A DNA stretch of 64,000 bases from Bordetella genomosp. 5 (GTDB lineage: Bacteria; Pseudomonadota; Gammaproteobacteria; Burkholderiales; Burkholderiaceae_B): the NCBI RefSeq assembly GCF_002261475.1, contig NZ_NEVN01000013.1, positions 62,001-126,000 on the forward strand, given 5' to 3'. Shown piece after piece: positions 1-64,000 of the stretch. The translations under genes were made by a program, and so were the position numbers. A model generated the notes under the pieces. That model was given only the letters and a program-made list of their open reading frames with translations. It was not told the DNA's origin and made no database searches. The first letter of the stretch is position 1, and every line of letters begins with the position of its first letter.

Positions 1-1
1 G

Positions 2-103
2 TCGGCCCACTCGGCCTTCCGCACGCCGGAAGCCAGCGACAACCTGATCCAGGCCGCACTGAACCACGCACGCCGTGTGAGCGGCCAGGGAGCCCAGCAA
101 TGA
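2..103 (+). CDS. C-terminal tail of an unidentified protein (partial)
   Basis: An open frame runs in from the left edge and stops with TGA at 101-103. Only 33 residues are present, ending in VSGQGAQQ. The stop overlaps the ATG of the next gene (ATGA, 100-103), so the two are probably translationally coupled. The fragment is too short to assign a family. The coupling to a RidA-like gene and an aminotransferase hints at amino-acid or imine metabolism, which is inference only. Confidence 0.5.
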   Translation, partial: SAHSAFRTPEASDNLIQAALNHARRVSGQGAQQ

Positions 104-459
104 GCGATCGCCAGCCTATCACCCGCCTCGACCAGAACGCCCGCCGCTCGCGCGCGGTGATCCACAACAACACCGTGTATCTGGCGGGCCACACCGCCGA
201 CGACCGTTCGCAGGACATCGGCGGCCAGACCCGTCAGGTGCTGGCCAAGGTCGACGAGATGCTGGCCGCGTCGGGCACCGACAAATCGCGCGCGCTGAAC
301 GTGACGATCTGGCTCAAGAGCATGGAAGATTTCGCCGGCATGAATGCCGTCTATGATGCGTGGATCGTGCCCGGCCAGGCGCCGGCGCGGTGCTGCGGCG
401 CCATCGAACTCGCCGCTCCCGACATCCTCGTTGAAATCATGGTCACGGCCGCCGTCTAG
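100..459 (+). CDS. RidA (YjgF/YER057c/UK114) family protein
   Basis: This 119-residue protein has the usual length of the RidA family, small trimeric enzymes that hydrolyse reactive enamine/imine intermediates released by PLP enzymes. The N-terminal half has the family pattern VYLAGHTADD followed by TRQVLAKVDEMLAASG. Near the C-terminus the segment PARCCGAIELAAPDILVEI places an arginine where RidA enzymes carry the substrate-carboxylate-binding Arg. The start overlaps the preceding stop by 4 bp. A PLP-dependent aminotransferase follows 27 bp downstream, a natural partner for imine clearance. The exact subfamily and substrate cannot be read from the sequence. Confidence 0.9.
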   Translation: MSDRQPITRLDQNARRSRAVIHNNTVYLAGHTADDRSQDIGGQTRQVLAKVDEMLAASGTDKSRALNVTIWLKSMEDFAGMNAVYDAWIVPGQAPARCCGAIELAAPDILVEIMVTAAV

Positions 460-486
460 CCGACCTCACCTGAAGCAAAGCAAGCC

Positions 487-1722
487 ATGTCTACTTCTGC
501 TACCTCCTCGGGCAAACCGGTACTGCGCCGCGCCCGACGCATCGCCAAGATCGAAGTCTCCGAAATCCTGCGCATCGGCGCGCGCGCGGCCCAGCTCAAG
601 CGCGAAGGCCGGGACGTGATCGTGCTCGGCGCCGGCGAACCCGACTTCGACACGCCGGACAACGTCAAAGAAGCCGCGGTCCGGGCGATCGCGGCGGGCG
701 AGACCAAATACACGCTGCTCGACGGCACCCTCGCGCTCAAGACCGCGATCGTGAACAAGTTCAAGCGTGAAAACGGTCTGGAATTCGGTCTGGATCAGGT
801 CACGGCCAGCGCCGGCGCCAAACAGGTCATTCACAACGCCCTGCTCGCCACGCTGGACGACGGCGACGAAGTCATCGTGGTCACGCCCTACTGGACGTCC
901 TACGCCGACATGATCACCATCGCCGGCGGCGTCACGGTGCAGGTGGATGCCCGCGAAGAAAACGGCTTCCTTCTGGACCCGGCCGACCTCGAGCGCGCCA
1001 TCACCCCGCGCACGCGCTGGCTGATGCTGAACTCGCCGTCGAACCCGTCGGGCGCGGCCTACGACGAAGCGCGTCTGCGCGCCATCGCCGAAGTGCTGCT
1101 GCGCCACCCGCACGTGTGGCTGCTGGCCGACGACATCTACGAACACCTGATCTATGACGGCTTCGCCTTCAAGACCATGGTGCAAGTGGAGCCGCGTCTG
1201 GCGGATCGCACGCTGACCGTGAATGGTCTGTCCAAGGCCTATGCCATGACGGGCTGGCGCCTCGGCTATGCCGGCGGCCCCAAGGAACTCATCGCGGCCA
1301 TGGCCGTGGTGCAGAGCCAGAGCACGTCCAACCCGTGCTCGGTCACGCAGGCTGCCGCGATCGAAGCGCTCAATGGTCCGCAAGATGTCCTGGCCGAGCG
1401 CCGCGAGTCGTTCCGCAAGCGCCGCGACCTGGTGGTGGACGCGCTCAACGAGATCCCCGGCATTCGTTGCCGCCGTCCCGAAGGCGCGTTCTATACCTAC
1501 GCCAACTGCGAGGGCGTGCTGGGCAAGACGACCCCCAAGGGCCAGAAGCTCGAGACCGACGCGGACTTCTGCGCCTACCTGCTCAACGACCACGACGTGG
1601 CCGTGGTGCCGGGCAGCATCTTTGGCCTGGCGCCGTACTTCCGCATCAGCTATGCCACGTCCGAGGCGCAGCTGCGCACCGCGATGGAGCGCATCGCGCG
1701 CGCCGTCAGCGAGCTGAAGTAA
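487..1722 (+). CDS. PLP-dependent class I/II aminotransferase (AspC-like)
   Basis: This 411-residue fold-type I aminotransferase is probably an aspartate or aromatic/branched-chain transaminase. Visible signatures are the N-terminal GAGEPDFDTP motif, LNSPSNPSGAAY around the substrate-binding Asn, DDIYEHLIYDG with the pyridine-N-binding Asp, and NGLSKAYAMTGWRLGY with the PLP-binding Lys near residue 250. The C-terminal region around FRISYA carries the arginine that contacts the substrate carboxylate. It lies 27 bp after the RidA-like gene and is followed by an intrinsic terminator, so it closes this transcription unit. Length and motifs fit the bacterial aspartate/prephenate aminotransferase subgroup; the physiological substrate is not decidable. 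Confidence 0.93.
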   Translation: MSTSATSSGKPVLRRARRIAKIEVSEILRIGARAAQLKREGRDVIVLGAGEPDFDTPDNVKEAAVRAIAAGETKYTLLDGTLALKTAIVNKFKRENGLEFGLDQVTASAGAKQVIHNALLATLDDGDEVIVVTPYWTSYADMITIAGGVTVQVDAREENGFLLDPADLERAITPRTRWLMLNSPSNPSGAAYDEARLRAIAEVLLRHPHVWLLADDIYEHLIYDGFAFKTMVQVEPRLADRTLTVNGLSKAYAMTGWRLGYAGGPKELIAAMAVVQSQSTSNPCSVTQAAAIEALNGPQDVLAERRESFRKRRDLVVDALNEIPGIRCRRPEGAFYTYANCEGVLGKTTPKGQKLETDADFCAYLLNDHDVAVVPGSIFGLAPYFRISYATSEAQLRTAMERIARAVSELK

Positions 1723-1756
1723 CCGCCGCTGCCGCGCCCGCGCGGCATCCGGCAAC

Positions 1757-1787
1757 AAGCCCGCGCGAGCGATCGCGCGGGCTTTTT
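1757..1787 (+). terminator. Rho-independent terminator after the aminotransferase gene
   Basis: A perfect 11-bp stem, AAGCCCGCGCG (1757-1767) with CGCGCGGGCTT (1774-1784), encloses a 6-nt loop and runs into five T residues (1783-1787). It sits 35 bp after the aminotransferase stop codon. Confidence 0.85.
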
Positions 1788-1866
1788 CACGTGTGGCGCC
1801 GCCGCGCAGCCGGCCGCGCCGGCGACGGTCGGCCCTTCACTTCACATCTCCGGCGGCCTTCGGCCC

Positions 1867-2274
1867 TCACTTCACCTGGAACGCCTCGTCCACCGGCACC
1901 TGCATCGCGGTGACGAGCGCATTGGTCTGCGCGGCCATGCCGATCACCGCCAGCAGCTCGGCATGCGCCCGATCGGTCATGCCTTTGGCTTTGGCGGCGG
2001 CGGTGTGCGAATGAATGCAGTACGAGCAGCCGTTCGCCGTGGACACCGCGATGTAGATCATCTCGCGCACCAGCGGCGAGAGCTCGCCCTCGCTCATCAT
2101 CACCACCTTGAGCTGCGCCCAGGTGCGCGCCAGCGCGGGCGGATCATTGGCCAGTGCGCGCCAGAAGTTGTTAACGAAATCCGATTTGCGCGTGGCACGG
2201 ATGTCTTCGAACACCGCCCAGGCTTCGGGAATCCTGCGCACTTCATCGTCGCTCAGCAAACGCACGGTCGTCAT
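1867..2274 (-). CDS. AhpD-like carboxymuconolactone decarboxylase family protein
   Basis: A 135-residue AhpD-fold protein. The core motif NGCSYCIHSHTAAAKAKGM has the CxxC pair followed by His typical of alkylhydroperoxidase D-like redox proteins. The preceding EMIYIAVSTA and the following LLAVIGMAAQTNALV helices also fit. The start at 2274 (MTTVRLLSDDE) was chosen because GGAGGG lies just upstream of that ATG; a further ATG at 2292 gives six extra residues, and a longer reading is Arg-rich and unlikely. Function is probably peroxide or organic-radical detoxification. The gene lies downstream of the LysR gene on the same strand, about 50 bp away, and could share its transcript. Confidence 0.85.
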   Translation of the reverse strand: MTTVRLLSDDEVRRIPEAWAVFEDIRATRKSDFVNNFWRALANDPPALARTWAQLKVVMMSEGELSPLVREMIYIAVSTANGCSYCIHSHTAAAKAKGMTDRAHAELLAVIGMAAQTNALVTAMQVPVDEAFQVK

Positions 2275-2323
2275 GGCCTTGCCCTCCAGCATGGCGCGCC
2301 AGGCGGCGCGCTCCGTGCAACGA

Positions 2324-3262
2324 CTATATCGCGGCTCGCGCGGCCGGCGCGAGCAAGCCGGGCCGCCCCTCGTGCGCCTCCTGGGCACGCGCCAGGATGT
2401 ACTCGATCATCATGGCGATCGCGCGGGGATGGTGCCGGTTGGGCATGTACAGCATGTACATGCCCCGCCCGTAAATGCTGAGCCGCCACTGCGGCAGGAG
2501 CTGTACCAGATCGCCCCGTGCGATGTCTTCGTGGACCACGTAATCGGGCACCACGCCGATACCGATGCCAGCCTGCACCGCTGCGCGCTGGAAAGGATAA
2601 TTGCGCGAGACCAGCGTGGGCTCGAGGATGACGTGCTCGCGCGTGCCGCCCCGATAGGCCGACAGGCGCAGTGGCCGCCCGATCACCGCTGCGCAGATCA
2701 CCGGCAGGTGCGACAGCGCCGCGGGCTCCTGCGGCACGCCCGCCCGGGCCACGTACTCGGGCGAGGCACAGGCCACGTAGCCCACCTGCCCAAGTTCGCG
2801 CGCCACGAGATTCTGCGGCGGCTCGGACATGATGCGCACGGCGATATCGACCTCGTTGCGCAGCAGGTCTTCGACGCTGTTATCGAACAGCACGTCGAGC
2901 ACGATATCCGGGTACTGCTGCTTGAACGCCAGCAACCACGGCTGCATCACGAACTGCCCGTAGCCGCTCGGCACGCTCAGGCGCACGCGGCCCTGCGGCG
3001 TCTTGCCCAGCGTATCGATCGACTCGCGTGCGGCCACCAGCTCTTCGCGGATGGCACGTCCGTGCTGATAGAGCTTGAGGCCGACCTCGGTGGGCTCGAC
3101 ATGCCGCGTGGTTCGCCGCACCAGTTGCATGCCCACCGAGCGCTCGAGCTGCGTGAGGTGATAGCTCACGTTGGCGCGCGTCATTTTGAGGCGGCGCGCC
3201 GCTTCGCTCAGGTTGCCCGCGTCGAGGATCTCGACCAGCAGGGTCAGGGATTTGGTGTCCAA
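2324..3262 (-). CDS. LysR-family transcriptional regulator, divergent from the acyl-CoA operon
   Basis: A 312-residue LysR-type regulator. The N-terminal winged helix-turn-helix is clear (NLSEAARRLKMTRANVSYHL, then the RRTTRHVEPTEVG wing), followed by a periplasmic-binding-protein-like effector domain (VRLSVPSGYGQFV; DIAVRI). The start codon is TTG, since no in-frame ATG or GTG lies further upstream; a GAGAG stretch precedes it at modest spacing. The 204-bp divergent gap to the hydratase/dehydrogenase gene holds two matching operator-like elements and a 9-bp tandem repeat. By family habit it should regulate the divergent beta-oxidation operon in response to an acyl-CoA or acid inducer. That is inference. 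Confidence 0.92.
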   Translation of the reverse strand: MDTKSLTLLVEILDAGNLSEAARRLKMTRANVSYHLTQLERSVGMQLVRRTTRHVEPTEVGLKLYQHGRAIREELVAARESIDTLGKTPQGRVRLSVPSGYGQFVMQPWLLAFKQQYPDIVLDVLFDNSVEDLLRNEVDIAVRIMSEPPQNLVARELGQVGYVACASPEYVARAGVPQEPAALSHLPVICAAVIGRPLRLSAYRGGTREHVILEPTLVSRNYPFQRAAVQAGIGIGVVPDYVVHEDIARGDLVQLLPQWRLSIYGRGMYMLYMPNRHHPRAIAMMIEYILARAQEAHEGRPGLLAPAARAAI

Positions 3263-3281
3263 GCCTTGTCTCTCTCGTGGC

Positions 3282-3322
3282 GATCGGGTCGATCGGGTCG
3301 ATCGGGTCGATCGGGTCGATCG
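3282..3322. repeat. 9-bp tandem repeat (four copies plus 5 bp)
   Basis: GATCGGGTC is repeated perfectly four times (3282-3317) followed by GATCG. It lies in the 5' leader of the LysR gene, 20 bp upstream of the TTG start, and outside every accepted coding frame. Confidence 0.95.
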
Positions 3323-3330
3323 CCTGCATT

Positions 3331-3388
3331 GTCAAATCTTCTTTGACGCGATGTCAATCACCGATGCCATTGTCAAGAAAGATTTGCT
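3331..3388. promoter_or_regulatory. Paired operator-like elements between LysR gene and acyl-CoA operon
   Basis: GTCAAA-N5-TTTGAC (3331-3347) is a perfect inverted repeat. A second element, GTCAAGAAAGATTTGCT (3372-3388), matches the reverse complement of the first at 13 of 17 positions. The starts are 41 bp apart, about four helical turns, as expected for dimer-of-dimers binding by LysR regulators. Binding by the adjacent regulator is inferred. Confidence 0.6.
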
Positions 3389-3466
3389 GAGAAAGAATAA
3401 AAGCACAACATCATCGACGCGTTTCCCGGTCCAGACCGCAGGCAGCGCGCAAGGAGACATTGCCCG

Positions 3467-5605
3467 ATGGCAGACACCCACGCCACCGGCGCCGTACAGA
3501 CGCGCCGGTTGGACACCCTGCTCGTTCTCACGCTCGACCATCCACCCGTGAATGCGCTGAGCGCGCCCGTGCGCCGCGCGCTGCACGACGCGATCACCGC
3601 CGCGCAACACGATGACGCCGTACGCGCCATCCTGCTCCTGGGCAGCGGCCGCCAGTTCAGCGCTGGCGCCGATATCCGCGAGTTCGGCAAGCCGCCACTA
3701 TCCCCTTCGTTGCCCGAGGTCTGCAATCACATCGAAGCGAGCGCCAAGCCGGTGATCGCGGCATTGCACGGCCACGCGCTGGGCGGCGGGCTGGAACTGG
3801 CGCTGGCCGCGCACTACCGCGTGGCCGCCACCGGCACCCGCCTGGGCCTGCCTGAAGTCACGCTCGGTCTGCTGCCGGGCGCCGGCGGCACGCAGCGCGC
3901 GCCGCGCCTGATGGGCGCGGCGCCTGCCCTCGACCTGATGCTGAGCGGCCAACCGATCACCGCGACCCGCGCGCTCGACGCCGGCCTGATCGACGCGGTG
4001 CTGACCGACGAGCCGCTCGAAGCCGCGGCCGTCGCATGGATCGAAGCGCGTCTCGCGCTCGGCCTGCCGCTGCGCCCGACCCGACACGCGCGCGGCATGG
4101 CCGACCGGGCCGCCGCCCTCGAGGCCCTGGAGGCCGCCGAGGCACGCAATGCCCGGCAGGCCCGCGGCCTGAGCGCGCCGCCCCGCATCGTGCAGGCGGT
4201 GCGCGCGGCGCTCGATCTGCCCTTCGACGAAGGACAGGCCCTCGAACGCAAGCTGTTCCTGGAGTGCGTCGACAGTCCGCAACGCGCCAGCCTCGTGCAC
4301 GCGTTCTTTGCCGAACGCGAGGCGGCGCGCGTGCCCGAGATCGGCGACGCTTCGCCGCGCCCCGTCTCGGTCTGCGGCGTGATCGGCGGCGGCACCATGG
4401 GCGCCGGCATTGCCGTCAGCCTGATCGATGCCGGCTTGCGCGTCATCATGCTCGAACAGGACGACGCGGCGCTCGCACGCGGTCGCGAACGCGTGGAGCA
4501 CGTCTACGCGAGACTGGTTGCGAGCCAGCGCCTGAGCGCGGCGCAGCAATCGGAGCGGATGGCCCGGTTGACCGGCGCCACGCATTACGACGCGCTGGCC
4601 GAGGCCGATCTGATCATCGAAGCCGTGTTCGAAGACATGGACGTGAAATGCGGGGTGTTCCGTGAACTCGACCGCGTGGCGCGTCCGGGAGCCGTGCTGG
4701 CCACCAACACCTCCTATCTGGACGTGAACCGTATCGCGGCCGCCACCGGCCGGCCGCAGGATGTGCTGGGGCTGCACTTCTTTTCACCGGCCAACATCAT
4801 GAAGCTGGTCGAGGTGGTCGTGGGTGAGGCCACCGCGCCCGACACGATCGCGACCGGCTTCGCGCTTGCCAAGCGCCTGGGCAAGACGGCCGTGCGGGCG
4901 GGCGTATGCGACGGGTTCATCGGCAACCGCGTGCTCGCAGTCTATCGCCAGGCGGCCGACCTCATGCTCGAGGACGGCGCATCGCCCTACGACATCGATG
5001 CCGCGGTACGCGAGTTCGGGTACCCGATGGGACCGTACCAGATGGCCGACCTGGCCGGCGGCGATATCGGCTGGGCCACGCGCAAGCGCCGCGCACCCAC
5101 CCGCGACCCGGCGTTGCGCTACGTGCAGATTCCCGACCGCCTGTGCGAACGCGGCTGGTTCGGCCAGAAAACCGGGCGCGGCTTCTATCGCTACGCGGAC
5201 GGGGCGCGCCAGGGCACGCCCGATCCGGAAGTGCTCGCGATCATCGACGCCGAACGCGAACGCGCCGGCATCACGCCGCGCGCCTTCACGCAGGAGGACA
5301 TTATGCGGCGCTACCTCGCCGCGATGATCAACGAAGCCGCGCGCGTGCTCGACGAAGGCATCGCGCAGCGCCCGTCCGATGTCGACGTGGTGTTCCTGCG
5401 CGGCTATGGCTTTCCGCGACACCTTGGCGGTCCGCTGTTCCACGCCGATCGGATGGGCCTGCCCAACGTGCTCGCCGATATCCAGGCCTTCGCGCAGGAC
5501 GACCCGCACTTCTGGCGCCCCGCGCCGTTGCTCGTCGCCCTGGTCGAACGCGGCCAGGACTTTGCCAGTCTCAACTCGTCTGCCACCGGAAAAACCCATG
5601 CGTGA
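3467..5605 (+). CDS. Bifunctional enoyl-CoA hydratase / 3-hydroxyacyl-CoA dehydrogenase
   Basis: A 712-residue FadJ/FadB-type multifunctional beta-oxidation protein. Residues about 1-190 are a crotonase domain with the oxyanion-hole segments [15 protein letters not shown] and [14 protein letters not shown], then the catalytic-Glu region [19 protein letters not shown]. From about residue 303 comes an NAD-binding Rossmann fold ([20 protein letters not shown]) with the dehydrogenase motif [17 protein letters not shown], followed by two C-terminal helical dehydrogenase domains. It hydrates 2-enoyl-CoA and oxidises the L-3-hydroxyacyl-CoA product. AAGGAG lies 10 bp upstream of the ATG. It is the first gene of a tight six-gene operon. 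The acyl chain handled is unknown. Confidence 0.93.
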
Positions 5606-6779
5606 AGCCGTCATCGTCGCCACCGCGCGCACCCCCATCACCAAGGCCCATCGCGGTGAGTTCAACCTGATCGATGGCCCGACCCTGGCCGCGCATGCGG
5701 TACGGGCGGCCGTCGACCGCGCCGGCGTGGACCCCGACCTGATCGAAGACGCGCTCATCGGCTGCGGCTATCCGGAAGGCACGACCGGCCGCAACGTGGC
5801 GCGCCAGGCCGTGATCCGCGCGCAGCTCCCGGTGAGCGTGGGCGGCGCGACCATCAATCGCTATTGCGCCTCGGGCCTGCAGGCTGTGGCGTCCGCCGCC
5901 TCGCGCATCATTGTCGACGGCGCCCCGGCCATGATCGCGGGCGGCGTCGAGAGCGTGTCGCAGATCCGCACGCGCGACGACGGCCAGAGCGGCATGGACG
6001 CGTGGATTCTCGCGCACAAGCCCGAGCTGTACCTGCCCATGATCGAGACGGCCGACATCGTGGCTGCGCGCTACGGCATCAGCCGCGAAGATCAGGACAG
6101 GTTCGCCGCGCAGAGCCAGGACCGTACCGAAGCCGCCCAGGCCGCGGGCCGCTACGCGGAAGAAATCATCGCGGTGACGACGCGCATGCGCGTCACCGAC
6201 AAGGCGACCGGCGCCACCGAGGAGCGCGAGGTCACCGTCGACGCCGACACCTGCAACCGGCCCGGCACGCGCTATGAGTCGCTGGCCAAGCTCGAGCCCG
6301 TGCGTGGCGCCGGCAACAGCATCACCGCCGGCAACGCCTCGCAACTTTCCGACGGCGCCGCGGCGCTCGTGCTGATGGAAGCCGGCGAGGCCGAGCGCGC
6401 GGGGCTACAGGCGCTGGGCGCGTTCCGCGGCTTCGCGGTCGCGGGCTGCGAGCCCGATGAAATGGGCATCGGCCCGGTCTACGCCGTGCCGCGCCTGCTG
6501 GCGCGCCACGGTCTCACCGTCGACGACATCGATCTGTGGGAACTCAATGAGGCGTTCGCCTCGCAGGCGCTTTACTGCCAGCGCAAGCTCGGCATCCCGA
6601 TGGAACGCCTGAACGTGAACGGCGGCGCGATCGCGCTGGGCCATCCATTCGGGGTGACCGGCGCGCGCCTCGTGGGCCACGTCCTGCTCGAAGGCCGCCG
6701 CCGTGGCGCGCGCCGCGCCGTCGTGACGATGTGCGTGGGCGGCGGCATGGGCGCGGCCGGCCTGTTCGACATTTACTGA
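5598..6779 (+). CDS. Acetyl-CoA acetyltransferase / 3-ketoacyl-CoA thiolase
   Basis: A 393-residue thiolase. The nucleophilic Cys is near residue 90 in [11 protein letters not shown]. The C-terminal motifs are [19 protein letters not shown], with the catalytic His, and [13 protein letters not shown], with the second catalytic Cys. It performs the final CoA-dependent cleavage of 3-ketoacyl-CoA. The start at 5598 ([14 protein letters not shown]) overlaps the hydratase/dehydrogenase stop by 8 bp, which suits translational coupling; a longer in-frame reading starting inside the previous gene lacks family similarity. It belongs to the same operon as its neighbours. Confidence 0.94.
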
Positions 6780-6788
6780 AGGAACGAG

Positions 6789-7985
6789 ATGGATCTGGAA
6801 TTCACCCCCGAGGAACGCGCCTTCCGCGACAGCGTGCGCAGCTTTCTGCGCGAGCATCTGCCGGCACGGCTGTCCGAGAAGGTGCATGGCGGCAAGCACC
6901 TGACGCGCGAAGACATGGTCGAGTGGCACGCCATTCTGAACGCCCGCGGCTGGCTCGCGAGCCATTGGCCCGTGGAGCATGGCGGCACCGGCTGGACCAC
7001 CGTGCAGAAATTCATCTTCGAGAATGAATGCGCTCTCGCGGGCGCGCCGCGCATCGTGCCGTTCGGTCTCAGCATGCTGGGACCGGTACTGATCAAGTAT
7101 GGCGACGAAGCCCAGAAGCGCTATTGGCTGCCGCGCATTCTCAACGGCGACGACTGGTGGTGCCAGGGCTACTCCGAGCCGGGCGCGGGCTCTGACCTCG
7201 CCTCGCTCAAGACCTCGGCCGTGCGCGAGGGCGACAGCTACATCGTCAACGGCCAGAAGACCTGGACCACGCTGGGCCAGTACGCCAACATGATCTTCTG
7301 CCTCGTGCGCACCTCCAACGAAGGCCGCCAGCAAGAGGGCATCAGCTTTCTGCTGATCGACATGAACAGCCCCGGCATCGAGGTGCGGCCCATCATCACC
7401 CTCGATGGCGAGCATGAGGTCAACGAGGTGTTTTTCTCGGATGTGCGCGTGCCCGTCGAGAATCTGGTGGGTGGCGAAAACCGCGGCTGGACCTGCGCCA
7501 AGTATCTGCTGACCTACGAGCGCACCAACATCGCCGGCGTCGGCCAGTCGACCGCCGCGCTCGCGCGCCTGAAGGCCGTGGCAAGGCGCGAACGCCGTCA
7601 CGGCAAGCCGCTGGCCGACGATCCCGATTTCGCCGCCCGCGTCGCGCGCGTGGAGATCGAGCTCGAGAACATGCGCACCACGAATCTGCGCGTCATCGCG
7701 GCGGCCGCCAACGGCGGCGTGCCGGGCGCGGAAAGTTCGATGCTGAAGATCCGCGGCACCGAGATCCGCCAGGAGATCAATGCGCTGCAGCGCCGCGCCA
7801 TGGGCCCGTATGCAAGGCCCTACATTCCCGAGGCGCTGGAGGCCGGATACGAGGGCCCGCGGATCGGCCCGGACGGCGCCGACAGCGCCGCCGCGCAGTA
7901 CTTCAACAATCGCAAGCTGTCGATCTTCGGCGGCTCCAACGAAATCCAGAAGAACATCATCACCAAGATGATGCTCGGCCTGTAG
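6789..7985 (+). CDS. Acyl-CoA dehydrogenase, first subunit-like copy
   Basis: A 398-residue FAD-dependent acyl-CoA dehydrogenase. It shows the FAD-binding segment QGYSEPGAGSDLASLKTSA, then QKTWTTLGQYANM, and a C-terminal SIFGGSNEIQKNII motif. It would introduce the trans-2 double bond into an acyl-CoA. In many short/medium-chain enzymes the catalytic Glu lies in a YEGT context near this C-terminal motif; here the position reads FGGS, so the base must lie elsewhere or come from a partner subunit. A second, dissimilar dehydrogenase follows after 11 bp, suggesting a heteromeric enzyme. The gene starts 9 bp after the thiolase stop. Confidence 0.92.
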   Translation: MDLEFTPEERAFRDSVRSFLREHLPARLSEKVHGGKHLTREDMVEWHAILNARGWLASHWPVEHGGTGWTTVQKFIFENECALAGAPRIVPFGLSMLGPVLIKYGDEAQKRYWLPRILNGDDWWCQGYSEPGAGSDLASLKTSAVREGDSYIVNGQKTWTTLGQYANMIFCLVRTSNEGRQQEGISFLLIDMNSPGIEVRPIITLDGEHEVNEVFFSDVRVPVENLVGGENRGWTCAKYLLTYERTNIAGVGQSTAALARLKAVARRERRHGKPLADDPDFAARVARVEIELENMRTTNLRVIAAAANGGVPGAESSMLKIRGTEIRQEINALQRRAMGPYARPYIPEALEAGYEGPRIGPDGADSAAAQYFNNRKLSIFGGSNEIQKNIITKMMLGL

Positions 7986-7996
7986 GACGCCGTGCC

Positions 7997-9130
7997 ATGA
8001 ATTTTGAACATACCGAAGACCGCCGCATGCTCGCCGACATGCTGCGCCGCTTTGTCTCCGAGCAATACGACTTCCCGGCCCGCGACGCCATCGCGCGCTC
8101 CGAGGCCGGCTGGAGCCAGACCATGTGGCAGCGCTACGCCGAACTCGGGGCCATCGGCGCCCTGTTCACCGAGGCCGATGGCGGCCTGGGCGGCGCCGGC
8201 TTCGACATCATGGTGGTGTTCGAAGCGCTGGGCCGCGGCTTGGTGCTCGAGCCCTTCCTCGATACGCTGATGGTCGGCAGCGTGCTCGCCCGCGCAGGCA
8301 CGTCCGCGCAGCGCGAGCGGCTCGCTGCGCTGATCGAAGGCAGCGCGACGGTGGCATGGGCGCACGCGGAGCCGGGCAACGGCTACGCGCTCGACGAGGT
8401 CGAGACCACCGCGCGGCGCGATGGCGATCACTGGGTGCTGGACGGCGCCAAGGCCGTCGTCACGCTGGGTGACCAGGTGTCTTGGCTGCTGGTGTCGGCG
8501 CGCGTGTCGGAGGCCGACATCGGTCTGTTCCTCGTGCCCGCCGACGCGGCGGGCGTGGCCCGCCAGGGCTATCCCCTGATCGACGGCGGCCGCGCCGCGG
8601 AAATCACCTTGTCCGGCGTACGCGTGCCGACCGATCACGCCGTCGGCGCACCGTCGGAAGGCGCCGCGCTCATCGAACACGCCGCGGGCCGGGGCGTGCT
8701 TGCGCTGTGCGCCGAGGCGCTGGGCGCGATGGACGCCGCGCGCGAGGCCACGCTCGAGTATCTCGGCACGCGCCGCCAGTTCGGCGCGCCCCTGGGCAGC
8801 TTCCAGGCCCTGCAGCACCGCATGGCCGATCTGCTGATCGAGATCGAGCAGGCCCGCTCGGCGGTGATCAACGCCGCTGCGGCGCTCGACAAGCCCGAGC
8901 GCGCCGCGCGCGAACGCGCCCTCTCGGCCGCCAAGGTCACGATCGGCCGGGTCGGCACACGCGTGGCCGAAGAGAGCATCCAGCTGCATGGCGGCATAGG
9001 CATGACATGGGAACTGCCGCTGGCGCATCACGCCAAACGGCTCGTCATGATCGACCACCAGCTCGGCGACGAAGACCATCATCTGCGCCGCTACATCGCG
9101 CTCGGGCAGGAAGCGGAGGCGAGCGCATGA
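7997..9130 (+). CDS. Acyl-CoA dehydrogenase, second (shorter) copy
   Basis: A 377-residue acyl-CoA dehydrogenase-family protein. It has the N-terminal helical domain (MLADMLRRFVSEQYDF), a mid beta-domain (VAWAHAEPGNGYA, GAKAVVTLGDQ) and the C-terminal helical bundle including RRQFGAPLGSFQALQHRMADL and IQLHGGIGMTWELPLAHHAKR. It lacks the usual FGGSNEIQ/YEGT motif altogether. With the adjacent longer copy this resembles the alpha/beta dehydrogenase pairs of steroid and branched-chain degradation; that is inference. Its stop overlaps the ligase start (ATGA, 9127-9130), so the two are coupled. Confidence 0.9.
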   Translation: MNFEHTEDRRMLADMLRRFVSEQYDFPARDAIARSEAGWSQTMWQRYAELGAIGALFTEADGGLGGAGFDIMVVFEALGRGLVLEPFLDTLMVGSVLARAGTSAQRERLAALIEGSATVAWAHAEPGNGYALDEVETTARRDGDHWVLDGAKAVVTLGDQVSWLLVSARVSEADIGLFLVPADAAGVARQGYPLIDGGRAAEITLSGVRVPTDHAVGAPSEGAALIEHAAGRGVLALCAEALGAMDAAREATLEYLGTRRQFGAPLGSFQALQHRMADLLIEIEQARSAVINAAAALDKPERAARERALSAAKVTIGRVGTRVAEESIQLHGGIGMTWELPLAHHAKRLVMIDHQLGDEDHHLRRYIALGQEAEASA

Positions 9131-11061
9131 ACGTCGCCTCCCGCCCCGCCGACACCGAGGTGCTGGGCGCGCCGGGGCAGCCCTTCCGCGCGCCCTTTCC
9201 GGTCCGATCGATCGAGGATATCCGCCGCATCGAAGCGACACCGCTCTCCGAGAGCCTGACCGCGCAGAGCACCTACGAGATCTTTCGCAATGCGGCCGCC
9301 GCGTTCGGCGACAGCCCCGCACTGACGTTCCTGCGCACCGCCGACCCGGCCGACGAGCCCGTGCGATGGACGTATCGTGAGCTACTCGCGCGCATACACC
9401 AGACGGCCAACCTGCTACACGAGCTCGGTGTCGGCCCGACCGACACCGTGGCCATCCTGCTGCCCGGCTGCCTCGAGTATCACCTCGCGCTGTGGGGCGG
9501 CGAGGCCGCGGGCATCGTGCAACCGCTCAATCCGCTGCAGGCGCCCGACAAGCTGGCCGCGCTGATGAACAAGGTCCGTGCGCGCGTGCTGATCGCCTAC
9601 GGCGCGAACGCCGAGTGCGAGTCCTGGACCAAAGCCCTGGCGCTGCGCGCGCTGGTGCCCAGCCTGCAGACGCTGCTGCGCGTGGCGCCGCTGGACGAAG
9701 CGCCTGCCGACCGTCCGGACCTGCCGCCCGGCGCCTACGATTTCGACAGTGCCCGCGCGCGCCAGCCCGACGACAGGCTCGTCAGCGGGCGCCGTATCCG
9801 CGCCAGCGACGTGGCGGCCTACTTCCACACGGGGGGCACGACCGGCTCGCCCAAGCTCGCGATCCACACCCACGGCAATCAGGTCTTCACGGCCTGGGCC
9901 GCGGTGCAGGCGCAGAACGCCAAGCCCGGCGACGTGATGATCAATGGCTACCCGCTGTTTCACGTCGCGGGTGTGTTGCCCGCTTCGCTGGCGGGGCTGT
10001 CGGCCGGCGCCGAAACCGTGATCCCGACCACGCAACTGCTGCGCAATCGGGAGGTGGTGCGCAACTACTGGAAGCTGGTGGAGCGCTATCGCGCCACCTC
10101 GCTGCTGGGCGTGCCCACCGTACTCGCGGCGCTGACCGACGTGCCGCTCGACGGCGCGGACATCTCCTCGCTGCAGTATTGCCGCACCGGCGCCGCGCCC
10201 CTGCCTGCCGAGCTCGCGGCGCGCTTCGAGCGCCAGTTCGGGCTGCGTGTGAACGAAAGTCTGGGCATGACGGAGATGGCCGGCATTTCGTCCATCACGC
10301 CGCCCGGCGTGCATGCGCCGGTGAACTGCGTCGGCTTTCCGCTGCCCCATGTGCAGGTTCGCATCGTGGCGCTGGATGTGGCCCCGGGCCTGCCGGCGCA
10401 CGACATGGCGCCCGGCCAGCCCGGCATGGTGCTGTTCAAGGCGCCCAACGTGATCCCGGGCTTCGTCGACCCGGAAGACACCGCGCGGGCCTTCGCCGCC
10501 GACGGCTGGCTCATCAGTGGCGATGTCGGCTTTGTGGATGAGCTCGGCCGGCTGCATCTGCAGGGGCGCGCCAAAGACCTCATCATCCGCGCCGGCCACA
10601 ACATCGATCCCAAGGTGATCGAGGATGCCCTGGGCCGCCACCCCGACGTGCGCATCGCCGCCGCCGTGGGCGCGCCCGACGCGTATGCGGGCGAACTGCC
10701 GGTAGCGTTCGTCACCCTGGTCGAAGGCGCGACCGTGACCGAGGAGGAGTTGTGCGCGCACGCCGCGCGGCACGTCGACGAGGCGCCCGCACGGCCGCGT
10801 CGCGTCACCATCCTCGACCAGATGCCCATGACCAACGTGGGCAAGATATTCAAGCCGGACCTGCGCCGACTCGCGGCGGTGCGAGCGGTCCAGGACGTCA
10901 TCGATGGCATCGCCCGCACACAGGGCGCTGCCCCTTTCGAAGTACTGGCCGATGCCCAACCGGACATCGCCGTGCAAGGCCGGCGTGCCACGCCGGAACA
11001 CTGGCAGCACCTGCGGCAGGCGCTCGCCCGCCTGCCGCTTAAGGTCGATCTGCGCGAGTAG
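9127..11061 (+). CDS. AMP-forming acyl-CoA synthetase/ligase
   Basis: A 644-residue ANL-superfamily ligase that activates a carboxylic acid to its CoA thioester via an acyl-adenylate. The ATP-binding P-loop motif is HTGGTTGSPKLAIHTHGN. Later come the adenylate motif NESLGMTEMAG, the ATP-ribose contact segment DGWLISGDVGFVDELGRLHLQGR, and AKDLIIRAGHNIDPKVIED. The C-terminal catalytic lysine region is MTNVGKIFKPDL. The start at 9127 was chosen because of the 4-bp overlap with the upstream stop; a longer in-frame reading has no domain similarity. The enzyme probably feeds the operon's beta-oxidation enzymes; its length fits the fatty-acid/fatty-acyl AMP ligase group, and the substrate is unknown. 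Confidence 0.92.
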   Translation: MNVASRPADTEVLGAPGQPFRAPFPVRSIEDIRRIEATPLSESLTAQSTYEIFRNAAAAFGDSPALTFLRTADPADEPVRWTYRELLARIHQTANLLHELGVGPTDTVAILLPGCLEYHLALWGGEAAGIVQPLNPLQAPDKLAALMNKVRARVLIAYGANAECESWTKALALRALVPSLQTLLRVAPLDEAPADRPDLPPGAYDFDSARARQPDDRLVSGRRIRASDVAAYFHTGGTTGSPKLAIHTHGNQVFTAWAAVQAQNAKPGDVMINGYPLFHVAGVLPASLAGLSAGAETVIPTTQLLRNREVVRNYWKLVERYRATSLLGVPTVLAALTDVPLDGADISSLQYCRTGAAPLPAELAARFERQFGLRVNESLGMTEMAGISSITPPGVHAPVNCVGFPLPHVQVRIVALDVAPGLPAHDMAPGQPGMVLFKAPNVIPGFVDPEDTARAFAADGWLISGDVGFVDELGRLHLQGRAKDLIIRAGHNIDPKVIEDALGRHPDVRIAAAVGAPDAYAGELPVAFVTLVEGATVTEEELCAHAARHVDEAPARPRRVTILDQMPMTNVGKIFKPDLRRLAAVRAVQDVIDGIARTQGAAPFEVLADAQPDIAVQGRRATPEHWQHLRQALARLPLKVDLRE

Positions 11062-11123
11062 CGGGGCAACCGCCACGCCACGCCCGGAAAGATACAAAAA
11101 CACAACGATCAGGAGATTCCACC

Positions 11124-12113
11124 ATGGCCATCACCTTTACCCGACGGCAGTGCCTCGCCGCACTGCTCGCCAGCACCGCCGGCGCCATCGCCTTCACCGG
11201 CACGGCCGCCGCGCAAACCAACTTCCCCGAGAAGCCTGTCACGCTGATCGTGCCCTTCCCGGCCGGCGGCTCCACCGACCGCCACTTGCGCATCGTGGCG
11301 CAGGAAGCCGGCAAGGTCCTGGGCCAGCCCGTCGTGGTCGAGAACCGCCCCGGTGCGGGCGGCACGCTCGGCACGGCCACGATGGCCATGACCGCCAAGC
11401 CCGACGGCTACACGATCGCGCTCTACACACTCGGCATGCTGCGCATGCCGTATATGCAGAAGACGAGCTGGCATCCCATCAACGACTTCACGTTCATCAC
11501 CGGCCTCTCGGGCTACACCTTCGGCTTCACGGTGCGCTCCGACTCGCCGTACAAGACGTTCAACGAGTACATCGAAGCGGCCCGCAAGGCGCCGGGCAAG
11601 ATCGACTATGGCTCGACCGGCGTGGGCTCGTCGCCGCACCTGCTCATCGAAGAGCTTGCCATCAACGCCGACGTGAAGCTCAACCACGTGCCGTTCAAGG
11701 GCAATGCCGACATGCAGCAGGCGCTGCTCGGCGGCCACGTGATGGCGCAGAGCGACGCCACCGGCTGGGACACGTTCGTGGACTCCGGCAAGATGCGGTT
11801 GCTCGTGACCTTCGGGGAAAAGCGCACCACCCGCTGGCCCGATGTGCCCACCGCTCAGGAGCTGGGCTACAAGGTCGTGTCGGTCTCGCCCTACGGCCTG
11901 GCCGGCCCCAAGGGCATGGACCCGAAGGTCGTCGCCAAGCTGCATGATGCGTTCAAGAAAGCGCTCTACAGCAAGCCCAGCATGGACGTGATGCAACAGC
12001 TCAACCAGCAGCCGGCGTATCGCAACAGCGCCGACTACAAGGCCTGGGCCGAATCCACATTCGCCAAGGAAAAGACGCTCATCGAGCACCTAGGGTTGAT
12101 GGCGAAGCAGTAA
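11124..12113 (+). CDS. Bug-family tripartite tricarboxylate receptor (periplasmic)
   Basis: A 329-residue extracytoplasmic solute receptor of the TctC/Bug family. It starts with a signal peptide containing a twin arginine (TRRQCLAALLA) and an AAAQ-type cleavage region near residue 30. The mature part opens with the family signature PVTLIVPFPAGGSTD, followed by VVVENRPGAGGTLGT and KPDGYTIALYT. AGGAGA lies 7 bp before the ATG. It is the last gene of the acyl-CoA operon and so probably binds the acid degraded by it. No TctA/TctB membrane subunits are nearby, as is usual for the many orphan Bug receptors of Alcaligenaceae. Confidence 0.93.
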   Translation: MAITFTRRQCLAALLASTAGAIAFTGTAAAQTNFPEKPVTLIVPFPAGGSTDRHLRIVAQEAGKVLGQPVVVENRPGAGGTLGTATMAMTAKPDGYTIALYTLGMLRMPYMQKTSWHPINDFTFITGLSGYTFGFTVRSDSPYKTFNEYIEAARKAPGKIDYGSTGVGSSPHLLIEELAINADVKLNHVPFKGNADMQQALLGGHVMAQSDATGWDTFVDSGKMRLLVTFGEKRTTRWPDVPTAQELGYKVVSVSPYGLAGPKGMDPKVVAKLHDAFKKALYSKPSMDVMQQLNQQPAYRNSADYKAWAESTFAKEKTLIEHLGLMAKQ

Positions 12114-12126
12114 GGGCTATCTGGCC

Positions 12127-12150
12127 GCCGGGCATTGCGAGATGCCCGGC
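12127..12150. terminator. Hairpin between convergent bug and nnrS genes
   Basis: GCCGGGCAT (12127-12135) pairs perfectly with ATGCCCGGC (12142-12150) around a 6-nt loop. It lies in the 62-bp gap between convergent genes. There is no T-tract on either side, so termination is plausible but not shown. Confidence 0.4.
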
Positions 12151-12175
12151 CCGCCGGCGGGCTGTCCTGCGCGAT

Positions 12176-13363
12176 TCAAGCTCTGGGCCGGATCATCCAC
12201 GGCGTGAAGCGCCACAGATACAGGCCGAGCGCCAGCACCCACGCCGTTGCCGACGCGTGCAGCAGCGGTACGGCGGGCGCCTGCGGCCACAGCGCCGCCA
12301 GCCGCAGCAGCGCCGCCATCAGCATCAAGACGTAGCTCACGACCATGCTCTTGTCGGTGCGCAAAGGCCGGCCCAGGTGACCCAGCGCGGTGCGCGTCAC
12401 CATGCCGATGATGAGCACCGAGAAGCCGGCCACGCCGATGGTGTGCACATGCCACGCGCCCCACGCCACAGCGCCCGCCAGATGGGCCGCGCCCACCAGC
12501 AGGCCCACGCCCAGCCCGAGATAGCCGGCATACAGAATCCACAGCAGCGGCACACGCCGCACCGCCCACGGCTTCCATGCCACCCACTGCACGATCGCGA
12601 TCGCGCCACTCGCCGCCAGGGCCAGCGCGGCCAGGGTGTTCATGCCCGCCAGCAACATCGCGATCGCGATCACCCCCGCCGCGATCTGCAGATGACCACT
12701 GCGCGTGTGGGGCGGGATCGTGAGGCCCGCCACCGCGCGGCCCGCGAAGAACGGAATGATGCGCCGCGCGATGAGCAGCGTGAGGACCGCCATGCTCAGC
12801 AGCCCGGCATTGAGCCCCCGCATGAGACCGGGGTAGTCGCCACGCACCACGCCTAGCGCGTACATCAGATGCGTGAGCGCGAGCGCCAGCAGCATCAAGG
12901 GCACGCCGTAGTTGCGCTTGTTGCGCGAGCGCCAGACCGAACGGCCCAACGCGGCGGCGGCCCACAGGAAGAACGCCAGATCGGCGGCGGTCGCCACCCA
13001 GAAGGCGGGCCGGCCCGGCGCCAGATACCCCACGCGCGCCACCAGCCACAGTGCGCACAACGCGGCGAGCGCATTGCCGCGCAACGGGTTGTGGCCGGTC
13101 CAGTTGCCGCCCGCCGTCAGCAGGAAGCCCACGGCGATCGTACCGACAAAGGCCCACAGCATTTCGTGGCCATGCCAGAAGACCCCGCCCAGATCGCCGC
13201 GCAGCAGTCCGGGCGCATGAATCCAGAGCAACACCGACACCAGGGCCCACGCGCAGCCCAGCAGGTATAGCGGCCGAAAACCCATTTCGGTAAAAGCGCG
13301 CCAGCTCGGCTTGGACGGCGCGCCGGGCGGGGTCGCTTCACGTATCGGAAGAAGAACTTGCAT
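12176..13363 (-). CDS. nnrS: NnrS family heme-copper membrane protein
   Basis: A polytopic membrane protein of about 395 residues. Multiple hydrophobic segments alternate with short loops, including GHEMLWAFVGTIAVGFLLTA near the N-terminus, whose His is typical of NnrS. Other family-like segments are YALGVVRGDYPGLMRG, PFFAGRAVAG and WHVHTIGVAGFSVLIIGMVTR. NnrS proteins are linked to nitric-oxide tolerance during denitrification and are usually controlled by NO-responsive regulators. I chose the ATG at 13363 (MQVLLPIRE); an upstream ATG at 13417 would put an operator-like palindrome inside the coding region. The gene is divergent from narK and fits the NO stress expected from nitrate respiration. 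Confidence 0.85.
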   Translation of the reverse strand: MQVLLPIREATPPGAPSKPSWRAFTEMGFRPLYLLGCAWALVSVLLWIHAPGLLRGDLGGVFWHGHEMLWAFVGTIAVGFLLTAGGNWTGHNPLRGNALAALCALWLVARVGYLAPGRPAFWVATAADLAFFLWAAAALGRSVWRSRNKRNYGVPLMLLALALTHLMYALGVVRGDYPGLMRGLNAGLLSMAVLTLLIARRIIPFFAGRAVAGLTIPPHTRSGHLQIAAGVIAIAMLLAGMNTLAALALAASGAIAIVQWVAWKPWAVRRVPLLWILYAGYLGLGVGLLVGAAHLAGAVAWGAWHVHTIGVAGFSVLIIGMVTRTALGHLGRPLRTDKSMVVSYVLMLMAALLRLAALWPQAPAVPLLHASATAWVLALGLYLWRFTPWMIRPRA

Positions 13364-13403
13364 GCGCTTCACCGCGTTGCGGCGCCTGAGCTGAAGGGGG
13401 AAG

Positions 13404-13419
13404 GAATGAATATTCATTC
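13404..13419. promoter_or_regulatory. 16-bp perfect palindrome in the nnrS promoter region
   Basis: GAATGAATATTCATTC is a perfect palindrome 41 bp upstream of the chosen nnrS start. On the minus strand it overlaps a TAGAAT hexamer (13421-13416) that could be a -10 element. The position suits a repressor; NO-responsive NsrR-type Rrf2 proteins bind AT-rich palindromes with ATGAAT/ATGCAT-like half-sites. Assigning NsrR is inference. Confidence 0.55.
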
Positions 13420-13461
13420 TAAGTACATGTTCCTCGGCCCATCGACAGACCGGCCGGAAGC

Positions 13462-13475
13462 TTGATCTTGCGCAA
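13462..13475 (+). promoter_or_regulatory. FNR/Anr-like box upstream of narK
   Basis: TTGAT-CTTG-CGCAA matches the Anr/FNR pattern TTGAT-N4-GTCAA at 8 of 10 defined positions. It lies 122 bp upstream of the narK ATG in the nnrS-narK gap, where oxygen-responsive activation of nitrate-respiration genes is expected. The second half-site is weak. Confidence 0.45.
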
Positions 13476-13494
13476 ACCCGCCGCAAAGAAGCCG

Positions 13495-13506
13495 GTGACT
13501 AGTCAC
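13495..13506. promoter_or_regulatory. 12-bp perfect palindrome upstream of narK
   Basis: GTGACTAGTCAC is a perfect palindrome 91 bp upstream of the narK start. It resembles no NarL heptamer. It could be an additional operator or chance; no regulator can be named. Confidence 0.35.
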
Positions 13507-13597
13507 TTCAGCCGATGGGATTTGCCCTGGCAGCGGATGGCCCGACAGGCGCGCGATCCCTAGTCTGGCGACAAGATCCTTCCCTCTACGGAACATC

Positions 13598-14968
13598 ATG
13601 TCGACTCAAGTGCTACATCACTGGGAACCCGAAAACCCAGGCTTCTGGAAGCAGACCGGCGCGCGCGTGGCCAACCGCAACCTGTGGATTTCGATCCCCG
13701 CGCTGGTGCTCGCATTCAGCATCTGGATGCTGTGGAGCGTGGTCGTGGTCAACCTCGACCGCGCCGGGTTCCGGCTGTCGGAGAACCAGATGTTCTGGCT
13801 CACCGCCGTGCCCGCGCTCTCGGGCGCCACGCTGCGGATTTTCTACTCGTTCCTGGTCCCGATCTTCGGCGGCCGCAAGTGGACGGCACTCTCCACCGCG
13901 TCGCTGCTGATTCCCGCGCTGGGCATGGGCTTCGCGCTGCGTGACCCGACCACCTCGTTTCCCACGCTGCTCATCCTGGCGCTGCTGTGCGGCCTGGGCG
14001 GCGCCAACTTCAGCTCCAGCATGGCCAACATCAGCTTCTTCTTCCCGAAGTCGCGCAAGGGCCTGGCCACGGGACTGAACGCCGGCATCGGCAATCTCGG
14101 CGTGTCCCTGGTGCAGTTCGTGGTGCCGGTCGTGATCACCTTCAGCCTGATGGGCTCGGGCTCGCCGCAGGTCACCGCCGACGCGCAACCGCTCTGGCTG
14201 CAGAACGCCGGCTTCATCTGGGTGTTCCCGATCGTGGCCACGTCGCTGGCCGCGTGGTTCGGCATGAACGACATCGCCAGCGCGCGCGCCTCGTTCGCCG
14301 ATCAGGCCGTGATCTTTCGCCGCAAGCACAACTGGCTGGTGTGCTGGCTGTATGTCGGCGCCTTCGGCTCCTTCATCGGCTTCTCGGCGGGCTTCGCGCT
14401 GCTCACCAAGGGCCTCTTTCCGCAGGTCGACCCGATGACCTATGCGTTTCTCGGTCCGCTGGTCGGCTCGCTGACACGCACGCTCGGTGGCTGGGTGGCC
14501 GACAAGGTGGGCGGCGCGCGCGTCACGCTCGCCACCTTCGCGGCGATGATCGTCACGGTGGGCGTGTTGCTGCAGTTCATTCCCAACGGCCCCGCCGACG
14601 ACACCTTTGCCGGCTTTCTCGCCAGCTTCGTGGTGCTGTTCGCGCTCAGCGGCCTGGGCTGCGGCTCGATCTTCCGCATGATTCCGGTGATCTTCCAGAC
14701 CGAGCGCGCGCAGGCCGCCGCCGGCAAGGGCCCGGAGGCCGAAAAGCGCGCCGCCGCCGAAGCCGCCACCGAATCGGCCGCGGTGCTTGGCTTCGCCGGT
14801 GCGATCGGTGCCTACGGCGGCTTCTTCATCCCGCGCAGCTTCGGCACCTCGCTGGAGCTCACCGGCAGCGTGCACGCCGCCCTGTATTGCTTCATCGGCT
14901 TTTACGTGAGCTGCCTGCTGGTCACCTGGTGGAACTACGCGCGCCGCCGCGCGGCCATGCCCTGCTGA
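13598..14968 (+). CDS. narK: Nitrate/nitrite transporter NarK
   Basis: A 456-residue major-facilitator protein with about twelve hydrophobic segments, of the nitrate/nitrite porter family. It imports nitrate and/or exports nitrite across the inner membrane. The first nitrate-signature-like region is GLGGANFSSSMANISFFFPK followed by GLATGLNAGIGNLGVSLVQF. A second cluster is GAIGAYGGFFIPRSFG. The substrate-binding arginine of helix 2 is probably the one in SGATLRIFYSFLVPIFGGR. It is the first gene of the nar cluster, 77 bp before narG. Only one narK copy is present here, whereas many betaproteobacteria carry a narK1-narK2 tandem or fusion. Confidence 0.95.
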   Translation: MSTQVLHHWEPENPGFWKQTGARVANRNLWISIPALVLAFSIWMLWSVVVVNLDRAGFRLSENQMFWLTAVPALSGATLRIFYSFLVPIFGGRKWTALSTASLLIPALGMGFALRDPTTSFPTLLILALLCGLGGANFSSSMANISFFFPKSRKGLATGLNAGIGNLGVSLVQFVVPVVITFSLMGSGSPQVTADAQPLWLQNAGFIWVFPIVATSLAAWFGMNDIASARASFADQAVIFRRKHNWLVCWLYVGAFGSFIGFSAGFALLTKGLFPQVDPMTYAFLGPLVGSLTRTLGGWVADKVGGARVTLATFAAMIVTVGVLLQFIPNGPADDTFAGFLASFVVLFALSGLGCGSIFRMIPVIFQTERAQAAAGKGPEAEKRAAAEAATESAAVLGFAGAIGAYGGFFIPRSFGTSLELTGSVHAALYCFIGFYVSCLLVTWWNYARRRAAMPC

Positions 14969-15045
14969 GGCCGAGCCATGAGCCACTCCGCCCACCCCAC
15001 GAATCGCAGTACGCGCCGCAGTGCCGGCGCCTTTGGAGATGCACG

Positions 15046-18000
15046 ATGAGTCACTTCCTCGACCGTCTTAAGTTTTTGTCCAAGACCCAGTCCACGTTCT
15101 CCGAAGGCCATGGCGCCACGGTGGCGGAAGATCGCCGCTGGGAGAACGCCTATCGCGCCCGCTGGCAGCACGACAAGATCGTCCGCTCCACGCACGGCGT
15201 GAACTGCACGGGCTCGTGTTCCTGGAAGGTCTACGTAAAGAACGGCCTGATCACCTGGGAAACGCAGCAGACGGATTACCCCCGCACCCGTCCGGATCTG
15301 CCCAACCACGAGCCGCGCGGCTGCCCGCGCGGGGCCTCGTACAGCTGGTACGTCTATTCCGCCCAGCGCGTGAAGTATCCGATGATCCGCGGCCGCCTCA
15401 TGGAGATGTGGCGCGAGGCACGCAAGACCCGCGACCCCATCGACGCCTGGGAATGGATCAGCCAGGATCCCGAACGGGCGCGTCGCTACAAGTCGGTGCG
15501 CGGGTTGGGCGGCTTCGTGCGCGCCGACTGGGACACCGCCAGCGAGATCATCGCCGCGGCCAACGCCTACACCATCAAGAAGTTCGGCCCCGACCGCCTG
15601 ATCGGCTTCTCGCCGATCCCGGCCATGTCCATGGTGAGCTACGCCGCCGGCGCCCGCTACCTGAGCTTGTTGGGCGGTACCTGTCTGAGCTTCTACGACT
15701 GGTACTGCGACCTGCCGCCCGCCAGCCCGCAGATCTGGGGCGAACAGACCGACGTGCCGGAATCGGCCGACTGGTACAACTCGACCTACCTGATGGTGTG
15801 GGGCTCGAACGTGCCGCAGACGCGCACGCCCGACGCGCACTTCTACACCGAGGTTCGCTACAAGGGCACCAAGACCGTGGCCGTCTCGAGCGACTTCGGC
15901 GAGATGGTGAAGTTCGGCGACATCTGGCTGGCACCGCGCCAGGGCACGGACGCCGCGATGGCGATGGCCATGGGCCACGTGATCCTGAAGGAATTCCACC
16001 TCGAAAAGCCTTCGCCCTACTTCCGCGATTACGTGCGGCGCTACACCGACATGCCGATGCTGGTGCTGCTGCGTCATGACGGCGAACGCTACCTGCCCGA
16101 TCACTTCCTGCGCGCCTCGCAACTCGACGACACGCTCGGCGGGCAGAACAACCCCGACTGGAAAACCCTCGTGTTCGACGCCACCACCGGCACGCTGGCC
16201 GCGCCCAATGGCAGCATCGGTTTTCGCTGGGGCGAAGCGGGCGCGGACGACGGCGCCCGCGTGGGCCGCTGGAACCTCGAATCGCGCGACGGCGGCAGCG
16301 GCCGCGAGATCGAACCCGAGCTGAGCCTGCTCGAACAGGCCGACGAAGTCGTGGGCGTGGGCTTCCCCTACTTCGGCGCGGAGCACGACGAGATGCTGGT
16401 CCGCAACGTGCCGGTGCGTCATCTGCGCCTGGCCGACGGCAGCCTCGCCCGCGTCGCCACCGTGCACGATCTGCAGATGGCCAACTACGGTGTCGATCGC
16501 GGCCTGGGCGGCGGCAATGTCGCCACCAGCTACGACGACGACGTGCCCTACACGCCCGCCTGGCAGGAAAAGCACACCTCGGTGCCCCGTGCGCAGGTGA
16601 TCCAGGTGGCGCGCGAGTTTGCCCAGAACGCCCACGATACCGAAGGCAAGTCGATGGTCATCATCGGCGCCGGCCTGAATCACTGGTATCACATGGACAT
16701 GACCTATCGCGGCATCATCAACATGCTGATGATGTGCGGCTGCATCGGCAAGAGCGGCGGCGGCTGGGCGCACTATGTGGGCCAGGAGAAGCTGCGCCCG
16801 CAATTCGGCTGGGCGCCGCTCGCCTTCGGCGCCGACTGGTCGCGGCCGCCGCGGCAGATGAACGGCACCTCGTTCTTCTACGCGCACACGAGCCAGTGGC
16901 GCCACGAGAAGGTCAGTGTCGGTGAGGTGCTCGGCCCCACGGCGCAGCGCGAGCGCTACGACGGCCTCAGCATGATCGACCTGAACGCCCGTGCCGAACG
17001 CATGGGCTGGCTGCCCTCGGCACCGCAACTGCGCACCAATCCGCTGGATGTGGTGGCGCAGGCCGAGGCCGAAGGCCGCGACCCCATCGCACACGCCGTC
17101 GAACAGCTCAAATCGGGCGCGCTGCGCATGTCGTGCGAAGACCCCGACGATCCGGCCAACTTCCCGCGCAACATGTTCGTGTGGCGCTCCAACATTCTCG
17201 GTTCCAGCGGCAAAGGCCACGAGTACTTCCTCAAGTATCTGCTGGGCACGCAAAGCGCGGTGCTGGGCGACGAGACCGACGCCATCCGCCCGGCCGAGGT
17301 CAACTATCGCGAAGACGCGGCCGAAGGCAAGCTCGACCTGCTGACCGTGCTCGACTTCCGCATGAGCACCACCTGCCTTTACGGCGATATCGTGTTGCCC
17401 ACCGCGACCTGGTACGAGAAGGACGACCTCAACACCTCCGACATGCATCCGTTCATTCATCCCTTGAGCGAAGCGGTACAGCCGCTGTGGGAGAGCAAGA
17501 CGGATTGGGAGATCTACAAGCTGCTGGCCAAACGCTTCAGCGACATCGGCGGCCCCTATCTCGGCACCCGCCGCGACCTGGTGCTGACCCCGCTGATGCA
17601 CGACACCCCGGGTGAACTGGGCCAGGCCTTCGAGCCGCGCGACTGGAAACAGGGCGAGTGCGATCTGCTGCCCGGCAAGACCGCGCCGTCCATGACCATC
17701 GTCGAACGCGACTACCGCGACATCTACCGCAAGTTCACGTCAGTGGGGCCGCTGCTCGACAAGCTCGGCAATGGCGGCAAGGGCATCAACTGGAACACCG
17801 AACACGAGGTGCACGAGCTCGGCGGCATCAACGGCAACGTCGCCGAAGCCGGCGTGAGCCAGGGCCGGCCGCGGCTGAACACCGCGATCGACTGCGCCGA
17901 GATGATTCTCACCTTCGCACCCGAGACCAATGGCCATGTGTCGGTCAAGGCCTGGGACGCGCTGGGCAAGATCACCGGGCGCGACCACACGCATCTGGCC

Positions 18001-18786
18001 GTGGGCCGCGAGCACGACAAGATCCGCTTCCGCGATGTGCAGGCGCAGCCGCGCAAGATCATCTCCGCGCCCACCTGGTCGGGGCTGGAGAGCGAAGAGG
18101 TCAGCTACAACGCCGGCTATACCAACGTGCACGAGCTCATCCCGTGGCGCACGCTGACCGGCCGCCAGCAGTTCTATCAAGACCATCGCTGGATGCTGGA
18201 TTTCGGGGAAGGCTTCTGCGTCTACAAGCCCGCGATCGACACCAAGTCGGTGGCGCCGATGCTCGGCCGCCATCCGAATGGGCAGAAAGAGCTGGTGCTG
18301 AACTGGATCACGCCGCACCAGAAATGGGGCATCCACAGCACCTACTCCGACAACCTGCGCATGCTCACGCTGAGCCGCGGCGGCCCCCACGTGTGGGTGT
18401 CCGAGGCCGAAGCCCGCGAAGCCGGCCTGGTCGACAACGATTGGGTCGAAGTCTTCAACGTCAACGGCACCCTGACCGCGCGCGTCGTCGTCAGCCAGCG
18501 CGTGCCGGTGGGCATGTGCCTGATGTACCACGCCCAGGAAAAGATCGTGAACGTGCCGGGCGCGGAAGTTAGCGGCAAGCGCGGCGGCATTCACAACTCC
18601 GTCACGCGCACGGTGCTCAAGCCCACGCACATGATCGGCGGCTATGCCCAGCTCGCTTACGGCTTCAACTACTACGGCACCGTGGGCAGCAACCGCGACG
18701 AGTTCGTGGTCCTGCGCAAGATGAACAAGGTCGACTGGCTCGAAGGCCCGCTGCCCACCGAATCCCTGGAAGAGAAGCAATCATGA
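15046..18786 (+). CDS. narG: Respiratory nitrate reductase alpha subunit NarG
   Basis: A 1246-residue Mo-bisMGD catalytic subunit that reduces nitrate to nitrite on the cytoplasmic face of the membrane; E. coli NarG is nearly the same length. The N-terminal FS0 [4Fe-4S] ligands are visible as His50, Cys54 and Cys58 (STHGVNCTGSCSW) and Cys93 (EPRGCPRG). FYDWYCDLPPASP near residues 216-226 contains the aspartate expected to ligate molybdenum. MVWGSNVPQTRTPDAHF follows. The start at 15046 has GGAG upstream and yields a family-typical N-terminus; a longer in-frame reading through narK is an artefact. The stop overlaps the narH ATG by 4 bp. Confidence 0.98.
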   Translation: MSHFLDRLKFLSKTQSTFSEGHGATVAEDRRWENAYRARWQHDKIVRSTHGVNCTGSCSWKVYVKNGLITWETQQTDYPRTRPDLPNHEPRGCPRGASYSWYVYSAQRVKYPMIRGRLMEMWREARKTRDPIDAWEWISQDPERARRYKSVRGLGGFVRADWDTASEIIAAANAYTIKKFGPDRLIGFSPIPAMSMVSYAAGARYLSLLGGTCLSFYDWYCDLPPASPQIWGEQTDVPESADWYNSTYLMVWGSNVPQTRTPDAHFYTEVRYKGTKTVAVSSDFGEMVKFGDIWLAPRQGTDAAMAMAMGHVILKEFHLEKPSPYFRDYVRRYTDMPMLVLLRHDGERYLPDHFLRASQLDDTLGGQNNPDWKTLVFDATTGTLAAPNGSIGFRWGEAGADDGARVGRWNLESRDGGSGREIEPELSLLEQADEVVGVGFPYFGAEHDEMLVRNVPVRHLRLADGSLARVATVHDLQMANYGVDRGLGGGNVATSYDDDVPYTPAWQEKHTSVPRAQVIQVAREFAQNAHDTEGKSMVIIGAGLNHWYHMDMTYRGIINMLMMCGCIGKSGGGWAHYVGQEKLRPQFGWAPLAFGADWSRPPRQMNGTSFFYAHTSQWRHEKVSVGEVLGPTAQRERYDGLSMIDLNARAERMGWLPSAPQLRTNPLDVVAQAEAEGRDPIAHAVEQLKSGALRMSCEDPDDPANFPRNMFVWRSNILGSSGKGHEYFLKYLLGTQSAVLGDETDAIRPAEVNYREDAAEGKLDLLTVLDFRMSTTCLYGDIVLPTATWYEKDDLNTSDMHPFIHPLSEAVQPLWESKTDWEIYKLLAKRFSDIGGPYLGTRRDLVLTPLMHDTPGELGQAFEPRDWKQGECDLLPGKTAPSMTIVERDYRDIYRKFTSVGPLLDKLGNGGKGINWNTEHEVHELGGINGNVAEAGVSQGRPRLNTAIDCAEMILTFAPETNGHVSVKAWDALGKITGRDHTHLAVGREHDKIRFRDVQAQPRKIISAPTWSGLESEEVSYNAGYTNVHELIPWRTLTGRQQFYQDHRWMLDFGEGFCVYKPAIDTKSVAPMLGRHPNGQKELVLNWITPHQKWGIHSTYSDNLRMLTLSRGGPHVWVSEAEAREAGLVDNDWVEVFNVNGTLTARVVVSQRVPVGMCLMYHAQEKIVNVPGAEVSGKRGGIHNSVTRTVLKPTHMIGGYAQLAYGFNYYGTVGSNRDEFVVLRKMNKVDWLEGPLPTESLEEKQS

Positions 18787-20345
18787 AAGTACGCGCACAA
18801 ATCGGCATGGTGCTGAATCTCGACAAATGCATCGGTTGCCACACCTGCTCGGTCACCTGCAAGAACGTCTGGACCAGCCGCGACGGCGTCGAGTACGCCT
18901 GGTTCAACAACGTCGAGACCAAGCCCGGCGTGGGCTACCCGCGCGAATGGGAAAACCAGGAGAAGTGGCAGGGCGGCTGGAAGCGCACCAAGGCCGGCAA
19001 GCTCGAACCGCGTCAGGGTGGCAAGCTGCGCATCCTGGCCAACATTTTCGCCAACCCCAACCTGCCGCAGATCGACGACTACTACGAGCCGTTCACCTAC
19101 GACTACGAGCACCTGAAAAACGCGCCGCTGTCGCAGACGCCGCCCACCGCGCGCCCCGTCTCCGTCCTGACCGGCAAGAAGATGGACAAGATCGAGTGGG
19201 GTCCCAACTGGGAAGACGACCTCGGCGGCGAGTTCAGCGCGCGCAGCCGCGACCAGCTCTTCGAGGGCGTGCAGAAGGAGATGTACTCGACCTTCGAGAA
19301 CACCTTCATGATGTACCTGCCTCGTCTGTGCGAGCACTGTCTCAACCCCGCCTGTGTGGCCAGTTGCCCATCGGGCTCGGTCTACAAGCGCGAGGAAGAC
19401 GGGATCGTGCTCGTGGATCAGGACAAGTGCCGGGGCTGGCGCATGTGCGTCTCGGGCTGCCCCTACAAGAAGATCTATTACAACTGGCAGACCGGCAAGG
19501 CCGAGAAATGCACGTTCTGCTATCCGCGCATCGAGGCGGGCCAACCCACCGTGTGCTCGGAGACCTGCGTGGGCCGCATCCGTTATCTGGGCGTGATGCT
19601 GTACGACGCCGACCGCATCGAACAGGCCGCGGCCGTCGAGGATGTACAGGATCTCTACCAGTCGCAGCTCGACATTTTTCTCGACCCGAGCTCGCCCGAC
19701 GTGATCGCCGCCGCGCGTGAGCAGGGCATCCCCGAGTCGTGGCTGGAGGCCGCGCGCAACTCGCCGGTCTACAAGATGGCGATGGAATGGCGCGTCGCGT
19801 TCCCGCTGCACCCCGAGTACCGCACCCTGCCGATGGTCTGGTACATCCCGCCGCTGTCGCCGATCCAGACCGCGGCCGAATCGGGCCAGATGCCGGTGCG
19901 CACGCTCGGCGAGAGCGCGATGATTCCCGATGTGTCGAGCCTGCGCATTCCGGTTCGCTACCTGGCCAACCTGCTCACCGCAGGCAAGGAAGAGCCCGTC
20001 GTCCAGGCGCTCGAACGCATGCTCGCCATGCGTGCCTACAAGCGCTCGGAAACCGTGTTCGGCCGCAAGGACACCGCGCTGCTCGAACAGGTGGGCCTCA
20101 CCGACGCGCTGGTGCAGGACATGTACCGCATCCTCGCGCTGGCCAATTACGAGGATCGCTTCGTCGTGCCGTCCAGCCACAAGGAACTGGCCGAAGACAG
20201 CTTCAACGAAAAGGGCAGCTGCGGCTTCACGTTCGGCAACGGCTGCTCGGGCGGCACCTCCGAGGGCACGCTGTTCGGGCGCAAGCCGCAGGGCAGCGAG
20301 ATCTTCATCGAGATGCCCAAGTCCCGCAAGAAAGCCACTGCCTGA
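18783..20345 (+). CDS. narH: Respiratory nitrate reductase beta subunit NarH
   Basis: A 520-residue iron-sulfur subunit that passes electrons from NarI heme to NarG. Four ferredoxin-like Cys groups are visible. The first, CIGCHTCSVTC (Cys16, 19, 22, 26), sits at the N-terminus. Then come CEHCLNPACVASCPSG, CRGWRMCVSGCPYKK and CTFCYPRIEAGQPTVCSETC. The Trp in CRGW replaces a Cys and marks the [3Fe-4S] cluster of NarH. The start overlaps the narG stop (ATGA), giving coupled synthesis of the two cytoplasmic subunits. narJ begins 15 bp downstream. Confidence 0.98.
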   Translation: MKVRAQIGMVLNLDKCIGCHTCSVTCKNVWTSRDGVEYAWFNNVETKPGVGYPREWENQEKWQGGWKRTKAGKLEPRQGGKLRILANIFANPNLPQIDDYYEPFTYDYEHLKNAPLSQTPPTARPVSVLTGKKMDKIEWGPNWEDDLGGEFSARSRDQLFEGVQKEMYSTFENTFMMYLPRLCEHCLNPACVASCPSGSVYKREEDGIVLVDQDKCRGWRMCVSGCPYKKIYYNWQTGKAEKCTFCYPRIEAGQPTVCSETCVGRIRYLGVMLYDADRIEQAAAVEDVQDLYQSQLDIFLDPSSPDVIAAAREQGIPESWLEAARNSPVYKMAMEWRVAFPLHPEYRTLPMVWYIPPLSPIQTAAESGQMPVRTLGESAMIPDVSSLRIPVRYLANLLTAGKEEPVVQALERMLAMRAYKRSETVFGRKDTALLEQVGLTDALVQDMYRILALANYEDRFVVPSSHKELAEDSFNEKGSCGFTFGNGCSGGTSEGTLFGRKPQGSEIFIEMPKSRKKATA

Positions 20346-20360
20346 TCCCGGAGCCGCATC

Positions 20361-21011
20361 ATGAGCCTTTATCGCATTCTCTCCGCCCTGCTGTGCTATC
20401 CCGAGCAGGACTTGCTGGACGCGCTGCCCGAGTTTCCCGCCGCGCTCGCCGGTGAGCCGCTGGCCGCCGACATGCTGACACCGCTGACCGACTACCTGGC
20501 CAGCGCCAGCCTGATCGAGCTGCAGGAAAACTACGTCGCCACGTTCGACCGCAATCGCTCGCATTCGCTGCACCTGTTCGAGCATGTGCACGGCGAAAGC
20601 CGCGACCGTGGCCAGGCCATGGTCGACCTGCTGCAAACCTACCAGCAGCACGGCTATGAGCCGGCCGCGGCCGAGCTGCCCGACCACGTGCCGCTGTTTC
20701 TCGAGTTTCTCGGCGTGATCGAGCCCGCGCTCGCGCAGTCGCTGCTCGACGATGCCATCCATGTGCTCGCCGCGATCGGCGCGCGGCTGGCGCGCGACGG
20801 CAGCGCCTACGCCGTCGTGTTCGGGGTGCTGCGCGAGCGCGCCACCGTCACGCCGCGCGAGCAGACCGAACCGCCCGTGCGCGACATGGACGAGGCCATG
20901 GAAACCTTCGGCGCCGGTCCCGACGGCATCGAGCCGCTGCTGCGCCAGCACGCCATGGGCGGCGGCGTCCACCCAATCCAGTTCCATCCGCGCGGCGCGG
21001 CGCGCCGCTGA
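20361..21011 (+). CDS. narJ: Nitrate reductase assembly chaperone NarJ
   Basis: A 216-residue all-helical chaperone of the TorD/NarJ type that holds apo-NarGH for molybdenum-cofactor insertion. The pattern YRILSALLCYPEQDLLDAL at the N-terminus is characteristic, as are YVATFDRNRSHSLHLFEHVH and LPDHVPLFLEFLGVIE. It lies in its usual place between narH and narI. The C-terminal tail is Gly/Arg-rich and not conserved in the family. Confidence 0.95.
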   Translation: MSLYRILSALLCYPEQDLLDALPEFPAALAGEPLAADMLTPLTDYLASASLIELQENYVATFDRNRSHSLHLFEHVHGESRDRGQAMVDLLQTYQQHGYEPAAAELPDHVPLFLEFLGVIEPALAQSLLDDAIHVLAAIGARLARDGSAYAVVFGVLRERATVTPREQTEPPVRDMDEAMETFGAGPDGIEPLLRQHAMGGGVHPIQFHPRGAARR

Positions 21012-21027
21012 CGCACGGGAGCACGCA

Positions 21028-21711
21028 ATGAGCAACCTGAACCAATTCCTTTTCGGCATCTACCCCTACATCGCCCTCACCGTGTTTCTGCTGGGCAGCC
21101 TGGTGCGCTTCGAGCGCGAGCAGTACACCTGGAAGAGCGACAGCTCGCAGATGCTGCAGCGCGGCCAGCTGCGGCTCGGCAGCATCCTGTTCCACGTCGG
21201 CATCCTCGGGCTCTTCTTCGGTCACCTCGTGGGCCTGTTGACGCCGGTGGCCGTATGGGACTTTCTGGGCGTGAGCCACAGCTTCAAGCAGGGCGTGGCC
21301 ATGGTGGCCGGCGGCATCATGGGCGTCCTGTGTCTGGCGGGCCTGCTGATCCTCATTCATCGTCGCCTGACGCACCCTCGCATTGCACGCACCACGCGCT
21401 TCGGCGACAAGCTGCTGCTGGCCTGGCTGCTCGTCACGCTGCTCCTGGGTCTGTCGACCATCGTGGTGTCGGCGGGCCACATGGACGGCGAAATGATGGT
21501 GAGCCTGATGACCTGGGCCCAGCACATCGTCACGTTCCGCGGCGACGCCGCCAGCCACGTGGCCGAGGCGCCCTTCCTGTTCAAGGCGCACCTCTTCATG
21601 GGCCTGTCGCTGTTCGTGATCTTTCCGTTCACCCGCCTGGTGCATGTCTGGAGCGGCTTCGCTTCCGTGACTTACCTGGGCCGCGCGTGGCAGCTGGTGC
21701 GGCCGCGCTGA
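21028..21711 (+). CDS. narI: Respiratory nitrate reductase gamma subunit NarI
   Basis: A 227-residue membrane cytochrome b with five hydrophobic helices that oxidises quinol and anchors NarGH. The four axial heme ligands are recognisable: His56 and His66 (LFHVGILGLFFGH), and His188 and His206 (KAHLFMG, LVHVWSG), almost at the E. coli NarI positions. GGGAG lies about 8 bp upstream of the ATG at 21028; a longer in-frame reading into narJ is not credible. It completes the narGHJI operon and is followed 73 bp later by mobB. Confidence 0.97.
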   Translation: MSNLNQFLFGIYPYIALTVFLLGSLVRFEREQYTWKSDSSQMLQRGQLRLGSILFHVGILGLFFGHLVGLLTPVAVWDFLGVSHSFKQGVAMVAGGIMGVLCLAGLLILIHRRLTHPRIARTTRFGDKLLLAWLLVTLLLGLSTIVVSAGHMDGEMMVSLMTWAQHIVTFRGDAASHVAEAPFLFKAHLFMGLSLFVIFPFTRLVHVWSGFASVTYLGRAWQLVRPR

Positions 21712-21784
21712 TGGCCTGGCGCAGGCGCGGCCAGCGCGCCGCGACCTGCGCACGGCTTCCTTCATCCGAATTTCGGAGTCATCC

Positions 21785-22333
21785 ATGCAACACGTACTGG
21801 GCATTGCCGGCCGCTCCGGCAGCGGCAAGACCACCTTGATCGAGGCCATGCTGCCGCTTCTGCAGGGCTGGGGTATACGCACCAGTGTGATCAAGCACAG
21901 CCACCACGACTTCCCCATCGAGCCCGCCGGCAAGGACAGCGCACGCTTTCGCGCGGCGGGGGCCGAGGAGGTGATGGTCGCCTCGCCCTATCGCATCGCG
22001 CTGGTGCATGAACTGCGCGGCCAGGGCGAGCCCGCCCTGGAAGACCAGCTGGCGCGGCTGGCGCCGGTCGATCTGGTGCTGGTCGAGGGCTTCAAGAACG
22101 CCGACATTCCGCGCATCGAGGTGCATCGGCCGGCGCTGGGCCTGCCGCCGCTGTACCCGCACGACGCCGGCTTCATCGCCGTGGCGAGCGACACCATGCT
22201 GCCCACCACCCTGCCGGTGCTGCCGTTGAGCGATCCGGCGCGCATCGCGCTCTTCGTCTGCGCCTCGCTGGGTCTGTTGCGTCACGATCGCAGCGCCGCA
22301 GCGACTACACTGGAAAGCCTGAGCCCTGCCTGA
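21785..22333 (+). CDS. mobB: Molybdopterin-guanine dinucleotide biosynthesis protein MobB
   Basis: A 182-residue P-loop GTP-binding protein. GIAGRSGSGKTTLIEAML is the Walker A motif. KHSHHDFPIEPAGKDSARFRAAGA is the family signature, and LVLVEGFKN marks the Walker B-like region. MobB assists MobA in adding GMP to molybdopterin, producing the bis-MGD cofactor of NarG. Its position directly after narI and before narXL places cofactor supply in the nitrate-respiration cluster. About 30 residues beyond the usual core are low in conservation. Confidence 0.93.
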   Translation: MQHVLGIAGRSGSGKTTLIEAMLPLLQGWGIRTSVIKHSHHDFPIEPAGKDSARFRAAGAEEVMVASPYRIALVHELRGQGEPALEDQLARLAPVDLVLVEGFKNADIPRIEVHRPALGLPPLYPHDAGFIAVASDTMLPTTLPVLPLSDPARIALFVCASLGLLRHDRSAAATTLESLSPA

Positions 22334-22375
22334 GTCCCGTGCGCTCCGCATCCCGCGGGGCGGGACGGCATATTC

Positions 22376-24310
22376 ATGAATCCGCTTTCCAAGTCCGAAC
22401 CGCGCGCCCTGCCCTTGCCGCGTCATCGCCTGTCCACGCGCATCGTGGCCAGCTCGATCATCGCGCTCGTGGTCGTGCTGGCGATGGTGGGATGGACGCT
22501 GTGGCTGTCGTGGCAGCTCGAAGGCGCGGGGGCCGCAATCAACGACACCGGCAGCCTGCGCATGCACGCCAACCGCGTGGGCCTAGAGCTGGTGCACACG
22601 CAGGACGGCCGGCCCGCCGACCCGGCGGCCCGGGTCGAGCTGATGGACCAGACCATTGCGCTGCTGGCCCGGGGCAACCCGGCGCGGCCCATCTTCATCC
22701 CCAACGATCCGGACATCCGCCGCCATTGGGCCGACGTGGAGCACTATTGGCACGACGTCATGCGGCCGGCCGCGTTCGAGGCGATCCGTGCGCGCGAAGC
22801 CGACCCCTATCTCGCCACGCTGCAGGGCTTCGTGAGCAAGGCCGATACGCTCGTGCGCATGATCGAACAGGACAACGCACGCAAGACCACCCTGCTGCGC
22901 CTGTCGCAGGGGGTGCTCGCCGCCATCAGCATCGCCGGCACGCTGGCGATGGTCTACTTGCTCTACCTGTGGATCATCTCGCCGCTGCTGCGCCTGCACA
23001 GTGGCCTGCGGCGCATGGCGTCGCGCGACTTCAGCGTGCGGCTGCCGATCGAAACCAACGATGAATTCGGCGTCGTGGCGCACGGCTTCAACCGCATGGC
23101 GGGCGAGATTCAAGACCTCTACAGCGATCTCGAGAAGCGCGTCGACGAGAAGACGCGCCAACTCGCCGCGCAGCATCGCGACATCAGCACGCTCTACGAC
23201 GTGGCGGCATTCCTGAACCAGCCCAATGATGTCGAGACCCTGTGCGACGGCTTTCTGCGGCGCGTGATGCAGCAGGTCGGCGCGACCGGCGCCAGCGTGC
23301 GCAGCCTGGACCCCGACAATGGTCAGGTCAATCTGATGCACGCCATCGGACTGGGCGCCGACCTCGCCGCGGCAGAACACTGCATGCCCGTGGACGACTG
23401 CCACTGCGGCCAGGCCACCCTGATGCCTCAGGCCAGCGTCGTACACGACTTCCGCTACGCGCCGCCCGCCAGCGGCCCCGACTGCCGGCAGGCGGGCTTT
23501 GCCAGCGTGGCCGTCTTCCGCATCGAAGCGGGCGCCACCGTGTTCGGCTCTTACTCGCTGCACTTCGACACGCCACGCACGCTGGCCGACTCCGAGCGCC
23601 GCTTGCTCGAAACGCTCGGGCAGCATCTCGGCGTCGCACTGGAAAACCGGCGGCTTGGCGCGCAGGCCAGCCAGCTCGCCGTGGTGCAGGAGCGCGGGCT
23701 CATGGCGCAGGGCCTGCATGACAGCCTGGCCCAGGGCCTGAACTTCATGAATCTGCAGTTGCAGATGCTCGACGACGCCGTGCGGCGCGGCGACACCGCC
23801 GAAGTGGACGAGATCCTGCCACTGCTGCGCACCGGTCTGGACGAAAGCTACAAAGACGTGCGCGAGTTGCTCAGCAACTTTCGCACGCGCCTCACGGGTG
23901 GCGACCTGCAGGCGGCGATCAAGGACACCGTGGCGCGCTTTCGCCGCCAGACGGGCATCGAGACGACGCTCGACATCGGCCCGGCACGCAGCGCGCCGCT
24001 CTCACCCGATTCGCAGCTGCAGATTCTGTTCATCCTGCAGGAGGCCCTGTCGAACGTGCGCAAACACGCCGAGGCGAGCCGCGTCTCGGTTACCGTGGTG
24101 AACGATCGCGACTTCACGCTCGAGATCGCGGACGACGGCATCGGCTTCGACACCGGCGACGTGGCCGGCCGCGGCGACGCGCACATCGGGCTGCACATCA
24201 TGCATGAGCGCTCGGCGCGCATGAACGCCGTGATAAAACTCGATTCCCGGCCCGGCCAGGGCACCCGTATCACCGTAACGCTGCCCGGCAGCGAGCGCGC
24301 TCCTCTCTGA
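22376..24310 (+). CDS. narX: Nitrate/nitrite sensor histidine kinase NarX-type
   Basis: A 644-residue membrane sensor kinase. A first transmembrane helix lies near residues 22-44. The periplasmic domain contains INDTGSLRMHANRVGLEL, which matches the NarX/NarQ P-box that binds nitrate. A second transmembrane helix lies near 180-203, followed by HAMP (SPLLRLHSGLRRM) and a GAF-like segment with a Cys group (EHCMPVDDCHCGQ, and PDCRQAGF). The phospho-acceptor is His448 in GLHDSLAQGLNFMNLQLQML, the HisKA_3 type, followed by the ATPase motif NVRKHAEAS and DDGIGFD. It pairs with the response regulator beginning 8 bp later. Confidence 0.93.
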   Translation: MNPLSKSEPRALPLPRHRLSTRIVASSIIALVVVLAMVGWTLWLSWQLEGAGAAINDTGSLRMHANRVGLELVHTQDGRPADPAARVELMDQTIALLARGNPARPIFIPNDPDIRRHWADVEHYWHDVMRPAAFEAIRAREADPYLATLQGFVSKADTLVRMIEQDNARKTTLLRLSQGVLAAISIAGTLAMVYLLYLWIISPLLRLHSGLRRMASRDFSVRLPIETNDEFGVVAHGFNRMAGEIQDLYSDLEKRVDEKTRQLAAQHRDISTLYDVAAFLNQPNDVETLCDGFLRRVMQQVGATGASVRSLDPDNGQVNLMHAIGLGADLAAAEHCMPVDDCHCGQATLMPQASVVHDFRYAPPASGPDCRQAGFASVAVFRIEAGATVFGSYSLHFDTPRTLADSERRLLETLGQHLGVALENRRLGAQASQLAVVQERGLMAQGLHDSLAQGLNFMNLQLQMLDDAVRRGDTAEVDEILPLLRTGLDESYKDVRELLSNFRTRLTGGDLQAAIKDTVARFRRQTGIETTLDIGPARSAPLSPDSQLQILFILQEALSNVRKHAEASRVSVTVVNDRDFTLEIADDGIGFDTGDVAGRGDAHIGLHIMHERSARMNAVIKLDSRPGQGTRITVTLPGSERAPL

Positions 24311-24318
24311 TCCCGTTT

Positions 24319-24999
24319 ATGCCGATCCGCATTCTCCTCGTCGACGACCACACCCTGTTCCGCTCCGGCGTGCGCCTGCTGCTGCAGCGCCAGCCCGATT
24401 TCGTGGTGGTGGCCGAGGCCGGCGATGGCGTCGAAGGCCTCAAACGCGCCAAGGAGCTGCAGCCCGATGTCATTCTGCTCGATCTGAATCTGCCCGGCCT
24501 GTCGGGTCTCGAAACCCTGCAGTTGCTGGCTCAGGATCTTCCCACCTGTGCGGTGATCATTCTCACGGTGTCGGAAGAAGGCGAAGAGCTGGCCCAGGCC
24601 TTGCGCGACGGCGCTCGCGGCTTTCTCGTGAAAAACATCGACGCGGAGGCGCTCACCACCGCGATCCGGCGTGCGGCGGCCGGCGAATCGGTCATCGCAC
24701 CGAGCATGACCGGCAAGCTCGTCGATCAGTTCCGCGTGCAGGCGAGCGCCGCCGGCGCTCATGCACCGGCCGGCACGGCCGCCGCGCCCGTGGGCCGGCA
24801 TCGCCTCACCGCTCGCGAGATGCAGATCATCCAGTACCTGGCTCGGGGCGACAGCAACAAGACCATCGCTCGCGAACTCGATGTGAGCGAAAGCACCGTC
24901 AAGATTCACGTGCAGAACGTGCTCAAGAAGCTCAACCTCACCAGCCGCGTGCAGGTCGCGGTGTATGCCGTGGAGCACGGGCTGAACGGCGAGGGCTGA
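24319..24999 (+). CDS. narL: Response regulator NarL-type
   Basis: A 226-residue two-domain regulator. The receiver has acidic Asp9 and Asp10, the phosphorylation site Asp55 (ILLDLNLPG), the Thr of ILTVSEEG and the Lys of FLVKN. The C-terminal LuxR/NarL-type helix-turn-helix reads LTAREMQIIQYLARGDSNK followed by IARELDVSESTVKIHVQNV. It lies 8 bp after narX and should activate the nar operon in response to nitrate. No clear NarL heptamer pairs were seen upstream of narK, so direct targets are not demonstrated. Confidence 0.94.
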   Translation: MPIRILLVDDHTLFRSGVRLLLQRQPDFVVVAEAGDGVEGLKRAKELQPDVILLDLNLPGLSGLETLQLLAQDLPTCAVIILTVSEEGEELAQALRDGARGFLVKNIDAEALTTAIRRAAAGESVIAPSMTGKLVDQFRVQASAAGAHAPAGTAAAPVGRHRLTAREMQIIQYLARGDSNKTIARELDVSESTVKIHVQNVLKKLNLTSRVQVAVYAVEHGLNGEG

Positions 25000-25005
25000 C
25001 GCCGC

Positions 25006-25047
25006 GGCGCACCGGCGGACCGGCGCACCGGCGGACCAGCACACCGG
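25006..25047. repeat. 16-bp GC-rich tandem repeat after narL
   Basis: GGCGCACCGGCGGACC occurs twice in perfect tandem (25006-25021, 25022-25037) with a degenerate third partial copy to 25047. It lies in the narL-nrdD gap, upstream of the Anr box. Function is unknown. Confidence 0.85.
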
Positions 25048-25081
25048 CCTGCCGCGTTCGCGATGACCGTATCGACGCCCT

Positions 25082-25095
25082 TTGATGCAGGTCAA
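25082..25095 (+). promoter_or_regulatory. Anr/FNR box upstream of nrdD
   Basis: TTGAT-GCAG-GTCAA agrees at all ten defined positions with the Anr/FNR-type consensus TTGAT-N4-GTCAA. It is 88 bp upstream of the nrdD ATG, the right place for oxygen-responsive activation of an anaerobic reductase gene. Confidence 0.75.
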
Positions 25096-25133
25096 CCTGG
25101 CGCGTGCAACGGCGCGTCGGTAGGGGTTTTGAT

Positions 25134-25178
25134 CACCATATGTAGTGATAGAGTTCTTCGAATCAACTACATCTGGTG
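25134..25178. promoter_or_regulatory. Two NrdR-type boxes, 31 bp apart, upstream of nrdD
   Basis: CACCATATGTAGTG (25134-25147) matches the NrdR-box core CACWATATWTWGTG at 12 of 14 positions. AACTACATCTGGTG (25165-25178) matches at 10 of 14. Their starts are exactly 31 bp apart, the three-turn spacing seen for paired NrdR boxes. The second box ends 5 bp before the nrdD ATG, so bound repressor would also mask the translation start. The NrdR gene itself is not in the window. Confidence 0.65.
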
Positions 25179-25183
25179 GCGCA

Positions 25184-27175
25184 ATGAAGATCGAGCATAT
25201 CCGCAAGCGCGATGGCCGCAATGCCGCGTTCGAACCCGGCAAGATCGCCGCCGCCATTGCCGCCGCCGGCCGCAGCACCGATGAGTTCGATCAGGACACC
25301 GCGCAGCGACTGGCCGAGCACGTGGTGGCCCGGCTGGCGGACACGCCGCTGCCCGATGTCGAAACCATCCAGAATCACGTCGAAGAAGCACTCGTGCACG
25401 CGGGCCACTGGCGCACGGCGCGCGCCTACATCGTGTATCGCGAGCAACACGCGAGGCTGCGTTCGCTGCGGCACACGCTGGTCGATGTCGAGAGCGCGAT
25501 GGAGGAATATCTCGATCAGCGCGACTGGCGCGTCAACGCCAATGCCAACCAGGGCTACAGCCTGGGCGGTCTGATCCTCAATGTCGCGGGCAAGGTCACG
25601 GCCAACTACTGGCTCTCGAGCGTGTATGCCCCGGAAGCCGGCCAGGCGCATCGCGACGGCGATCTGCACATTCACGACCTCGACATGCTGAGCGGCTATT
25701 GCGCCGGCTGGTCGCTGCGTCAGCTGCTGGTCGAGGGCTTCAACGGCATACCGGGCAAGGTCGAGTCACGCCCCGCGCGCCATATGTCGGCCGCGATCGG
25801 GCAGATCGTGAATTTCCTGGGCACCCTGCAGAACGAATGGGCCGGCGCGCAGGCGTTCAGCTCCTTCGATACTTACATGGCCCCGTTCGTGCGACGCGAT
25901 GCGATGAGCTACGAGGCGGTGCGCCAGTGCATGCAGGAGCTCATCTACAACCTCAACGTGCCGAGCCGCTGGGGCACCCAGACGCCCTTCACCAACCTGA
26001 CCTTCGACTGGACCTGCCCGGCCGACCTGCGCGAGCAGATTCCGTACGTGGGCGGCGAGGAGATGCCGTTCGCCTACGGCGATCTGCAGGCCGAGATGGA
26101 CATGATCAATCGCGCCTACATCGAGGTCATGATGCAGGGCGACGCCAAGGGCCGCGTGTTCACCTTCCCGATCCCGACCTACAACATCACGCCGGATTTC
26201 GACTGGGACCATCCCAACACCACGCTGCTATTCGAAATGACGGCGCGCTACGGTCTGCCGTACTTCCAGAACTTCTTGAACTCGGATCTCGAGCCGCACA
26301 TGGTGCGCTCGATGTGCTGCCGTCTGCAGCTCGATCTGCGCGAGCTGCTCAAGCGCGGCAACGGCCTGTTCGGCTCGGCCGAGCAGACCGGCTCGGTCGG
26401 TGTGGTCACCATCAACTGCGCGCGGCTCGGCTATCTGCATCGTGGCGACGAACCCGGCCTGCTGGCGCGTCTCGACCACCTGATGATGCTGGGCCGCGAC
26501 GTGCTCGAGACCAAGCGCAAAGTCGTGCAGCGCTACATCGATCAGGGCTTGTATCCCTATACCCGCCGCTATCTCGGCACGCTGCGCAATCACTTCAGCA
26601 CCCTCGGCGTGAACGGCATCAACGAAATGGTGCGCAACTTCACGAGCGACGCCGACGACCTCACCACGCCCGCGGGTCACGCCCTCGCAGTACGGCTGCT
26701 CGACCACGTGCGCCTGCGCATGACCGAGTTCCAGGAAGAGACGGGGCATTTGTACAACCTCGAGGCCACGCCCGCCGAAGGCACGACCTACCGTTTCGCA
26801 CGCGAAGACCGCAAGCGCTATCCGGCCATCCTGCAGGCCGGCACGCCCGCGCAGCCCTACTACACCAACTCCAGCCAGCTTCCGGTCGGGCATACCGACG
26901 ATCCGTTCGAAGCGCTGGCGTTGCAGGAAGAGCTGCAAGGCAAGTACACCGGCGGCACGGTGCTGCACCTCTACATGAACGAAGCCGTTTCTTCCGCCGA
27001 CGCCTGCCGCGAGCTGGTGCGGCGGGCGCTCACCAACTTCCGCCTGCCCTACATCACCGTCACGCCGACCTTCTCGATCTGCCCGGTGCACGGCTATCTG
27101 CCGGGCCATCACGAGTTCTGCCCCAAGTGCGACGGCGAACTGCTGGCCCGCCAATCGGCGTGCTGCGCCGCCTGA
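25184..27175 (+). CDS. nrdD: Anaerobic (class III) ribonucleoside-triphosphate reductase, large chain lacking the glycyl-radical segment
   Basis: A 663-residue class III ribonucleotide reductase chain that reduces ribonucleotides to deoxyribonucleotides without oxygen. It has an N-terminal ATP-cone (IEHIRKRDGRNAAFEPGKI). The ten-strand barrel includes candidate active-site cysteines Cys173 (SGYCAGWSL) and Cys378/379 (SMCCRLQLDL). The C-terminal zinc-binding motif is SICPVHGYLPGHHEFCPKCDG. The chain ends 13 residues later (SACCAA). The RVxGY glycyl-radical loop, covalently present in ordinary NrdD, is absent and is supplied by the next gene. I chose the ATG at 25184, because the family N-terminus starts there. 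Upstream are Anr- and NrdR-type sites. Confidence 0.93.
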   Translation: MKIEHIRKRDGRNAAFEPGKIAAAIAAAGRSTDEFDQDTAQRLAEHVVARLADTPLPDVETIQNHVEEALVHAGHWRTARAYIVYREQHARLRSLRHTLVDVESAMEEYLDQRDWRVNANANQGYSLGGLILNVAGKVTANYWLSSVYAPEAGQAHRDGDLHIHDLDMLSGYCAGWSLRQLLVEGFNGIPGKVESRPARHMSAAIGQIVNFLGTLQNEWAGAQAFSSFDTYMAPFVRRDAMSYEAVRQCMQELIYNLNVPSRWGTQTPFTNLTFDWTCPADLREQIPYVGGEEMPFAYGDLQAEMDMINRAYIEVMMQGDAKGRVFTFPIPTYNITPDFDWDHPNTTLLFEMTARYGLPYFQNFLNSDLEPHMVRSMCCRLQLDLRELLKRGNGLFGSAEQTGSVGVVTINCARLGYLHRGDEPGLLARLDHLMMLGRDVLETKRKVVQRYIDQGLYPYTRRYLGTLRNHFSTLGVNGINEMVRNFTSDADDLTTPAGHALAVRLLDHVRLRMTEFQEETGHLYNLEATPAEGTTYRFAREDRKRYPAILQAGTPAQPYYTNSSQLPVGHTDDPFEALALQEELQGKYTGGTVLHLYMNEAVSSADACRELVRRALTNFRLPYITVTPTFSICPVHGYLPGHHEFCPKCDGELLARQSACCAA

Positions 27176-27228
27176 GCGACACCCCCGCGCGGGCAGGCCG
27201 CCCGCCTTCATCCGCAAGGAGTCATGAC

Positions 27229-27414
27229 ATGCAGACCCTCACCACCCTCATCCCGGCCGGCACCGGCAATGCGCCCGTGCTCGACGACAGCCAGCGCGTG
27301 CGCTGCGAAGTCTGGACCCGCGTCATGGGCTATCACCGCCCCGTCACGTCGTTCAACACCGGCAAGCAAGGCGAGTTCAATGAGCGCCGCTTCTTCACCG
27401 AACAGCGCGGCTGA
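27229..27414 (+). CDS. Stand-alone glycyl-radical domain protein (detached C-terminus of NrdD)
   Basis: A 61-residue protein in a different frame from nrdD, with its own AAGGAG (27216-27221) seven bases before the ATG. Residues 31-54 contain RVMGYHRPV and FNTGKQGEFNERR. This is the pattern surrounding the radical glycine at the C-terminus of class III reductases; the radical residue should be Gly34. It is separated from the nrdD stop by 53 bp and overlaps the activase gene by 35 bp, so all three are probably coexpressed. I infer that it docks into the NrdD barrel and is activated by NrdG, analogous in concept to the spare glycyl-radical cofactor protein GrcA/YfiD of pyruvate formate-lyase. 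The spacing and clean SD argue against a sequencing frameshift. Confidence 0.85.
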   Translation: MQTLTTLIPAGTGNAPVLDDSQRVRCEVWTRVMGYHRPVTSFNTGKQGEFNERRFFTEQRG

Positions 27415-28075
27415 TCCGCCCGCCGTGGGCGGGCTCACGCGCTTCTCCACGGTCGACTGGCCCGGCACGCTCGCGGCCGTCGTCTTCATTTCCGGCTGCC
27501 CCTGGCGCTGCCACTACTGCCACAACGCCGAGCTGCAACGGCGCGCCGCCCCCTATGCGTGGGACGACGTGAGGGCCTTTCTGGGCACGCGGCGCGGCCT
27601 GCTCGACGGGGTGGTGTTCAGCGGCGGCGAGCCGCTCTCCGAGCCCCGCCTGGGCGAGCTGGCGGACGAGACCCGCGCGCTGGGCTTTCGCCTGGGGCTG
27701 CACACGGCAGGCATCTACCCGCGCCGTTTCGCCGAACTGCTGCCGCGGCTCGACTGGGTCGGGTTCGACATCAAGGCCGACGACGCCGGATACGACAGCA
27801 TCACCGGCCGGCGCGGCTCCGCCCGGCCCGCGCGGGACTGCCTGGACCGGCTCCTCGCTTCCGACACGGCATTCGAATGCCGCATCACCTGGCATCCGGA
27901 CTGGCTGCCCGAAATCCGGCTGCTGGCCCTGGCTGCCTCGCTTTCGCAGCGTGGCGTGCGCCGGTTCGCCGTCCAGAACGCGCGCCGCGATGCCCAGCAT
28001 CGGCCCGTGTCGCGCCTGAGCAGCGCCACCGAAGCGGCCCTGCATCCATTGTTCGATTCTTTCAGCGTGCGATGA
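27380..28075 (+). CDS. nrdG: Anaerobic ribonucleotide reductase activating protein (radical SAM)
   Basis: A 231-residue radical-SAM activase. The [4Fe-4S]-SAM motif is CPWRCHYCHN (CxxxCxxC), followed by the glycine-rich SAM motif VVFSGGEPLSEP. The region GFDIKADDAGYDSITGR also fits NrdG/PflA-type activases. It generates the glycyl radical on the reductase. The start at 27380 (MSAASSPNS) gives a family-typical length and is preceded by a weak AAGGCGAG; longer in-frame readings at 27224 are possible but unsupported. The first 35 bp overlap the glycyl-radical gene in another frame, implying translational coupling with its substrate protein. Confidence 0.92.
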   Translation: MSAASSPNSAADPPAVGGLTRFSTVDWPGTLAAVVFISGCPWRCHYCHNAELQRRAAPYAWDDVRAFLGTRRGLLDGVVFSGGEPLSEPRLGELADETRALGFRLGLHTAGIYPRRFAELLPRLDWVGFDIKADDAGYDSITGRRGSARPARDCLDRLLASDTAFECRITWHPDWLPEIRLLALAASLSQRGVRRFAVQNARRDAQHRPVSRLSSATEAALHPLFDSFSVR

Positions 28076-28151
28076 CACCGCATCGGCACGCCTCGCTCGT
28101 TTCCTTTCCGGACGCCTCGCGTCCGCTACCCCTTTCCAGGGAAGGCACATC

Positions 28152-29303
28152 ATGACTTGGTTGAAACCGCTCGTCCTTGCAGGCCGCGACCTGCTGCCCA
28201 TCGTCCAGGGAGGCATGGGGGTGGGCATCTCGGCGCATCGCCTCGCCGGCGCCGTGGCCGGCCAGAACGGCGTGGGCACGATCGCCAGCGTCGACCTGCG
28301 CCACCATCACCCCGATCTCGTCGAGCGCACCGAACGCAGCCGCGATCGCGAGCTCATCGACGCCGCCAACCGCGAAGCGCTCGACCGTGAGGTGCGCGCC
28401 GCGCTCGCGCTCGCGCAAGGCCGTGGACTGATCGCCGTGAACGTCATGAAAGCCGTGCGCGACCATCCCGGCCTGGTGCGCCAGGCCTGCGAAAGCGGCG
28501 CCCACGCGATCGTGATGGGCGCGGGCTTGCCGATGGACCTGCCCGAAATGACGGCCGACCACCCCGACGTGGCGCTCGTTCCGATCCTGTCCGAAGCGCG
28601 CGGGGTCTCGGCCGTGCTCAAAAAATGGATGAAGAAAGGCCGCATGGCAGCCGCCGTGGTGATCGAACATCCGGGCCACGCCGGCGGCCACCTGGGCGCG
28701 GCACGGATCGATGATCTGCATGACGAACGCTTCGATTTCGGCAAGGTGCTCGTCGGCTGCCGGCAGGTGTTCGCCGACCTGCAACTGGGCCGCGACGCGC
28801 CCAAGATCATCCTGGCCGGCGGCGTGGGCAGCCATGAGCAGGTGCGCCACTGGCTCGGCGAGGGCGCCGACGGCATTCAGGTCGGCACGGCATTCGCCGT
28901 CACCGAAGAGTGCGATGCGCACGAGAATTTCAAGCGCGTGCTGATCGACGCGGAGCCCGAGCAGCTGCTGGAGTTCACCAGCGTGGCCGGCCTGCCCGCG
29001 CGCGCCGTCGGCACACCGTGGCTCACCCGCTACCTCAAGCAGGAGGAAACGCTGCAGGCCAACACGCGCAACGATCCGCGCCGCTGCAGCCAGCGCATGG
29101 ACTGCCTGACGCAATGCGGGCTGCGCGACGGCATCGCGCGCTTCGGCCAGTTCTGCATCGACCTGAAGCTGGCCGCAGCCCTGCGCGGCGAGGTCAGCAA
29201 GGGGTTATTTTTCCGCGGCGCCTCGCGCCTGCCGTTCGGTAACGCGGTGCGCTCGGTACGCGAGCTGATGGACTATCTGCTGCACGGCCACGTGCCGGCC
29301 TGA
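28152..29303 (+). CDS. Nitronate monooxygenase / 2-nitropropane dioxygenase family flavoprotein
   Basis: A 383-residue FMN-dependent TIM-barrel protein. The start has QGGMGVGISAHRLAGAVA, which matches the family N-terminus. IEHPGHAGGHLGAARIDD carries the conserved His, and IILAGGVGSHEQVRHWLGEGADG with IQVGTAFAVTEEC forms the FMN-phosphate-binding part. These enzymes oxidise alkyl nitronates such as propionate-3-nitronate. The C-terminal region has an additional Cys-rich stretch (RRCSQRMDCLTQCGL). It follows nrdG after 76 bp on the same strand, so it may be cotranscribed with the anaerobic reductase genes. The reason for that linkage is unknown. Confidence 0.9.
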   Translation: MTWLKPLVLAGRDLLPIVQGGMGVGISAHRLAGAVAGQNGVGTIASVDLRHHHPDLVERTERSRDRELIDAANREALDREVRAALALAQGRGLIAVNVMKAVRDHPGLVRQACESGAHAIVMGAGLPMDLPEMTADHPDVALVPILSEARGVSAVLKKWMKKGRMAAAVVIEHPGHAGGHLGAARIDDLHDERFDFGKVLVGCRQVFADLQLGRDAPKIILAGGVGSHEQVRHWLGEGADGIQVGTAFAVTEECDAHENFKRVLIDAEPEQLLEFTSVAGLPARAVGTPWLTRYLKQEETLQANTRNDPRRCSQRMDCLTQCGLRDGIARFGQFCIDLKLAAALRGEVSKGLFFRGASRLPFGNAVRSVRELMDYLLHGHVPA

Positions 29304-29314
29304 TCCACGACGAC

Positions 29315-29344
29315 CCCATGTCGTTGCGCACGCAACGACATGGG
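29315..29344. terminator. 14-bp perfect inverted repeat between convergent genes
   Basis: CCCATGTCGTTGCG (29315-29328) is exactly complementary to CGCAACGACATGGG (29331-29344) with a 2-nt centre. It lies in the 42-bp gap between the convergent nitronate monooxygenase and GAF-protein genes. No T-tract follows on either strand. A bidirectional terminator or mRNA-end stabiliser is most likely. Confidence 0.55.
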
Positions 29345-29345
29345 A

Positions 29346-29855
29346 TCAGCCCTGTGCCGCGAGATAGGCGGGCACGCACATGGCGGCGGCGAGCCGCGCC
29401 ATGTGTACGTGCGATGCCTGCACGGTCTCGTGCGCCATCAGGAAATTGAGCGTGCCCACGCAGCGCCCGCCCTGGACGACCGGCACATTGATCACCGATT
29501 GCAGTCCGAGCCGGGCGATGGCGTCGTGGTCGTCGAAGAAGGCACGGATGGCGTCCACGCCCTCCCCCACGAAGATCTCGTGATCCCGCAGCACGCGCTG
29601 CCCCCACGGCGTGCCGGCCTTCTCTTTGCTGCCGCCCGGCGGATACGCCTGCGGGTTGGAGCTGTACAGGCGCACCACCCGCATGGCGTCCACGTCCACG
29701 CGGTTCGCCGTGCACAGCCGGTGCGCGAGCACCGTGCCGGCGTAGGCGTCCACGGCGGCGAACACGGCCGCCATGTCGGCCGCCGCGTGGGCCGCGGTGA
29801 GGCGGTCCAGCGCGGCGAGCGCCGCCGGCGAGTCGAGCAGCGCGACCTGGCTCAT
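29346..29855 (-). CDS. GAF-domain protein
   Basis: A 169-residue cytoplasmic protein consisting mainly of one GAF-type domain. It has the core motif VINVPVVQGGRCVGTLNFLM followed by a final helix. GAF domains bind small molecules or act as redox sensors. There is no attached output domain. Its start overlaps the stop of the following Bug receptor gene by 4 bp (29852-29855), so it is coupled downstream of that gene. Similar GAF/Bug pairs occur in Burkholderiales, but the ligand and role cannot be inferred here. Confidence 0.75.
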   Translation of the reverse strand: MSQVALLDSPAALAALDRLTAAHAAADMAAVFAAVDAYAGTVLAHRLCTANRVDVDAMRVVRLYSSNPQAYPPGGSKEKAGTPWGQRVLRDHEIFVGEGVDAIRAFFDDHDAIARLGLQSVINVPVVQGGRCVGTLNFLMAHETVQASHVHMARLAAAMCVPAYLAAQG

Positions 29856-30823
29856 TCCGCGGTGATCCCGAGTTCTTTGATGAGCTTGCCGTACTTGTCG
29901 GCATCGGCCGCGAGCAGCTTGCCGAATTGCTCCGGCGTGGTGTCCGTGAGCACGACGCCCATGTCGTTCATCTTCTTGATCACGTCCGGGCGCTTCAGGA
30001 TGCGGTTGATCTCCTGGTTCAGGCGCTGCGTGAGCTCGGCGGGCATGCCGGCCGGACCGAACGCGCCGTACCAGACCGCGAGCTCGTAACCCGGCAGCGT
30101 CTCGGCGACGGTCGGCACCTCGGGCAGCAGCGGCGAGCGCTCGCCTTCGGTCACGGCCAGCAGCCTCAGCTTGCCGCTCTGCACGTGAGGCAGGGTCTGG
30201 GTGCCGGCGCTGAAGAGCAGCTGCGTGCGGCCCGCCACGGTATCTAGCACGGCCGGTGCGCCGCCGCGATACGGCACGTGCATCATCTTCACGCCAGCGG
30301 CCTTCTCGAACAGCACCGCGCTCAGGTGATTGGTCGAGCCCTGACCCGCGGAGGCGTACGCGATGGCGTCGGGATTGGCCTTGGCGTAGGCCACGAGCTC
30401 CTTGACCGTCTTGGCGGGCACGTCGGGGTGCACCACCATCGTGTTGGTCACCAGCGCCAGCTCCGCGATCGGCGTGAAATCCTTCACGCCATCGAACGGC
30501 ATGTTGTTATAGAGCGCCTGGTTCATGGTGTGGGTGCTCATCGAGCCCACCAGCAGGGTGTAGCCGTCCGGCTTGGCGCGGGCCACATAGGCCGAACCGA
30601 TATTGCCCGAGGCGCCCGAGCGGTTTTCCACCACCACCGGCTGCCCGAGCGATTGGGTCAGGCCTTCGGACAGCATGCGCGCCAGGATGTCGGTGGACCC
30701 GCCCGCGGCCCACGGCACGATGATGGTGATGGGCTTCTCGGGCCAGGCGGCCTGAGCGGCGGGTGCGGCGAGCGCGAAGCCCAGCACGGCTCCGGCGAAA
30801 AGTTTCTTGAACGGCAATGGCAT
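29852..30823 (-). CDS. Bug-family tripartite tricarboxylate receptor (periplasmic)
   Basis: A 323-residue solute-binding receptor. A signal peptide with a hydrophobic core (LFAGAVLGFALAAPAAQAA) is followed by the mature signature KPITIIVPWAAGGSTDILAR. Then come VVVENRSGASGNIGSAYVA and KPDGYTLLVGS. AAGGGG lies 8 bp before the ATG. It is followed by the overlapping GAF gene and preceded by the gamma-glutamyltransferase gene on the same strand after 114 bp. It probably delivers a gamma-glutamyl or carboxylate substrate for that enzyme; this is inference from order only. Confidence 0.93.
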   Translation of the reverse strand: MPLPFKKLFAGAVLGFALAAPAAQAAWPEKPITIIVPWAAGGSTDILARMLSEGLTQSLGQPVVVENRSGASGNIGSAYVARAKPDGYTLLVGSMSTHTMNQALYNNMPFDGVKDFTPIAELALVTNTMVVHPDVPAKTVKELVAYAKANPDAIAYASAGQGSTNHLSAVLFEKAAGVKMMHVPYRGGAPAVLDTVAGRTQLLFSAGTQTLPHVQSGKLRLLAVTEGERSPLLPEVPTVAETLPGYELAVWYGAFGPAGMPAELTQRLNQEINRILKRPDVIKKMNDMGVVLTDTTPEQFGKLLAADADKYGKLIKELGITAE

Positions 30824-30937
30824 GGTGTTTACCCCTTGTGTGTGGACCGGTCGTCGCGCCGGCTGAATTGAAATCGTGAATCGGTGATGCTGAAGACGCG
30901 GTGGCGCCGGCCTGATGTGCCGGCCGACCCGCCGATC

Positions 30938-32770
30938 TCAGCGGCCTACCGCGTACCCCTGCATGCCGCGCGGATTCGCGCCAGCCTTGAGCAGCCAGCC
31001 GCCGCCGGCGCGCGTTTCGCGCGTGCACGCGCTGATGCGGCCTTCGGACCAGGGCGCCCCCACCACCAGCTCGTGACCCGCCGCGCGCAACGCCTCCTGC
31101 GTGGCCGCAGGCAGGCGCGATTCGACGGTGAGGCGATTGAGCGTGATGGCACGCGGCCAGAACGATCCCGGAAAATGATCGATGTGCCACGACGGCGCAT
31201 CGATCGCCGCCTGCAGATTGAGCCCCGCGGCGTGACGCAGCAGGAACGACACCGTCCATTGATCCTGCTGATCGCCGCCCGGCGTGCCGAACGCCATGTA
31301 GGGCTGGCCGTCACGCAGCGCCAGACCCGGCGACAGCGTGGTCGAGGGGCGCTTGCCGGGCGCCAGAGTGCCCGGCAGTCCGTGGTCCAGCCAGGTCATC
31401 TGCAGGCGCGTGGTCAGCGAGAAACCCAGGCCCGGCACCACCGGACTCGACGACAGCCAGCCGCCCGACGGCGTGGCGGCCACCATGTTGCCGTGGCGAT
31501 CCACCACGTCGATCTGGCAGGTATCGCCGACGAAGATCTCGCGCGCGGCCCACTCGGTCACGGGCGGCAGCGCCGCGAAGGTCGGCTCACCGACGCCGTA
31601 GCGCGTGTCCGCCTGCGCCAGCGTGCGCGTGGCGGCCTGCAGGTCCGGCAGGCGGGGTACCCGCCCACCCGGATTGCCAGGCCGCAGCATCGTGCTCGCC
31701 TGCCGGCCGATCTGCGCGGCGCGGCTGCGCGCGTATTCGGTGGAGAGCAGCTCCTGCACCGGCACGTCGACGAAGTCGGGGTCGCCATACCAGGCGCAGC
31801 GGTCGGCGAAGGCGAGCTTCGCGGCCTCCGCCACGCGGTGCACGAACTCGAACGAATCCGGCGCCAGGCCGGACATATCGAGTTCGCGCAGGATGGCAAG
31901 CTGCTGCAGATGCACGGGCCCTTGCGACCATGCGCCGCACTTGGCCACCGTGTAGCGCCCGTAGTCCAGCGTCACCGGCTCGTCGTAGCTCGCCTGCCAA
32001 TCGGCCAGATCGGCCTTGCGCAGCAGGCCGCGGTTGCGCTCGCCCGTCGTGTCGCGGATCTGCGCGTGGGTGTAGAAATCGTCGATGGCGTCGGCCACGA
32101 AGCCGCGATACCAGATGTCGAGCGCGGCATCGATACGGCCACGCCGATCCGTGGCGCGCGCGTGCGCCTCGTCGAGAATGCGTTCGTAGGTGTCGGCGAT
32201 GGCCGGTGTGCGCATGAGCGTGCCGGGCGCGGGCACCTTGCCGTCCGGCAGCCAGACCTCGGCCGACGACGTCCATTCCGCACGGAACAGTGCCTGCACG
32301 GCCAGGATGGCCTGCGAAATACGCGGCACCAGCGGAAAGCCGTCGCGTGCATAAGCGATGGCGGGCGCCAGCACATCCGCCAGCTCCCACGTGCCGTAGT
32401 CGCGCAACATCGTGAGCCACGCGCCGAACGCCCCCGGCACCGTCGCGGGCAGCAGCCCGATGCCGGGCACCAGATCGAGTCCCATGTTGCGGAAGTAGGC
32501 CGGATCCGCCAGCGCCGGCGCGGGCCCCTGCCCGCACAGGGCGCGCATGCGGCCCTCCTGCTCGCTCCAGAACAGGATGGGCACCTCGCCCCCCGGCCCG
32601 TTCAGATGCGGCTCGACGATCTGCAGCGTGAAGCCGCCCGCCACGGCGGCGTCGTAGGCATTGCCGCCGCGCTCCAGCACGCCCATCGCCACCTGCGAGG
32701 CCAGCCAGTGCGTGGACGACACCGCGCCGAACGTGCCTTGGATTTCAGGGCGGGTGGTGAAGTCGGACAT
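30938..32770 (-). CDS. Gamma-glutamyltransferase family protein
   Basis: A 610-residue Ntn-hydrolase of the gamma-glutamyltranspeptidase family, made as a precursor that self-cleaves at an internal Thr. The N-terminal region has VAMGVLERGGNAYDAAVAGGF and a GGEVPILFW segment. The nucleophile should be the Thr in VGDTCQIDVVDRHGNMVAATP. The C-terminal GTPGGDQQDQWTVSFLL segment resembles the second subunit. No clear signal peptide is seen, so it may be cytoplasmic, as in many amidohydrolase-like members. The ATG at 32770 (MSDFTTRPE) gives a family-typical start; an upstream Met at 32860 would cross the divergent promoter. A LysR regulator diverges 106 bp away. Confidence 0.9.
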   Translation of the reverse strand: MSDFTTRPEIQGTFGAVSSTHWLASQVAMGVLERGGNAYDAAVAGGFTLQIVEPHLNGPGGEVPILFWSEQEGRMRALCGQGPAPALADPAYFRNMGLDLVPGIGLLPATVPGAFGAWLTMLRDYGTWELADVLAPAIAYARDGFPLVPRISQAILAVQALFRAEWTSSAEVWLPDGKVPAPGTLMRTPAIADTYERILDEAHARATDRRGRIDAALDIWYRGFVADAIDDFYTHAQIRDTTGERNRGLLRKADLADWQASYDEPVTLDYGRYTVAKCGAWSQGPVHLQQLAILRELDMSGLAPDSFEFVHRVAEAAKLAFADRCAWYGDPDFVDVPVQELLSTEYARSRAAQIGRQASTMLRPGNPGGRVPRLPDLQAATRTLAQADTRYGVGEPTFAALPPVTEWAAREIFVGDTCQIDVVDRHGNMVAATPSGGWLSSSPVVPGLGFSLTTRLQMTWLDHGLPGTLAPGKRPSTTLSPGLALRDGQPYMAFGTPGGDQQDQWTVSFLLRHAAGLNLQAAIDAPSWHIDHFPGSFWPRAITLNRLTVESRLPAATQEALRAAGHELVVGAPWSEGRISACTRETRAGGGWLLKAGANPRGMQGYAVGR

Positions 32771-32833
32771 GGAGCGGCGATCCTGGGTCGGGTTGATGGC
32801 GCTCAGTATAGAAGCCTGAAATAACTGAATTTG

Positions 32834-32849
32834 GCTATATTCGAATAGC
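32834..32849. promoter_or_regulatory. Inverted repeat in the GGT/LysR divergent promoter
   Basis: GCTAT (32834-32838) and ATAGC (32845-32849) form an inverted repeat around a 6-bp AT-rich centre. It lies 27 bp upstream of the LysR start and 63 bp from the gamma-glutamyltransferase start. This is a plausible LysR autoregulatory site. Confidence 0.45.
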
Positions 32850-32876
32850 TGCATAACCATTCAGGAATATCACGGC

Positions 32877-33845
32877 ATGAGCCCCTCCCTGCCCAACCTG
32901 GCCCGGCGCCTCAAGCATCGCCACCTCGAGCTGCTGATCGCCATCGCCCATCACGGCTCGCTCACGCGCGTGGCCGCGCAGGCAGGCATCAGCCAGCCGG
33001 CGGCCACCAAGGCCCTGCTCGAGATCGAAGACATCTTCGAGGCGCCGCTGTTCCTGCGCACCGGCCGCGGCCTGCAGGCCACGCCGCTGGGCGAACTGGC
33101 CATCGCCCGCGCGCGCCGCATGCACAACGACCTCTCGCTCTGGGCGCGTGAGGTGCAGGCTTTGCAACAGGGCCACGCGGCGCACCTGCATGTGGGCGCG
33201 GTGCCCTACGTCTCGAGCGCCCTGCTGTCGGCGGCCATCGCCACCCTGCACGCGCGCCACGGCGTCACCCTCACCCTGCACCGCGCCACCACCGACCACC
33301 TGCTGCCGATGCTGCGCCGGCACGAGCTCGACTGCATGATCGGGCGCGTCTCCGCCTTCACCGAACTCGACGGCCTCGCGCACGAGGTGCTGTATCACCA
33401 GCGCCCCTGCCTGATCGCCCATGCGCAACTCGCGCGCCGCCTGCAGGCGCGCGCGCCCGACTGGGCCGGGGTCGCCGCCATGTGCTGGGTTTTGCCGGAA
33501 GTGAAAACGCCCACCCGCCACCTCATCGCCGAACACTTCATCCGACAAGGCCTGCCGCCGCCCACCCCGATCGTGGAGGCGTATTCCACGGATGTGATCG
33601 AAGGCCTGCTCGGCAACGACGACACGCTGATATCGGTGGTGCCCGAGGAGATCGCCCAGGAACTCGCCGCCCGCGGCCGCATCGGCCGCATCGACTGGGA
33701 CTGGGGCTGGAACCTGCCCCCCATCAACCTGATCCGCCGCGTCCGCAGCGACGAACGCACCCCGGCCGCCGAGGCGGCGCTCGAAGACATCCTCAGGGAA
33801 TACTGCGCCCGCATGCCGGCCGACAACAACGGCGGCAAACGATAA
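32877..33845 (+). CDS. LysR-family transcriptional regulator, divergent from gamma-glutamyltransferase
   Basis: A 322-residue LysR-type protein. The N-terminal helix-turn-helix reads SLTRVAAQAGISQPAATKAL and LGLQATPLG-like wing residues follow. The effector domain begins at LHVGAVPYVSSALL. It has a family-typical length and an AGGA about 10 bp before the ATG. Its position suggests it regulates the divergent gamma-glutamyltransferase gene and its downstream Bug/GAF genes. The pattern resembles the GbpR/galactose-binding-regulator LysR subgroup, an impression only. Confidence 0.9.
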   Translation: MSPSLPNLARRLKHRHLELLIAIAHHGSLTRVAAQAGISQPAATKALLEIEDIFEAPLFLRTGRGLQATPLGELAIARARRMHNDLSLWAREVQALQQGHAAHLHVGAVPYVSSALLSAAIATLHARHGVTLTLHRATTDHLLPMLRRHELDCMIGRVSAFTELDGLAHEVLYHQRPCLIAHAQLARRLQARAPDWAGVAAMCWVLPEVKTPTRHLIAEHFIRQGLPPPTPIVEAYSTDVIEGLLGNDDTLISVVPEEIAQELAARGRIGRIDWDWGWNLPPINLIRRVRSDERTPAAEAALEDILREYCARMPADNNGGKR

Positions 33846-33941
33846 GGCAACCTCGCTTGCCGCGCTGCCCGCGGCTGGCCGGGCCCCTGTTGCCGTCAGT
33901 CCATTGACTCCGTCCGAAACGCCGAGAGGAATCGTCGCCCC

Positions 33942-33961
33942 TGTACGGCCGAGTCCGTACA
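33942..33961. promoter_or_regulatory. Inverted repeat upstream of the antitoxin gene
   Basis: TGTACGG (33942-33948) and CCGTACA (33955-33961) form a perfect 7-bp inverted repeat with a 6-bp spacer, 40 bp before the antitoxin start. Two further GTAC half-sites follow at 33970-33973 and 33984-33987. The pattern suits autoregulation by a ribbon-helix-helix antitoxin, which is inferred. Confidence 0.6.
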
Positions 33962-34001
33962 ATCATCGGGTACGTATTTGTCAGTACAAGGAGTGACTGC
34001 C

Positions 34002-34643
34002 ATGGCAGCTCGCCGCAGCGATCCGACGCCACCGCCCAAAGCTGTCGAGAAGCGCAAGCGTCCGGCTCGCGATCCAAAGAGCTCTTCCACGGGCTTGGTG
34101 CTGGCCGAGCCTGATGTGAGCTATGGCGCTGCCAGCCAACGGCAGGCCGCACACCCGTCTCACGCAAGCAAGCATCGCTCGCTGGTGAACGAATCTCCGG
34201 GGTCCGCCCTGCTTGAAGACCGCCCCCTGCAAGCCGCCACCCCGGCGCGAGCGCGAGTCAGGCAAGCGCGCGCAACCGAGCTCGAACGCGCATCGAGCAA
34301 CATCGTTGGTCAACTGCGCAAGCTCATCGCTCAAGAGCTCAAACGCATCGACGAACCGCGCACTGCGCGGCTGGATGCCAGATTGACGGCAAAAGAGCGC
34401 GCTGTCATTCAGCGCGCCGCCGATATTTCCGGACGATCCTTATCCGACTTCGTGGTACACGCGGCCCACCAGGCCGCCCTGCAAGAAATCGAGCAGCAGG
34501 TGATTTTGCAGCTGTCCGGGCGCGACTCGGACACGCTCGCCGCCGCCCTCGAAACCGAGCCCGCCGAACCCACCGCCGCGTTCAAACGCGCGGTTGCACT
34601 TCGAGACCGGATATTGCGCGGCACCAAGCCAGAGAAGGAATGA
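34002..34643 (+). CDS. DUF1778 (TacA-like) antitoxin with a long N-terminal extension
   Basis: A 213-residue protein whose C-terminal part from about residue 124 matches DUF1778 antitoxins: RLDARLTAKERAVIQRAADI and SGRSLSDFVVHAAHQAALQE, then a toxin-neutralising tail. Typical members are only 80-100 residues. Here about 120 extra N-terminal residues are Pro/Lys/Arg/Ser-rich and look disordered. The ATG at 34002 has an ideal AAGGAG 8 bp upstream, and no ATG occurs nearer the conserved domain. The acetyltransferase toxin gene starts 6 bp after the stop. The expected role is DNA binding at its own promoter and inhibition of the partner toxin. Confidence 0.85.
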   Translation: MAARRSDPTPPPKAVEKRKRPARDPKSSSTGLVLAEPDVSYGAASQRQAAHPSHASKHRSLVNESPGSALLEDRPLQAATPARARVRQARATELERASSNIVGQLRKLIAQELKRIDEPRTARLDARLTAKERAVIQRAADISGRSLSDFVVHAAHQAALQEIEQQVILQLSGRDSDTLAAALETEPAEPTAAFKRAVALRDRILRGTKPEKE

Positions 34644-34649
34644 TGCGGA

Positions 34650-35159
34650 ATGCCGTTCACATTGATGTCTTTCTCGAAGTCCATTGATCGTAAGGACTTT
34701 TGCTGTGGCACGCCGGAACTCGATAAGTACTTTGTCGAGCAGTTGGGGCAGGACGAAGGGAGAGATGCCACTCGCGCGTATCTGCTTTTGAGCAACCATG
34801 CGGTAGCGGGCTTCTTCACTCTTTCGGCAGGCGCCGTGGAATTGACACGTTTGCCCCCAACGTTGCTGAAGCAAGTAGCTCGGTACGCCCAACTGCCCGC
34901 CGCCGTTATCGGTCGGCTCGCGGTGGACCAACGGTTCAAGGGTCAGGGCTTGGGCGGACTACTGTTAGCCGAGGCACTGGGCATGGCCGTCGCGGGCCCG
35001 CTTGCTGTGACGGTTGCACTGGTCGACGCCAAGGATGAGGGCGCGGCAGCCTTCTATCGCAAGTATGGGTTTGTCTCACTGCCGGACGTCAGCCCGCTGA
35101 AGCTCTTTATGACGGCAAAGGGCGCCCGCAGGGCAATCGAAGCGTCGACCCGATCGTAG
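34650..35159 (+). CDS. GNAT-family acetyltransferase toxin (TacT-like)
   Basis: A 169-residue GNAT acetyltransferase. The acetyl-CoA pyrophosphate-binding loop is RLAVDQRFKGQGLGGLLLAEAL, here spanning the usual RxxGxG/A pattern. AAAFYRKYGFVSLPD carries the conserved Tyr. The N-terminus FDR-like segment KSIDRKDFCCGTPELDKYF is typical of toxins of the TacT/AtaT class. These block translation by acetylating the amino group of charged tRNAs. It directly follows the DUF1778 antitoxin gene. GC content and codon use here are lower than in the neighbours, suggesting acquisition by transfer. An alternative start at 34665 is possible. Confidence 0.87.
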   Translation: MPFTLMSFSKSIDRKDFCCGTPELDKYFVEQLGQDEGRDATRAYLLLSNHAVAGFFTLSAGAVELTRLPPTLLKQVARYAQLPAAVIGRLAVDQRFKGQGLGGLLLAEALGMAVAGPLAVTVALVDAKDEGAAAFYRKYGFVSLPDVSPLKLFMTAKGARRAIEASTRS

Positions 35160-35235
35160 TCGTGACGCGAGCGCGCGATCACTGCCTGGCGCCATCGTGG
35201 GCGACGCATCTTGACTACACAGATAAGGCAGACGC

Positions 35236-35268
35236 AAAAAAGCCGGCAGTGCTTGCGCGCTACCGGCT
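35236..35268 (-). terminator. Terminator downstream of tRNA-Pro (minus strand)
   Basis: On the minus strand AGCCGGTAGCGC pairs with an interrupted GTGCTGCCGGCT-like arm around TTGC and is followed by a run of six T residues (plus-strand A 35236-35241). It lies about 75 bp after the tRNA gene and would end its transcript. It also falls just after the toxin gene on the other strand. Confidence 0.65.
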
Positions 35269-35340
35269 CTTGCCGACGGTGTTTTTCAACACCACTGACG
35301 ATGCTTCGGGAACATCGTCAAAAATTCAACCACAGTGTAA

Positions 35341-35418
<78 letters not shown>

Positions 35419-35430
35419 ATTCTCTACAAC

Positions 35431-35494
35431 TGCTTTGGCTTTTCAGCCACTTGCTTTTGGCTTTGCAGCCACACGCTTTTCGCTTTTCAGCCAC
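35431..35494. repeat. Three imperfect 20-22-bp tandem repeats upstream of tRNA-Pro
   Basis: Three units of the form TGCTTTTGGCTTTTCAGCCAC occur in tandem (35431-35450, 35451-35472, 35473-35494) with a few substitutions, then a short partial ATTCAGCC. They lie between the tRNA-Pro 5' end and the ispB stop codon, so within the tRNA promoter region. Unit spacing is about two helical turns. Confidence 0.75.
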
Positions 35495-35525
35495 ATTCAG
35501 CCTGACCAAAAACCGCCGAAAAACG

Positions 35526-36491
35526 TTAGCGATCTCTGTTCACCGCGAAAGCGCAGAATTCTACCAGAGAATTTTTAAAAGTGGAAACGGGGTAGTTCGC
35601 GAGGGCATCGCGAGCCCGTTGTGCCTCGGCTTCGGCGGCCTCGCGGGCGTGCTGGAGCGCGTCGGTCTGCTGGATGGCCTGGGCCACCGCGGCGAAGTCG
35701 GCGTCACCGGTGGTGATGGCGTCACGGATCAATTGCTGCTGCTCGGGCGTGCCGACTTCCATCACGCGGATGAGCGGCAGCGTGGGCTTGCCCTCGCGCA
35801 GATCGTCGCCGACGTTCTTGCCCAGCGCGAGCGCGTCGCCGCTGTAGTCCAGCACGTCGTCGATCAACTGGAACGCCGTGCCGACGTGGCGGCCATAGGC
35901 CGCGGCGGCTTCTTCCTGTTCGGGAGTGGCGCCGGCCAGCACCGCGCCCACCTGGGCCGCGGCTTCGAACAGCTTGGCGGTCTTGTAGCGCACGACCTGG
36001 AGGTAGCGCTCTTGCGACACCTCGGGATCATGCACGTTCAGCAATTGCAGCACCTCACCCTCGGCGATCACCGTGGTGGCCTGCGAGAGGATCTGCATGA
36101 TGCGCATCGAGTCGGCCTCGACCATCATCTCGAACGAGCGCGAATACAGGTAGTCGCCGACCAGCACGCTGGCGGCATTGCCGAACACCGCGTTCGCGGT
36201 GTCGCGGCCACGGCGCTTGTCGGACTCATCGACCACATCGTCGTGCAACAGCGTGGCGGTGTGGATGAATTCCACCACCGCGGCCAGCAGCTGATGATGC
36301 GTGCCTTGATAGCCCAGCGCCCGCGCCACCATCAGCACCATGGCCGGCCGCATGCGCTTGCCGCCCGCGCCGATGATGTAGTCACCGATGGTTCGAATGA
36401 GCACGACCTCGGAGTTCAGGCGCTCGCGGATAACCGCGTCGACGGCCTTCATGTCGTCGGCAATGGGGGCGATCAGCTCGGAGAGATTCAA
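35526..36491 (-). CDS. ispB: Octaprenyl/polyprenyl diphosphate synthase
   Basis: A 321-residue trans-prenyltransferase that builds the ubiquinone side chain. The first Asp-rich motif is LLHDDVVDESDKRRG and the second is FQLIDDVLDYSGD; GGKRMRPAMV is the IPP-binding segment. Length matches E. coli IspB (323). The apparent start codon is TTG (MNLSEL), since no upstream ATG is in frame; GGAA is the nearest SD-like sequence. ispB is commonly next to rplU-rpmA in proteobacteria; here a FAH-family hydrolase and IclR gene are inserted between them. Confidence 0.94.
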   Translation of the reverse strand: MNLSELIAPIADDMKAVDAVIRERLNSEVVLIRTIGDYIIGAGGKRMRPAMVLMVARALGYQGTHHQLLAAVVEFIHTATLLHDDVVDESDKRRGRDTANAVFGNAASVLVGDYLYSRSFEMMVEADSMRIMQILSQATTVIAEGEVLQLLNVHDPEVSQERYLQVVRYKTAKLFEAAAQVGAVLAGATPEQEEAAAAYGRHVGTAFQLIDDVLDYSGDALALGKNVGDDLREGKPTLPLIRVMEVGTPEQQQLIRDAITTGDADFAAVAQAIQQTDALQHAREAAEAEAQRARDALANYPVSTFKNSLVEFCAFAVNRDR

Positions 36492-36622
36492 AGCGTTTCC
36501 GGGGGAGATGATGCGAGCCGACCCACGGCTCGTTGCTTGGGGCCGGCGGACTGCGCCGCCAGGCCGGGGTCGGCGGAATTATACGTGCTGCGCCCCGCCC
36601 CCTCCGGATGGACGCCGGGTTG

Positions 36623-37810
36623 TTACAGCCCGCGTTCGCGCAAGTTGGCGTAAAGGGCGCGGACACCGAAGGTCCAGGGCGCAATCTGGTCGGAGCGGGC
36701 CACGCGATTGACCAGGGCGCCCAGGCGCGGCGAACCGATCCTGACCACATCCCCCTCGCGATGAGTAAAGCCGGTGCCCGGACCCGCGCGGTCCTGGGTC
36801 GGCGAGAACATCGTGCCGAGAAACAGCATGAAGCCATCGGGATACTGATGGTGCGTGCCGCAGGTCTGGCGCACCAGGTCGGCGGGGTCGCGGCTGATCT
36901 CGGCCATGTGGCTCACGCCGTCGATCACGAAGCCATCGGTTCCGTCGATGCGCAGCGACACGTCGGCATGGCGCACGTCGTCCAGCGTGTAGTGTTCGTC
37001 GATCAGGCGGATGAACGGGCCGATCGCGCACGAGCCGTTGTTGTCCTTGGCCTTGGTCAGCAGCAGCGCGCTGCGGCCCTCGATGTCGCGCAGGTTCACG
37101 TCGTTGCCCAACGCCGCGCCGGCGATCTCGCCGCGCGAGGTCACGGCCAGCACGATCTCGGGCTCCGGGTTATTCCACTCCGACACCGGATGCAGCCCGA
37201 TCCAGGCCCCGGATCCCACCGACGCCATCGGCGGCGTCTTGGAAAACACCTCCGCGTCGGGCCCGATTCCCACTTCGAGATATTGCGACCACTGTCCGCG
37301 GGCCTGCAGCTCGGCCTTCAGGCGCATGGCCTGCTCCGAGCCGGGCACCAGTTGCGACAGGTCCGTGCCGATCAGTTCGTGCAGCCGCGCGCGGATCGTC
37401 TCGGCCTGGCTCGCGTCGCCACCCGCCTGCTCCTCGATCAGGCGCTCGAGCAGGCTTACCGCGAACGTCACGCCCGCGGCCTTGACCGGCTGCAGATCGC
37501 ACGGCGCCAGCAGGCGCGGCTGGCCGGCCTGGCCCGAGCGCGCGAGCAGGTCCGCGACCGGGCCCAGCGAGGGGCCGTCCGCCTGACGCGCCAGCGCGAC
37601 ACGATCGGGCCGCTCCAGCAGATCCGACACGGTCGGCACGGCCGCCGTGATGTCGAACACCTCGCCGCGGCGCACCACCACCACGGCCGGCCCGTTGGCC
37701 GGGGCGCCCAGCCAGACGCGCCCGATCAGGAGCGCCTGGTCCAGGTCTTCGGGCAGGTCGTGGGCGGCGTCGAGCGCGAAGTCGGCGTAGGCCGAAGCGG
37801 GGGAAGTCAT
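36623..37810 (-). CDS. Fumarylacetoacetate hydrolase (FAH) family protein
   Basis: A 395-residue FAH-fold enzyme. The metal-binding glutamates are expected in WNNPEPEIVLAV; the C-terminal MLFLGTMFSPTQDRAGPG segment resembles that of 2-keto-3-deoxy-sugar acid dehydratases and hydrolases. Such enzymes cleave C-C bonds or dehydrate 2-oxo acids with Mg2+. AGGAGA lies 7 bp before the ATG. An IclR regulator diverges from it with a 137-bp gap carrying two operator-like sites. Sugar-acid or aromatic catabolism is likely; the precise substrate is not readable. Confidence 0.87.
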   Translation of the reverse strand: MTSPASAYADFALDAAHDLPEDLDQALLIGRVWLGAPANGPAVVVVRRGEVFDITAAVPTVSDLLERPDRVALARQADGPSLGPVADLLARSGQAGQPRLLAPCDLQPVKAAGVTFAVSLLERLIEEQAGGDASQAETIRARLHELIGTDLSQLVPGSEQAMRLKAELQARGQWSQYLEVGIGPDAEVFSKTPPMASVGSGAWIGLHPVSEWNNPEPEIVLAVTSRGEIAGAALGNDVNLRDIEGRSALLLTKAKDNNGSCAIGPFIRLIDEHYTLDDVRHADVSLRIDGTDGFVIDGVSHMAEISRDPADLVRQTCGTHHQYPDGFMLFLGTMFSPTQDRAGPGTGFTHREGDVVRIGSPRLGALVNRVARSDQIAPWTFGVRALYANLRERGL

Positions 37811-37907
37811 GGCGAGTCTCCTGGCGTGCGCCGCGCGCGGCGGCGTTCTGAATGACGATCGGGGTGGGAAAGCCTGGAATCAGTCTAGGAGGCGAGCGCG
37901 CCACTCG

Positions 37908-37941
37908 TCCAATATAATGGCGCCTTATCCAATATATTGGA
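37908..37941. promoter_or_regulatory. Twin operator in the FAH/IclR divergent promoter
   Basis: TCCAATATATTGGA (37928-37941) is a perfect 14-bp palindrome ending 6 bp before the IclR ATG. TCCAATATAATGGC (37908-37921) matches it at 12 of 14 positions, exactly 20 bp upstream, two helical turns. Sites this close to the IclR start indicate autorepression; control of the divergent FAH gene is likely. Confidence 0.7.
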
Positions 37942-37947
37942 CAGATC

Positions 37948-38727
37948 ATGAGCGAGCGCGTCGCGTCCTACGAAGTCCCCGCCATCGCGCGGGCCGACGA
38001 GATCCTGCGGCGTCTCGCCGAACGCGGGTCGCCGGTGCGTCCAGCCGACCTGGCGCGGGACTGCGGCATGCCGCGCAGCTCGCTGTACCTGCTGCTCGAG
38101 ACGCTGGAGGCGCGGCGCTGGATCGAGCGGACGGGCGAAGGCTATGTGATCGGCCTGGCCCTGCTCTCGCTGGGGTCCGCCTATCTACGTCACGACAGCC
38201 TCGAACCCGCGTTTCGCGACGCGGCGGCCGCGTTCGTGGCGCGTCACAACGAGGTCATGCAGCTCGCCATGCTGGACGGCACCGACGTGGCCTACCTCGC
38301 CCGTGAAGACGCACGCCGCCCCGTGCGGCTCGTGACCGACCCGGGCTCGCGGCTGCCGGCTCATGCCTGCGCCCTGGGCAAGGCCCTGCTGGCCAGCTTC
38401 AGCGATGCCGACGTGCTCGCGCGTCTGCCCTCGCCCCTGCCCGCCCTGACCGAGCGCACGGTCACCGACCCCGCGGCACTGCTCGCCGAGCTCGCCACCG
38501 CGCGGCGCACCGGCGTGGCCCTGGACCTCGAGGAAGTGAGCGCCGGCCTGAGCTGCTATGCCGCCTACGTGGGCCAGACGGCGCTGGGGCGCCGGGTGGC
38601 GATCAGCACCTCGCTGCCGGCGGACCGCCTCGACCCGCGCCATGCGGACGCCGTGCGCGCCGGGCTGCTGGACGCCGCCCGCCAGATCGCGGCGCGGGTG
38701 ACGGTGGGCGACCGTCCGGGCGGCTGA
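37948..38727 (+). CDS. IclR-family transcriptional regulator
   Basis: A 259-residue regulator. The N-terminal winged helix is VRPADLARDCGMPRSSLYLLLETLE, then an IclR effector domain with VMQLAMLDGTDVAYLARE, the ACALGKALLASFSD segment and DLEEVSAGLSCYAAYV. The effector domain binds a small metabolite, possibly the substrate of the divergent FAH-family enzyme. The gene begins 6 bp after the twin palindrome. Its end is followed by a long leader of the ribosomal operon. Confidence 0.93.
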   Translation: MSERVASYEVPAIARADEILRRLAERGSPVRPADLARDCGMPRSSLYLLLETLEARRWIERTGEGYVIGLALLSLGSAYLRHDSLEPAFRDAAAAFVARHNEVMQLAMLDGTDVAYLAREDARRPVRLVTDPGSRLPAHACALGKALLASFSDADVLARLPSPLPALTERTVTDPAALLAELATARRTGVALDLEEVSAGLSCYAAYVGQTALGRRVAISTSLPADRLDPRHADAVRAGLLDAARQIAARVTVGDRPGG

Positions 38728-39152
38728 ACGTCAGGGTGGCTGAATGTCAGGGGCAGCCGACCGTGACGCCCACGCCACACGCTAAGCCCTTCTAGCGCAA
38801 CGCCTTTTTGACTTTTCCACAGCCCCCGGCTAGAATCCTCGATTCGGCTTATTGGCCGAAAAAAGCACGTGGCGCAGGAATGCCTCGTCGTGCCGGATCC
38901 GCAGTAGTAACCTGCAGCAGTAACCGCAGTAGCCAATCCACGGATCTGGAGACCACGACCCCGGCTATCCACGGCAAGAAGCATCGCGCGGTTACCGCTA
39001 CGATCTTCACGTCCGGATACTCCACCCCGGTGGATCGAACCTATCAGGCACAGACCCCCGGCGCACTTCTTCGGAAGCCGCGCCCTGAACGTCCACCCGA
39101 TCACGGATCGTCCCTGCACCACGAGCCCCACATCTTTCCAAGGATATATCCC
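38728..39152 (+). other. Untranslated leader of rplU-rpmA (425 bp without a gene)
   Basis: This gap contains a sigma-70 promoter at 38808-38836 and a leader of about 310 nt before rplU. The leader has several short hairpins, for example CGGC-TTATTG-GCCG near 38847-38860, but no terminator-type stem with a T-tract. I saw no small ORF worth calling and no recognisable riboswitch. Long leaders of ribosomal-protein operons often hold autogenous control sites. Confidence 0.5.
38808..38836 (+). promoter_or_regulatory. Sigma-70 promoter for rplU-rpmA
   Basis: TTGACT (38808-38813) and TAGAAT (38831-38836) are separated by exactly 17 bp. This is the best promoter match seen in the window and lies upstream of ribosomal genes, where strong housekeeping transcription is expected. 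Confidence 0.8.
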
Positions 39153-39464
39153 ATGTACGCGGTCGTAAAAACCGGTGGCAAGCAGTATCGCGTTGCCGCT
39201 GGCGAAAAACTCAAGGTAGAACAGATACCTGCTGACATCGGGCAAGAAATCACCCTGGATCAAGTGCTGTCCGTGGGCGAAGGCGACCAACTCAAAGTTG
39301 GTACGCCCCTCGTCGCTGGCGCCGTGATCAAGGCTACGGTTCTTGCGCATGGCCGGCACGACAAGGTCAAGATCTTCAAGATGCGCCGTCGCAAGCACTA
39401 TCAGAAGCGTCAGGGCCACCGTCAGAACTACACCGAGATCCGCATCGAAGCCATCACGGCTTGA
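39153..39464 (+). CDS. rplU: 50S ribosomal protein L21
   Basis: A 103-residue protein, the standard L21 length, starting [20 protein letters not shown], which is the family N-terminus. The basic C-terminal part has [20 protein letters not shown], which contacts 23S rRNA. AAGGA lies about 10 bp before the ATG. A longer in-frame reading extends into the leader and is discarded. rpmA follows after 23 bp, the usual gene pair. Confidence 0.98.
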
Positions 39465-39487
39465 TCCCGGTATTCAGGAGCTAAAAC

Positions 39488-39748
39488 ATGGCACAGAAAA
39501 AGGGCGGCGGCTCTACGCGTAACGGTCGCGATTCCGAATCGAAGCGACTGGGCGTCAAGGTTTATGGCGGCCAACAAATCTCGGCAGGCGGCATCATCGT
39601 GCGTCAGCGCGGTACCCGCTTTCACCCGGGCGTGAACGTCGGCGTGGGCAAGGATCACACCCTGTTCGCACTGACCGACGGCAAGGTCCAGTTCGGCACC
39701 AAGGGTGCTCTGAACAAGGCCATCGTGTCGGTCGTCGCCGCCGAGTAA
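39488..39748 (+). CDS. rpmA: 50S ribosomal protein L27
   Basis: An 86-residue protein, the usual L27 length, with the N-terminus [20 protein letters not shown]. The flexible N-terminal tail reaches the peptidyl-transferase centre. GGVQ-like mid segments ([20 protein letters not shown]) fit the family. AGGAG lies about 8 bp upstream. An intrinsic terminator follows 22 bp after the stop. Confidence 0.98.
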
Positions 39749-39770
39749 TCGGTCGCGTCACACGCACGGC

Positions 39771-39806
39771 AAAAAGCCCTGCCGCACGCGGCGGGGCTTT
39801 TTGTTT
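39771..39806 (+). terminator. Rho-independent terminator after rpmA
   Basis: AAAAAGCCCTGCCGC (39771-39785) pairs with GCGGCGGGGCTTTTT, one G.T wobble, and runs into TTTTTGTTTT. It is a strong terminator for the rplU-rpmA transcript. Confidence 0.9.
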
Positions 39807-41231
<1,425 letters not shown>

Positions 41232-41256
41232 GCCATAATCGCAGTCCGTCACCGCG

Positions 41257-41283
41257 CCGCCCGGTTCGTCCGGGCGGTCTTTC
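41257..41283 (+). terminator. Hairpin between obgE and proB
   Basis: CCGCCCGG (41257-41264) pairs with CCGGGCGG (41270-41277) around TTCGT, followed by TCTTTC. The short T-run suggests a weak terminator or attenuator, 25 bp before the proB start. Confidence 0.55.
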
Positions 41284-41308
41284 GTCAACGTCTCGCCCGG
41301 TCATCGCC

Positions 41309-42445
41309 ATGACTGCCCACACTGAAACCGTTTCCGTCGTCGCGCAGGCTCAGCGCCTGGTCGCCAAGGTCGGATCCTCGCTCGTCACCAACGAAGGCCG
41401 TGGCCTCGATCGCGCCGCGGTCGCTCACTGGGCCGCGCAGATCGCCGCCCTGCACAAGCAGGGCAAGCAGGTCGTGCTGGTATCCAGTGGCGCCATCGCC
41501 GAAGGCATGGCGCGTCTGGGATGGCGCAAGCGGCCGTCGGTCATGCACGAGCTGCAGGCCGCCGCCGCCGTGGGTCAGATGGGCCTGTGCCAGGCTTACG
41601 AAGCGGCGTTCGCGGAGTTCGGCCTGCGCACCGCGCAGATCCTGCTCACGCACGAGGATCTGGCCGATCGCCATCGCTATCTCAACGCCCGCTCCACGCT
41701 GTTTGCGCTGCTGCGCATGGGCGTGGTGCCGATCGTGAACGAAAACGACACCGTCGTGACCGACGAGATCCGCTTCGGCGACAACGACACGCTCGGTGCG
41801 CTGGTCACCAATCTGATCGAAGCCGACACGCTCATCATCCTCACGGACCAACGCGGCCTCTACGAAGCCGACCCGCGCAAGCAGCCCGATGCGAAATTCG
41901 TGCAGCACGCGCAGGCGGGCGACGCCACGCTCGAAGCCATGGCGGGCGGCGCCGGCAGCGGCGTGGGTACCGGCGGCATGCTGACCAAGATTCTGGCTGC
42001 CAAGCGCGCGGCTCACAGCGGCGCGCACACCGTGATCGCCTCGGGCCGCGAGCGCAACGTACTGATCCGCCTCTCGGAAGGCGAGTGCATCGGCACCGAG
42101 CTGCAAGCCGTGCTGCCGGTGTGGTCGGCGCGCAAGCAATGGCTGGCCGACCACCTGCGCCTGCGCGGCCGGGTGCAACTCGACGAAGGCGCCGTGCGCG
42201 CCCTGCTGCACGAGGGCAAGAGCCTGCTGCCGATCGGCGTCACGGCGGTCGAGGGCGAGTTCGAGCGTGGCGATGTGGTCGCCTGCGTCGATGCGCAGGG
42301 GCGCGAATGCGCGCGCGGCTTGGTGAATTACTCAGCGGCCGACACGCGCCGCATCATGCGCCAGCCCTCATCGCAGATCGCGTTCATCCTGGGCAGCATG
42401 ACCGACCCCGAGCTCGTGCACCGCGACAACCTCGTGATCACCTGA
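41309..42445 (+). CDS. proB: Glutamate 5-kinase
   Basis: A 378-residue enzyme that phosphorylates glutamate in the first step of proline synthesis. The amino-acid-kinase domain shows [35 protein letters not shown] and [33 protein letters not shown] follows. The C-terminal about 90 residues from near [12 protein letters not shown] form the PUA domain usual for the longer bacterial ProB. Feedback inhibition by proline is known for the family. The gene lies after obgE, a conserved arrangement. Confidence 0.97.
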
Positions 42446-42523
42446 TCGCGGGGCAGCGGGCATCAGGGGCGACCCGGGCCCGCGAAACACATCCGACCAT
42501 GACGCGCGGCATCGCCGCGCGCC

Positions 42524-43300
42524 TCATGCCTCGTCGAGAAACAGATAACCCCAGTTACGCACCGCGCAGACCGGCAGATCGACGCCGAGCTGCCGGGCCT
42601 TGTTGCGCAGACGCGCCACGGTGACGTCGTCGCCTCGCGACCCTTCGGCGCCGCCGGTGCGCGCCAGGCGTTGATTGGGCGCAGCCAGCAACCGGCTCAT
42701 GAACAGCCCCTCGGCCGCCGTGAGCGGCACCCGCACCGCGCCGGGCCCGTACAGATAACGGCTCGATGCGCAGATCCGCCAGCGCGACGGCCTCGCCCGC
42801 GCCGCTGAAGCGCTGCGCCAACGTTCGAAGATCGCGATCAGCTCGGCCGCCGTCCAGTCGTCCGAACCCTCGGGGGAGCAGCAGAGGTCGGCGCCGGCCT
42901 GCAAGGCCTGAATCCGCAGAAACGCCGACGCGCCGCCCAACAGCGCGACGCGCAAGGCCGGCCAGTGATGGGCCTGCAGATGGCGCAGCAATGCGATCAC
43001 GCTGTCCGCGTGTTCCGCGTCGCCACTGAGCAGCACCACATCGGGCGCCTGCTCGCTCACGGCCGCGTCGGTCAGCGCGTGCGCGAGCAGCCCGTGCACG
43101 CGCCACCCGGAACGCCGCAGGTTGTCTTCGAGGGCGTCCGGGAAGAAGCCGGGGGGCCGGCACTGGACGTGCAGAATGACGCCACCGCCCTGCGCCGATG
43201 CCGCGATGTCCGGAGACAGCGGCGTCGTGCCGGGGAGCGGGGCCGGCTGGCCGTATGAGAAAGGTTCGGAGCCGGACGGGAGTGGTTCGGATATGTTCAT
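42524..43300 (-). CDS. Response-regulator-like protein with OmpR-type DNA-binding domain and degenerate receiver
   Basis: A protein of about 258 residues. The middle part (VVLLSGDAEHADSVIALLRHL, then VALLGGASAFLRIQALQAGADL) resembles a receiver domain but lacks an obvious phosphorylatable Asp with its acidic pair. The C-terminus looks like an OmpR/PhoB winged helix: VPLTAAEGLFMSRLLAAPNQ, DDVTVARLRNKARQLG and VRNWGYLFLDE. The start is uncertain; I chose ATG 43300 because a longer reading begins in the divergent promoter. It diverges from an XRE repressor, and the pair may form a regulatory unit. No cognate kinase is nearby. Confidence 0.65.
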   Translation of the reverse strand: MNISEPLPSGSEPFSYGQPAPLPGTTPLSPDIAASAQGGGVILHVQCRPPGFFPDALEDNLRRSGWRVHGLLAHALTDAAVSEQAPDVVLLSGDAEHADSVIALLRHLQAHHWPALRVALLGGASAFLRIQALQAGADLCCSPEGSDDWTAAELIAIFERWRSASAARARPSRWRICASSRYLYGPGAVRVPLTAAEGLFMSRLLAAPNQRLARTGGAEGSRGDDVTVARLRNKARQLGVDLPVCAVRNWGYLFLDEA

Positions 43301-43406
43301 GGGGACACCGCGCAACCAAAGGGCCGAGGACCGGAGACCCGCTGCCTTGCCAGGGCAGACGACCACTGCCGGATGAACCAACGCGACACCCCGGGGCGTC
43401 GCACAT

Positions 43407-43442
43407 TATCACAATGTGATAGTCGGTATCACCACTGTAATA
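43407..43442. promoter_or_regulatory. Operator-like palindromes between the receiver-like and XRE genes
   Basis: TATCACAATGTGATA (43407-43421) is a perfect 15-bp palindrome centred on one A. TATCAC-CACT-GTAATA (43427-43442), starting 20 bp further on, is an imperfect second copy sharing the TATCAC half-site. Both lie just upstream of the GTG start at 43466, fitting autoregulation by the XRE protein. Confidence 0.65.
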
Positions 43443-43465
43443 CTGAACCAAGCTTCAATTCCGGG

Positions 43466-43897
43466 GTGAACACTTTCTCAGACCGACTGAAGCATGCACG
43501 ACGTGTGCGCGGCTACACCCAGCACCAGCTTTCGCGGGTCAGCGGCGTGTCGCAAAGCGCCATCGCCAGCTACGAAAGCGGTCAGCGCCGATTCAGTCGC
43601 TCGGCGCAACAACTCGCGCATGCCCTGAAGATCGATCCGGTCTGGCTCGACACCGGGACGGGCTCGATGACGCCCGTGGTGCCGCAAACCACGACGACGC
43701 TGCGAGAGCCCTCGTCCGACGTTGCCTCCGACATCCACCCCTGGCCGTTCAGTGGCATGACCGCCGCCGAGTATCACGCCCTGAGCGCCGAACAGCAGCG
43801 CCTGATCGACTCGGTGTTGCGCACGATGCTGCGTGAGTTTCAGTCCGCGAGTCTGCCCGCTTCCCCGGCACCGCCCGCGCCCCGGCGCGGGCGCTGA
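43466..43897 (+). CDS. XRE-family transcriptional regulator
   Basis: A 143-residue protein. The helix-turn-helix is GYTQHQLSRVSGVSQSAIASYESGQRRFSR, which matches HTH_3 domains of phage-repressor type, followed by LAHALKIDPVWLDTG. The C-terminal half is Pro/Thr-rich and unrecognised. I chose GTG 43466 (MNTFSDRLKHARR) because it starts right at the domain; an upstream ATG at 43373 would include the operator palindromes in the reading frame. There is no good SD sequence at either start. Confidence 0.75.
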   Translation: MNTFSDRLKHARRVRGYTQHQLSRVSGVSQSAIASYESGQRRFSRSAQQLAHALKIDPVWLDTGTGSMTPVVPQTTTTLREPSSDVASDIHPWPFSGMTAAEYHALSAEQQRLIDSVLRTMLREFQSASLPASPAPPAPRRGR

Positions 43898-44041
43898 ATC
43901 CCTCCTGCGTATCCCCAACGCCCGCCTGATGGATGGCGGTACCGCCGCGCGCGGGTACGCGCACCCTCGTCGCGCGCGCTCGTGTCCTGGCGACCCGCCC
44001 GTGCGGATCGCGTGCGCATCGCGCCGAACATGACACCCCAA

Positions 44042-44078
44042 TAAAAAAACCCCCGGATGCCGAAGCAGCCGGGGGTTT
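44042..44078 (-). terminator. Rho-independent terminator of the lipoprotein gene
   Basis: Read on the minus strand, AAACCCCCGG pairs with CCGGGGGTTT around a 12-nt loop and continues into seven T residues (plus-strand A 44043-44049). It lies 19 bp beyond the lipoprotein stop codon. Confidence 0.85.
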
Positions 44079-44096
44079 GCACCTTGGCCTGCGCGA

Positions 44097-44732
44097 TCAG
44101 GGGCGCGCGGGCTGGTTGGGCGAGTTCGACGGCTCGGCCTGTTGAGCCGGCGTACGACCGTTCGGAGCAGCGGCGCCCGGAGCAGCGGCTCCCGGAGCGG
44201 CGGCTCCCGGAGCAGCGGCTCCCGGCGCATCTCCACGGATCTTGGCGGCGATGGCGGCGGCGGCCTGCTCGGACGGCACGCCGAAGGCCAGCACGCCGCG
44301 GTTCAGCGGCTCGGCGATCTTCGGGGCGGCGACCAGTTCACGGTCGAGCACCAGCGCCAGCATCTTGCCGACGTTCTGCGAGCTCACGTCGTTGAGCTTG
44401 CGTGCACCGGCTTCGGTGAAACGCAGGCCCACGAAGTTCTGGCCCTGGCGATCGACCAGCGCGGCGGCTTCGGTGAGATCGGCGCGCGTCAGAACCGGCT
44501 GGCGCTGCATGTACAGCGAGCCGTCCGGCACCTTGACCTCGGCCAGGCCGGCGCCCGGTTGCGTCTGGGCGATGTAGAACTCGACGGAGGACGCGGTCGC
44601 GGGCTGTGCCGGCTGCGTCGTGGCGGGCGTAGCGGCGCTCTTGTCGCCCGTCTTGGAGGGAGTTGTACAACCCGCCAGCACCAGAGCCATGAGCGCCACG
44701 GCGGGTGCCAATTTACGCACAGTCAGTTGCAT
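44097..44732 (-). CDS. Lipoprotein with SecD/SecF P1-head-like domain
   Basis: A 211-residue lipoprotein. The signal peptide ends in the lipobox LVLAGC, so Cys24 should be lipidated; the following Asp-free TTPSK suggests outer-membrane sorting. The core, SSVEFYIAQTQPGAGLAEVK and TRADLTEAAALVDRQGQNF, then VGLRFTEAGARKL, resembles the P1 head domain of SecD. The tail carries four PGAAA repeats and a Pro/Asn-rich end. AAGGA precedes the ATG at 44732. It is transcribed alone, divergent from thiC. Function is unknown; a role near the Sec machinery is speculative. Confidence 0.75.
   Translation of the reverse strand: MQLTVRKLAPAVALMALVLAGCTTPSKTGDKSAATPATTQPAQPATASSVEFYIAQTQPGAGLAEVKVPDGSLYMQRQPVLTRADLTEAAALVDRQGQNFVGLRFTEAGARKLNDVSSQNVGKMLALVLDRELVAAPKIAEPLNRGVLAFGVPSEQAAAAIAAKIRGDAPGAAAPGAAAPGAAAPGAAAPNGRTPAQQAEPSNSPNQPARP
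44164..44223. repeat. Four 15-bp tandem repeats inside the lipoprotein gene
   Basis: GGAGCAGCGGCTCCC and close variants occur four times in tandem. They encode the repeated PGAAA pentapeptide near the lipoprotein C-terminus. Unit length is a multiple of three, so copy changes would not shift the frame. The units are also internally self-complementary (GGAGC/GCTCC). Confidence 0.95.
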
Positions 44733-44872
44733 GATGGATTTCCTTCTTAGGTTGCAGACAGTGATGACGAGCCAGGAGGGCGGGTCGCATCCTGGCATTG
44801 AAAAAAGTGTACAGGGGCAATCCGCCACCTGTTAGTGCCGACTGCTTCCAGATGTAAATAGCCAATACCGCC

Positions 44873-44878
44873 TATACT
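44873..44878 (+). promoter_or_regulatory. Probable -10 element of the thiC promoter
   Basis: TATACT sits 7 bp before the start of the TPP riboswitch, a fitting distance for the transcription start. No good -35 hexamer is seen at 16-18 bp upstream. Confidence 0.5.
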
Positions 44879-44884
44879 GCGGGC

Positions 44885-46973
<2,089 letters not shown>

Positions 46974-47007
46974 CGCGCCATCCGTCCCATCGGTTGCGCG
47001 CGCAACG

Positions 47008-47038
47008 AAAAATCCCCGGCCGATGGCCGGGGATTTTT
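47008..47038. terminator. Bidirectional terminator between thiC and the aldehyde dehydrogenase gene
   Basis: AAAAATCCCCGGCC (47008-47021) and GGCCGGGGATTTTT (47025-47038) form a perfect 14-bp stem with a GAT loop. A- and T-runs on the two sides make it work in both directions for the convergent genes. Confidence 0.92.
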
Positions 47039-47053
47039 ATCGTGCCTGCCGCA

Positions 47054-48484
47054 TCAGGATGCGGTGTACGAGGTCTTGACGGTGGTGTAGAACTCGGCGG
47101 CATGACGGCCCTGCTCGCGCGGACCGTAGCTCGAGCCCTTGCGGCCGCCGAACGGCACGTGATAGTCGACACCCGCCGTCGGGCAGTTGACCATCACCAT
47201 GCCGGCCTGCGCTTCGCGCTTGAAGTGCGTGGCATGCTTGAGCGAGGTGGTGCAGATCCCCGACGACAGACCGAACTCGGTGTCGTTGGCGAGCTCCAGC
47301 GCCTGCTCGTAGCTGTCGACCGGAATCACGGACGCCACCGGCCCGAAGATTTCTTCGCGGCTGATGCGCATGTTGTTGTCGCAATCGGCGAACAGCGCGG
47401 GCGTCAGGTAGAAGCCTTCGGTGGCGCGCTTGACCTGTTCGCCGCCGGTGACCAGGCGGGCGCCTTCGTCGCGGCCGATCGCCACATAGCTCAGGTCCTG
47501 CTCGAGCTGGCTCTGGTCGACCACGGGGCCGATGTCGGTGCCGGCCAGCAGCGCGTCGTCGATCTTCAGGCCTTCGAGGCGAGCCTGCACGGCCTCGAGG
47601 AACTTCGGATAGATGCCCTTCTGGACGATCAGGCGGCTCGACGCCGTGCAACGCTGACCGGTCGAGAAGAATGCGCCGTTGACCGCGCATTCGACGGCCG
47701 TCTTGAGGTCGGCGTCGTCGAGCACGACCAGGGGATTCTTGCCGCCCATCTCGAGCTGCACCTTGGCCATGCGGCCCATCGCGGCCTCGAGCACGCGGCG
47801 GCCGGTGCCGACCGAACCCGTGAAGCTGATGGCGTTGACGCGCTTGTCGGACAGGAAGGCCTGGCCCACGACGGTGCCACGGCCCATCACCAGATTGAAC
47901 GCACCGGCCGGCAGGCCCGCGCGGCTCAGGATCTCGGACAGCGCCCAGGCGCTGCCCGGCACCAGATCGGCCGGCTTGAACACCACGGTGTTGCCATAAG
48001 CCAGGGCCGGGGCGATCTTCCAGGCCGGAATCGCGATCGGGAAGTTCCAGGGCGCGATGATGCCGACCACGCCGACGGGTTCGCGCGTGATGTCGGCTTC
48101 GATGTTGGGACGCGTCATGGGCAGCTTTTCGCCCTGGATACGCAGCGCCTCGCCAGCGAAGAACTTGAAGATGTAGCCGGCGCGGGTCACCTCGCCGATA
48201 CCCTCGGGTAGCGTCTTGCCCTCTTCGCGCGACAGCAGGCGGCCGAGCTCTTCCTTGCGCGCCAGCAGCTCGGTGCCGACGGCGTCGAGCACGTCGAAGC
48301 GGCGCTGGCCGGTCGAATGCGCCCATTCGTGCGACGCCGACACGGCGGCCGCGATCGCTTGCTGCGCCTGGGCCGCGTCGGCCTGGGCGTACTGACCGAT
48401 CACATCGGCAAGGTTGGAGGGGTTGATGTTGGGACGAGCGTCGACGCCGTCGACCCAGGCGCCCCCGATAAAGTTCGCGTGCAT
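47054..48484 (-). CDS. NAD(P)-dependent aldehyde dehydrogenase (2-oxoglutarate-semialdehyde type)
   Basis: A 476-residue aldehyde dehydrogenase. The catalytic Glu lies in QLEMGGKNPLVV and the catalytic Cys in GAFFSTGQRCTASSRLIV. APWNFPIAIPAWKIAPAL is the cofactor-binding region. The pattern FAGEALRIQGEKLP and the N-terminus MHANFIGGAWVDG are reminiscent of alpha-ketoglutaric semialdehyde dehydrogenases, which complete pentose or glucarate catabolism. A start at 48511 is possible. It follows the FAD-linked hydroxyacid dehydrogenase and GntR regulator on the same strand. Confidence 0.88.
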   Translation of the reverse strand: MHANFIGGAWVDGVDARPNINPSNLADVIGQYAQADAAQAQQAIAAAVSASHEWAHSTGQRRFDVLDAVGTELLARKEELGRLLSREEGKTLPEGIGEVTRAGYIFKFFAGEALRIQGEKLPMTRPNIEADITREPVGVVGIIAPWNFPIAIPAWKIAPALAYGNTVVFKPADLVPGSAWALSEILSRAGLPAGAFNLVMGRGTVVGQAFLSDKRVNAISFTGSVGTGRRVLEAAMGRMAKVQLEMGGKNPLVVLDDADLKTAVECAVNGAFFSTGQRCTASSRLIVQKGIYPKFLEAVQARLEGLKIDDALLAGTDIGPVVDQSQLEQDLSYVAIGRDEGARLVTGGEQVKRATEGFYLTPALFADCDNNMRISREEIFGPVASVIPVDSYEQALELANDTEFGLSSGICTTSLKHATHFKREAQAGMVMVNCPTAGVDYHVPFGGRKGSSYGPREQGRHAAEFYTTVKTSYTAS

Positions 48485-48619
48485 TGTCTCAATTCCATGT
48501 GCAAGAGCCACGCGGGAAATCCGCGCGGCGGACTGACGTTCACTTCCGCTCTTTCTGTGGAGCGGTGCATGTGCTGGCCACGCTGGGCGCGGCCGCGGTC
48601 TTCCCTTGCTTGCCCGCTG

Positions 48620-50032
48620 TTATAGCAACTTTCCGGGATTCATGATCCCCGCGGGGTCGAACACCCGCTTGATGTCACGCATCAGGCGCAGCTCGAGCGG
48701 GTCTTTGGTATGCAGGAAATGCTCGCGCTTGAGCTGGCCGATGCCGTGCTCGGCGCTGATGCTGCCGCCGTAGCGGTGCACTTCGTCGAGCACGATATCG
48801 GTGACGGCCGCGCCCTTCTCGGCGGCCCATTCGCGCGGCGCGCCGGCGGGGCGCGACAGGTTGTAGTGCAGGTTGCCGTCACCGAAATGGCCGAAGATGA
48901 ACGGGCGCACCGAGGGATCGAGCTCGCGCAGGCGCGCCTCGGCCGTCACCATGAATTCGGGGATGCGTTCGATCGGCAGCGACACGTCGTGCTTGAGGTG
49001 CGGCCCATCGGCGCGCTGCGCCTCGGAGATTTCCTCGCGCAGCTTCCAGAGCGCCTGCAGCTGCGCCAGCGACGCCGACACCGCGGCGTCGAGGCAGAGC
49101 TCGCGCTCGAGCGCCTCGCCCACGACCGTTTCGAGCAGCTGGTTGAGCGCGGCCTCGTCGCTGGTATCGGCAAGCTCCATCAGCACGTAGGCCGGATAGC
49201 GCTGCGCGAACGGCTCCTGCACGCCCTGCGCGTGGGCCAGCACCAGATCGACGCAATCGCCGGTGAAGAACTCGTACGCCTGCAGGCGGGCGCCGCAGCG
49301 CTGGAACAGCAGCTCGTACAGCTCGAGCGCCTGCTTGGGCGACTCGACGGCCGCGAGCACGACCGAGCGCACGTCGGTGCGCGGATACAGGCGCAGCGCC
49401 ACCGCCGTGATCACGCCCAGCGTGCCTTCCGAGCCGATCAGCAGCTGCTTCAGGTCGTAGCCGGTGTTGTCCTTGCGCAGCGTGCGCAGGCCGTTGAAGA
49501 TTTCGCCGGTCGGCAGCACGGCCTCGATGCCCAGCACGAGCTCCCGCGCCATGCCGTAGCGGACCACGTTGACGCCGCCGGCATTGGTGGCGAGGTTGCC
49601 ACCGATCTGGCTCGAGTCTTCGGCCGCGAGGCTGAGCGGCAGCAGCCGTCCGGCCTCCTGCGCGGCGCGGCGCAGATTGCCCAGAATGCAGCCGGCCTCG
49701 GCCACCATGGTGTTGGCGATGGTGTCGATCGAGCGCACGGCCGTCATGCGGTCCAGACTCAGCACGACGTTGGCCGCGCCGCCGTCGGGCGTGGCGCCAC
49801 CACACAGCCCCGTGTTGCCGCCACGCGGCACCACCGGCACGCCGGCGGCCTGGCACAGCGCGAGCGCCTGCGCCACCTCGGCGGTGGTGCGCGGACGCAG
49901 CACGGCCTGGGCGTGGCCGCGGTACAGGCCACGCCAGTCGGACAGCCAGGGTTCGATGGCGGCGGCCTCGGTGAGCACGACGTCGGGCCCGAGGGCGTTG
50001 CGCAACTGCAGGGAAAAGTCGGTGTCGCTCAT
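48620..50032 (-). CDS. FAD-linked D-2-hydroxyacid dehydrogenase (GlcD/D2HGDH type)
   Basis: A 470-residue flavoprotein of the GlcD/lactate-dehydrogenase family. The FAD-binding PCMH domain has VVPRGGNTGLCGGATPDGG and QIGGNLATNAGGVNVVRYG, and KDNTGYDLKQLLIGSEGTLG follows. The C-terminal motif FGHFGDGNLHYNLSRPAG contains the metal-binding His residues typical of D-2-hydroxyglutarate/lactate dehydrogenases. ATG 50032 (MSDTDFSLQL) gives the family start; a longer reading is an artefact. Located between a GntR regulator and an aldehyde dehydrogenase, it may supply 2-oxoglutarate from 2-hydroxyglutarate. The substrate is inferred only. Confidence 0.9.
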   Translation of the reverse strand: MSDTDFSLQLRNALGPDVVLTEAAAIEPWLSDWRGLYRGHAQAVLRPRTTAEVAQALALCQAAGVPVVPRGGNTGLCGGATPDGGAANVVLSLDRMTAVRSIDTIANTMVAEAGCILGNLRRAAQEAGRLLPLSLAAEDSSQIGGNLATNAGGVNVVRYGMARELVLGIEAVLPTGEIFNGLRTLRKDNTGYDLKQLLIGSEGTLGVITAVALRLYPRTDVRSVVLAAVESPKQALELYELLFQRCGARLQAYEFFTGDCVDLVLAHAQGVQEPFAQRYPAYVLMELADTSDEAALNQLLETVVGEALERELCLDAAVSASLAQLQALWKLREEISEAQRADGPHLKHDVSLPIERIPEFMVTAEARLRELDPSVRPFIFGHFGDGNLHYNLSRPAGAPREWAAEKGAAVTDIVLDEVHRYGGSISAEHGIGQLKREHFLHTKDPLELRLMRDIKRVFDPAGIMNPGKLL

Positions 50033-50075
50033 GATCAGGTTCGGTGAAGTGGAATTCGAAAACGGGCCGCGGCGC

Positions 50076-50777
50076 TCAGCCGCCGGCCTCTTGCAACTGC
50101 AGCCGCGCCGCGGCGTTGCGCAGATGGCGATGCACCGCCTCCCGTGCGCCGGCCTCGTCGGCGGCCTCGATGGCGGCCAGAATGGCCTCGTGCTCCTGGT
50201 GCACCAGCGCCGACAGGCCGGGCTGACGCTGCGTGTTGCTGCGCGCCGTGTGCACCGCCTGCCGCAGCTGCAGATTGAGGTATTGCAGCAGCTGCTGGTA
50301 CGACGGGTTGTGCGTGGCCTGGCCGATCGCACGATGAAACGCCAGATCGTGCTCGACGCCGCGCTCGGGGTCGTCCAGGTGCCGGCCCAATTCGGCCAGC
50401 GCGCCACGCAGCGCGGCCAGGTCGGCATCGGTGCGGCGGCGTGCGGCCAGCGCGGCCGCCCCACCCTCTACTTCCATGCGCAGCTCGATGACCTCGGCCA
50501 GTTGCGTGCGATCCATGCCGGCCTCGGCCGGCACCCGAAAGCCCTGGCTGCCGGTGCGCGACAGCACCACGCAGCCCGAGCCCTGACGGCTGCGCACCAG
50601 GCCCTGCGCCCGCAGGCGCTCGGTGGCCTCGCGTATCACGGCGGCGCTCACGCCGAACTCGCGCGCCAGGTCGCGCCCGGCGGGCAGCTTCGCGCCGACG
50701 GCATAGGTGCCGTGGGCGATCTGCTCGGCGATGCGGCCGGCGACGCGGTCGGTCAGCGTGAGGGAATGGGTCAGCAT
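50076..50777 (-). CDS. GntR-family (FadR/FCD subfamily) regulator
   Basis: A 233-residue regulator. The N-terminal winged helix is AKLPAGRDLAREFGVSAAVI, with REATERLRAQGLVRSRQGSG forming the recognition helix and wing. The C-terminal FCD domain is helical, with ELRMEVEGGAAALAARRR and DLAFHRAIGQATHNP, whose His/Asp residues bind metal or organic acid in LldR/GlcC relatives. It sits at the head of the glcD-type/aldehyde-dehydrogenase run and probably represses it. A palindromic operator candidate lies 27 bp upstream of the start. Confidence 0.92.
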   Translation of the reverse strand: MLTHSLTLTDRVAGRIAEQIAHGTYAVGAKLPAGRDLAREFGVSAAVIREATERLRAQGLVRSRQGSGCVVLSRTGSQGFRVPAEAGMDRTQLAEVIELRMEVEGGAAALAARRRTDADLAALRGALAELGRHLDDPERGVEHDLAFHRAIGQATHNPSYQQLLQYLNLQLRQAVHTARSNTQRQPGLSALVHQEHEAILAAIEAADEAGAREAVHRHLRNAAARLQLQEAGG

Positions 50778-50803
50778 GCGGCGATCATAGCATCATTGTT
50801 CAG

Positions 50804-50816
50804 GTTATCTGATAAC
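50804..50816. promoter_or_regulatory. Palindrome upstream of the GntR gene
   Basis: GTTATCTGATAAC is a perfect 13-bp palindrome (odd centre) 27 bp upstream of the GntR ATG and 12 bp from the far end of the gap to moeB. Autoregulation is plausible. Confidence 0.55.
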
Positions 50817-50851
50817 TTTGGCCGTGCGAGATGGCGACAGGAACGCGCATC

Positions 50852-51604
50852 TCAGTGCCGCTGGCCGCAGACCTCGCAGCCGGGGTCGCGGCCGACGTTG
50901 ACGCTATGCCACTGCATGGTGCGGACGTCGAGCTGCAGCAGACGGCCCACCAGGGGCTGGCCCAGACCGGTGATGAGTTTCATGGCTTCGGCCGCCTGCA
51001 TGGCGCCGATGATGCCCACCAGCGGCGCGAACACGCCCGTGGTGGCACAGCTGAGTTCTTCGGCTTCGTCCGCCTCGGGAAACAGGCAGTGGTAGCAGGG
51101 CGCGTCGTCGCGGCGCAGATCGTAAACGCCGATCTGCCCGTCGTAGCGGATCGCGGCGCCCGAAACCAGCGGCTTGCGCGCGGCGACACAGGCGCGGTTG
51201 ATGGCGTGACGGGTGGCGAAGTTGTCGCAGCAGTCGAGCACCACATCGGCGGCGCGCACGGCCTCGAGCAGCGCATCGCCTTCGAGCCGCGCGACCAGCG
51301 GCACGACTTGAACCTCGGGATTGAAGCGCGCGAGCATGTCCCGCCCGGACTCGGCCTTGGGCTGGCCGACGCTGGCGGTGGTGTGCAGGATCTGGCGCTG
51401 GAGGTTGCTCAGCTCGACGACGTCGTCGTCGGCCAGCGTGATGTGGCCGGTGCCGGCCGTGGCGAGGTAGAGCGCGGCGGGACAGCCCAGGCCGCCCGCC
51501 CCCACGATCAACACACGCGCCCCCAGGAGTTGCTCCTGCCCTTCGATACCGAGATCGTCGAGCAGGATGTGGCGGGCGTAACGCAATAACTGCTGGTCGT
51601 TCAT
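50852..51604 (-). CDS. moeB: ThiF/MoeB/HesA-family adenylyltransferase
   Basis: A 250-residue E1-like enzyme that adenylates the C-terminus of a sulfur-carrier protein such as MoaD or ThiS. The ATP-binding loop is VLIVGAGGLGCPAALYLATAG; the ADDDVVELSNLQRQILH segment and DVVLDCCDNFATRHAINRAC follow. Two CxxC pairs, CYHCLFPEADE and CEVCGQRH, bind zinc. Start and ctpA stop overlap by 4 bp. MoeB would contribute to the molybdenum cofactor needed by NarG, though its operon here is of cell-envelope genes. Confidence 0.93.
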   Translation of the reverse strand: MNDQQLLRYARHILLDDLGIEGQEQLLGARVLIVGAGGLGCPAALYLATAGTGHITLADDDVVELSNLQRQILHTTASVGQPKAESGRDMLARFNPEVQVVPLVARLEGDALLEAVRAADVVLDCCDNFATRHAINRACVAARKPLVSGAAIRYDGQIGVYDLRRDDAPCYHCLFPEADEAEELSCATTGVFAPLVGIIGAMQAAEAMKLITGLGQPLVGRLLQLDVRTMQWHSVNVGRDPGCEVCGQRH

Positions 51605-53052
51605 TTGCTCTTGGCGGGCTCGACTCCGGACGGCGTGATCGTCATGCGCTGGGTGGCCGTGCCGCTGGCGTTGGGCTTGATATCGGCCTTGGCCTGCGCA
51701 CGCGCCGAACCCTTCTGCACCGGCTTGCCGGCCAGCAGGTTGAGCGCCTGCTGGAGCTGGAAGTCGTCTTTGCCGCCGAATTCGAAGATCTTGCCCAGCG
51801 GCGGCTCGGCCGCGTTGGGGTCGGACTTGACCTCGGAGGCCGGGTCTTGCTTGTTCGACAGGTGACGCTGCAGATCGGCTTCGCGCGGCAGGCGGAACAG
51901 ATCGCCGTCGGCGGTGTCGGCCACGACGTAGTCGGGCTCGATGCCGGTTGCCTGGATCGAACGGCCGCTCGGCGTGAAATAGCGCGAGGTGGTGAGCTTG
52001 ACCGCGGTGGTTTCGGACAGCGGCAGAATCACCTGCACCGAGCCCTTGCCGAACGTGCGGTTGCCCATGACCTTGGCGCGCTTGTGATCCTGCAGCGCGC
52101 CGGCCACGATCTCGGAGGCCGAAGCCGAACCGACGTTGACCAGCACCACCATCGGCACGGTCTTGGTCCAGGCAGGCAGATCGGCCAGGTAGTTGCCTTC
52201 GCCACGAGCGTACTCGGAAGGCGTGGCGTGATACTTGTGGCGCGAATCCGGGGTGCGGCCGTCGGTCGAGACCACCATGGCATCCGGCGGCAGGAACGCG
52301 CCGGACACGCCGATGGCGCTGGTCAGCAGACCACCCGGGTCGTTGCGCAGATCGAGCACCAGACCCTTGGGCGCGGCCTTGGCACCCAGCTCCTTGAGCT
52401 GGCGGGCGAGGTCGGAACCGGTCTTTTCCTGGAACTGGGCGATACGCACATAGGCCACGCCATCGTCGAGCATCTTGCTGCGCACGCTGCGCACCTTGAT
52501 GATGTCGCGCACGATCTTGATGACGATGGGCTGCGCCCGGTCGCCACGCATGATGGTGAGCGTGATGGGCGACTTGGGCGCACCGCGCATGAGCTTGACG
52601 GCGTCGTTGAGCGACATGCCCTTGGTGGGGGTGTCGTCGATCTTGATGATGAGGTCGCCCGCCATGATGCCGGCGCGCGCGGCCGGGGTGTCTTCGATCG
52701 GCGAGATCACCTTGACGAAGCCGTCTTCGGCGCCGACTTCGATGCCCAGGCCGCCGAACTCGCCCTGCGTGGCGGTCTGCATGTCGCGGAAGGCTTCGGC
52801 ATCGAGATAGGCCGAGTGCGGGTCGAGATTGGACACCATGCCGGAGATGGCATTGCTGATCAGTGTCTTGTCATCGACGGGCTCGACGTAGTTGTTCTTG
52901 ATGGCGGCAAACACATTGCTCAATTGCCGCAGCTCGTCGAGCGGCAGCGGACTGCCGCGTTGCGCCACGGCAGTGACGCCCACGCTCAGCAATACGCCGG
53001 CCACCACGCCGATCGTTACCAGACCGAAACCGCGAAACTTGCGAGTGCTCAT
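51601..53052 (-). CDS. ctpA: C-terminal processing peptidase (S41 family)
   Basis: A 483-residue periplasmic serine protease. An N-terminal hydrophobic signal segment (LVTIGVVAGVLLSVGVTAVA) is followed by a PDZ domain (FGGLGIEVGAEDGFVKVISP). The protease core has DLRNDPGGLL, NVGSASASEIVAGALQD with the catalytic Ser, and NRTFGKGSVQ with the catalytic Lys. It degrades tagged or envelope proteins from their C-termini. I prefer ATG 53052 because AGGA lies 7 bp upstream; a GTG two codons earlier is possible. It lies between envC and moeB. Confidence 0.95.
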   Translation of the reverse strand: MSTRKFRGFGLVTIGVVAGVLLSVGVTAVAQRGSPLPLDELRQLSNVFAAIKNNYVEPVDDKTLISNAISGMVSNLDPHSAYLDAEAFRDMQTATQGEFGGLGIEVGAEDGFVKVISPIEDTPAARAGIMAGDLIIKIDDTPTKGMSLNDAVKLMRGAPKSPITLTIMRGDRAQPIVIKIVRDIIKVRSVRSKMLDDGVAYVRIAQFQEKTGSDLARQLKELGAKAAPKGLVLDLRNDPGGLLTSAIGVSGAFLPPDAMVVSTDGRTPDSRHKYHATPSEYARGEGNYLADLPAWTKTVPMVVLVNVGSASASEIVAGALQDHKRAKVMGNRTFGKGSVQVILPLSETTAVKLTTSRYFTPSGRSIQATGIEPDYVVADTADGDLFRLPREADLQRHLSNKQDPASEVKSDPNAAEPPLGKIFEFGGKDDFQLQQALNLLAGKPVQKGSARAQAKADIKPNASGTATQRMTITPSGVEPAKSK

Positions 53053-53079
53053 GCACACATCCTGATTTTGATACCGGGA

Positions 53080-54666
53080 TTACAGCGCCAGCCACTGGGC
53101 TGGATCCACCGGAGCGCCACGATGGCGAATTTCAAAGTATAGGCCCGATTCCACCTGACCGCCCGTCGCCCCCACGGTAGCAATAGTATCGCCCGTTGCC
53201 ACCCTGTCGCCTACCCGCTTGAGCAGACTCTGGTTATAAGCGTAGACGGTCAGATATTGCTGTCCATGGTCCACGATGATGAGATTGCCAAAACCCCTGA
53301 GCCATTCGGAGTAGACCACTGTGCCGGGGGCGACGGCCTTGACCGGCGTGCCTTCGGCCGTGCGGAGCACGATGCCGCGCCACACGCCGCCATCCGGGCG
53401 GTCGACGCCGAAACGGCCCTGCACATTGCCGCGCACCGGCACCGGCAGACCCTTGCGCAGGCCATTGCCTCCGCCCACCAGCGGCCGGGCCGGCTCGGAA
53501 GGCTGGGCCGCGGCGGTACGGGTTTCGGGTTGGACCGGTTTTTCGGGCACAGGTTCAGGCGGAGTGGTCTTCGGCGGCGGCGCGACCGGCGTATTGCCGG
53601 TCAGACGTCCCTGGGTGCCGGGCACGGGACGCAGGCCGGCCGCGTCGGGATCGGCCACGACCACCGGCCCGCGGGCGGCCCGTTCGGCCTGCTCGCGGGC
53701 CTGGGCCGCGTCACGGGCCTGGTCCTCGCGGTCTTTCTCGCGCGCCTGCTGCTTTGCCTTCTGGCGGTCGGCCTCGGCCTGACGCTGCGCCTGGCGCGCC
53801 GCTTCGGCCTGCCGCGCGGCCTCGGCCTTGCGCGCCTCTTCGGCTTTGCGGGCCTCTTCGGCACGGCGCGCCGCCTCGGCCTTGCGCCGGGCCTCTTCGG
53901 CCGCGCGCCGGCGGGCTTCTTCTTCGACCTGCTTGGCGATCGCCACGTCGAGGTCGCCGATCAGGCGCGACAGGCGCTGATCGTCCCGGCCGAGGCGGTT
54001 GGCCTCGGCGCGTTGCGCATTGATCTGTCCTTCGAGCTTGGCCAGCAGGCTGGCCCGCTCTTTCTGCTGCGTGACCAGCTCGGCCTTTTGACGGGTGGTT
54101 TCTTCGACCAGCCGGCGCGCCTCGGCGCGGCGGGCGTCCGCCTGGCCCTGCAGATTGGCCAGCCGCTCGATTTCCTGGCGCACTTCGGTGACCGCGTCGG
54201 CGCGGGCGCGCGAGACGTAGTCGAGGTAACCGAGGTTGCGGCCCAGCTGCTGGGGATCGCCGCCGGACAGCAGCTCGGTCCAGGGAGACAGGCCGCTGGT
54301 GTATTGCGTGCGCAGCTGGTCGGCCAGCTCGGCGCGGCGCTTGGCCAGCACGGCGCTCTGGTTGGCGATCTGTTTGTCGAGGTTGGCGATGTCGAGATCG
54401 GCCTGATGCGAGGCGTCACCGAGCTCGCGCAGCCGGCGATTGATCGCGGAGATGGCCGATTCGGACGTCTTGAGCGCATCGGCCGCTTCCTTGCGGGCGG
54501 CCTCGCGCTCATCGATGTCTTTTTGCAGCGACCCGATGCGGTCGCGCAGCGCGGCTTGCTGCCGTTCGGCTTCCGACTGGCGGCCCGCCAGATCGGTCGA
54601 CACCGCCCAGGCCGCCGGTGTTCCCACCCACATGCCCAACAACAGCAAACCCGCCGCGACCCGCAT
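53080..54666 (-). CDS. envC: Murein hydrolase activator EnvC (degenerate LytM domain)
   Basis: A 528-residue periplasmic protein. After a signal peptide ending near AAWA, residues about 30-330 form long coiled coils rich in Ala, Arg, Gln and Glu. A Pro-rich linker precedes a C-terminal M23/LytM-type domain (NVQGRFGVDRPDGG, TAVKAVAPGTVVYSEW-like segment, LIIVDHGQQYLTVYAYN, GLYFEIRHRG). The zinc-ligand pattern HxGxD is replaced near WRGIVL, and HxH reads LYFEIRH, so the domain is probably inactive and activates amidases at the septum. AAGGA lies 8 bp before the ATG at 54666. Divergent readings upstream were not used. Confidence 0.9.
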   Translation of the reverse strand: MRVAAGLLLLGMWVGTPAAWAVSTDLAGRQSEAERQQAALRDRIGSLQKDIDEREAARKEAADALKTSESAISAINRRLRELGDASHQADLDIANLDKQIANQSAVLAKRRAELADQLRTQYTSGLSPWTELLSGGDPQQLGRNLGYLDYVSRARADAVTEVRQEIERLANLQGQADARRAEARRLVEETTRQKAELVTQQKERASLLAKLEGQINAQRAEANRLGRDDQRLSRLIGDLDVAIAKQVEEEARRRAAEEARRKAEAARRAEEARKAEEARKAEAARQAEAARQAQRQAEADRQKAKQQAREKDREDQARDAAQAREQAERAARGPVVVADPDAAGLRPVPGTQGRLTGNTPVAPPPKTTPPEPVPEKPVQPETRTAAAQPSEPARPLVGGGNGLRKGLPVPVRGNVQGRFGVDRPDGGVWRGIVLRTAEGTPVKAVAPGTVVYSEWLRGFGNLIIVDHGQQYLTVYAYNQSLLKRVGDRVATGDTIATVGATGGQVESGLYFEIRHRGAPVDPAQWLAL

Positions 54667-54670
54667 GGAA

Positions 54671-55423
54671 TCAGTCCTTCTTAGCCTTGCCCTGGGCGGC
54701 CACGGCCGCCATGGCCGCCTCGATCTCGGCGGCATCGCCAAGATAATAGTGGCGAATCGGGCGCAGGTCATCGTCGAGCTCGTAGACCAGCGGCTGGCCG
54801 GTCGGGATGTTGAGGTTGACGATGTCGTCGTCCGAGATACCGTCGAGGTGCTTGATCAGCGCGCGCAAGCTGTTACCGTGCGCGGCGATCAGCACGCGGC
54901 GGCCGGAGCGGATGGCCGGGGCGATCGATTCGTTCCAGAACGGCAGCACGCGGTCGACCGTGTCTTTCAGGCACTCGGTGGCGGGCAGCTGGTCGGCCGG
55001 GATCTTGGCGTAGCGCGAATCGAAGCGCGGGTGGCGCTCGTCGTCCAGCGCGAGCGGCTCGGGCGCGATCGCGTAGGCGCGGCGCCACACCAGGACCTGC
55101 TCGTCGCCGAACTTGGCGGCGGTCTCGGCCTTGTTCAGGCCCTGCAGGTCGCCGTAGTGACGCTCGTTCAGGCGCCAGTTGATGCCCACGGGGGTGTACA
55201 TGGCGTCCATGGCGTCGAGCGCGATCCACAGGGTGCGGATGGCGCGCTTGAGCACGGAGGTGTAGGCCAGGTCGAAAACAAAGCCTTCCTGCTTGAGCAG
55301 TTCGCCCGCCTTGCGGGCCTGTTCACGGCCGGTTTCCGTGAGGTCCACGTCGGTCCAGCCGGTGAAGCGGTTTTCGAGGTTCCATTGGCTTTCGCCGTGG
55401 CGCATCAGGACAAGTTTGTGCAT
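54671..55423 (-). CDS. gpmA: 2,3-bisphosphoglycerate-dependent phosphoglycerate mutase
   Basis: A 250-residue glycolytic mutase interconverting 3- and 2-phosphoglycerate. The catalytic His lies in [36 protein letters not shown]-like and [16 protein letters not shown] contain the second His and phosphate contacts. Length fits dPGM (about 250). It heads the minus-strand gpmA-envC-ctpA-moeB run, a standard arrangement in Burkholderiales; envC begins 4 bp after the stop. Confidence 0.97.
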
Positions 55424-55447
55424 GGTATCGGCCGCAAAATCAGCGGA

Positions 55448-55478
55448 TTGAAGTTGAACAATCGGGTCATTTTATAAT
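55448..55478 (+). promoter_or_regulatory. Probable promoter of the rhodanese-grxC-secB-gpsA run
   Basis: TATAAT (55473-55478) is a perfect -10. TTGAAG (55448-55453) is a fair -35 at 19-bp spacing. It lies about 150 bp before the GTG of the rhodanese gene. Confidence 0.6.
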
Positions 55479-55629
55479 TGAGCGATTTTGCCCCAGGCTT
55501 AGCCCTCCCGGCGCACTCGTGCGACCGGGCCATCGTCATCAGGCCAGGGCGGGTCCGTCGCCCTCTCTCCCCCGGCCTGCCGGGACCGGCCACGAACCGC
55601 GCCCACCCGGCCGCACTTCAGGATGTCCC

Positions 55630-56052
55630 GTGGATTTAATGCAATTCTTGCTCGACCAGAACAATATCTTCATTCTCGCCGTGGCGGTCGTGTCGGGCGT
55701 CATGCTGTGCCTGCCGGGCCTGCGCAAGGGCCGCGGCGGCGCCCATGCGGTCGACATCGCCCAGGCGACCCAGCTCGTGAACAAGAGCCAGGCCGTCTGG
55801 GTCGACGTGCGCGCGGCCGAGCAGTATCAGGCCGGCCACATCGCCCAGGCCCGCAGCCTGCCCGCCCAGGATCTCGAATCCAAGGCCGGCAACCTGCCCA
55901 AGAACAAACCGCTGATCCTCGTCTGCGAGCAAGGCCGCTCGGCGCCGCGCATCGCGCAGCGCCTGCGCTCGCAAGGTTTCGCGGATGTGTATACCCTGGA
56001 AGGTGGCATGCGCGCCTGGTACGCCGCCAACCTGCCCGTGACGCAGAAGTAA
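55630..56052 (+). CDS. Membrane-anchored rhodanese-like sulfurtransferase
   Basis: A 140-residue protein. An N-terminal hydrophobic segment (NNIFILAVAVVSGVMLCL) is followed by one rhodanese domain. WVDVRAAEQYQAGHI and the active-site loop LILVCEQGRSAPRIAQRL are visible, the Cys being the persulfide carrier. The start is GTG 55630 with AGGA upstream; an ATG three codons later is the alternative. It is the first gene of the conserved grxC-secB-gpsA run. Its partner and sulfur acceptor are unknown. Confidence 0.85.
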   Translation: MDLMQFLLDQNNIFILAVAVVSGVMLCLPGLRKGRGGAHAVDIAQATQLVNKSQAVWVDVRAAEQYQAGHIAQARSLPAQDLESKAGNLPKNKPLILVCEQGRSAPRIAQRLRSQGFADVYTLEGGMRAWYAANLPVTQK

Positions 56053-56101
56053 TCACGGATCAGGCCCTACCTGTCCGAAAACCCTAGCCGGAGCGATCCT
56101 C

Positions 56102-56359
56102 ATGAATAAAGTCGTCATGTACAGCAAGGACTATTGCCCTTATTGCTCGCGTGCCGAAAAGCTGTTGCGCGACCGTGGTGTCACCGACCTGGAAAAAATC
56201 CAGATCGACCAGGACCCGGCCCAACGCGACGTCATGATCGAGCGCACGGGCCGCCGCACCGTGCCGCAGATTTTCATCGGTGACACGCACGTCGGCGGTT
56301 GCGATGACCTGCAGGCGCTGGACCGCTCCGGCGGCCTGGCTCCCCTGCTCAACGGCTGA
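56102..56359 (+). CDS. grxC: Glutaredoxin 3
   Basis: An 85-residue thioredoxin-fold protein with the redox motif CPYC ([15 protein letters not shown]) and [20 protein letters not shown]. It reduces disulfides and glutathione mixed disulfides in the cytoplasm. It lies between the rhodanese and secB genes, a conserved neighbourhood that suggests coexpression. Confidence 0.96.
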
Positions 56360-56411
56360 CGGCGCCCGCGCCCACGCCTCCCCCCAGCAATTACTACACC
56401 CGGAAACTCTC

Positions 56412-56936
56412 ATGGCTGATCAGGACCAAACCAACCAGCAAGCGGGCTCGGACGCGCCCTCGTTCAATCTGCAGCGCGTCTACCTCAAGGACCTGTCGCT
56501 GGAAATGCCCAACGCGCCTCACGTGTTCCTCGAGCAGGAAGCACCTCAGGTCGAGGTCTCGATCAACGTCGGCGGCCAGCGCCTGGCCGAAACCGTGTTC
56601 GAATCCACCGTGACCGTCACCGTCACGACGCGCATCAACGACAAGACGCTGTACCTCGTCGAAGGCACGCAAGCCGGCATCTTCGAACTGGCCAACATCC
56701 CCGAAGAGCAGATGGATCCGCTGCTGGGCATCGTGTGCCCGACCATGCTGTATCCGTACCTGCGCGCCAACATCGCCGACGCGATCACCCGCACGTCGAT
56801 GCCCGCCCTGCACCTGGCCGAAGTCAACTTCCAGGCCCTGTACGAGCAGCGCATCGCCGAAATGACCCAGCAGCAGCAACAGCAGCAGGGCGGCGACTCG
56901 GGCATCATCCTGCCCGCCGGCGCCACGCGTCAGTAA
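56412..56936 (+). CDS. secB: Protein-export chaperone SecB
   Basis: A 174-residue tetrameric chaperone that keeps precursor proteins unfolded and hands them to Sec[21 protein letters not shown] is the family N-terminal strand, and [20 protein letters not shown] with [17 protein letters not shown] follow. The C-terminus has a run of eight Gln followed by GGDSGIILP, a variable tail. The start at 56412 (MADQDQTNQ) is family-typical. The gpsA start is 4 bp after the stop. Confidence 0.97.
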
Positions 56937-56940
56937 GACC

Positions 56941-57996
56941 GTGAGCTCGATCGCGGCACGGCGTTTACGCGTCGCCGTGCTGGGCGCGGGAAGCTGGGGC
57001 ACGGCCCTGGCTGCCGCGGCCAGCCGGCGTCACCCGACTCAGCTCTGGGCGCGTGATGCCGCGCAGGCGCAGGCCATGGCCCGCACCCGCGAAAACGAGC
57101 GCTACCTGCCTGGCGTGGCCCTGCCCGCCGGGCTCGAGATCGGTGCCGACCTGGAACGCACATTGGCGTTCCTCGCGGCCGGCACCGATCCCGCACTGAT
57201 CATTCTCGGAGCGCCCGTCGCCGGGCTCGCTCCGATCTGCACCGAACTGGCCCACCGCCTGCCGGCGCTGGGCCTGCACGACACGCCCATCGTCTGGACC
57301 TGCAAGGGCTTCGAGGCCGACACCGCGCGCCTGCCGCACGAGATCGTCGCCGAAGCCATGGCGGGCCTGCCGTCGTTCGCGGGCGGCGTGCTGTCCGGCC
57401 CGTCGTTCGCGCGCGAAGTGGCGCGCGGCTTGCCCGTGGCCCTCACGATCGCGAGCGACCGCCCCGGCGTGCGCCAGGCCACCACCGATGCCCTGCACGG
57501 CGGCGCGGTGCGCGTCTACGCCAGCGCCGACGTCGTCGGCGTGGAGGTGGGCGGCGCCCTGAAAAACGTGATCGCGGTGGCCTGCGGCATTGCCGATGGC
57601 CTCGCGCTGGGCACCAACGCCCGCGCCGCGCTGATCACGCGCGGCCTGGCCGAAATGAGCCGCTTCGGCGTCGCGCTGGGCGCCCAGGCCGCCACGTTCT
57701 CGGGCCTCACCGGCCTGGGCGACCTCGTCCTCACGGCCACCGGCGAGCTCTCGCGCAACCGCCGCGTGGGCCTCGAGATCGGCGCGGGCCGCAAGCTCGA
57801 CGACATTCTCGCCAGCGGCATCACCGCCGAGGGCGTGCGCTGCGCGCGGGCCGCGCTGGCGCGCGGACAACGACTGGGCGTCGAGCTTCCCATCACCGAG
57901 GCCGTCTGCGCCGTGCTGTTCGACGGTGTCGCGCCCATGACCGCGGTGTCGGCCCTGCTGGCCCGGGATGCACGCGCCGAGGCCGCGGAAGACTAA
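56941..57996 (+). CDS. gpsA: Glycerol-3-phosphate dehydrogenase [NAD(P)+]
   Basis: A 351-residue enzyme making sn-glycerol-3-phosphate for phospholipids. The NAD(P)-binding motif is [17 protein letters not shown]. The substrate loop [13 protein letters not shown] and [21 protein letters not shown] contain the catalytic Lys region. The start is GTG at 56941. Its place after secB is conserved across the family. Confidence 0.96.
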
Positions 57997-58076
57997 AATC
58001 GCGCCGGCCGCGCCGTTTGCGCGCGGCAACGTCTACCCATAAAACAACATACCCCGCACGCCCGAGGAGACCCTCC

Positions 58077-59054
58077 ATGTTCCGCAACCGTCTGCGCCAT
58101 CTGGGCGCCGTCGTGCTGACCGCGCTGATGCCCATGGCCGCCGCCCACGCCGACTGGCCCGACCGTCCGATCCATCTCGTGGTGCCGTTTCCGCCGGGCT
58201 CGTCGCCCGACATTCTGGCGCGCACCATCGCCGAGCCGCTGTCGCAGGCGTTGAAGCAGCCCATCGTGGTCGACAACAAGCCCGGCGCGGGCGGCAACAT
58301 CGGCACGCGCGTGGTGGCCCAGGCCAAGCCCGACGGCTACACCCTGCTCTACACGATCAACGGCCCGCTGGTCACCGCCCCCACGCTCTACAAGCGCACG
58401 CTCGGCTACGACCCCCTCAAGGATCTCGCGCCGATCACGCTGGTGGCCACCAGCCCCAACGTGCTGACGGTGCCGGGCAATCTGGCGGTCGATGATGTGC
58501 AGGGTCTGGTCAAGCTGGCGCGCGAACGCGCCGGCGCACTGAACTACGGCTCGGTCGGCCCGGGCAGCTCGGCCCACCTCGCCATGGAAATGTTCAAGGG
58601 CGAGGCCAAGGTCGATCTGGCCCACATCCCGTACCAGGGCTTTCCGCAAGTGATCTCGGCCATCATCGGCGGCGACGTGCAGGCCGGCTTCATGGTGCCC
58701 GCCATCGCCCTGCCGCAGGCGCGCGACGGCAAGGTCAAGACGCTGGCCGTGACCAGTCTCGAGCCCAGCCCGCTGCTGCCCGGCATCCCCACGATGGCCT
58801 CCCAGGGCTACCCGGGATTCGAGGCGATTTCTTGGAACGCGGTGCTCGCGCCCGCGGGCACGCCCGCGCCGATCGTCGAGCGCCTGAACAGCGAGCTTGC
58901 GCGCATCATCAACAGCGACGCCGTGAAAAAGCAGCTCGCGCTGCAGTACTTCACCCCCGCCCCCTCGACGCCGGCGGCGCTCACCCAGCGCATCGTGGCC
59001 GAGAAGGCGCGCTGGGACGCCGTGATCGAACGCCTGAATCTCACGCTCGACTGA
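58077..59054 (+). CDS. Bug-family tripartite tricarboxylate receptor (periplasmic)
   Basis: A 325-residue solute receptor. The signal peptide (GAVVLTALMPMAAAHA) ends near residue 26; the mature part has RPIHLVVPFPPGSSPDILAR, IVVDNKPGAGGNIGTRVVA and KPDGYTLLYTI. GAGGAGA lies about 8 bp upstream of the ATG. It stands alone between gpsA and trmL, about 80 bp after gpsA, without any transporter genes. The ligand cannot be predicted. Confidence 0.93.
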   Translation: MFRNRLRHLGAVVLTALMPMAAAHADWPDRPIHLVVPFPPGSSPDILARTIAEPLSQALKQPIVVDNKPGAGGNIGTRVVAQAKPDGYTLLYTINGPLVTAPTLYKRTLGYDPLKDLAPITLVATSPNVLTVPGNLAVDDVQGLVKLARERAGALNYGSVGPGSSAHLAMEMFKGEAKVDLAHIPYQGFPQVISAIIGGDVQAGFMVPAIALPQARDGKVKTLAVTSLEPSPLLPGIPTMASQGYPGFEAISWNAVLAPAGTPAPIVERLNSELARIINSDAVKKQLALQYFTPAPSTPAALTQRIVAEKARWDAVIERLNLTLD

Positions 59055-59077
59055 TTCCGTCGCTGCGTGAAAACGAC

Positions 59078-59104
59078 ACGGCCGCCCCTCGGGCGGCCGT
59101 TTTG
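59078..59104. terminator. Terminator between convergent Bug and trmL genes
   Basis: ACGGCCGCCC (59078-59087) pairs perfectly with GGGCGGCCGT (59091-59100) around CTC, ending in TTTT on the plus strand. On the minus strand the following T-run is broken, so it may terminate mainly the Bug transcript. Confidence 0.75.
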
Positions 59105-59126
59105 CATGGCGCGTGCGGATCGCCGT

Positions 59127-59597
59127 TCAGACGCTACCTGCGTAACCCTGCTGGCGCCAGGCCTCGAACACGGTCACGGCCACCGCATTGGACAGGTTGA
59201 GGCTGCGCTGCCCGGGCAACATGGGCAAACGCAGGCGTTGCCCGGGCCCGAAGAGCGCCAGATGCTCGTCGGACAGCCCCGCGGTCTCGCGGCCGAACAC
59301 GAAGACATCGCCCGGCTGGAACGCCAGGCCCTGGATGCCGCGCGCGCCTTGCGTGGTGAGCGCATAGGTCCGGTCGGGCGCCGCGCCCGTGGCCGCCAAC
59401 GCCTGCGGCAGGCTGTCGTGCACCTGCATGGGCTGCCACTCGTGGTAATCGAGGCCCGCGCGCTTCAGACGGGTGTCGTCTAGCTCGAAGCCCAGGGGCC
59501 GCACGAGATGCAGCTGGGCACCGGTATTGGCGCACAGCCGGATCGCATTGCCGGTGTTGGGCGGGATTTCGGGGCAGACGAGAACGACGTGAAACAT
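59127..59597 (-). CDS. trmL: tRNA (cytidine(34)-2'-O)-methyltransferase
   Basis: A 156-residue SPOUT enzyme that methylates the wobble base of some leucine tRNAs. The knot signatures are [22 protein letters not shown] at the N-terminus, [13 protein letters not shown] in the middle and [22 protein letters not shown] at the C-terminus. Length is that of TrmL. It is divergent from comF by about 160 bp on the same strand, and converges on the Bug gene. Confidence 0.95.
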
Positions 59598-59755
59598 GGG
59601 AACGGAGGCTCAGCGGGACAGCCGCTATTGTGCCAGCGACGCGGCAGGACGCAGCGCGCCGCCCGTCGTCGAAGCCTTGCCCGCCGTCGCCATCCCGGCG
59701 GTCCGGTCGGCCGCCCCGCGACCGGCCACAGCGGCGGCCTGCCCAGCTGTTCTCG

Positions 59756-60682
59756 TCAGGGAGGGGGCTGGCATGCGGGCGTCCGCGCGGCCACGAGCAC
59801 CGTGACGCCCACCGCCCCGGCACGGCGCAGCGCGAGGGCGCAGGCATGGGCCGTGGCGCCGGTGGTGAGCACATCGTCGATCAGCACGACGTGCCGTCCC
59901 GCCACGGCACGCGGATCGGCGCCGAACACGCCCGCGAGCGCGCGCCGCCGGCCCCGTGCGCCGCGCCCGCGCTGCCGCGGCACTTCGCGCAGACGGCGCA
60001 GCGCCCAGGGCGCGCGCGCCATGTGGCAGCGCGGCGCCAACAGACGCGCGAGCTCCGCGGGCGGACAGAAGCCGCGCTCTCGCACGCCCTGCCGCGAGGC
60101 CGGCACCGACACCATCACGCAGGCGGCGGCGTCGCGCCAGAACCCCGCGTCGGCCCTCCAGCGGCGCGCCATCAGATCGGCCAGCGCCCTGCCATCGGCC
60201 AGCCGCCCATCCTTGAAGCGCCGTATCAGGAAGTCGGCGGGCGGCGCGTAATCGAAAGCCGCAAGCACGCGTTCGAATGCGGGCAAGCGCCTGACGCAGC
60301 CGCCACAGAGCCCGGGCGCTGCCGGGCCGGGGCCCGCCGTGCCGACCGCAGCCAGGCGTGGCGCCGGAAGAGGCAGTGCGCAACGGGGACAGCGGGCGGC
60401 ATCGGCGCCCTGGCACAGCAGCTCTTCCGCGCAGCCGGGGCACAGCCGACCGGCGTGCGCGGGCATGTCGCACAAGGGGCAGCCTGTGGATAAGTTTTTG
60501 GATAAGCGCTTGGAAAACCCGGTGAACAACCCGGTGGAGAACCGGGTGGAAAAGTGCCCGACAGCGGCGCGGGCCCTGGCTGTCAGCCCTGCCGCGCCTC
60601 GTGAGACACGCCCGAAAGCCCCTGCGCCCCGCCGGGCCACGGCGGTCGCCCGGCGCAGATGCGCCATAATGTCCGGTCTCAT
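59756..60682 (-). CDS. ComF-family phosphoribosyltransferase-like protein
   Basis: A 308-residue protein with an N-terminal Cys-rich zinc ribbon (GCPLCDMPAHAGRLCPGC) and a C-terminal PRTase domain with HVVLIDDVLTTGATAHACA, the PRPP-binding loop. ComF homologues take part in DNA uptake and recombination; their molecular activity is not settled. The first 65 residues contain a Phe/Ser/Thr-rich repeated stretch (GHFSTRFSTGLFTGFSKRLS), which is not usual for the family. The start could be 60682 or 60667. It is divergent from the BioC-like gene. Confidence 0.85.
   Translation of the reverse strand: MRPDIMAHLRRATAVARRGAGAFGRVSRGAAGLTARARAAVGHFSTRFSTGLFTGFSKRLSKNLSTGCPLCDMPAHAGRLCPGCAEELLCQGADAARCPRCALPLPAPRLAAVGTAGPGPAAPGLCGGCVRRLPAFERVLAAFDYAPPADFLIRRFKDGRLADGRALADLMARRWRADAGFWRDAAACVMVSVPASRQGVRERGFCPPAELARLLAPRCHMARAPWALRRLREVPRQRGRGARGRRRALAGVFGADPRAVAGRHVVLIDDVLTTGATAHACALALRRAGAVGVTVLVAARTPACQPPP
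60485..60555. repeat. Direct-repeat tract with a DnaA-box-like 9-mer inside comF
   Basis: This stretch holds TGTGGATAA (60485-60493, the complement of the DnaA-box TTATCCACA), a second GGATAAG copy at about 60500, and three AACCCGGTG-like units near 60517-60552. It lies in the 5' part of the comF frame and may be responsible for its repetitive N-terminus. Confidence 0.6.
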
Positions 60683-60781
60683 CGATCCTCCGTGCCCATG
60701 CGCCGGCGGCCGCTACGGAGGCCACCGTTCGCACCGATTGCACCATGCCGCCCTGCCGTGCGCAGCCGGCCCGCCGCCGAT

Positions 60782-61726
60782 ATGTCCCAGCCGCAATCCA
60801 CCCTTCCCACCCTGCCGCTCGTTCCGGCCGACGTCGTGCGGCAGTTCGCCCGCCGCGGCGATCTCGCCGATGCCCAGTTCCTGTATGGCGAGGTGGCGCG
60901 CCGCATGATGGACCGGCTGCGCTACATCCGGCTGGCGCCCACCGCGCTGCTCGATGCCGGCTGTGGCGCCGGCGCGAATCTGCCGCTGCTGCGCGAGCGC
61001 TATCCCGAGGTGGGTTACACCGGGCTGGACGCCTGTGCGCCCTTGCTCGCGATCGCCCGTGAACGCCATGTGCCCGCGGGCCTGGGCAACCTGCTGGGAC
61101 GCCTCACGGGGCGCGGCAAGCCCGCGACGCGCTTTGTGCAGGCCGACCTTGCCCAGACCGGCCTGGACCCCGAATCGCTCGATCTGGTGTGGTCCAACCT
61201 CGCCCTGCACTGGCACCCCGAGCCCCACGCGGTGCTGGCCGAGTGGCGCCGCATCCTCAAGGTTGGCGCGCCGGCGATGTTTTCCTGTCTGGGGCCGGGC
61301 ACGCTGCGCGAGCTGCGCGATGCGCTGGCCGACGCCGGGCTGCACACCGCCACCCCGGCCTTCGTCGACATGCACGACTTCGGCGATCTGCTGGTCGAAA
61401 ACGGATTTTCGGATCCGGTGATGGACCAGGAGACGCTCACGCTCACCTACGCCACCCCCGAACGGCTGCTCGAAGACGTGCGCGCGCTCGGCGGCAACCC
61501 GGCGCGCGGGCGCCGCGCCGGCCTGGTGGGCCGCGAATGGCGCGACCGCCTGTGCGCCGCGCTCGAGGCGCGGCGCGGTCCGGAAGGCCGCATCTCGCTC
61601 ACCATCGAAGTCGCCTATGGCCACGCCTGGCGCGCGGCCACCCGCCGCGCGGCCTCCAACGAGACCCTGCTGTCGGTGAGCGCCATCGGCGGGCGTCGCG
61701 GCGACGGCGGCGGCCGCACGCCCTAA
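60782..61726 (+). CDS. SAM-dependent methyltransferase, BioC-like
   Basis: A 314-residue class I methyltransferase. Motif I is ALLDAGCGAGANLPLLRERY; LDLVWSNLALHWHPEPHAVL and AEWRRILKVGAPAMFSCLGP are the BioC-like later motifs. BioC methylates malonyl-ACP or -CoA to enter biotin synthesis. The start at 60782 (MSQPQSTLPT) is preferred; a longer reading overlaps the comF promoter. No other bio genes are nearby, so a biotin role is only suggested. Confidence 0.83.
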   Translation: MSQPQSTLPTLPLVPADVVRQFARRGDLADAQFLYGEVARRMMDRLRYIRLAPTALLDAGCGAGANLPLLRERYPEVGYTGLDACAPLLAIARERHVPAGLGNLLGRLTGRGKPATRFVQADLAQTGLDPESLDLVWSNLALHWHPEPHAVLAEWRRILKVGAPAMFSCLGPGTLRELRDALADAGLHTATPAFVDMHDFGDLLVENGFSDPVMDQETLTLTYATPERLLEDVRALGGNPARGRRAGLVGREWRDRLCAALEARRGPEGRISLTIEVAYGHAWRAATRRAASNETLLSVSAIGGRRGDGGGRTP

Positions 61727-61747
61727 CCGCCCCGCTCGCTCCACAAA

Positions 61748-61778
61748 CAACAAGCCCGGCACGAAGCCGGGCTTGTTG
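61748..61778. terminator. Hairpin between convergent methyltransferase and ybdK genes
   Basis: CAACAAGCCCGGC (61748-61760) pairs perfectly with GCCGGGCTTGTTG (61766-61778) around ACGAA, a 13-bp stem. It has little T-tract but is well placed to terminate both convergent genes. Confidence 0.7.
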
Positions 61779-61813
61779 CGAGACGCACCCGGAACGGGCG
61801 CGCCCTCGGGCAC

Positions 61814-63067
61814 TCAGTGCAGACGCGGCGGCCAGGGCGAGGTGGCCTCCGCCTGGGCCGGCGTCATGGGCGACGCCAGGGCGGCCTGCAGCGGTTCGGA
61901 CGTGGCGCGGATACGGCGGCGCACGGCGCCCTGCTCCGCGCCCTGCACGCCGGCACGCTCGCCGCGCCAGGCGCGCGTCATCGACTCGACCATCAACGGC
62001 AGCTCCCGCACACGATGGAACTGGTTGCGCAGCCAGCGCGCGTCGTTGCCGGTGCGCAGGATCTCGTCGCGCAGGCCCGTCAGCATGTCGGTCGTGCCCA
62101 TTTCTTCGGCAATCGGCATCAGGCGGGTGAACAGCGCCCGCAGGTGGTCGGCCAGGCGCACCCGCTCGCCATCCGGCGTGACGTAGTTGCCGTGCAGGCC
62201 GAAACGGCAGGCCTGGAAGTGATTGCTGCGGTAGGCCAGCCAGGCCTTGGGATCCGGCTGCGGATCACGGGCGACGAGCACGGCCAGCGCCTGGGCGAAG
62301 GCCGCCATCTGGCAGGCGCGCTCGACGGTCAGCGGGGTGTCGCACACCCGGATCTCGACGGTGCCGAACTCGGGCTTGGGCCGGATATCCCAGTACAAAT
62401 CCTTGATGCTGTCGGCCAGACCGCTGTCGCGCAGCTGGGCCAGATGGGCTTCGAAGCGGTACCAGTCGGTCACCTCGGCCGGCATGTGGCCCGCCAGCGG
62501 GAAGCTGTTGACCGCATTCAGGCGGCAGCACGAGAACAGCGTGTCCACGCCCTCGCAGTAGGGCGAGGACGCCGACATGGCGATGAAGTGCGGCACGTAG
62601 GGCGAGATGCCCTGCACCAGGCGGATCGCATCGTCGCCGGACTTCACGCCCAGGTGGATGTGTTGACCGAACACGGTGAACTGGCGCGCCAGGTAGCCGT
62701 ACATCTCGGCCAGATACTGGAAGCGCGGCGTGTCGGAGATCGAACGCTCCTGCCAGCGCATGAACGGGTGGGCGCCGCCGCCCGCCACGCCCACACCGAC
62801 CGCGTCGGCGGCTTCGCAGAGGGCGTCGCGCATTTCACGCATCTCGGCCAGCAGGCCGACGGGGTGCTCGTGCACCGAGGAATTCAGCTCGATCATGGAC
62901 CGGGTGATCTCGGGTTTGACCCGGTCGGCAATGGGATGGTTGGCCAGTTGGGCGAGCAGTTCGTCCGACGCGGCGGTCAGGTCGAAGCTCCGCGGATCGA
63001 TCAATTGCAATTCGAGTTCAATGCCCAGGGTATTGGGGGCCGACGAAACGAACGGGATCTGGTCCAT
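61814..63067 (-). CDS. YbdK-type carboxylate-amine ligase (glutamate-cysteine ligase 2 family)
   Basis: A 417-residue GCS2-family ATP-grasp-like ligase. The N-terminus [19 protein letters not shown] has the Glu motif; [21 protein letters not shown] and [20 protein letters not shown] also fit. YbdK has weak glutamate-cysteine ligase activity; its true substrate is unclear. AAGGAG lies 6 bp before the ATG. The last about 60 residues are Ala/Arg-rich and less conserved. Expression is from the gap beyond 63068. Confidence 0.9.
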
Positions 63068-63518
63068 GTCCGACTCCTTGCATCTTTCATGTTGTGTGGG
63101 GTGCGCCGTTGAGCCTTGAAGCCCGGAAACCTCCCGGGGTGCATGAACGGGCGACTGTTGAATGCATGATAGCCGCTACTTTGTGGCAAAAAGCCGTGAA
63201 ATCGTGACATTTATGCGCAACGGCCTTACACGCGAGTTTCTCTTAGAGCGCAAAAAGTAAGTAAGCACTCACAATCAAGCAATGGCGCGGGTCGTGGCGG
63301 GGCCAGAGCCGCAGAGCCTTGATTGGCGCGGGTTTCGAAACCGACTGAAATGGAATGCGGCGCCGCATTCGACACGGCCCCATTTGCACTGCAACCCGTC
63401 CCCCAGGCGATTGATAGCCTGAGGTGCTGTAACAGGACGCCGTGCGGGTAACGAATGCTTAGCAGTCACATCCGACGAGGAGCGGGACGGCGAGTGCGTC
63501 CCCGAAGGGCCCCGGGGC
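63068..63518. other. 451-bp gene-free region with palindromes
   Basis: This gap between the ybdK start and the trkH end has no credible ORF and no tRNA. Two perfect palindromes stand close together: GGTTTCGAAACC (63331-63342) and GAATGCGGCGCCGCATTC (63353-63370). No T-tract follows, so they are not clear terminators. The A+T-rich stretch 63150-63280 probably holds the ybdK promoter. I see nothing else. Confidence 0.55.
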
Positions 63519-64000
63519 TTACTTGCGCCAGAACCAGGGAGTGAACAGCACCAGCACGGTCAACAGCTCGAGCCGCCCGATCAGCATGCCGAACGTGCAG
63601 ACCCAGGTCTGGAAATCGGTGAGGCCGCCGAAGTTGCCGACCGGCCCGAACGCGCCGAGCGCGGGCCCCGTGTTGTTGATCATGGCCATGACCACGGAGA
63701 AGGCCAGGGTGAGATCCATGCCGGACAGCAGCAGCAGGCTGCACATCACCGCGACCGAGAGCCCGTACACCAGCATGAACGCCAGGACGGAGAACATCAC
63801 CCGCGAGTCGACGATGCGCTGTCCGATGCGCACCGGGCTGACGGCATGGGGGTGCAGCATCGTCACGAGCTCGTTGCGCGCCTGTTTGACCAGCAGAATG
63901 ACCCGGATCATCTTGATGCCGCCGCCGGTGGAGCCCGCCGACGTCGCGAAGGCGGCGAGCAGCAGCATCGTCAGGGGGGCGAAAAGGGGCCAGGCGGTGT
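63519..64000 (-). CDS. TrkH/KtrB-family potassium-uptake protein, C-terminal part (partial)
   Basis: The frame enters from the right edge of the window, so the N-terminus is missing; about 160 residues are visible. SAGSTGGGIKMIRVILLVKQ is a selectivity-filter/pore segment typical of Trk/Ktr/HKT transporters. Later NNTGPALGAFGPVGNFGGL is the last filter-like loop, and the chain ends with TPWFWRK. The protein takes up K+ with a TrkA-type partner. The reading continues at the window edge without a stop. Confidence 0.9.
   Translation of the reverse strand, partial: TAWPLFAPLTMLLLAAFATSAGSTGGGIKMIRVILLVKQARNELVTMLHPHAVSPVRIGQRIVDSRVMFSVLAFMLVYGLSVAVMCSLLLLSGMDLTLAFSVVMAMINNTGPALGAFGPVGNFGGLTDFQTWVCTFGMLIGRLELLTVLVLFTPWFWRK

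Follow-up and report, generated by a model that had tools for sequence, protein, structure and literature searches.

Can a class III ribonucleotide reductase (RNR) operate when the loop bearing its radical glycine is made as a separate protein? The question is raised by an nrdD locus in the window, by which we mean the whole 64,000-nucleotide stretch of Bordetella genomosp. 5 DNA that was analysed (from contig C7 of a 5.2 Mb genome). A preliminary description of this DNA had noted a NrdD chain that ends just past its zinc motif without an RVxGY loop, followed 53 bp later by a 61-codon gene in another frame, with its own AAGGAG and an RVMGY loop, and by an nrdG gene overlapping the latter by 35 bp. 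It had proposed that NrdD activity arises from two polypeptides.

Layout of the nrdD locus

The genes and the sites within them are as follows.

25184..27175, + strand: nrdD, an ORF with a Pfam NRDD match, encoding the NrdD large chain (663 aa)
Residues 5-90 of the large chain: ATP-cone, from a domain search
M377-C378-C379-R380 of the large chain: finger loop, role by homology (PMC9669993)
C633-H636-C646-C649 of the large chain: zinc knuckle, role by homology (PMC9669993)
27216..27228, + strand: Shine-Dalgarno sequence AAGGAG (27216-27221) plus spacer of the small gene, seven nt 5' of the ATG
27229..27414, + strand: small glycyl-radical gene (61 aa), covering the end of the NRDD profile
27380..28075, + strand: nrdG, an NrdG2-type radical SAM activase, overlapping the small gene by 35 bp

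Each of the features noted beforehand was recovered, except that we counted 14 residues rather than 13 between CPKC and the NrdD stop (zinc knuckle, CPVHGYLPGHHEFCPKC). No RVxGY loop was found in the 663-aa large chain; the small ORF starts 53 bp past the nrdD stop, in a different frame and with its own AAGGAG and ATG. The large chain matched Pfam NRDD positions 2-528 of 562 with 576 bits, in addition to the ATP-cone, and the 61-aa protein matched positions 532-562 with 32 bits (cut-off 26.2 for both), so that the two proteins tile the family with no overlap. The C-terminal glycyl loop expected of a class III RNR was therefore found on the separate 61-aa protein (core CEVWTRVMG34YHRPV...FNTGKQGEFNER, N-terminal residues 1-17 variable), with Gly34 as the loop glycine, and was absent from the NrdD chain itself. 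The finger-loop cysteines of NrdD, within SMCCR (376-380), were invariant across a 44-row alignment, and NrdG scored 172 bits against TIGR02495 (NrdG2; cut-off 131), as expected of a cognate activase. A sequence search of the PDB with the 61-aa protein returned a chance match only.

No second NRDD match was present in the whole genome, which is 99.99% complete. A second intact NrdD, named beforehand as an observation that would count against a two-polypeptide enzyme, was thus rejected, and the proposal gained support from both the tiling and the lack of another NrdD. PF02867, which covers class I and class II RNRs, had one match in the genome, in a chain that we read as class I NrdA. The glycyl-radical domain PF01228 had none in the genome, the 61-aa protein matching PF13597 only. 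Given these searches, the nrdD locus appears to be the sole oxygen-independent reductase of the genome.

Upstream of nrdD we observed three putative regulatory sites, scored against consensus sequences.

25082..25095, + strand: FNR-like site TTGATGCAGGTCAA, 9/10 consensus positions
25133..25148, + strand: NrdR-like box 1, 12/16 positions
25164..25179, + strand: NrdR-like box 2, 31 bp from box 1, 10/16 positions, below the 11 demanded of relatives

Paired NrdR-like boxes (at least 11/16 each) preceded nrdD in 46/72 relatives and occurred in 1/1440 shuffled regions, the shuffles keeping single-base make-up only. FNR-like sites were counted in 55/72 relatives, a figure without a shuffled control. 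These sites would fit use of the enzyme in anaerobic nitrate respiration. The window also holds, upstream, narH/J/I-like ORFs and a sensor-regulator pair, named by eye.

The split among relatives and its origin

The suggestion in the preliminary description that relatives might have comparable arrangements was borne out by the genome scans. When an aligned set of small proteins was used to scan genome contigs, at least 581 relatives were confirmed, the best 80 of which were analysed. In 78 of these 80 loci, some of them near relatives, the large chain ended separately and the small gene followed it; the remaining two (Andreprevotia lacus, L048, and a metagenome bin, L070) had no large chain in the locus. 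A split like this one is the norm within the clade. The patterns used in the genome and viral scans contained [PRA]CEVWTRV / MGYHRP or [EI][VI][WY][TS]RVMG and select the tip (small protein) of this clade, so that fused RIVGY/RITGY types would be missed; the invariance of CEVWTRVMGYHRP is in part imposed by the same patterns.

Across 104 split loci, which are not independent relatives and include three overlapping copies of the Bordetella genomosp. 5 locus, the gap between the stop codon of the large chain and the start of the small gene was between -41 and 549 bp, and each of the three possible relative frames occurred (27, 29 and 48 loci). A Shine-Dalgarno match of at least 4 nt (4-7 nt) preceded the small gene in 101/104, with starts chosen for the best match. 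Only one of 105 loci with a large chain nearby was fused, on an Acidiphilium plasmid. In the small protein, dN/dS was ~0.29 for the core and ~1.2 for the N-terminal part (pairs not independent), the latter value indicating that the first residues are barely constrained.

In the family sample, 54 of 151 genomes had an NRDD match, and comparison of two lists showed that the 47 with a split NrdD were the same 47 that had the small protein, with one small gene per genome (47/47). Among them are G046, whose NrdD is interrupted in frame by a TAA, and G149, with its pieces on two contigs. Six other genomes had a whole-chain NrdD (G022, G084, G107, G125, G142 and G143), one (G021) had a partial NRDD piece, and no NRDD match was found in 6/6 sampled members of the window's genus. 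This co-occurrence of split and small protein is far beyond chance. In the order sample, 95/300 genomes had an NRDD match; a hand count of large-chain rows gave 71 ending at profile positions 525-540, 5 with one in-frame stop and 17 with whole chains only. G725 had a partial match, and G687 had, among the matches listed, the tip only; like metagenome bin G549, which also had the tip without a large chain, it may be an incomplete assembly. In the phylum sample 58/398 genomes matched NRDD, with a separate tip listed in 12 and one NrdD (G361) split in frame by stops.

Could the split reflect a sequencing error or pseudogene decay, with a frameshift interrupting a single NrdD gene, as the different frames of two pieces just 53 bp apart might suggest? 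We reject this and give it practically no credence, because relatives repeat the split with its own start (78/80 of the best loci, 47/151 family genomes), with variable gaps, all three frames, purifying selection on the small-protein core, relocations and extra copies; a resequenced joined frame, also named in advance as a possible refutation, is excluded on the same grounds.

To place the split forms, we built a tree from the large chain of the window and those of 57 selected loci (58 rows in all), leaving out intein-interrupted viral genes. The split forms fell in one well-supported group of 45 rows (100/98), of which 41 were split and two fused, one (L119) was split in frame and one (L120) had an unknown tip. 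Outside the group 12/13 rows were fused, and the other, L125, had no visible tip. The nearest row to the window was Bordetella genomosp. 1, at 94% identity. The two fused chains, from Acidiphilium and Actinomyces, were nested inside the split group, and a topology uniting every split row to the exclusion of the fused rows was rejected (p-AU 0.012). On the sequences, the simplest reading would be one old fission with later re-fusion; viral rows have long branches, and deep placements are unsure.

The gene products might still be joined by a programmed frameshift or readthrough, given that gaps are small in many loci and that tree rows outside the clade are single-chain. This explanation is highly improbable and was rejected: the two genes use all three relative frames with gaps of up to 549 bp, and in several loci the small gene lies far from nrdD. 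Together with nrdG it was found 2.4 kb away in G606 and 9.5 kb away in G462, a genome of the same order; in viral locus L121 it lies ~2 kb on, beyond a lysozyme gene, and in viral locus L140 the gene order is nrdD-nrdG-small. In G690 the small gene and nrdG open one contig and nrdD closes another, which may be an assembly break.

A further possibility is a radical glycine within the large chain itself, such as that of HGY in the zinc knuckle, with the small protein as an accessory. For Cupriavidus necator H16 (A. eutrophus), Siedow in 1999 reportedly gave NrdD a mass of 76.2 kDa and singled out glycine 650. Residue 650 of the 676-aa H16 large chain is, by hand count, the glycine of CPTHGY in the zinc knuckle and not that of an RVMGY loop. 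Against a large-chain radical, PMC4493059 and PMC9669993 put the radical glycine of solved NrdD (Gly621 in T. maritima, PMC4493059) close to the finger loop, on a loop that follows the zinc knuckle, and here such a loop glycine is found on the small protein only. The large chain aligns to T. maritima NrdD as far as residue 609, and the radical site there is Gly621, so that what the split takes away is precisely the radical loop. In the fused chains of Acidiphilium and Actinomyces, too, the same RVMGY loop stands after the knuckle, with a linker that we counted as 11 residues in both. We consider a radical on the large chain very unlikely.

Extra and stand-alone small genes

The small gene is mobile, and copies of it stand alone. 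In bacteria, Andreprevotia has a large-small-nrdG set plus a second small-nrdG pair, and extra small genes accompany one split-type large chain each in G772, G782 (two extra genes), G705 and G618, with extra copies beside a single split-type large chain also counted in G548. These genomes are drafts, with contamination estimates of up to 3%. The large chain had nrdG beside it in G772, G782 and G705, and none was found near that of G618 in the 5 kb examined. Around the extra copies of G772, G782 and G618 we found neither nrdG nor a large chain within ~2 kb; that of G705 (L164) had partial matches to a large chain and an nrdG-like protein nearby. The G772 copy lies in a prophage lysis cassette, between lysozyme and Rz-like genes; genes for a holin and for tail-fibre assembly are close by. 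The small gene is also present on two Allochromatium plasmids. In the stretches examined, whose gene tables are incomplete, the annotation shows neither a large chain nor an activase, and tblastn gave no match to the large chain.

A first viral scan with large chains gave 26 loci, most of those with a readable end being fused. L121, L123, L133 and L140 were split, and L125 and L143 had no tip in the DNA examined. The archaeal virus ANMV-1 encodes a 144-aa protein that ends in a glycyl loop; the 7 kb read contained no large chain. Scanning with the small-protein alignment gave 192 viral contigs, the best 80 of which were classified using large-chain queries trimmed of the glycyl loop. In 79 of these 80 no large chain was found, nor was nrdG found in the DNA examined around the 79 tips, which form 49 clusters at <90% core identity. 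At least 4.4 kb was available on both sides of 31 of the 79, and searching these 31 records in full (15-212 kb, possibly fragments) gave the tip only in 31/31; in a control record (L169) the same search recovered both large chain and tip. By the simple test used for the bacterial loci, a Shine-Dalgarno match was lacking in 20/80 viral tips.

Ten proteins neighbouring stand-alone viral tips in six loci were scanned: eight matched portal, head maturation protease, neck, tail assembly, endolysin, integrase, clamp loader and helicase families, and two matched families of unknown function. The tip itself has a counterpart among phage families. In a scan of the 61-aa protein, L121, L123, L140, prophage L158 and ANMV-1 (the tips L170-L248 being left out), the 61-aa protein matched phrog_4132 (179 aa, 'unknown function') at positions 115-154 with an E of 4.7e-8, and so did the small proteins of L121, L123, L140 and L158. 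The ANMV-1 protein had no phrog_4132 match and weakly matched phrog_487 (NrdD). We regard the stand-alone viral tips as a new lead; viral contigs that carry the tip alone suggest a replaceable spare part.

These copies bear on the best-surviving alternative, a two-chain enzyme whose small chain is permanent and never exchanged, the split being neutral. The single small gene in each of the 47 family genomes agrees with it, and at least one re-fusion fits the tree (nested Acidiphilium and Actinomyces chains, p-AU 0.012). Against it stand the extra copies in G548, G772, G782, G705 and G618, genomes with one split-type large chain each, and the viral and plasmid genes that occur alone. We consider a permanent subunit a serious possibility but lean towards doubting it.

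Proposed mechanism and comparison with known systems

Taken together, the gene structure and its conservation suggest that the locus encodes a functional class III RNR of two polypeptides with the radical glycine on a separate chain, a reading to which we assign a probability of roughly 0.85. We infer complex formation, radical loading and exchange as follows. The NrdD large chain would supply the allosteric cone, the substrate barrel, the finger-loop cysteines and the zinc knuckle, and the 61-aa protein the loop whose Gly34 would be the radical glycine. NrdG would abstract hydrogen from Gly34, and the small protein would insert into the NrdD barrel, where the radical would pass to Cys378/379 and then to the substrate. 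An AlphaFold model of an artificial read-through join (mean pLDDT 75.2, pTM 0.72) had pLDDT <50 in both the glycyl loop (711-742) and the finger loop (379-399), and left Gly34 unplaced relative to Cys378/379.

Oxygen cuts such enzymes at the radical glycine, and here that residue is on a separate chain that is cheap to make, so that an oxidised tip could probably be swapped while the 663-aa enzyme is kept. Extra small genes, and copies standing alone in bacteria and viral contigs, favour such a spare part, and we give even odds that the small protein is exchangeable in this way. Our confidence is likewise evenly divided on the broader proposal that the tip may be freely exchangeable across the whole clade, with many phages carrying it alone to (re-)arm host NrdD during infection, much as T4 uses Y06I for pyruvate formate-lyase. 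If the tip is freely exchangeable, ribonucleotide reductases would gain their first known spare part. A natural two-piece NrdD makes the spare-part question directly testable, offers a small peptide for studying radical loading by NrdG, and suggests a function for phrog_4132, proposed from the 61-aa protein match to a family without an assigned one.

Earlier descriptions touch on parts of this arrangement. The C. metallidurans genome paper gives NrdDG as Rmet_5137 plus Rmet_5139, with one tag skipped. In C. necator H16 the annotation lists a 676-aa 'ribonucleoside triphosphate reductase', a 66-aa 'nrdD' and an activase. The tag skipped between Rmet_5137 and Rmet_5139 is presumably that of the small gene. 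In RefSeq-derived annotation the small gene is often labelled 'nrdD'. Work on denitrifiers with a split NrdD, such as C. necator H16, may need re-reading. Searches of open-access full text turned up no paper in which the small gene is described as a radical subunit of its own; Wei 2014 (N. bacilliformis) and Siedow 1999 could contain a description. Andorfer et al. 2021 (PMC8683613) state that pyruvate formate-lyase is the one enzyme for which spare parts have been validated, and that other glycyl radical enzymes may have them too.

Compared with single-chain class III RNRs (PF13597, TIGR02487; T. maritima, E. coli, T4), the split locus shares the ATP-cone, the catalytic domain, the finger-loop cysteines, the zinc knuckle, the glycyl loop, a following nrdG and NrdR/FNR-like sites upstream; it differs in that a gene of its own encodes the glycyl loop and the large chain stops at the knuckle. 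Fragmentation of phage nrdD by introns and inteins, known from PMC3653736, is a different matter. In NrdJa/NrdJb, the split class II RNR of Pseudomonas aeruginosa, a C-terminal RNR domain is likewise a separate gene, but that domain is described in PMC5704485 as cysteine-rich and not as a radical carrier. The closest likeness is to GrcA/YfiD of E. coli and Y06I of phage T4, spare parts for pyruvate formate-lyase that, in PMC8683613, are small stand-alone proteins of bacteria and phages repeating a C-terminal glycyl loop behind a variable N-terminus. The first half of YfiD is disordered (PMC8683613), and the layout of the 61-aa protein, with 17 poorly conserved first residues and a conserved core, resembles it. 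A partner-free gene, also in phages, is likewise seen among relatives of the 61-aa protein, although not in the window's own copy. Unlike GrcA/YfiD, the 61-aa protein corresponds to the end of NRDD and not to PF01228 and would serve NrdD, and in contrast to a back-up role, the small protein is the only source of the glycine in this clade.

Cys26, the ORF after nrdG and second NrdD chains

Cys26 (of CEVW), located immediately ahead of the loop in the 61-residue protein (window 27229-27414), was conserved in all 79 of the 79 cellular rows and kept in 78 of the 79 viral tip rows (tips from the best 80 of 192 viral contigs), a conservation that was in part imposed by the search pattern. Following nrdG, the window carries a further ORF:

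Window 28152-29303: nitronate-monooxygenase-like ORF, named by eye

A similar ORF likewise comes after nrdG at another fetched locus, L053. In the order survey, genomes G569, G607, G647, G683 and G717 encoded a split-type NrdD together with a distant second NrdD of the whole-chain type.

Small tips in viral and prophage DNA

NrdD glycyl-radical proteins standing alone, mostly encoded by ORFs of ~44-190 aa, were observed in the IMG/VR contigs L170-L248 (among the best 80 of 192), and neither NrdD nor NrdG was found within the DNA fetched around them. Two further tips were placed as follows:

L158:497-2992: prophage lysis cassette (holin, lysozyme, Rz-like) enclosing a small NrdD tip gene
L153:3180-3614: NRDD tip, ANMV-1 archaeal virus protein AJP62049 (144 aa)

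Small proteins of the type seen in L170-L248, encoded at L121, L123, L140 and L158, matched phrog_4132, a family annotated as 'unknown function'. In AJP62049, additional CxxC pairs precede the tip, and a large chain was not found in the neighbouring DNA.

Large chains and the zinc knuckle

L125:2501-4153: large NrdD chain from a virus, which stops at the knuckle
L154:1000-3429: gut phage NrdD running on past the glycyl loop
L023:1274-4350: split nrdD of C. necator H16, pHG1

No glycyl loop was found in the 2.5 kb after the L125 chain. The extension of the gut phage NrdD looks like a thioredoxin-type domain when its sequence is judged by eye (CPNC), and may provide the enzyme's own reductant. 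Residue 650 of the C. necator H16 large chain, reportedly pointed to by an older mutational study, sits in the zinc knuckle, a position that bears on how that study is interpreted.
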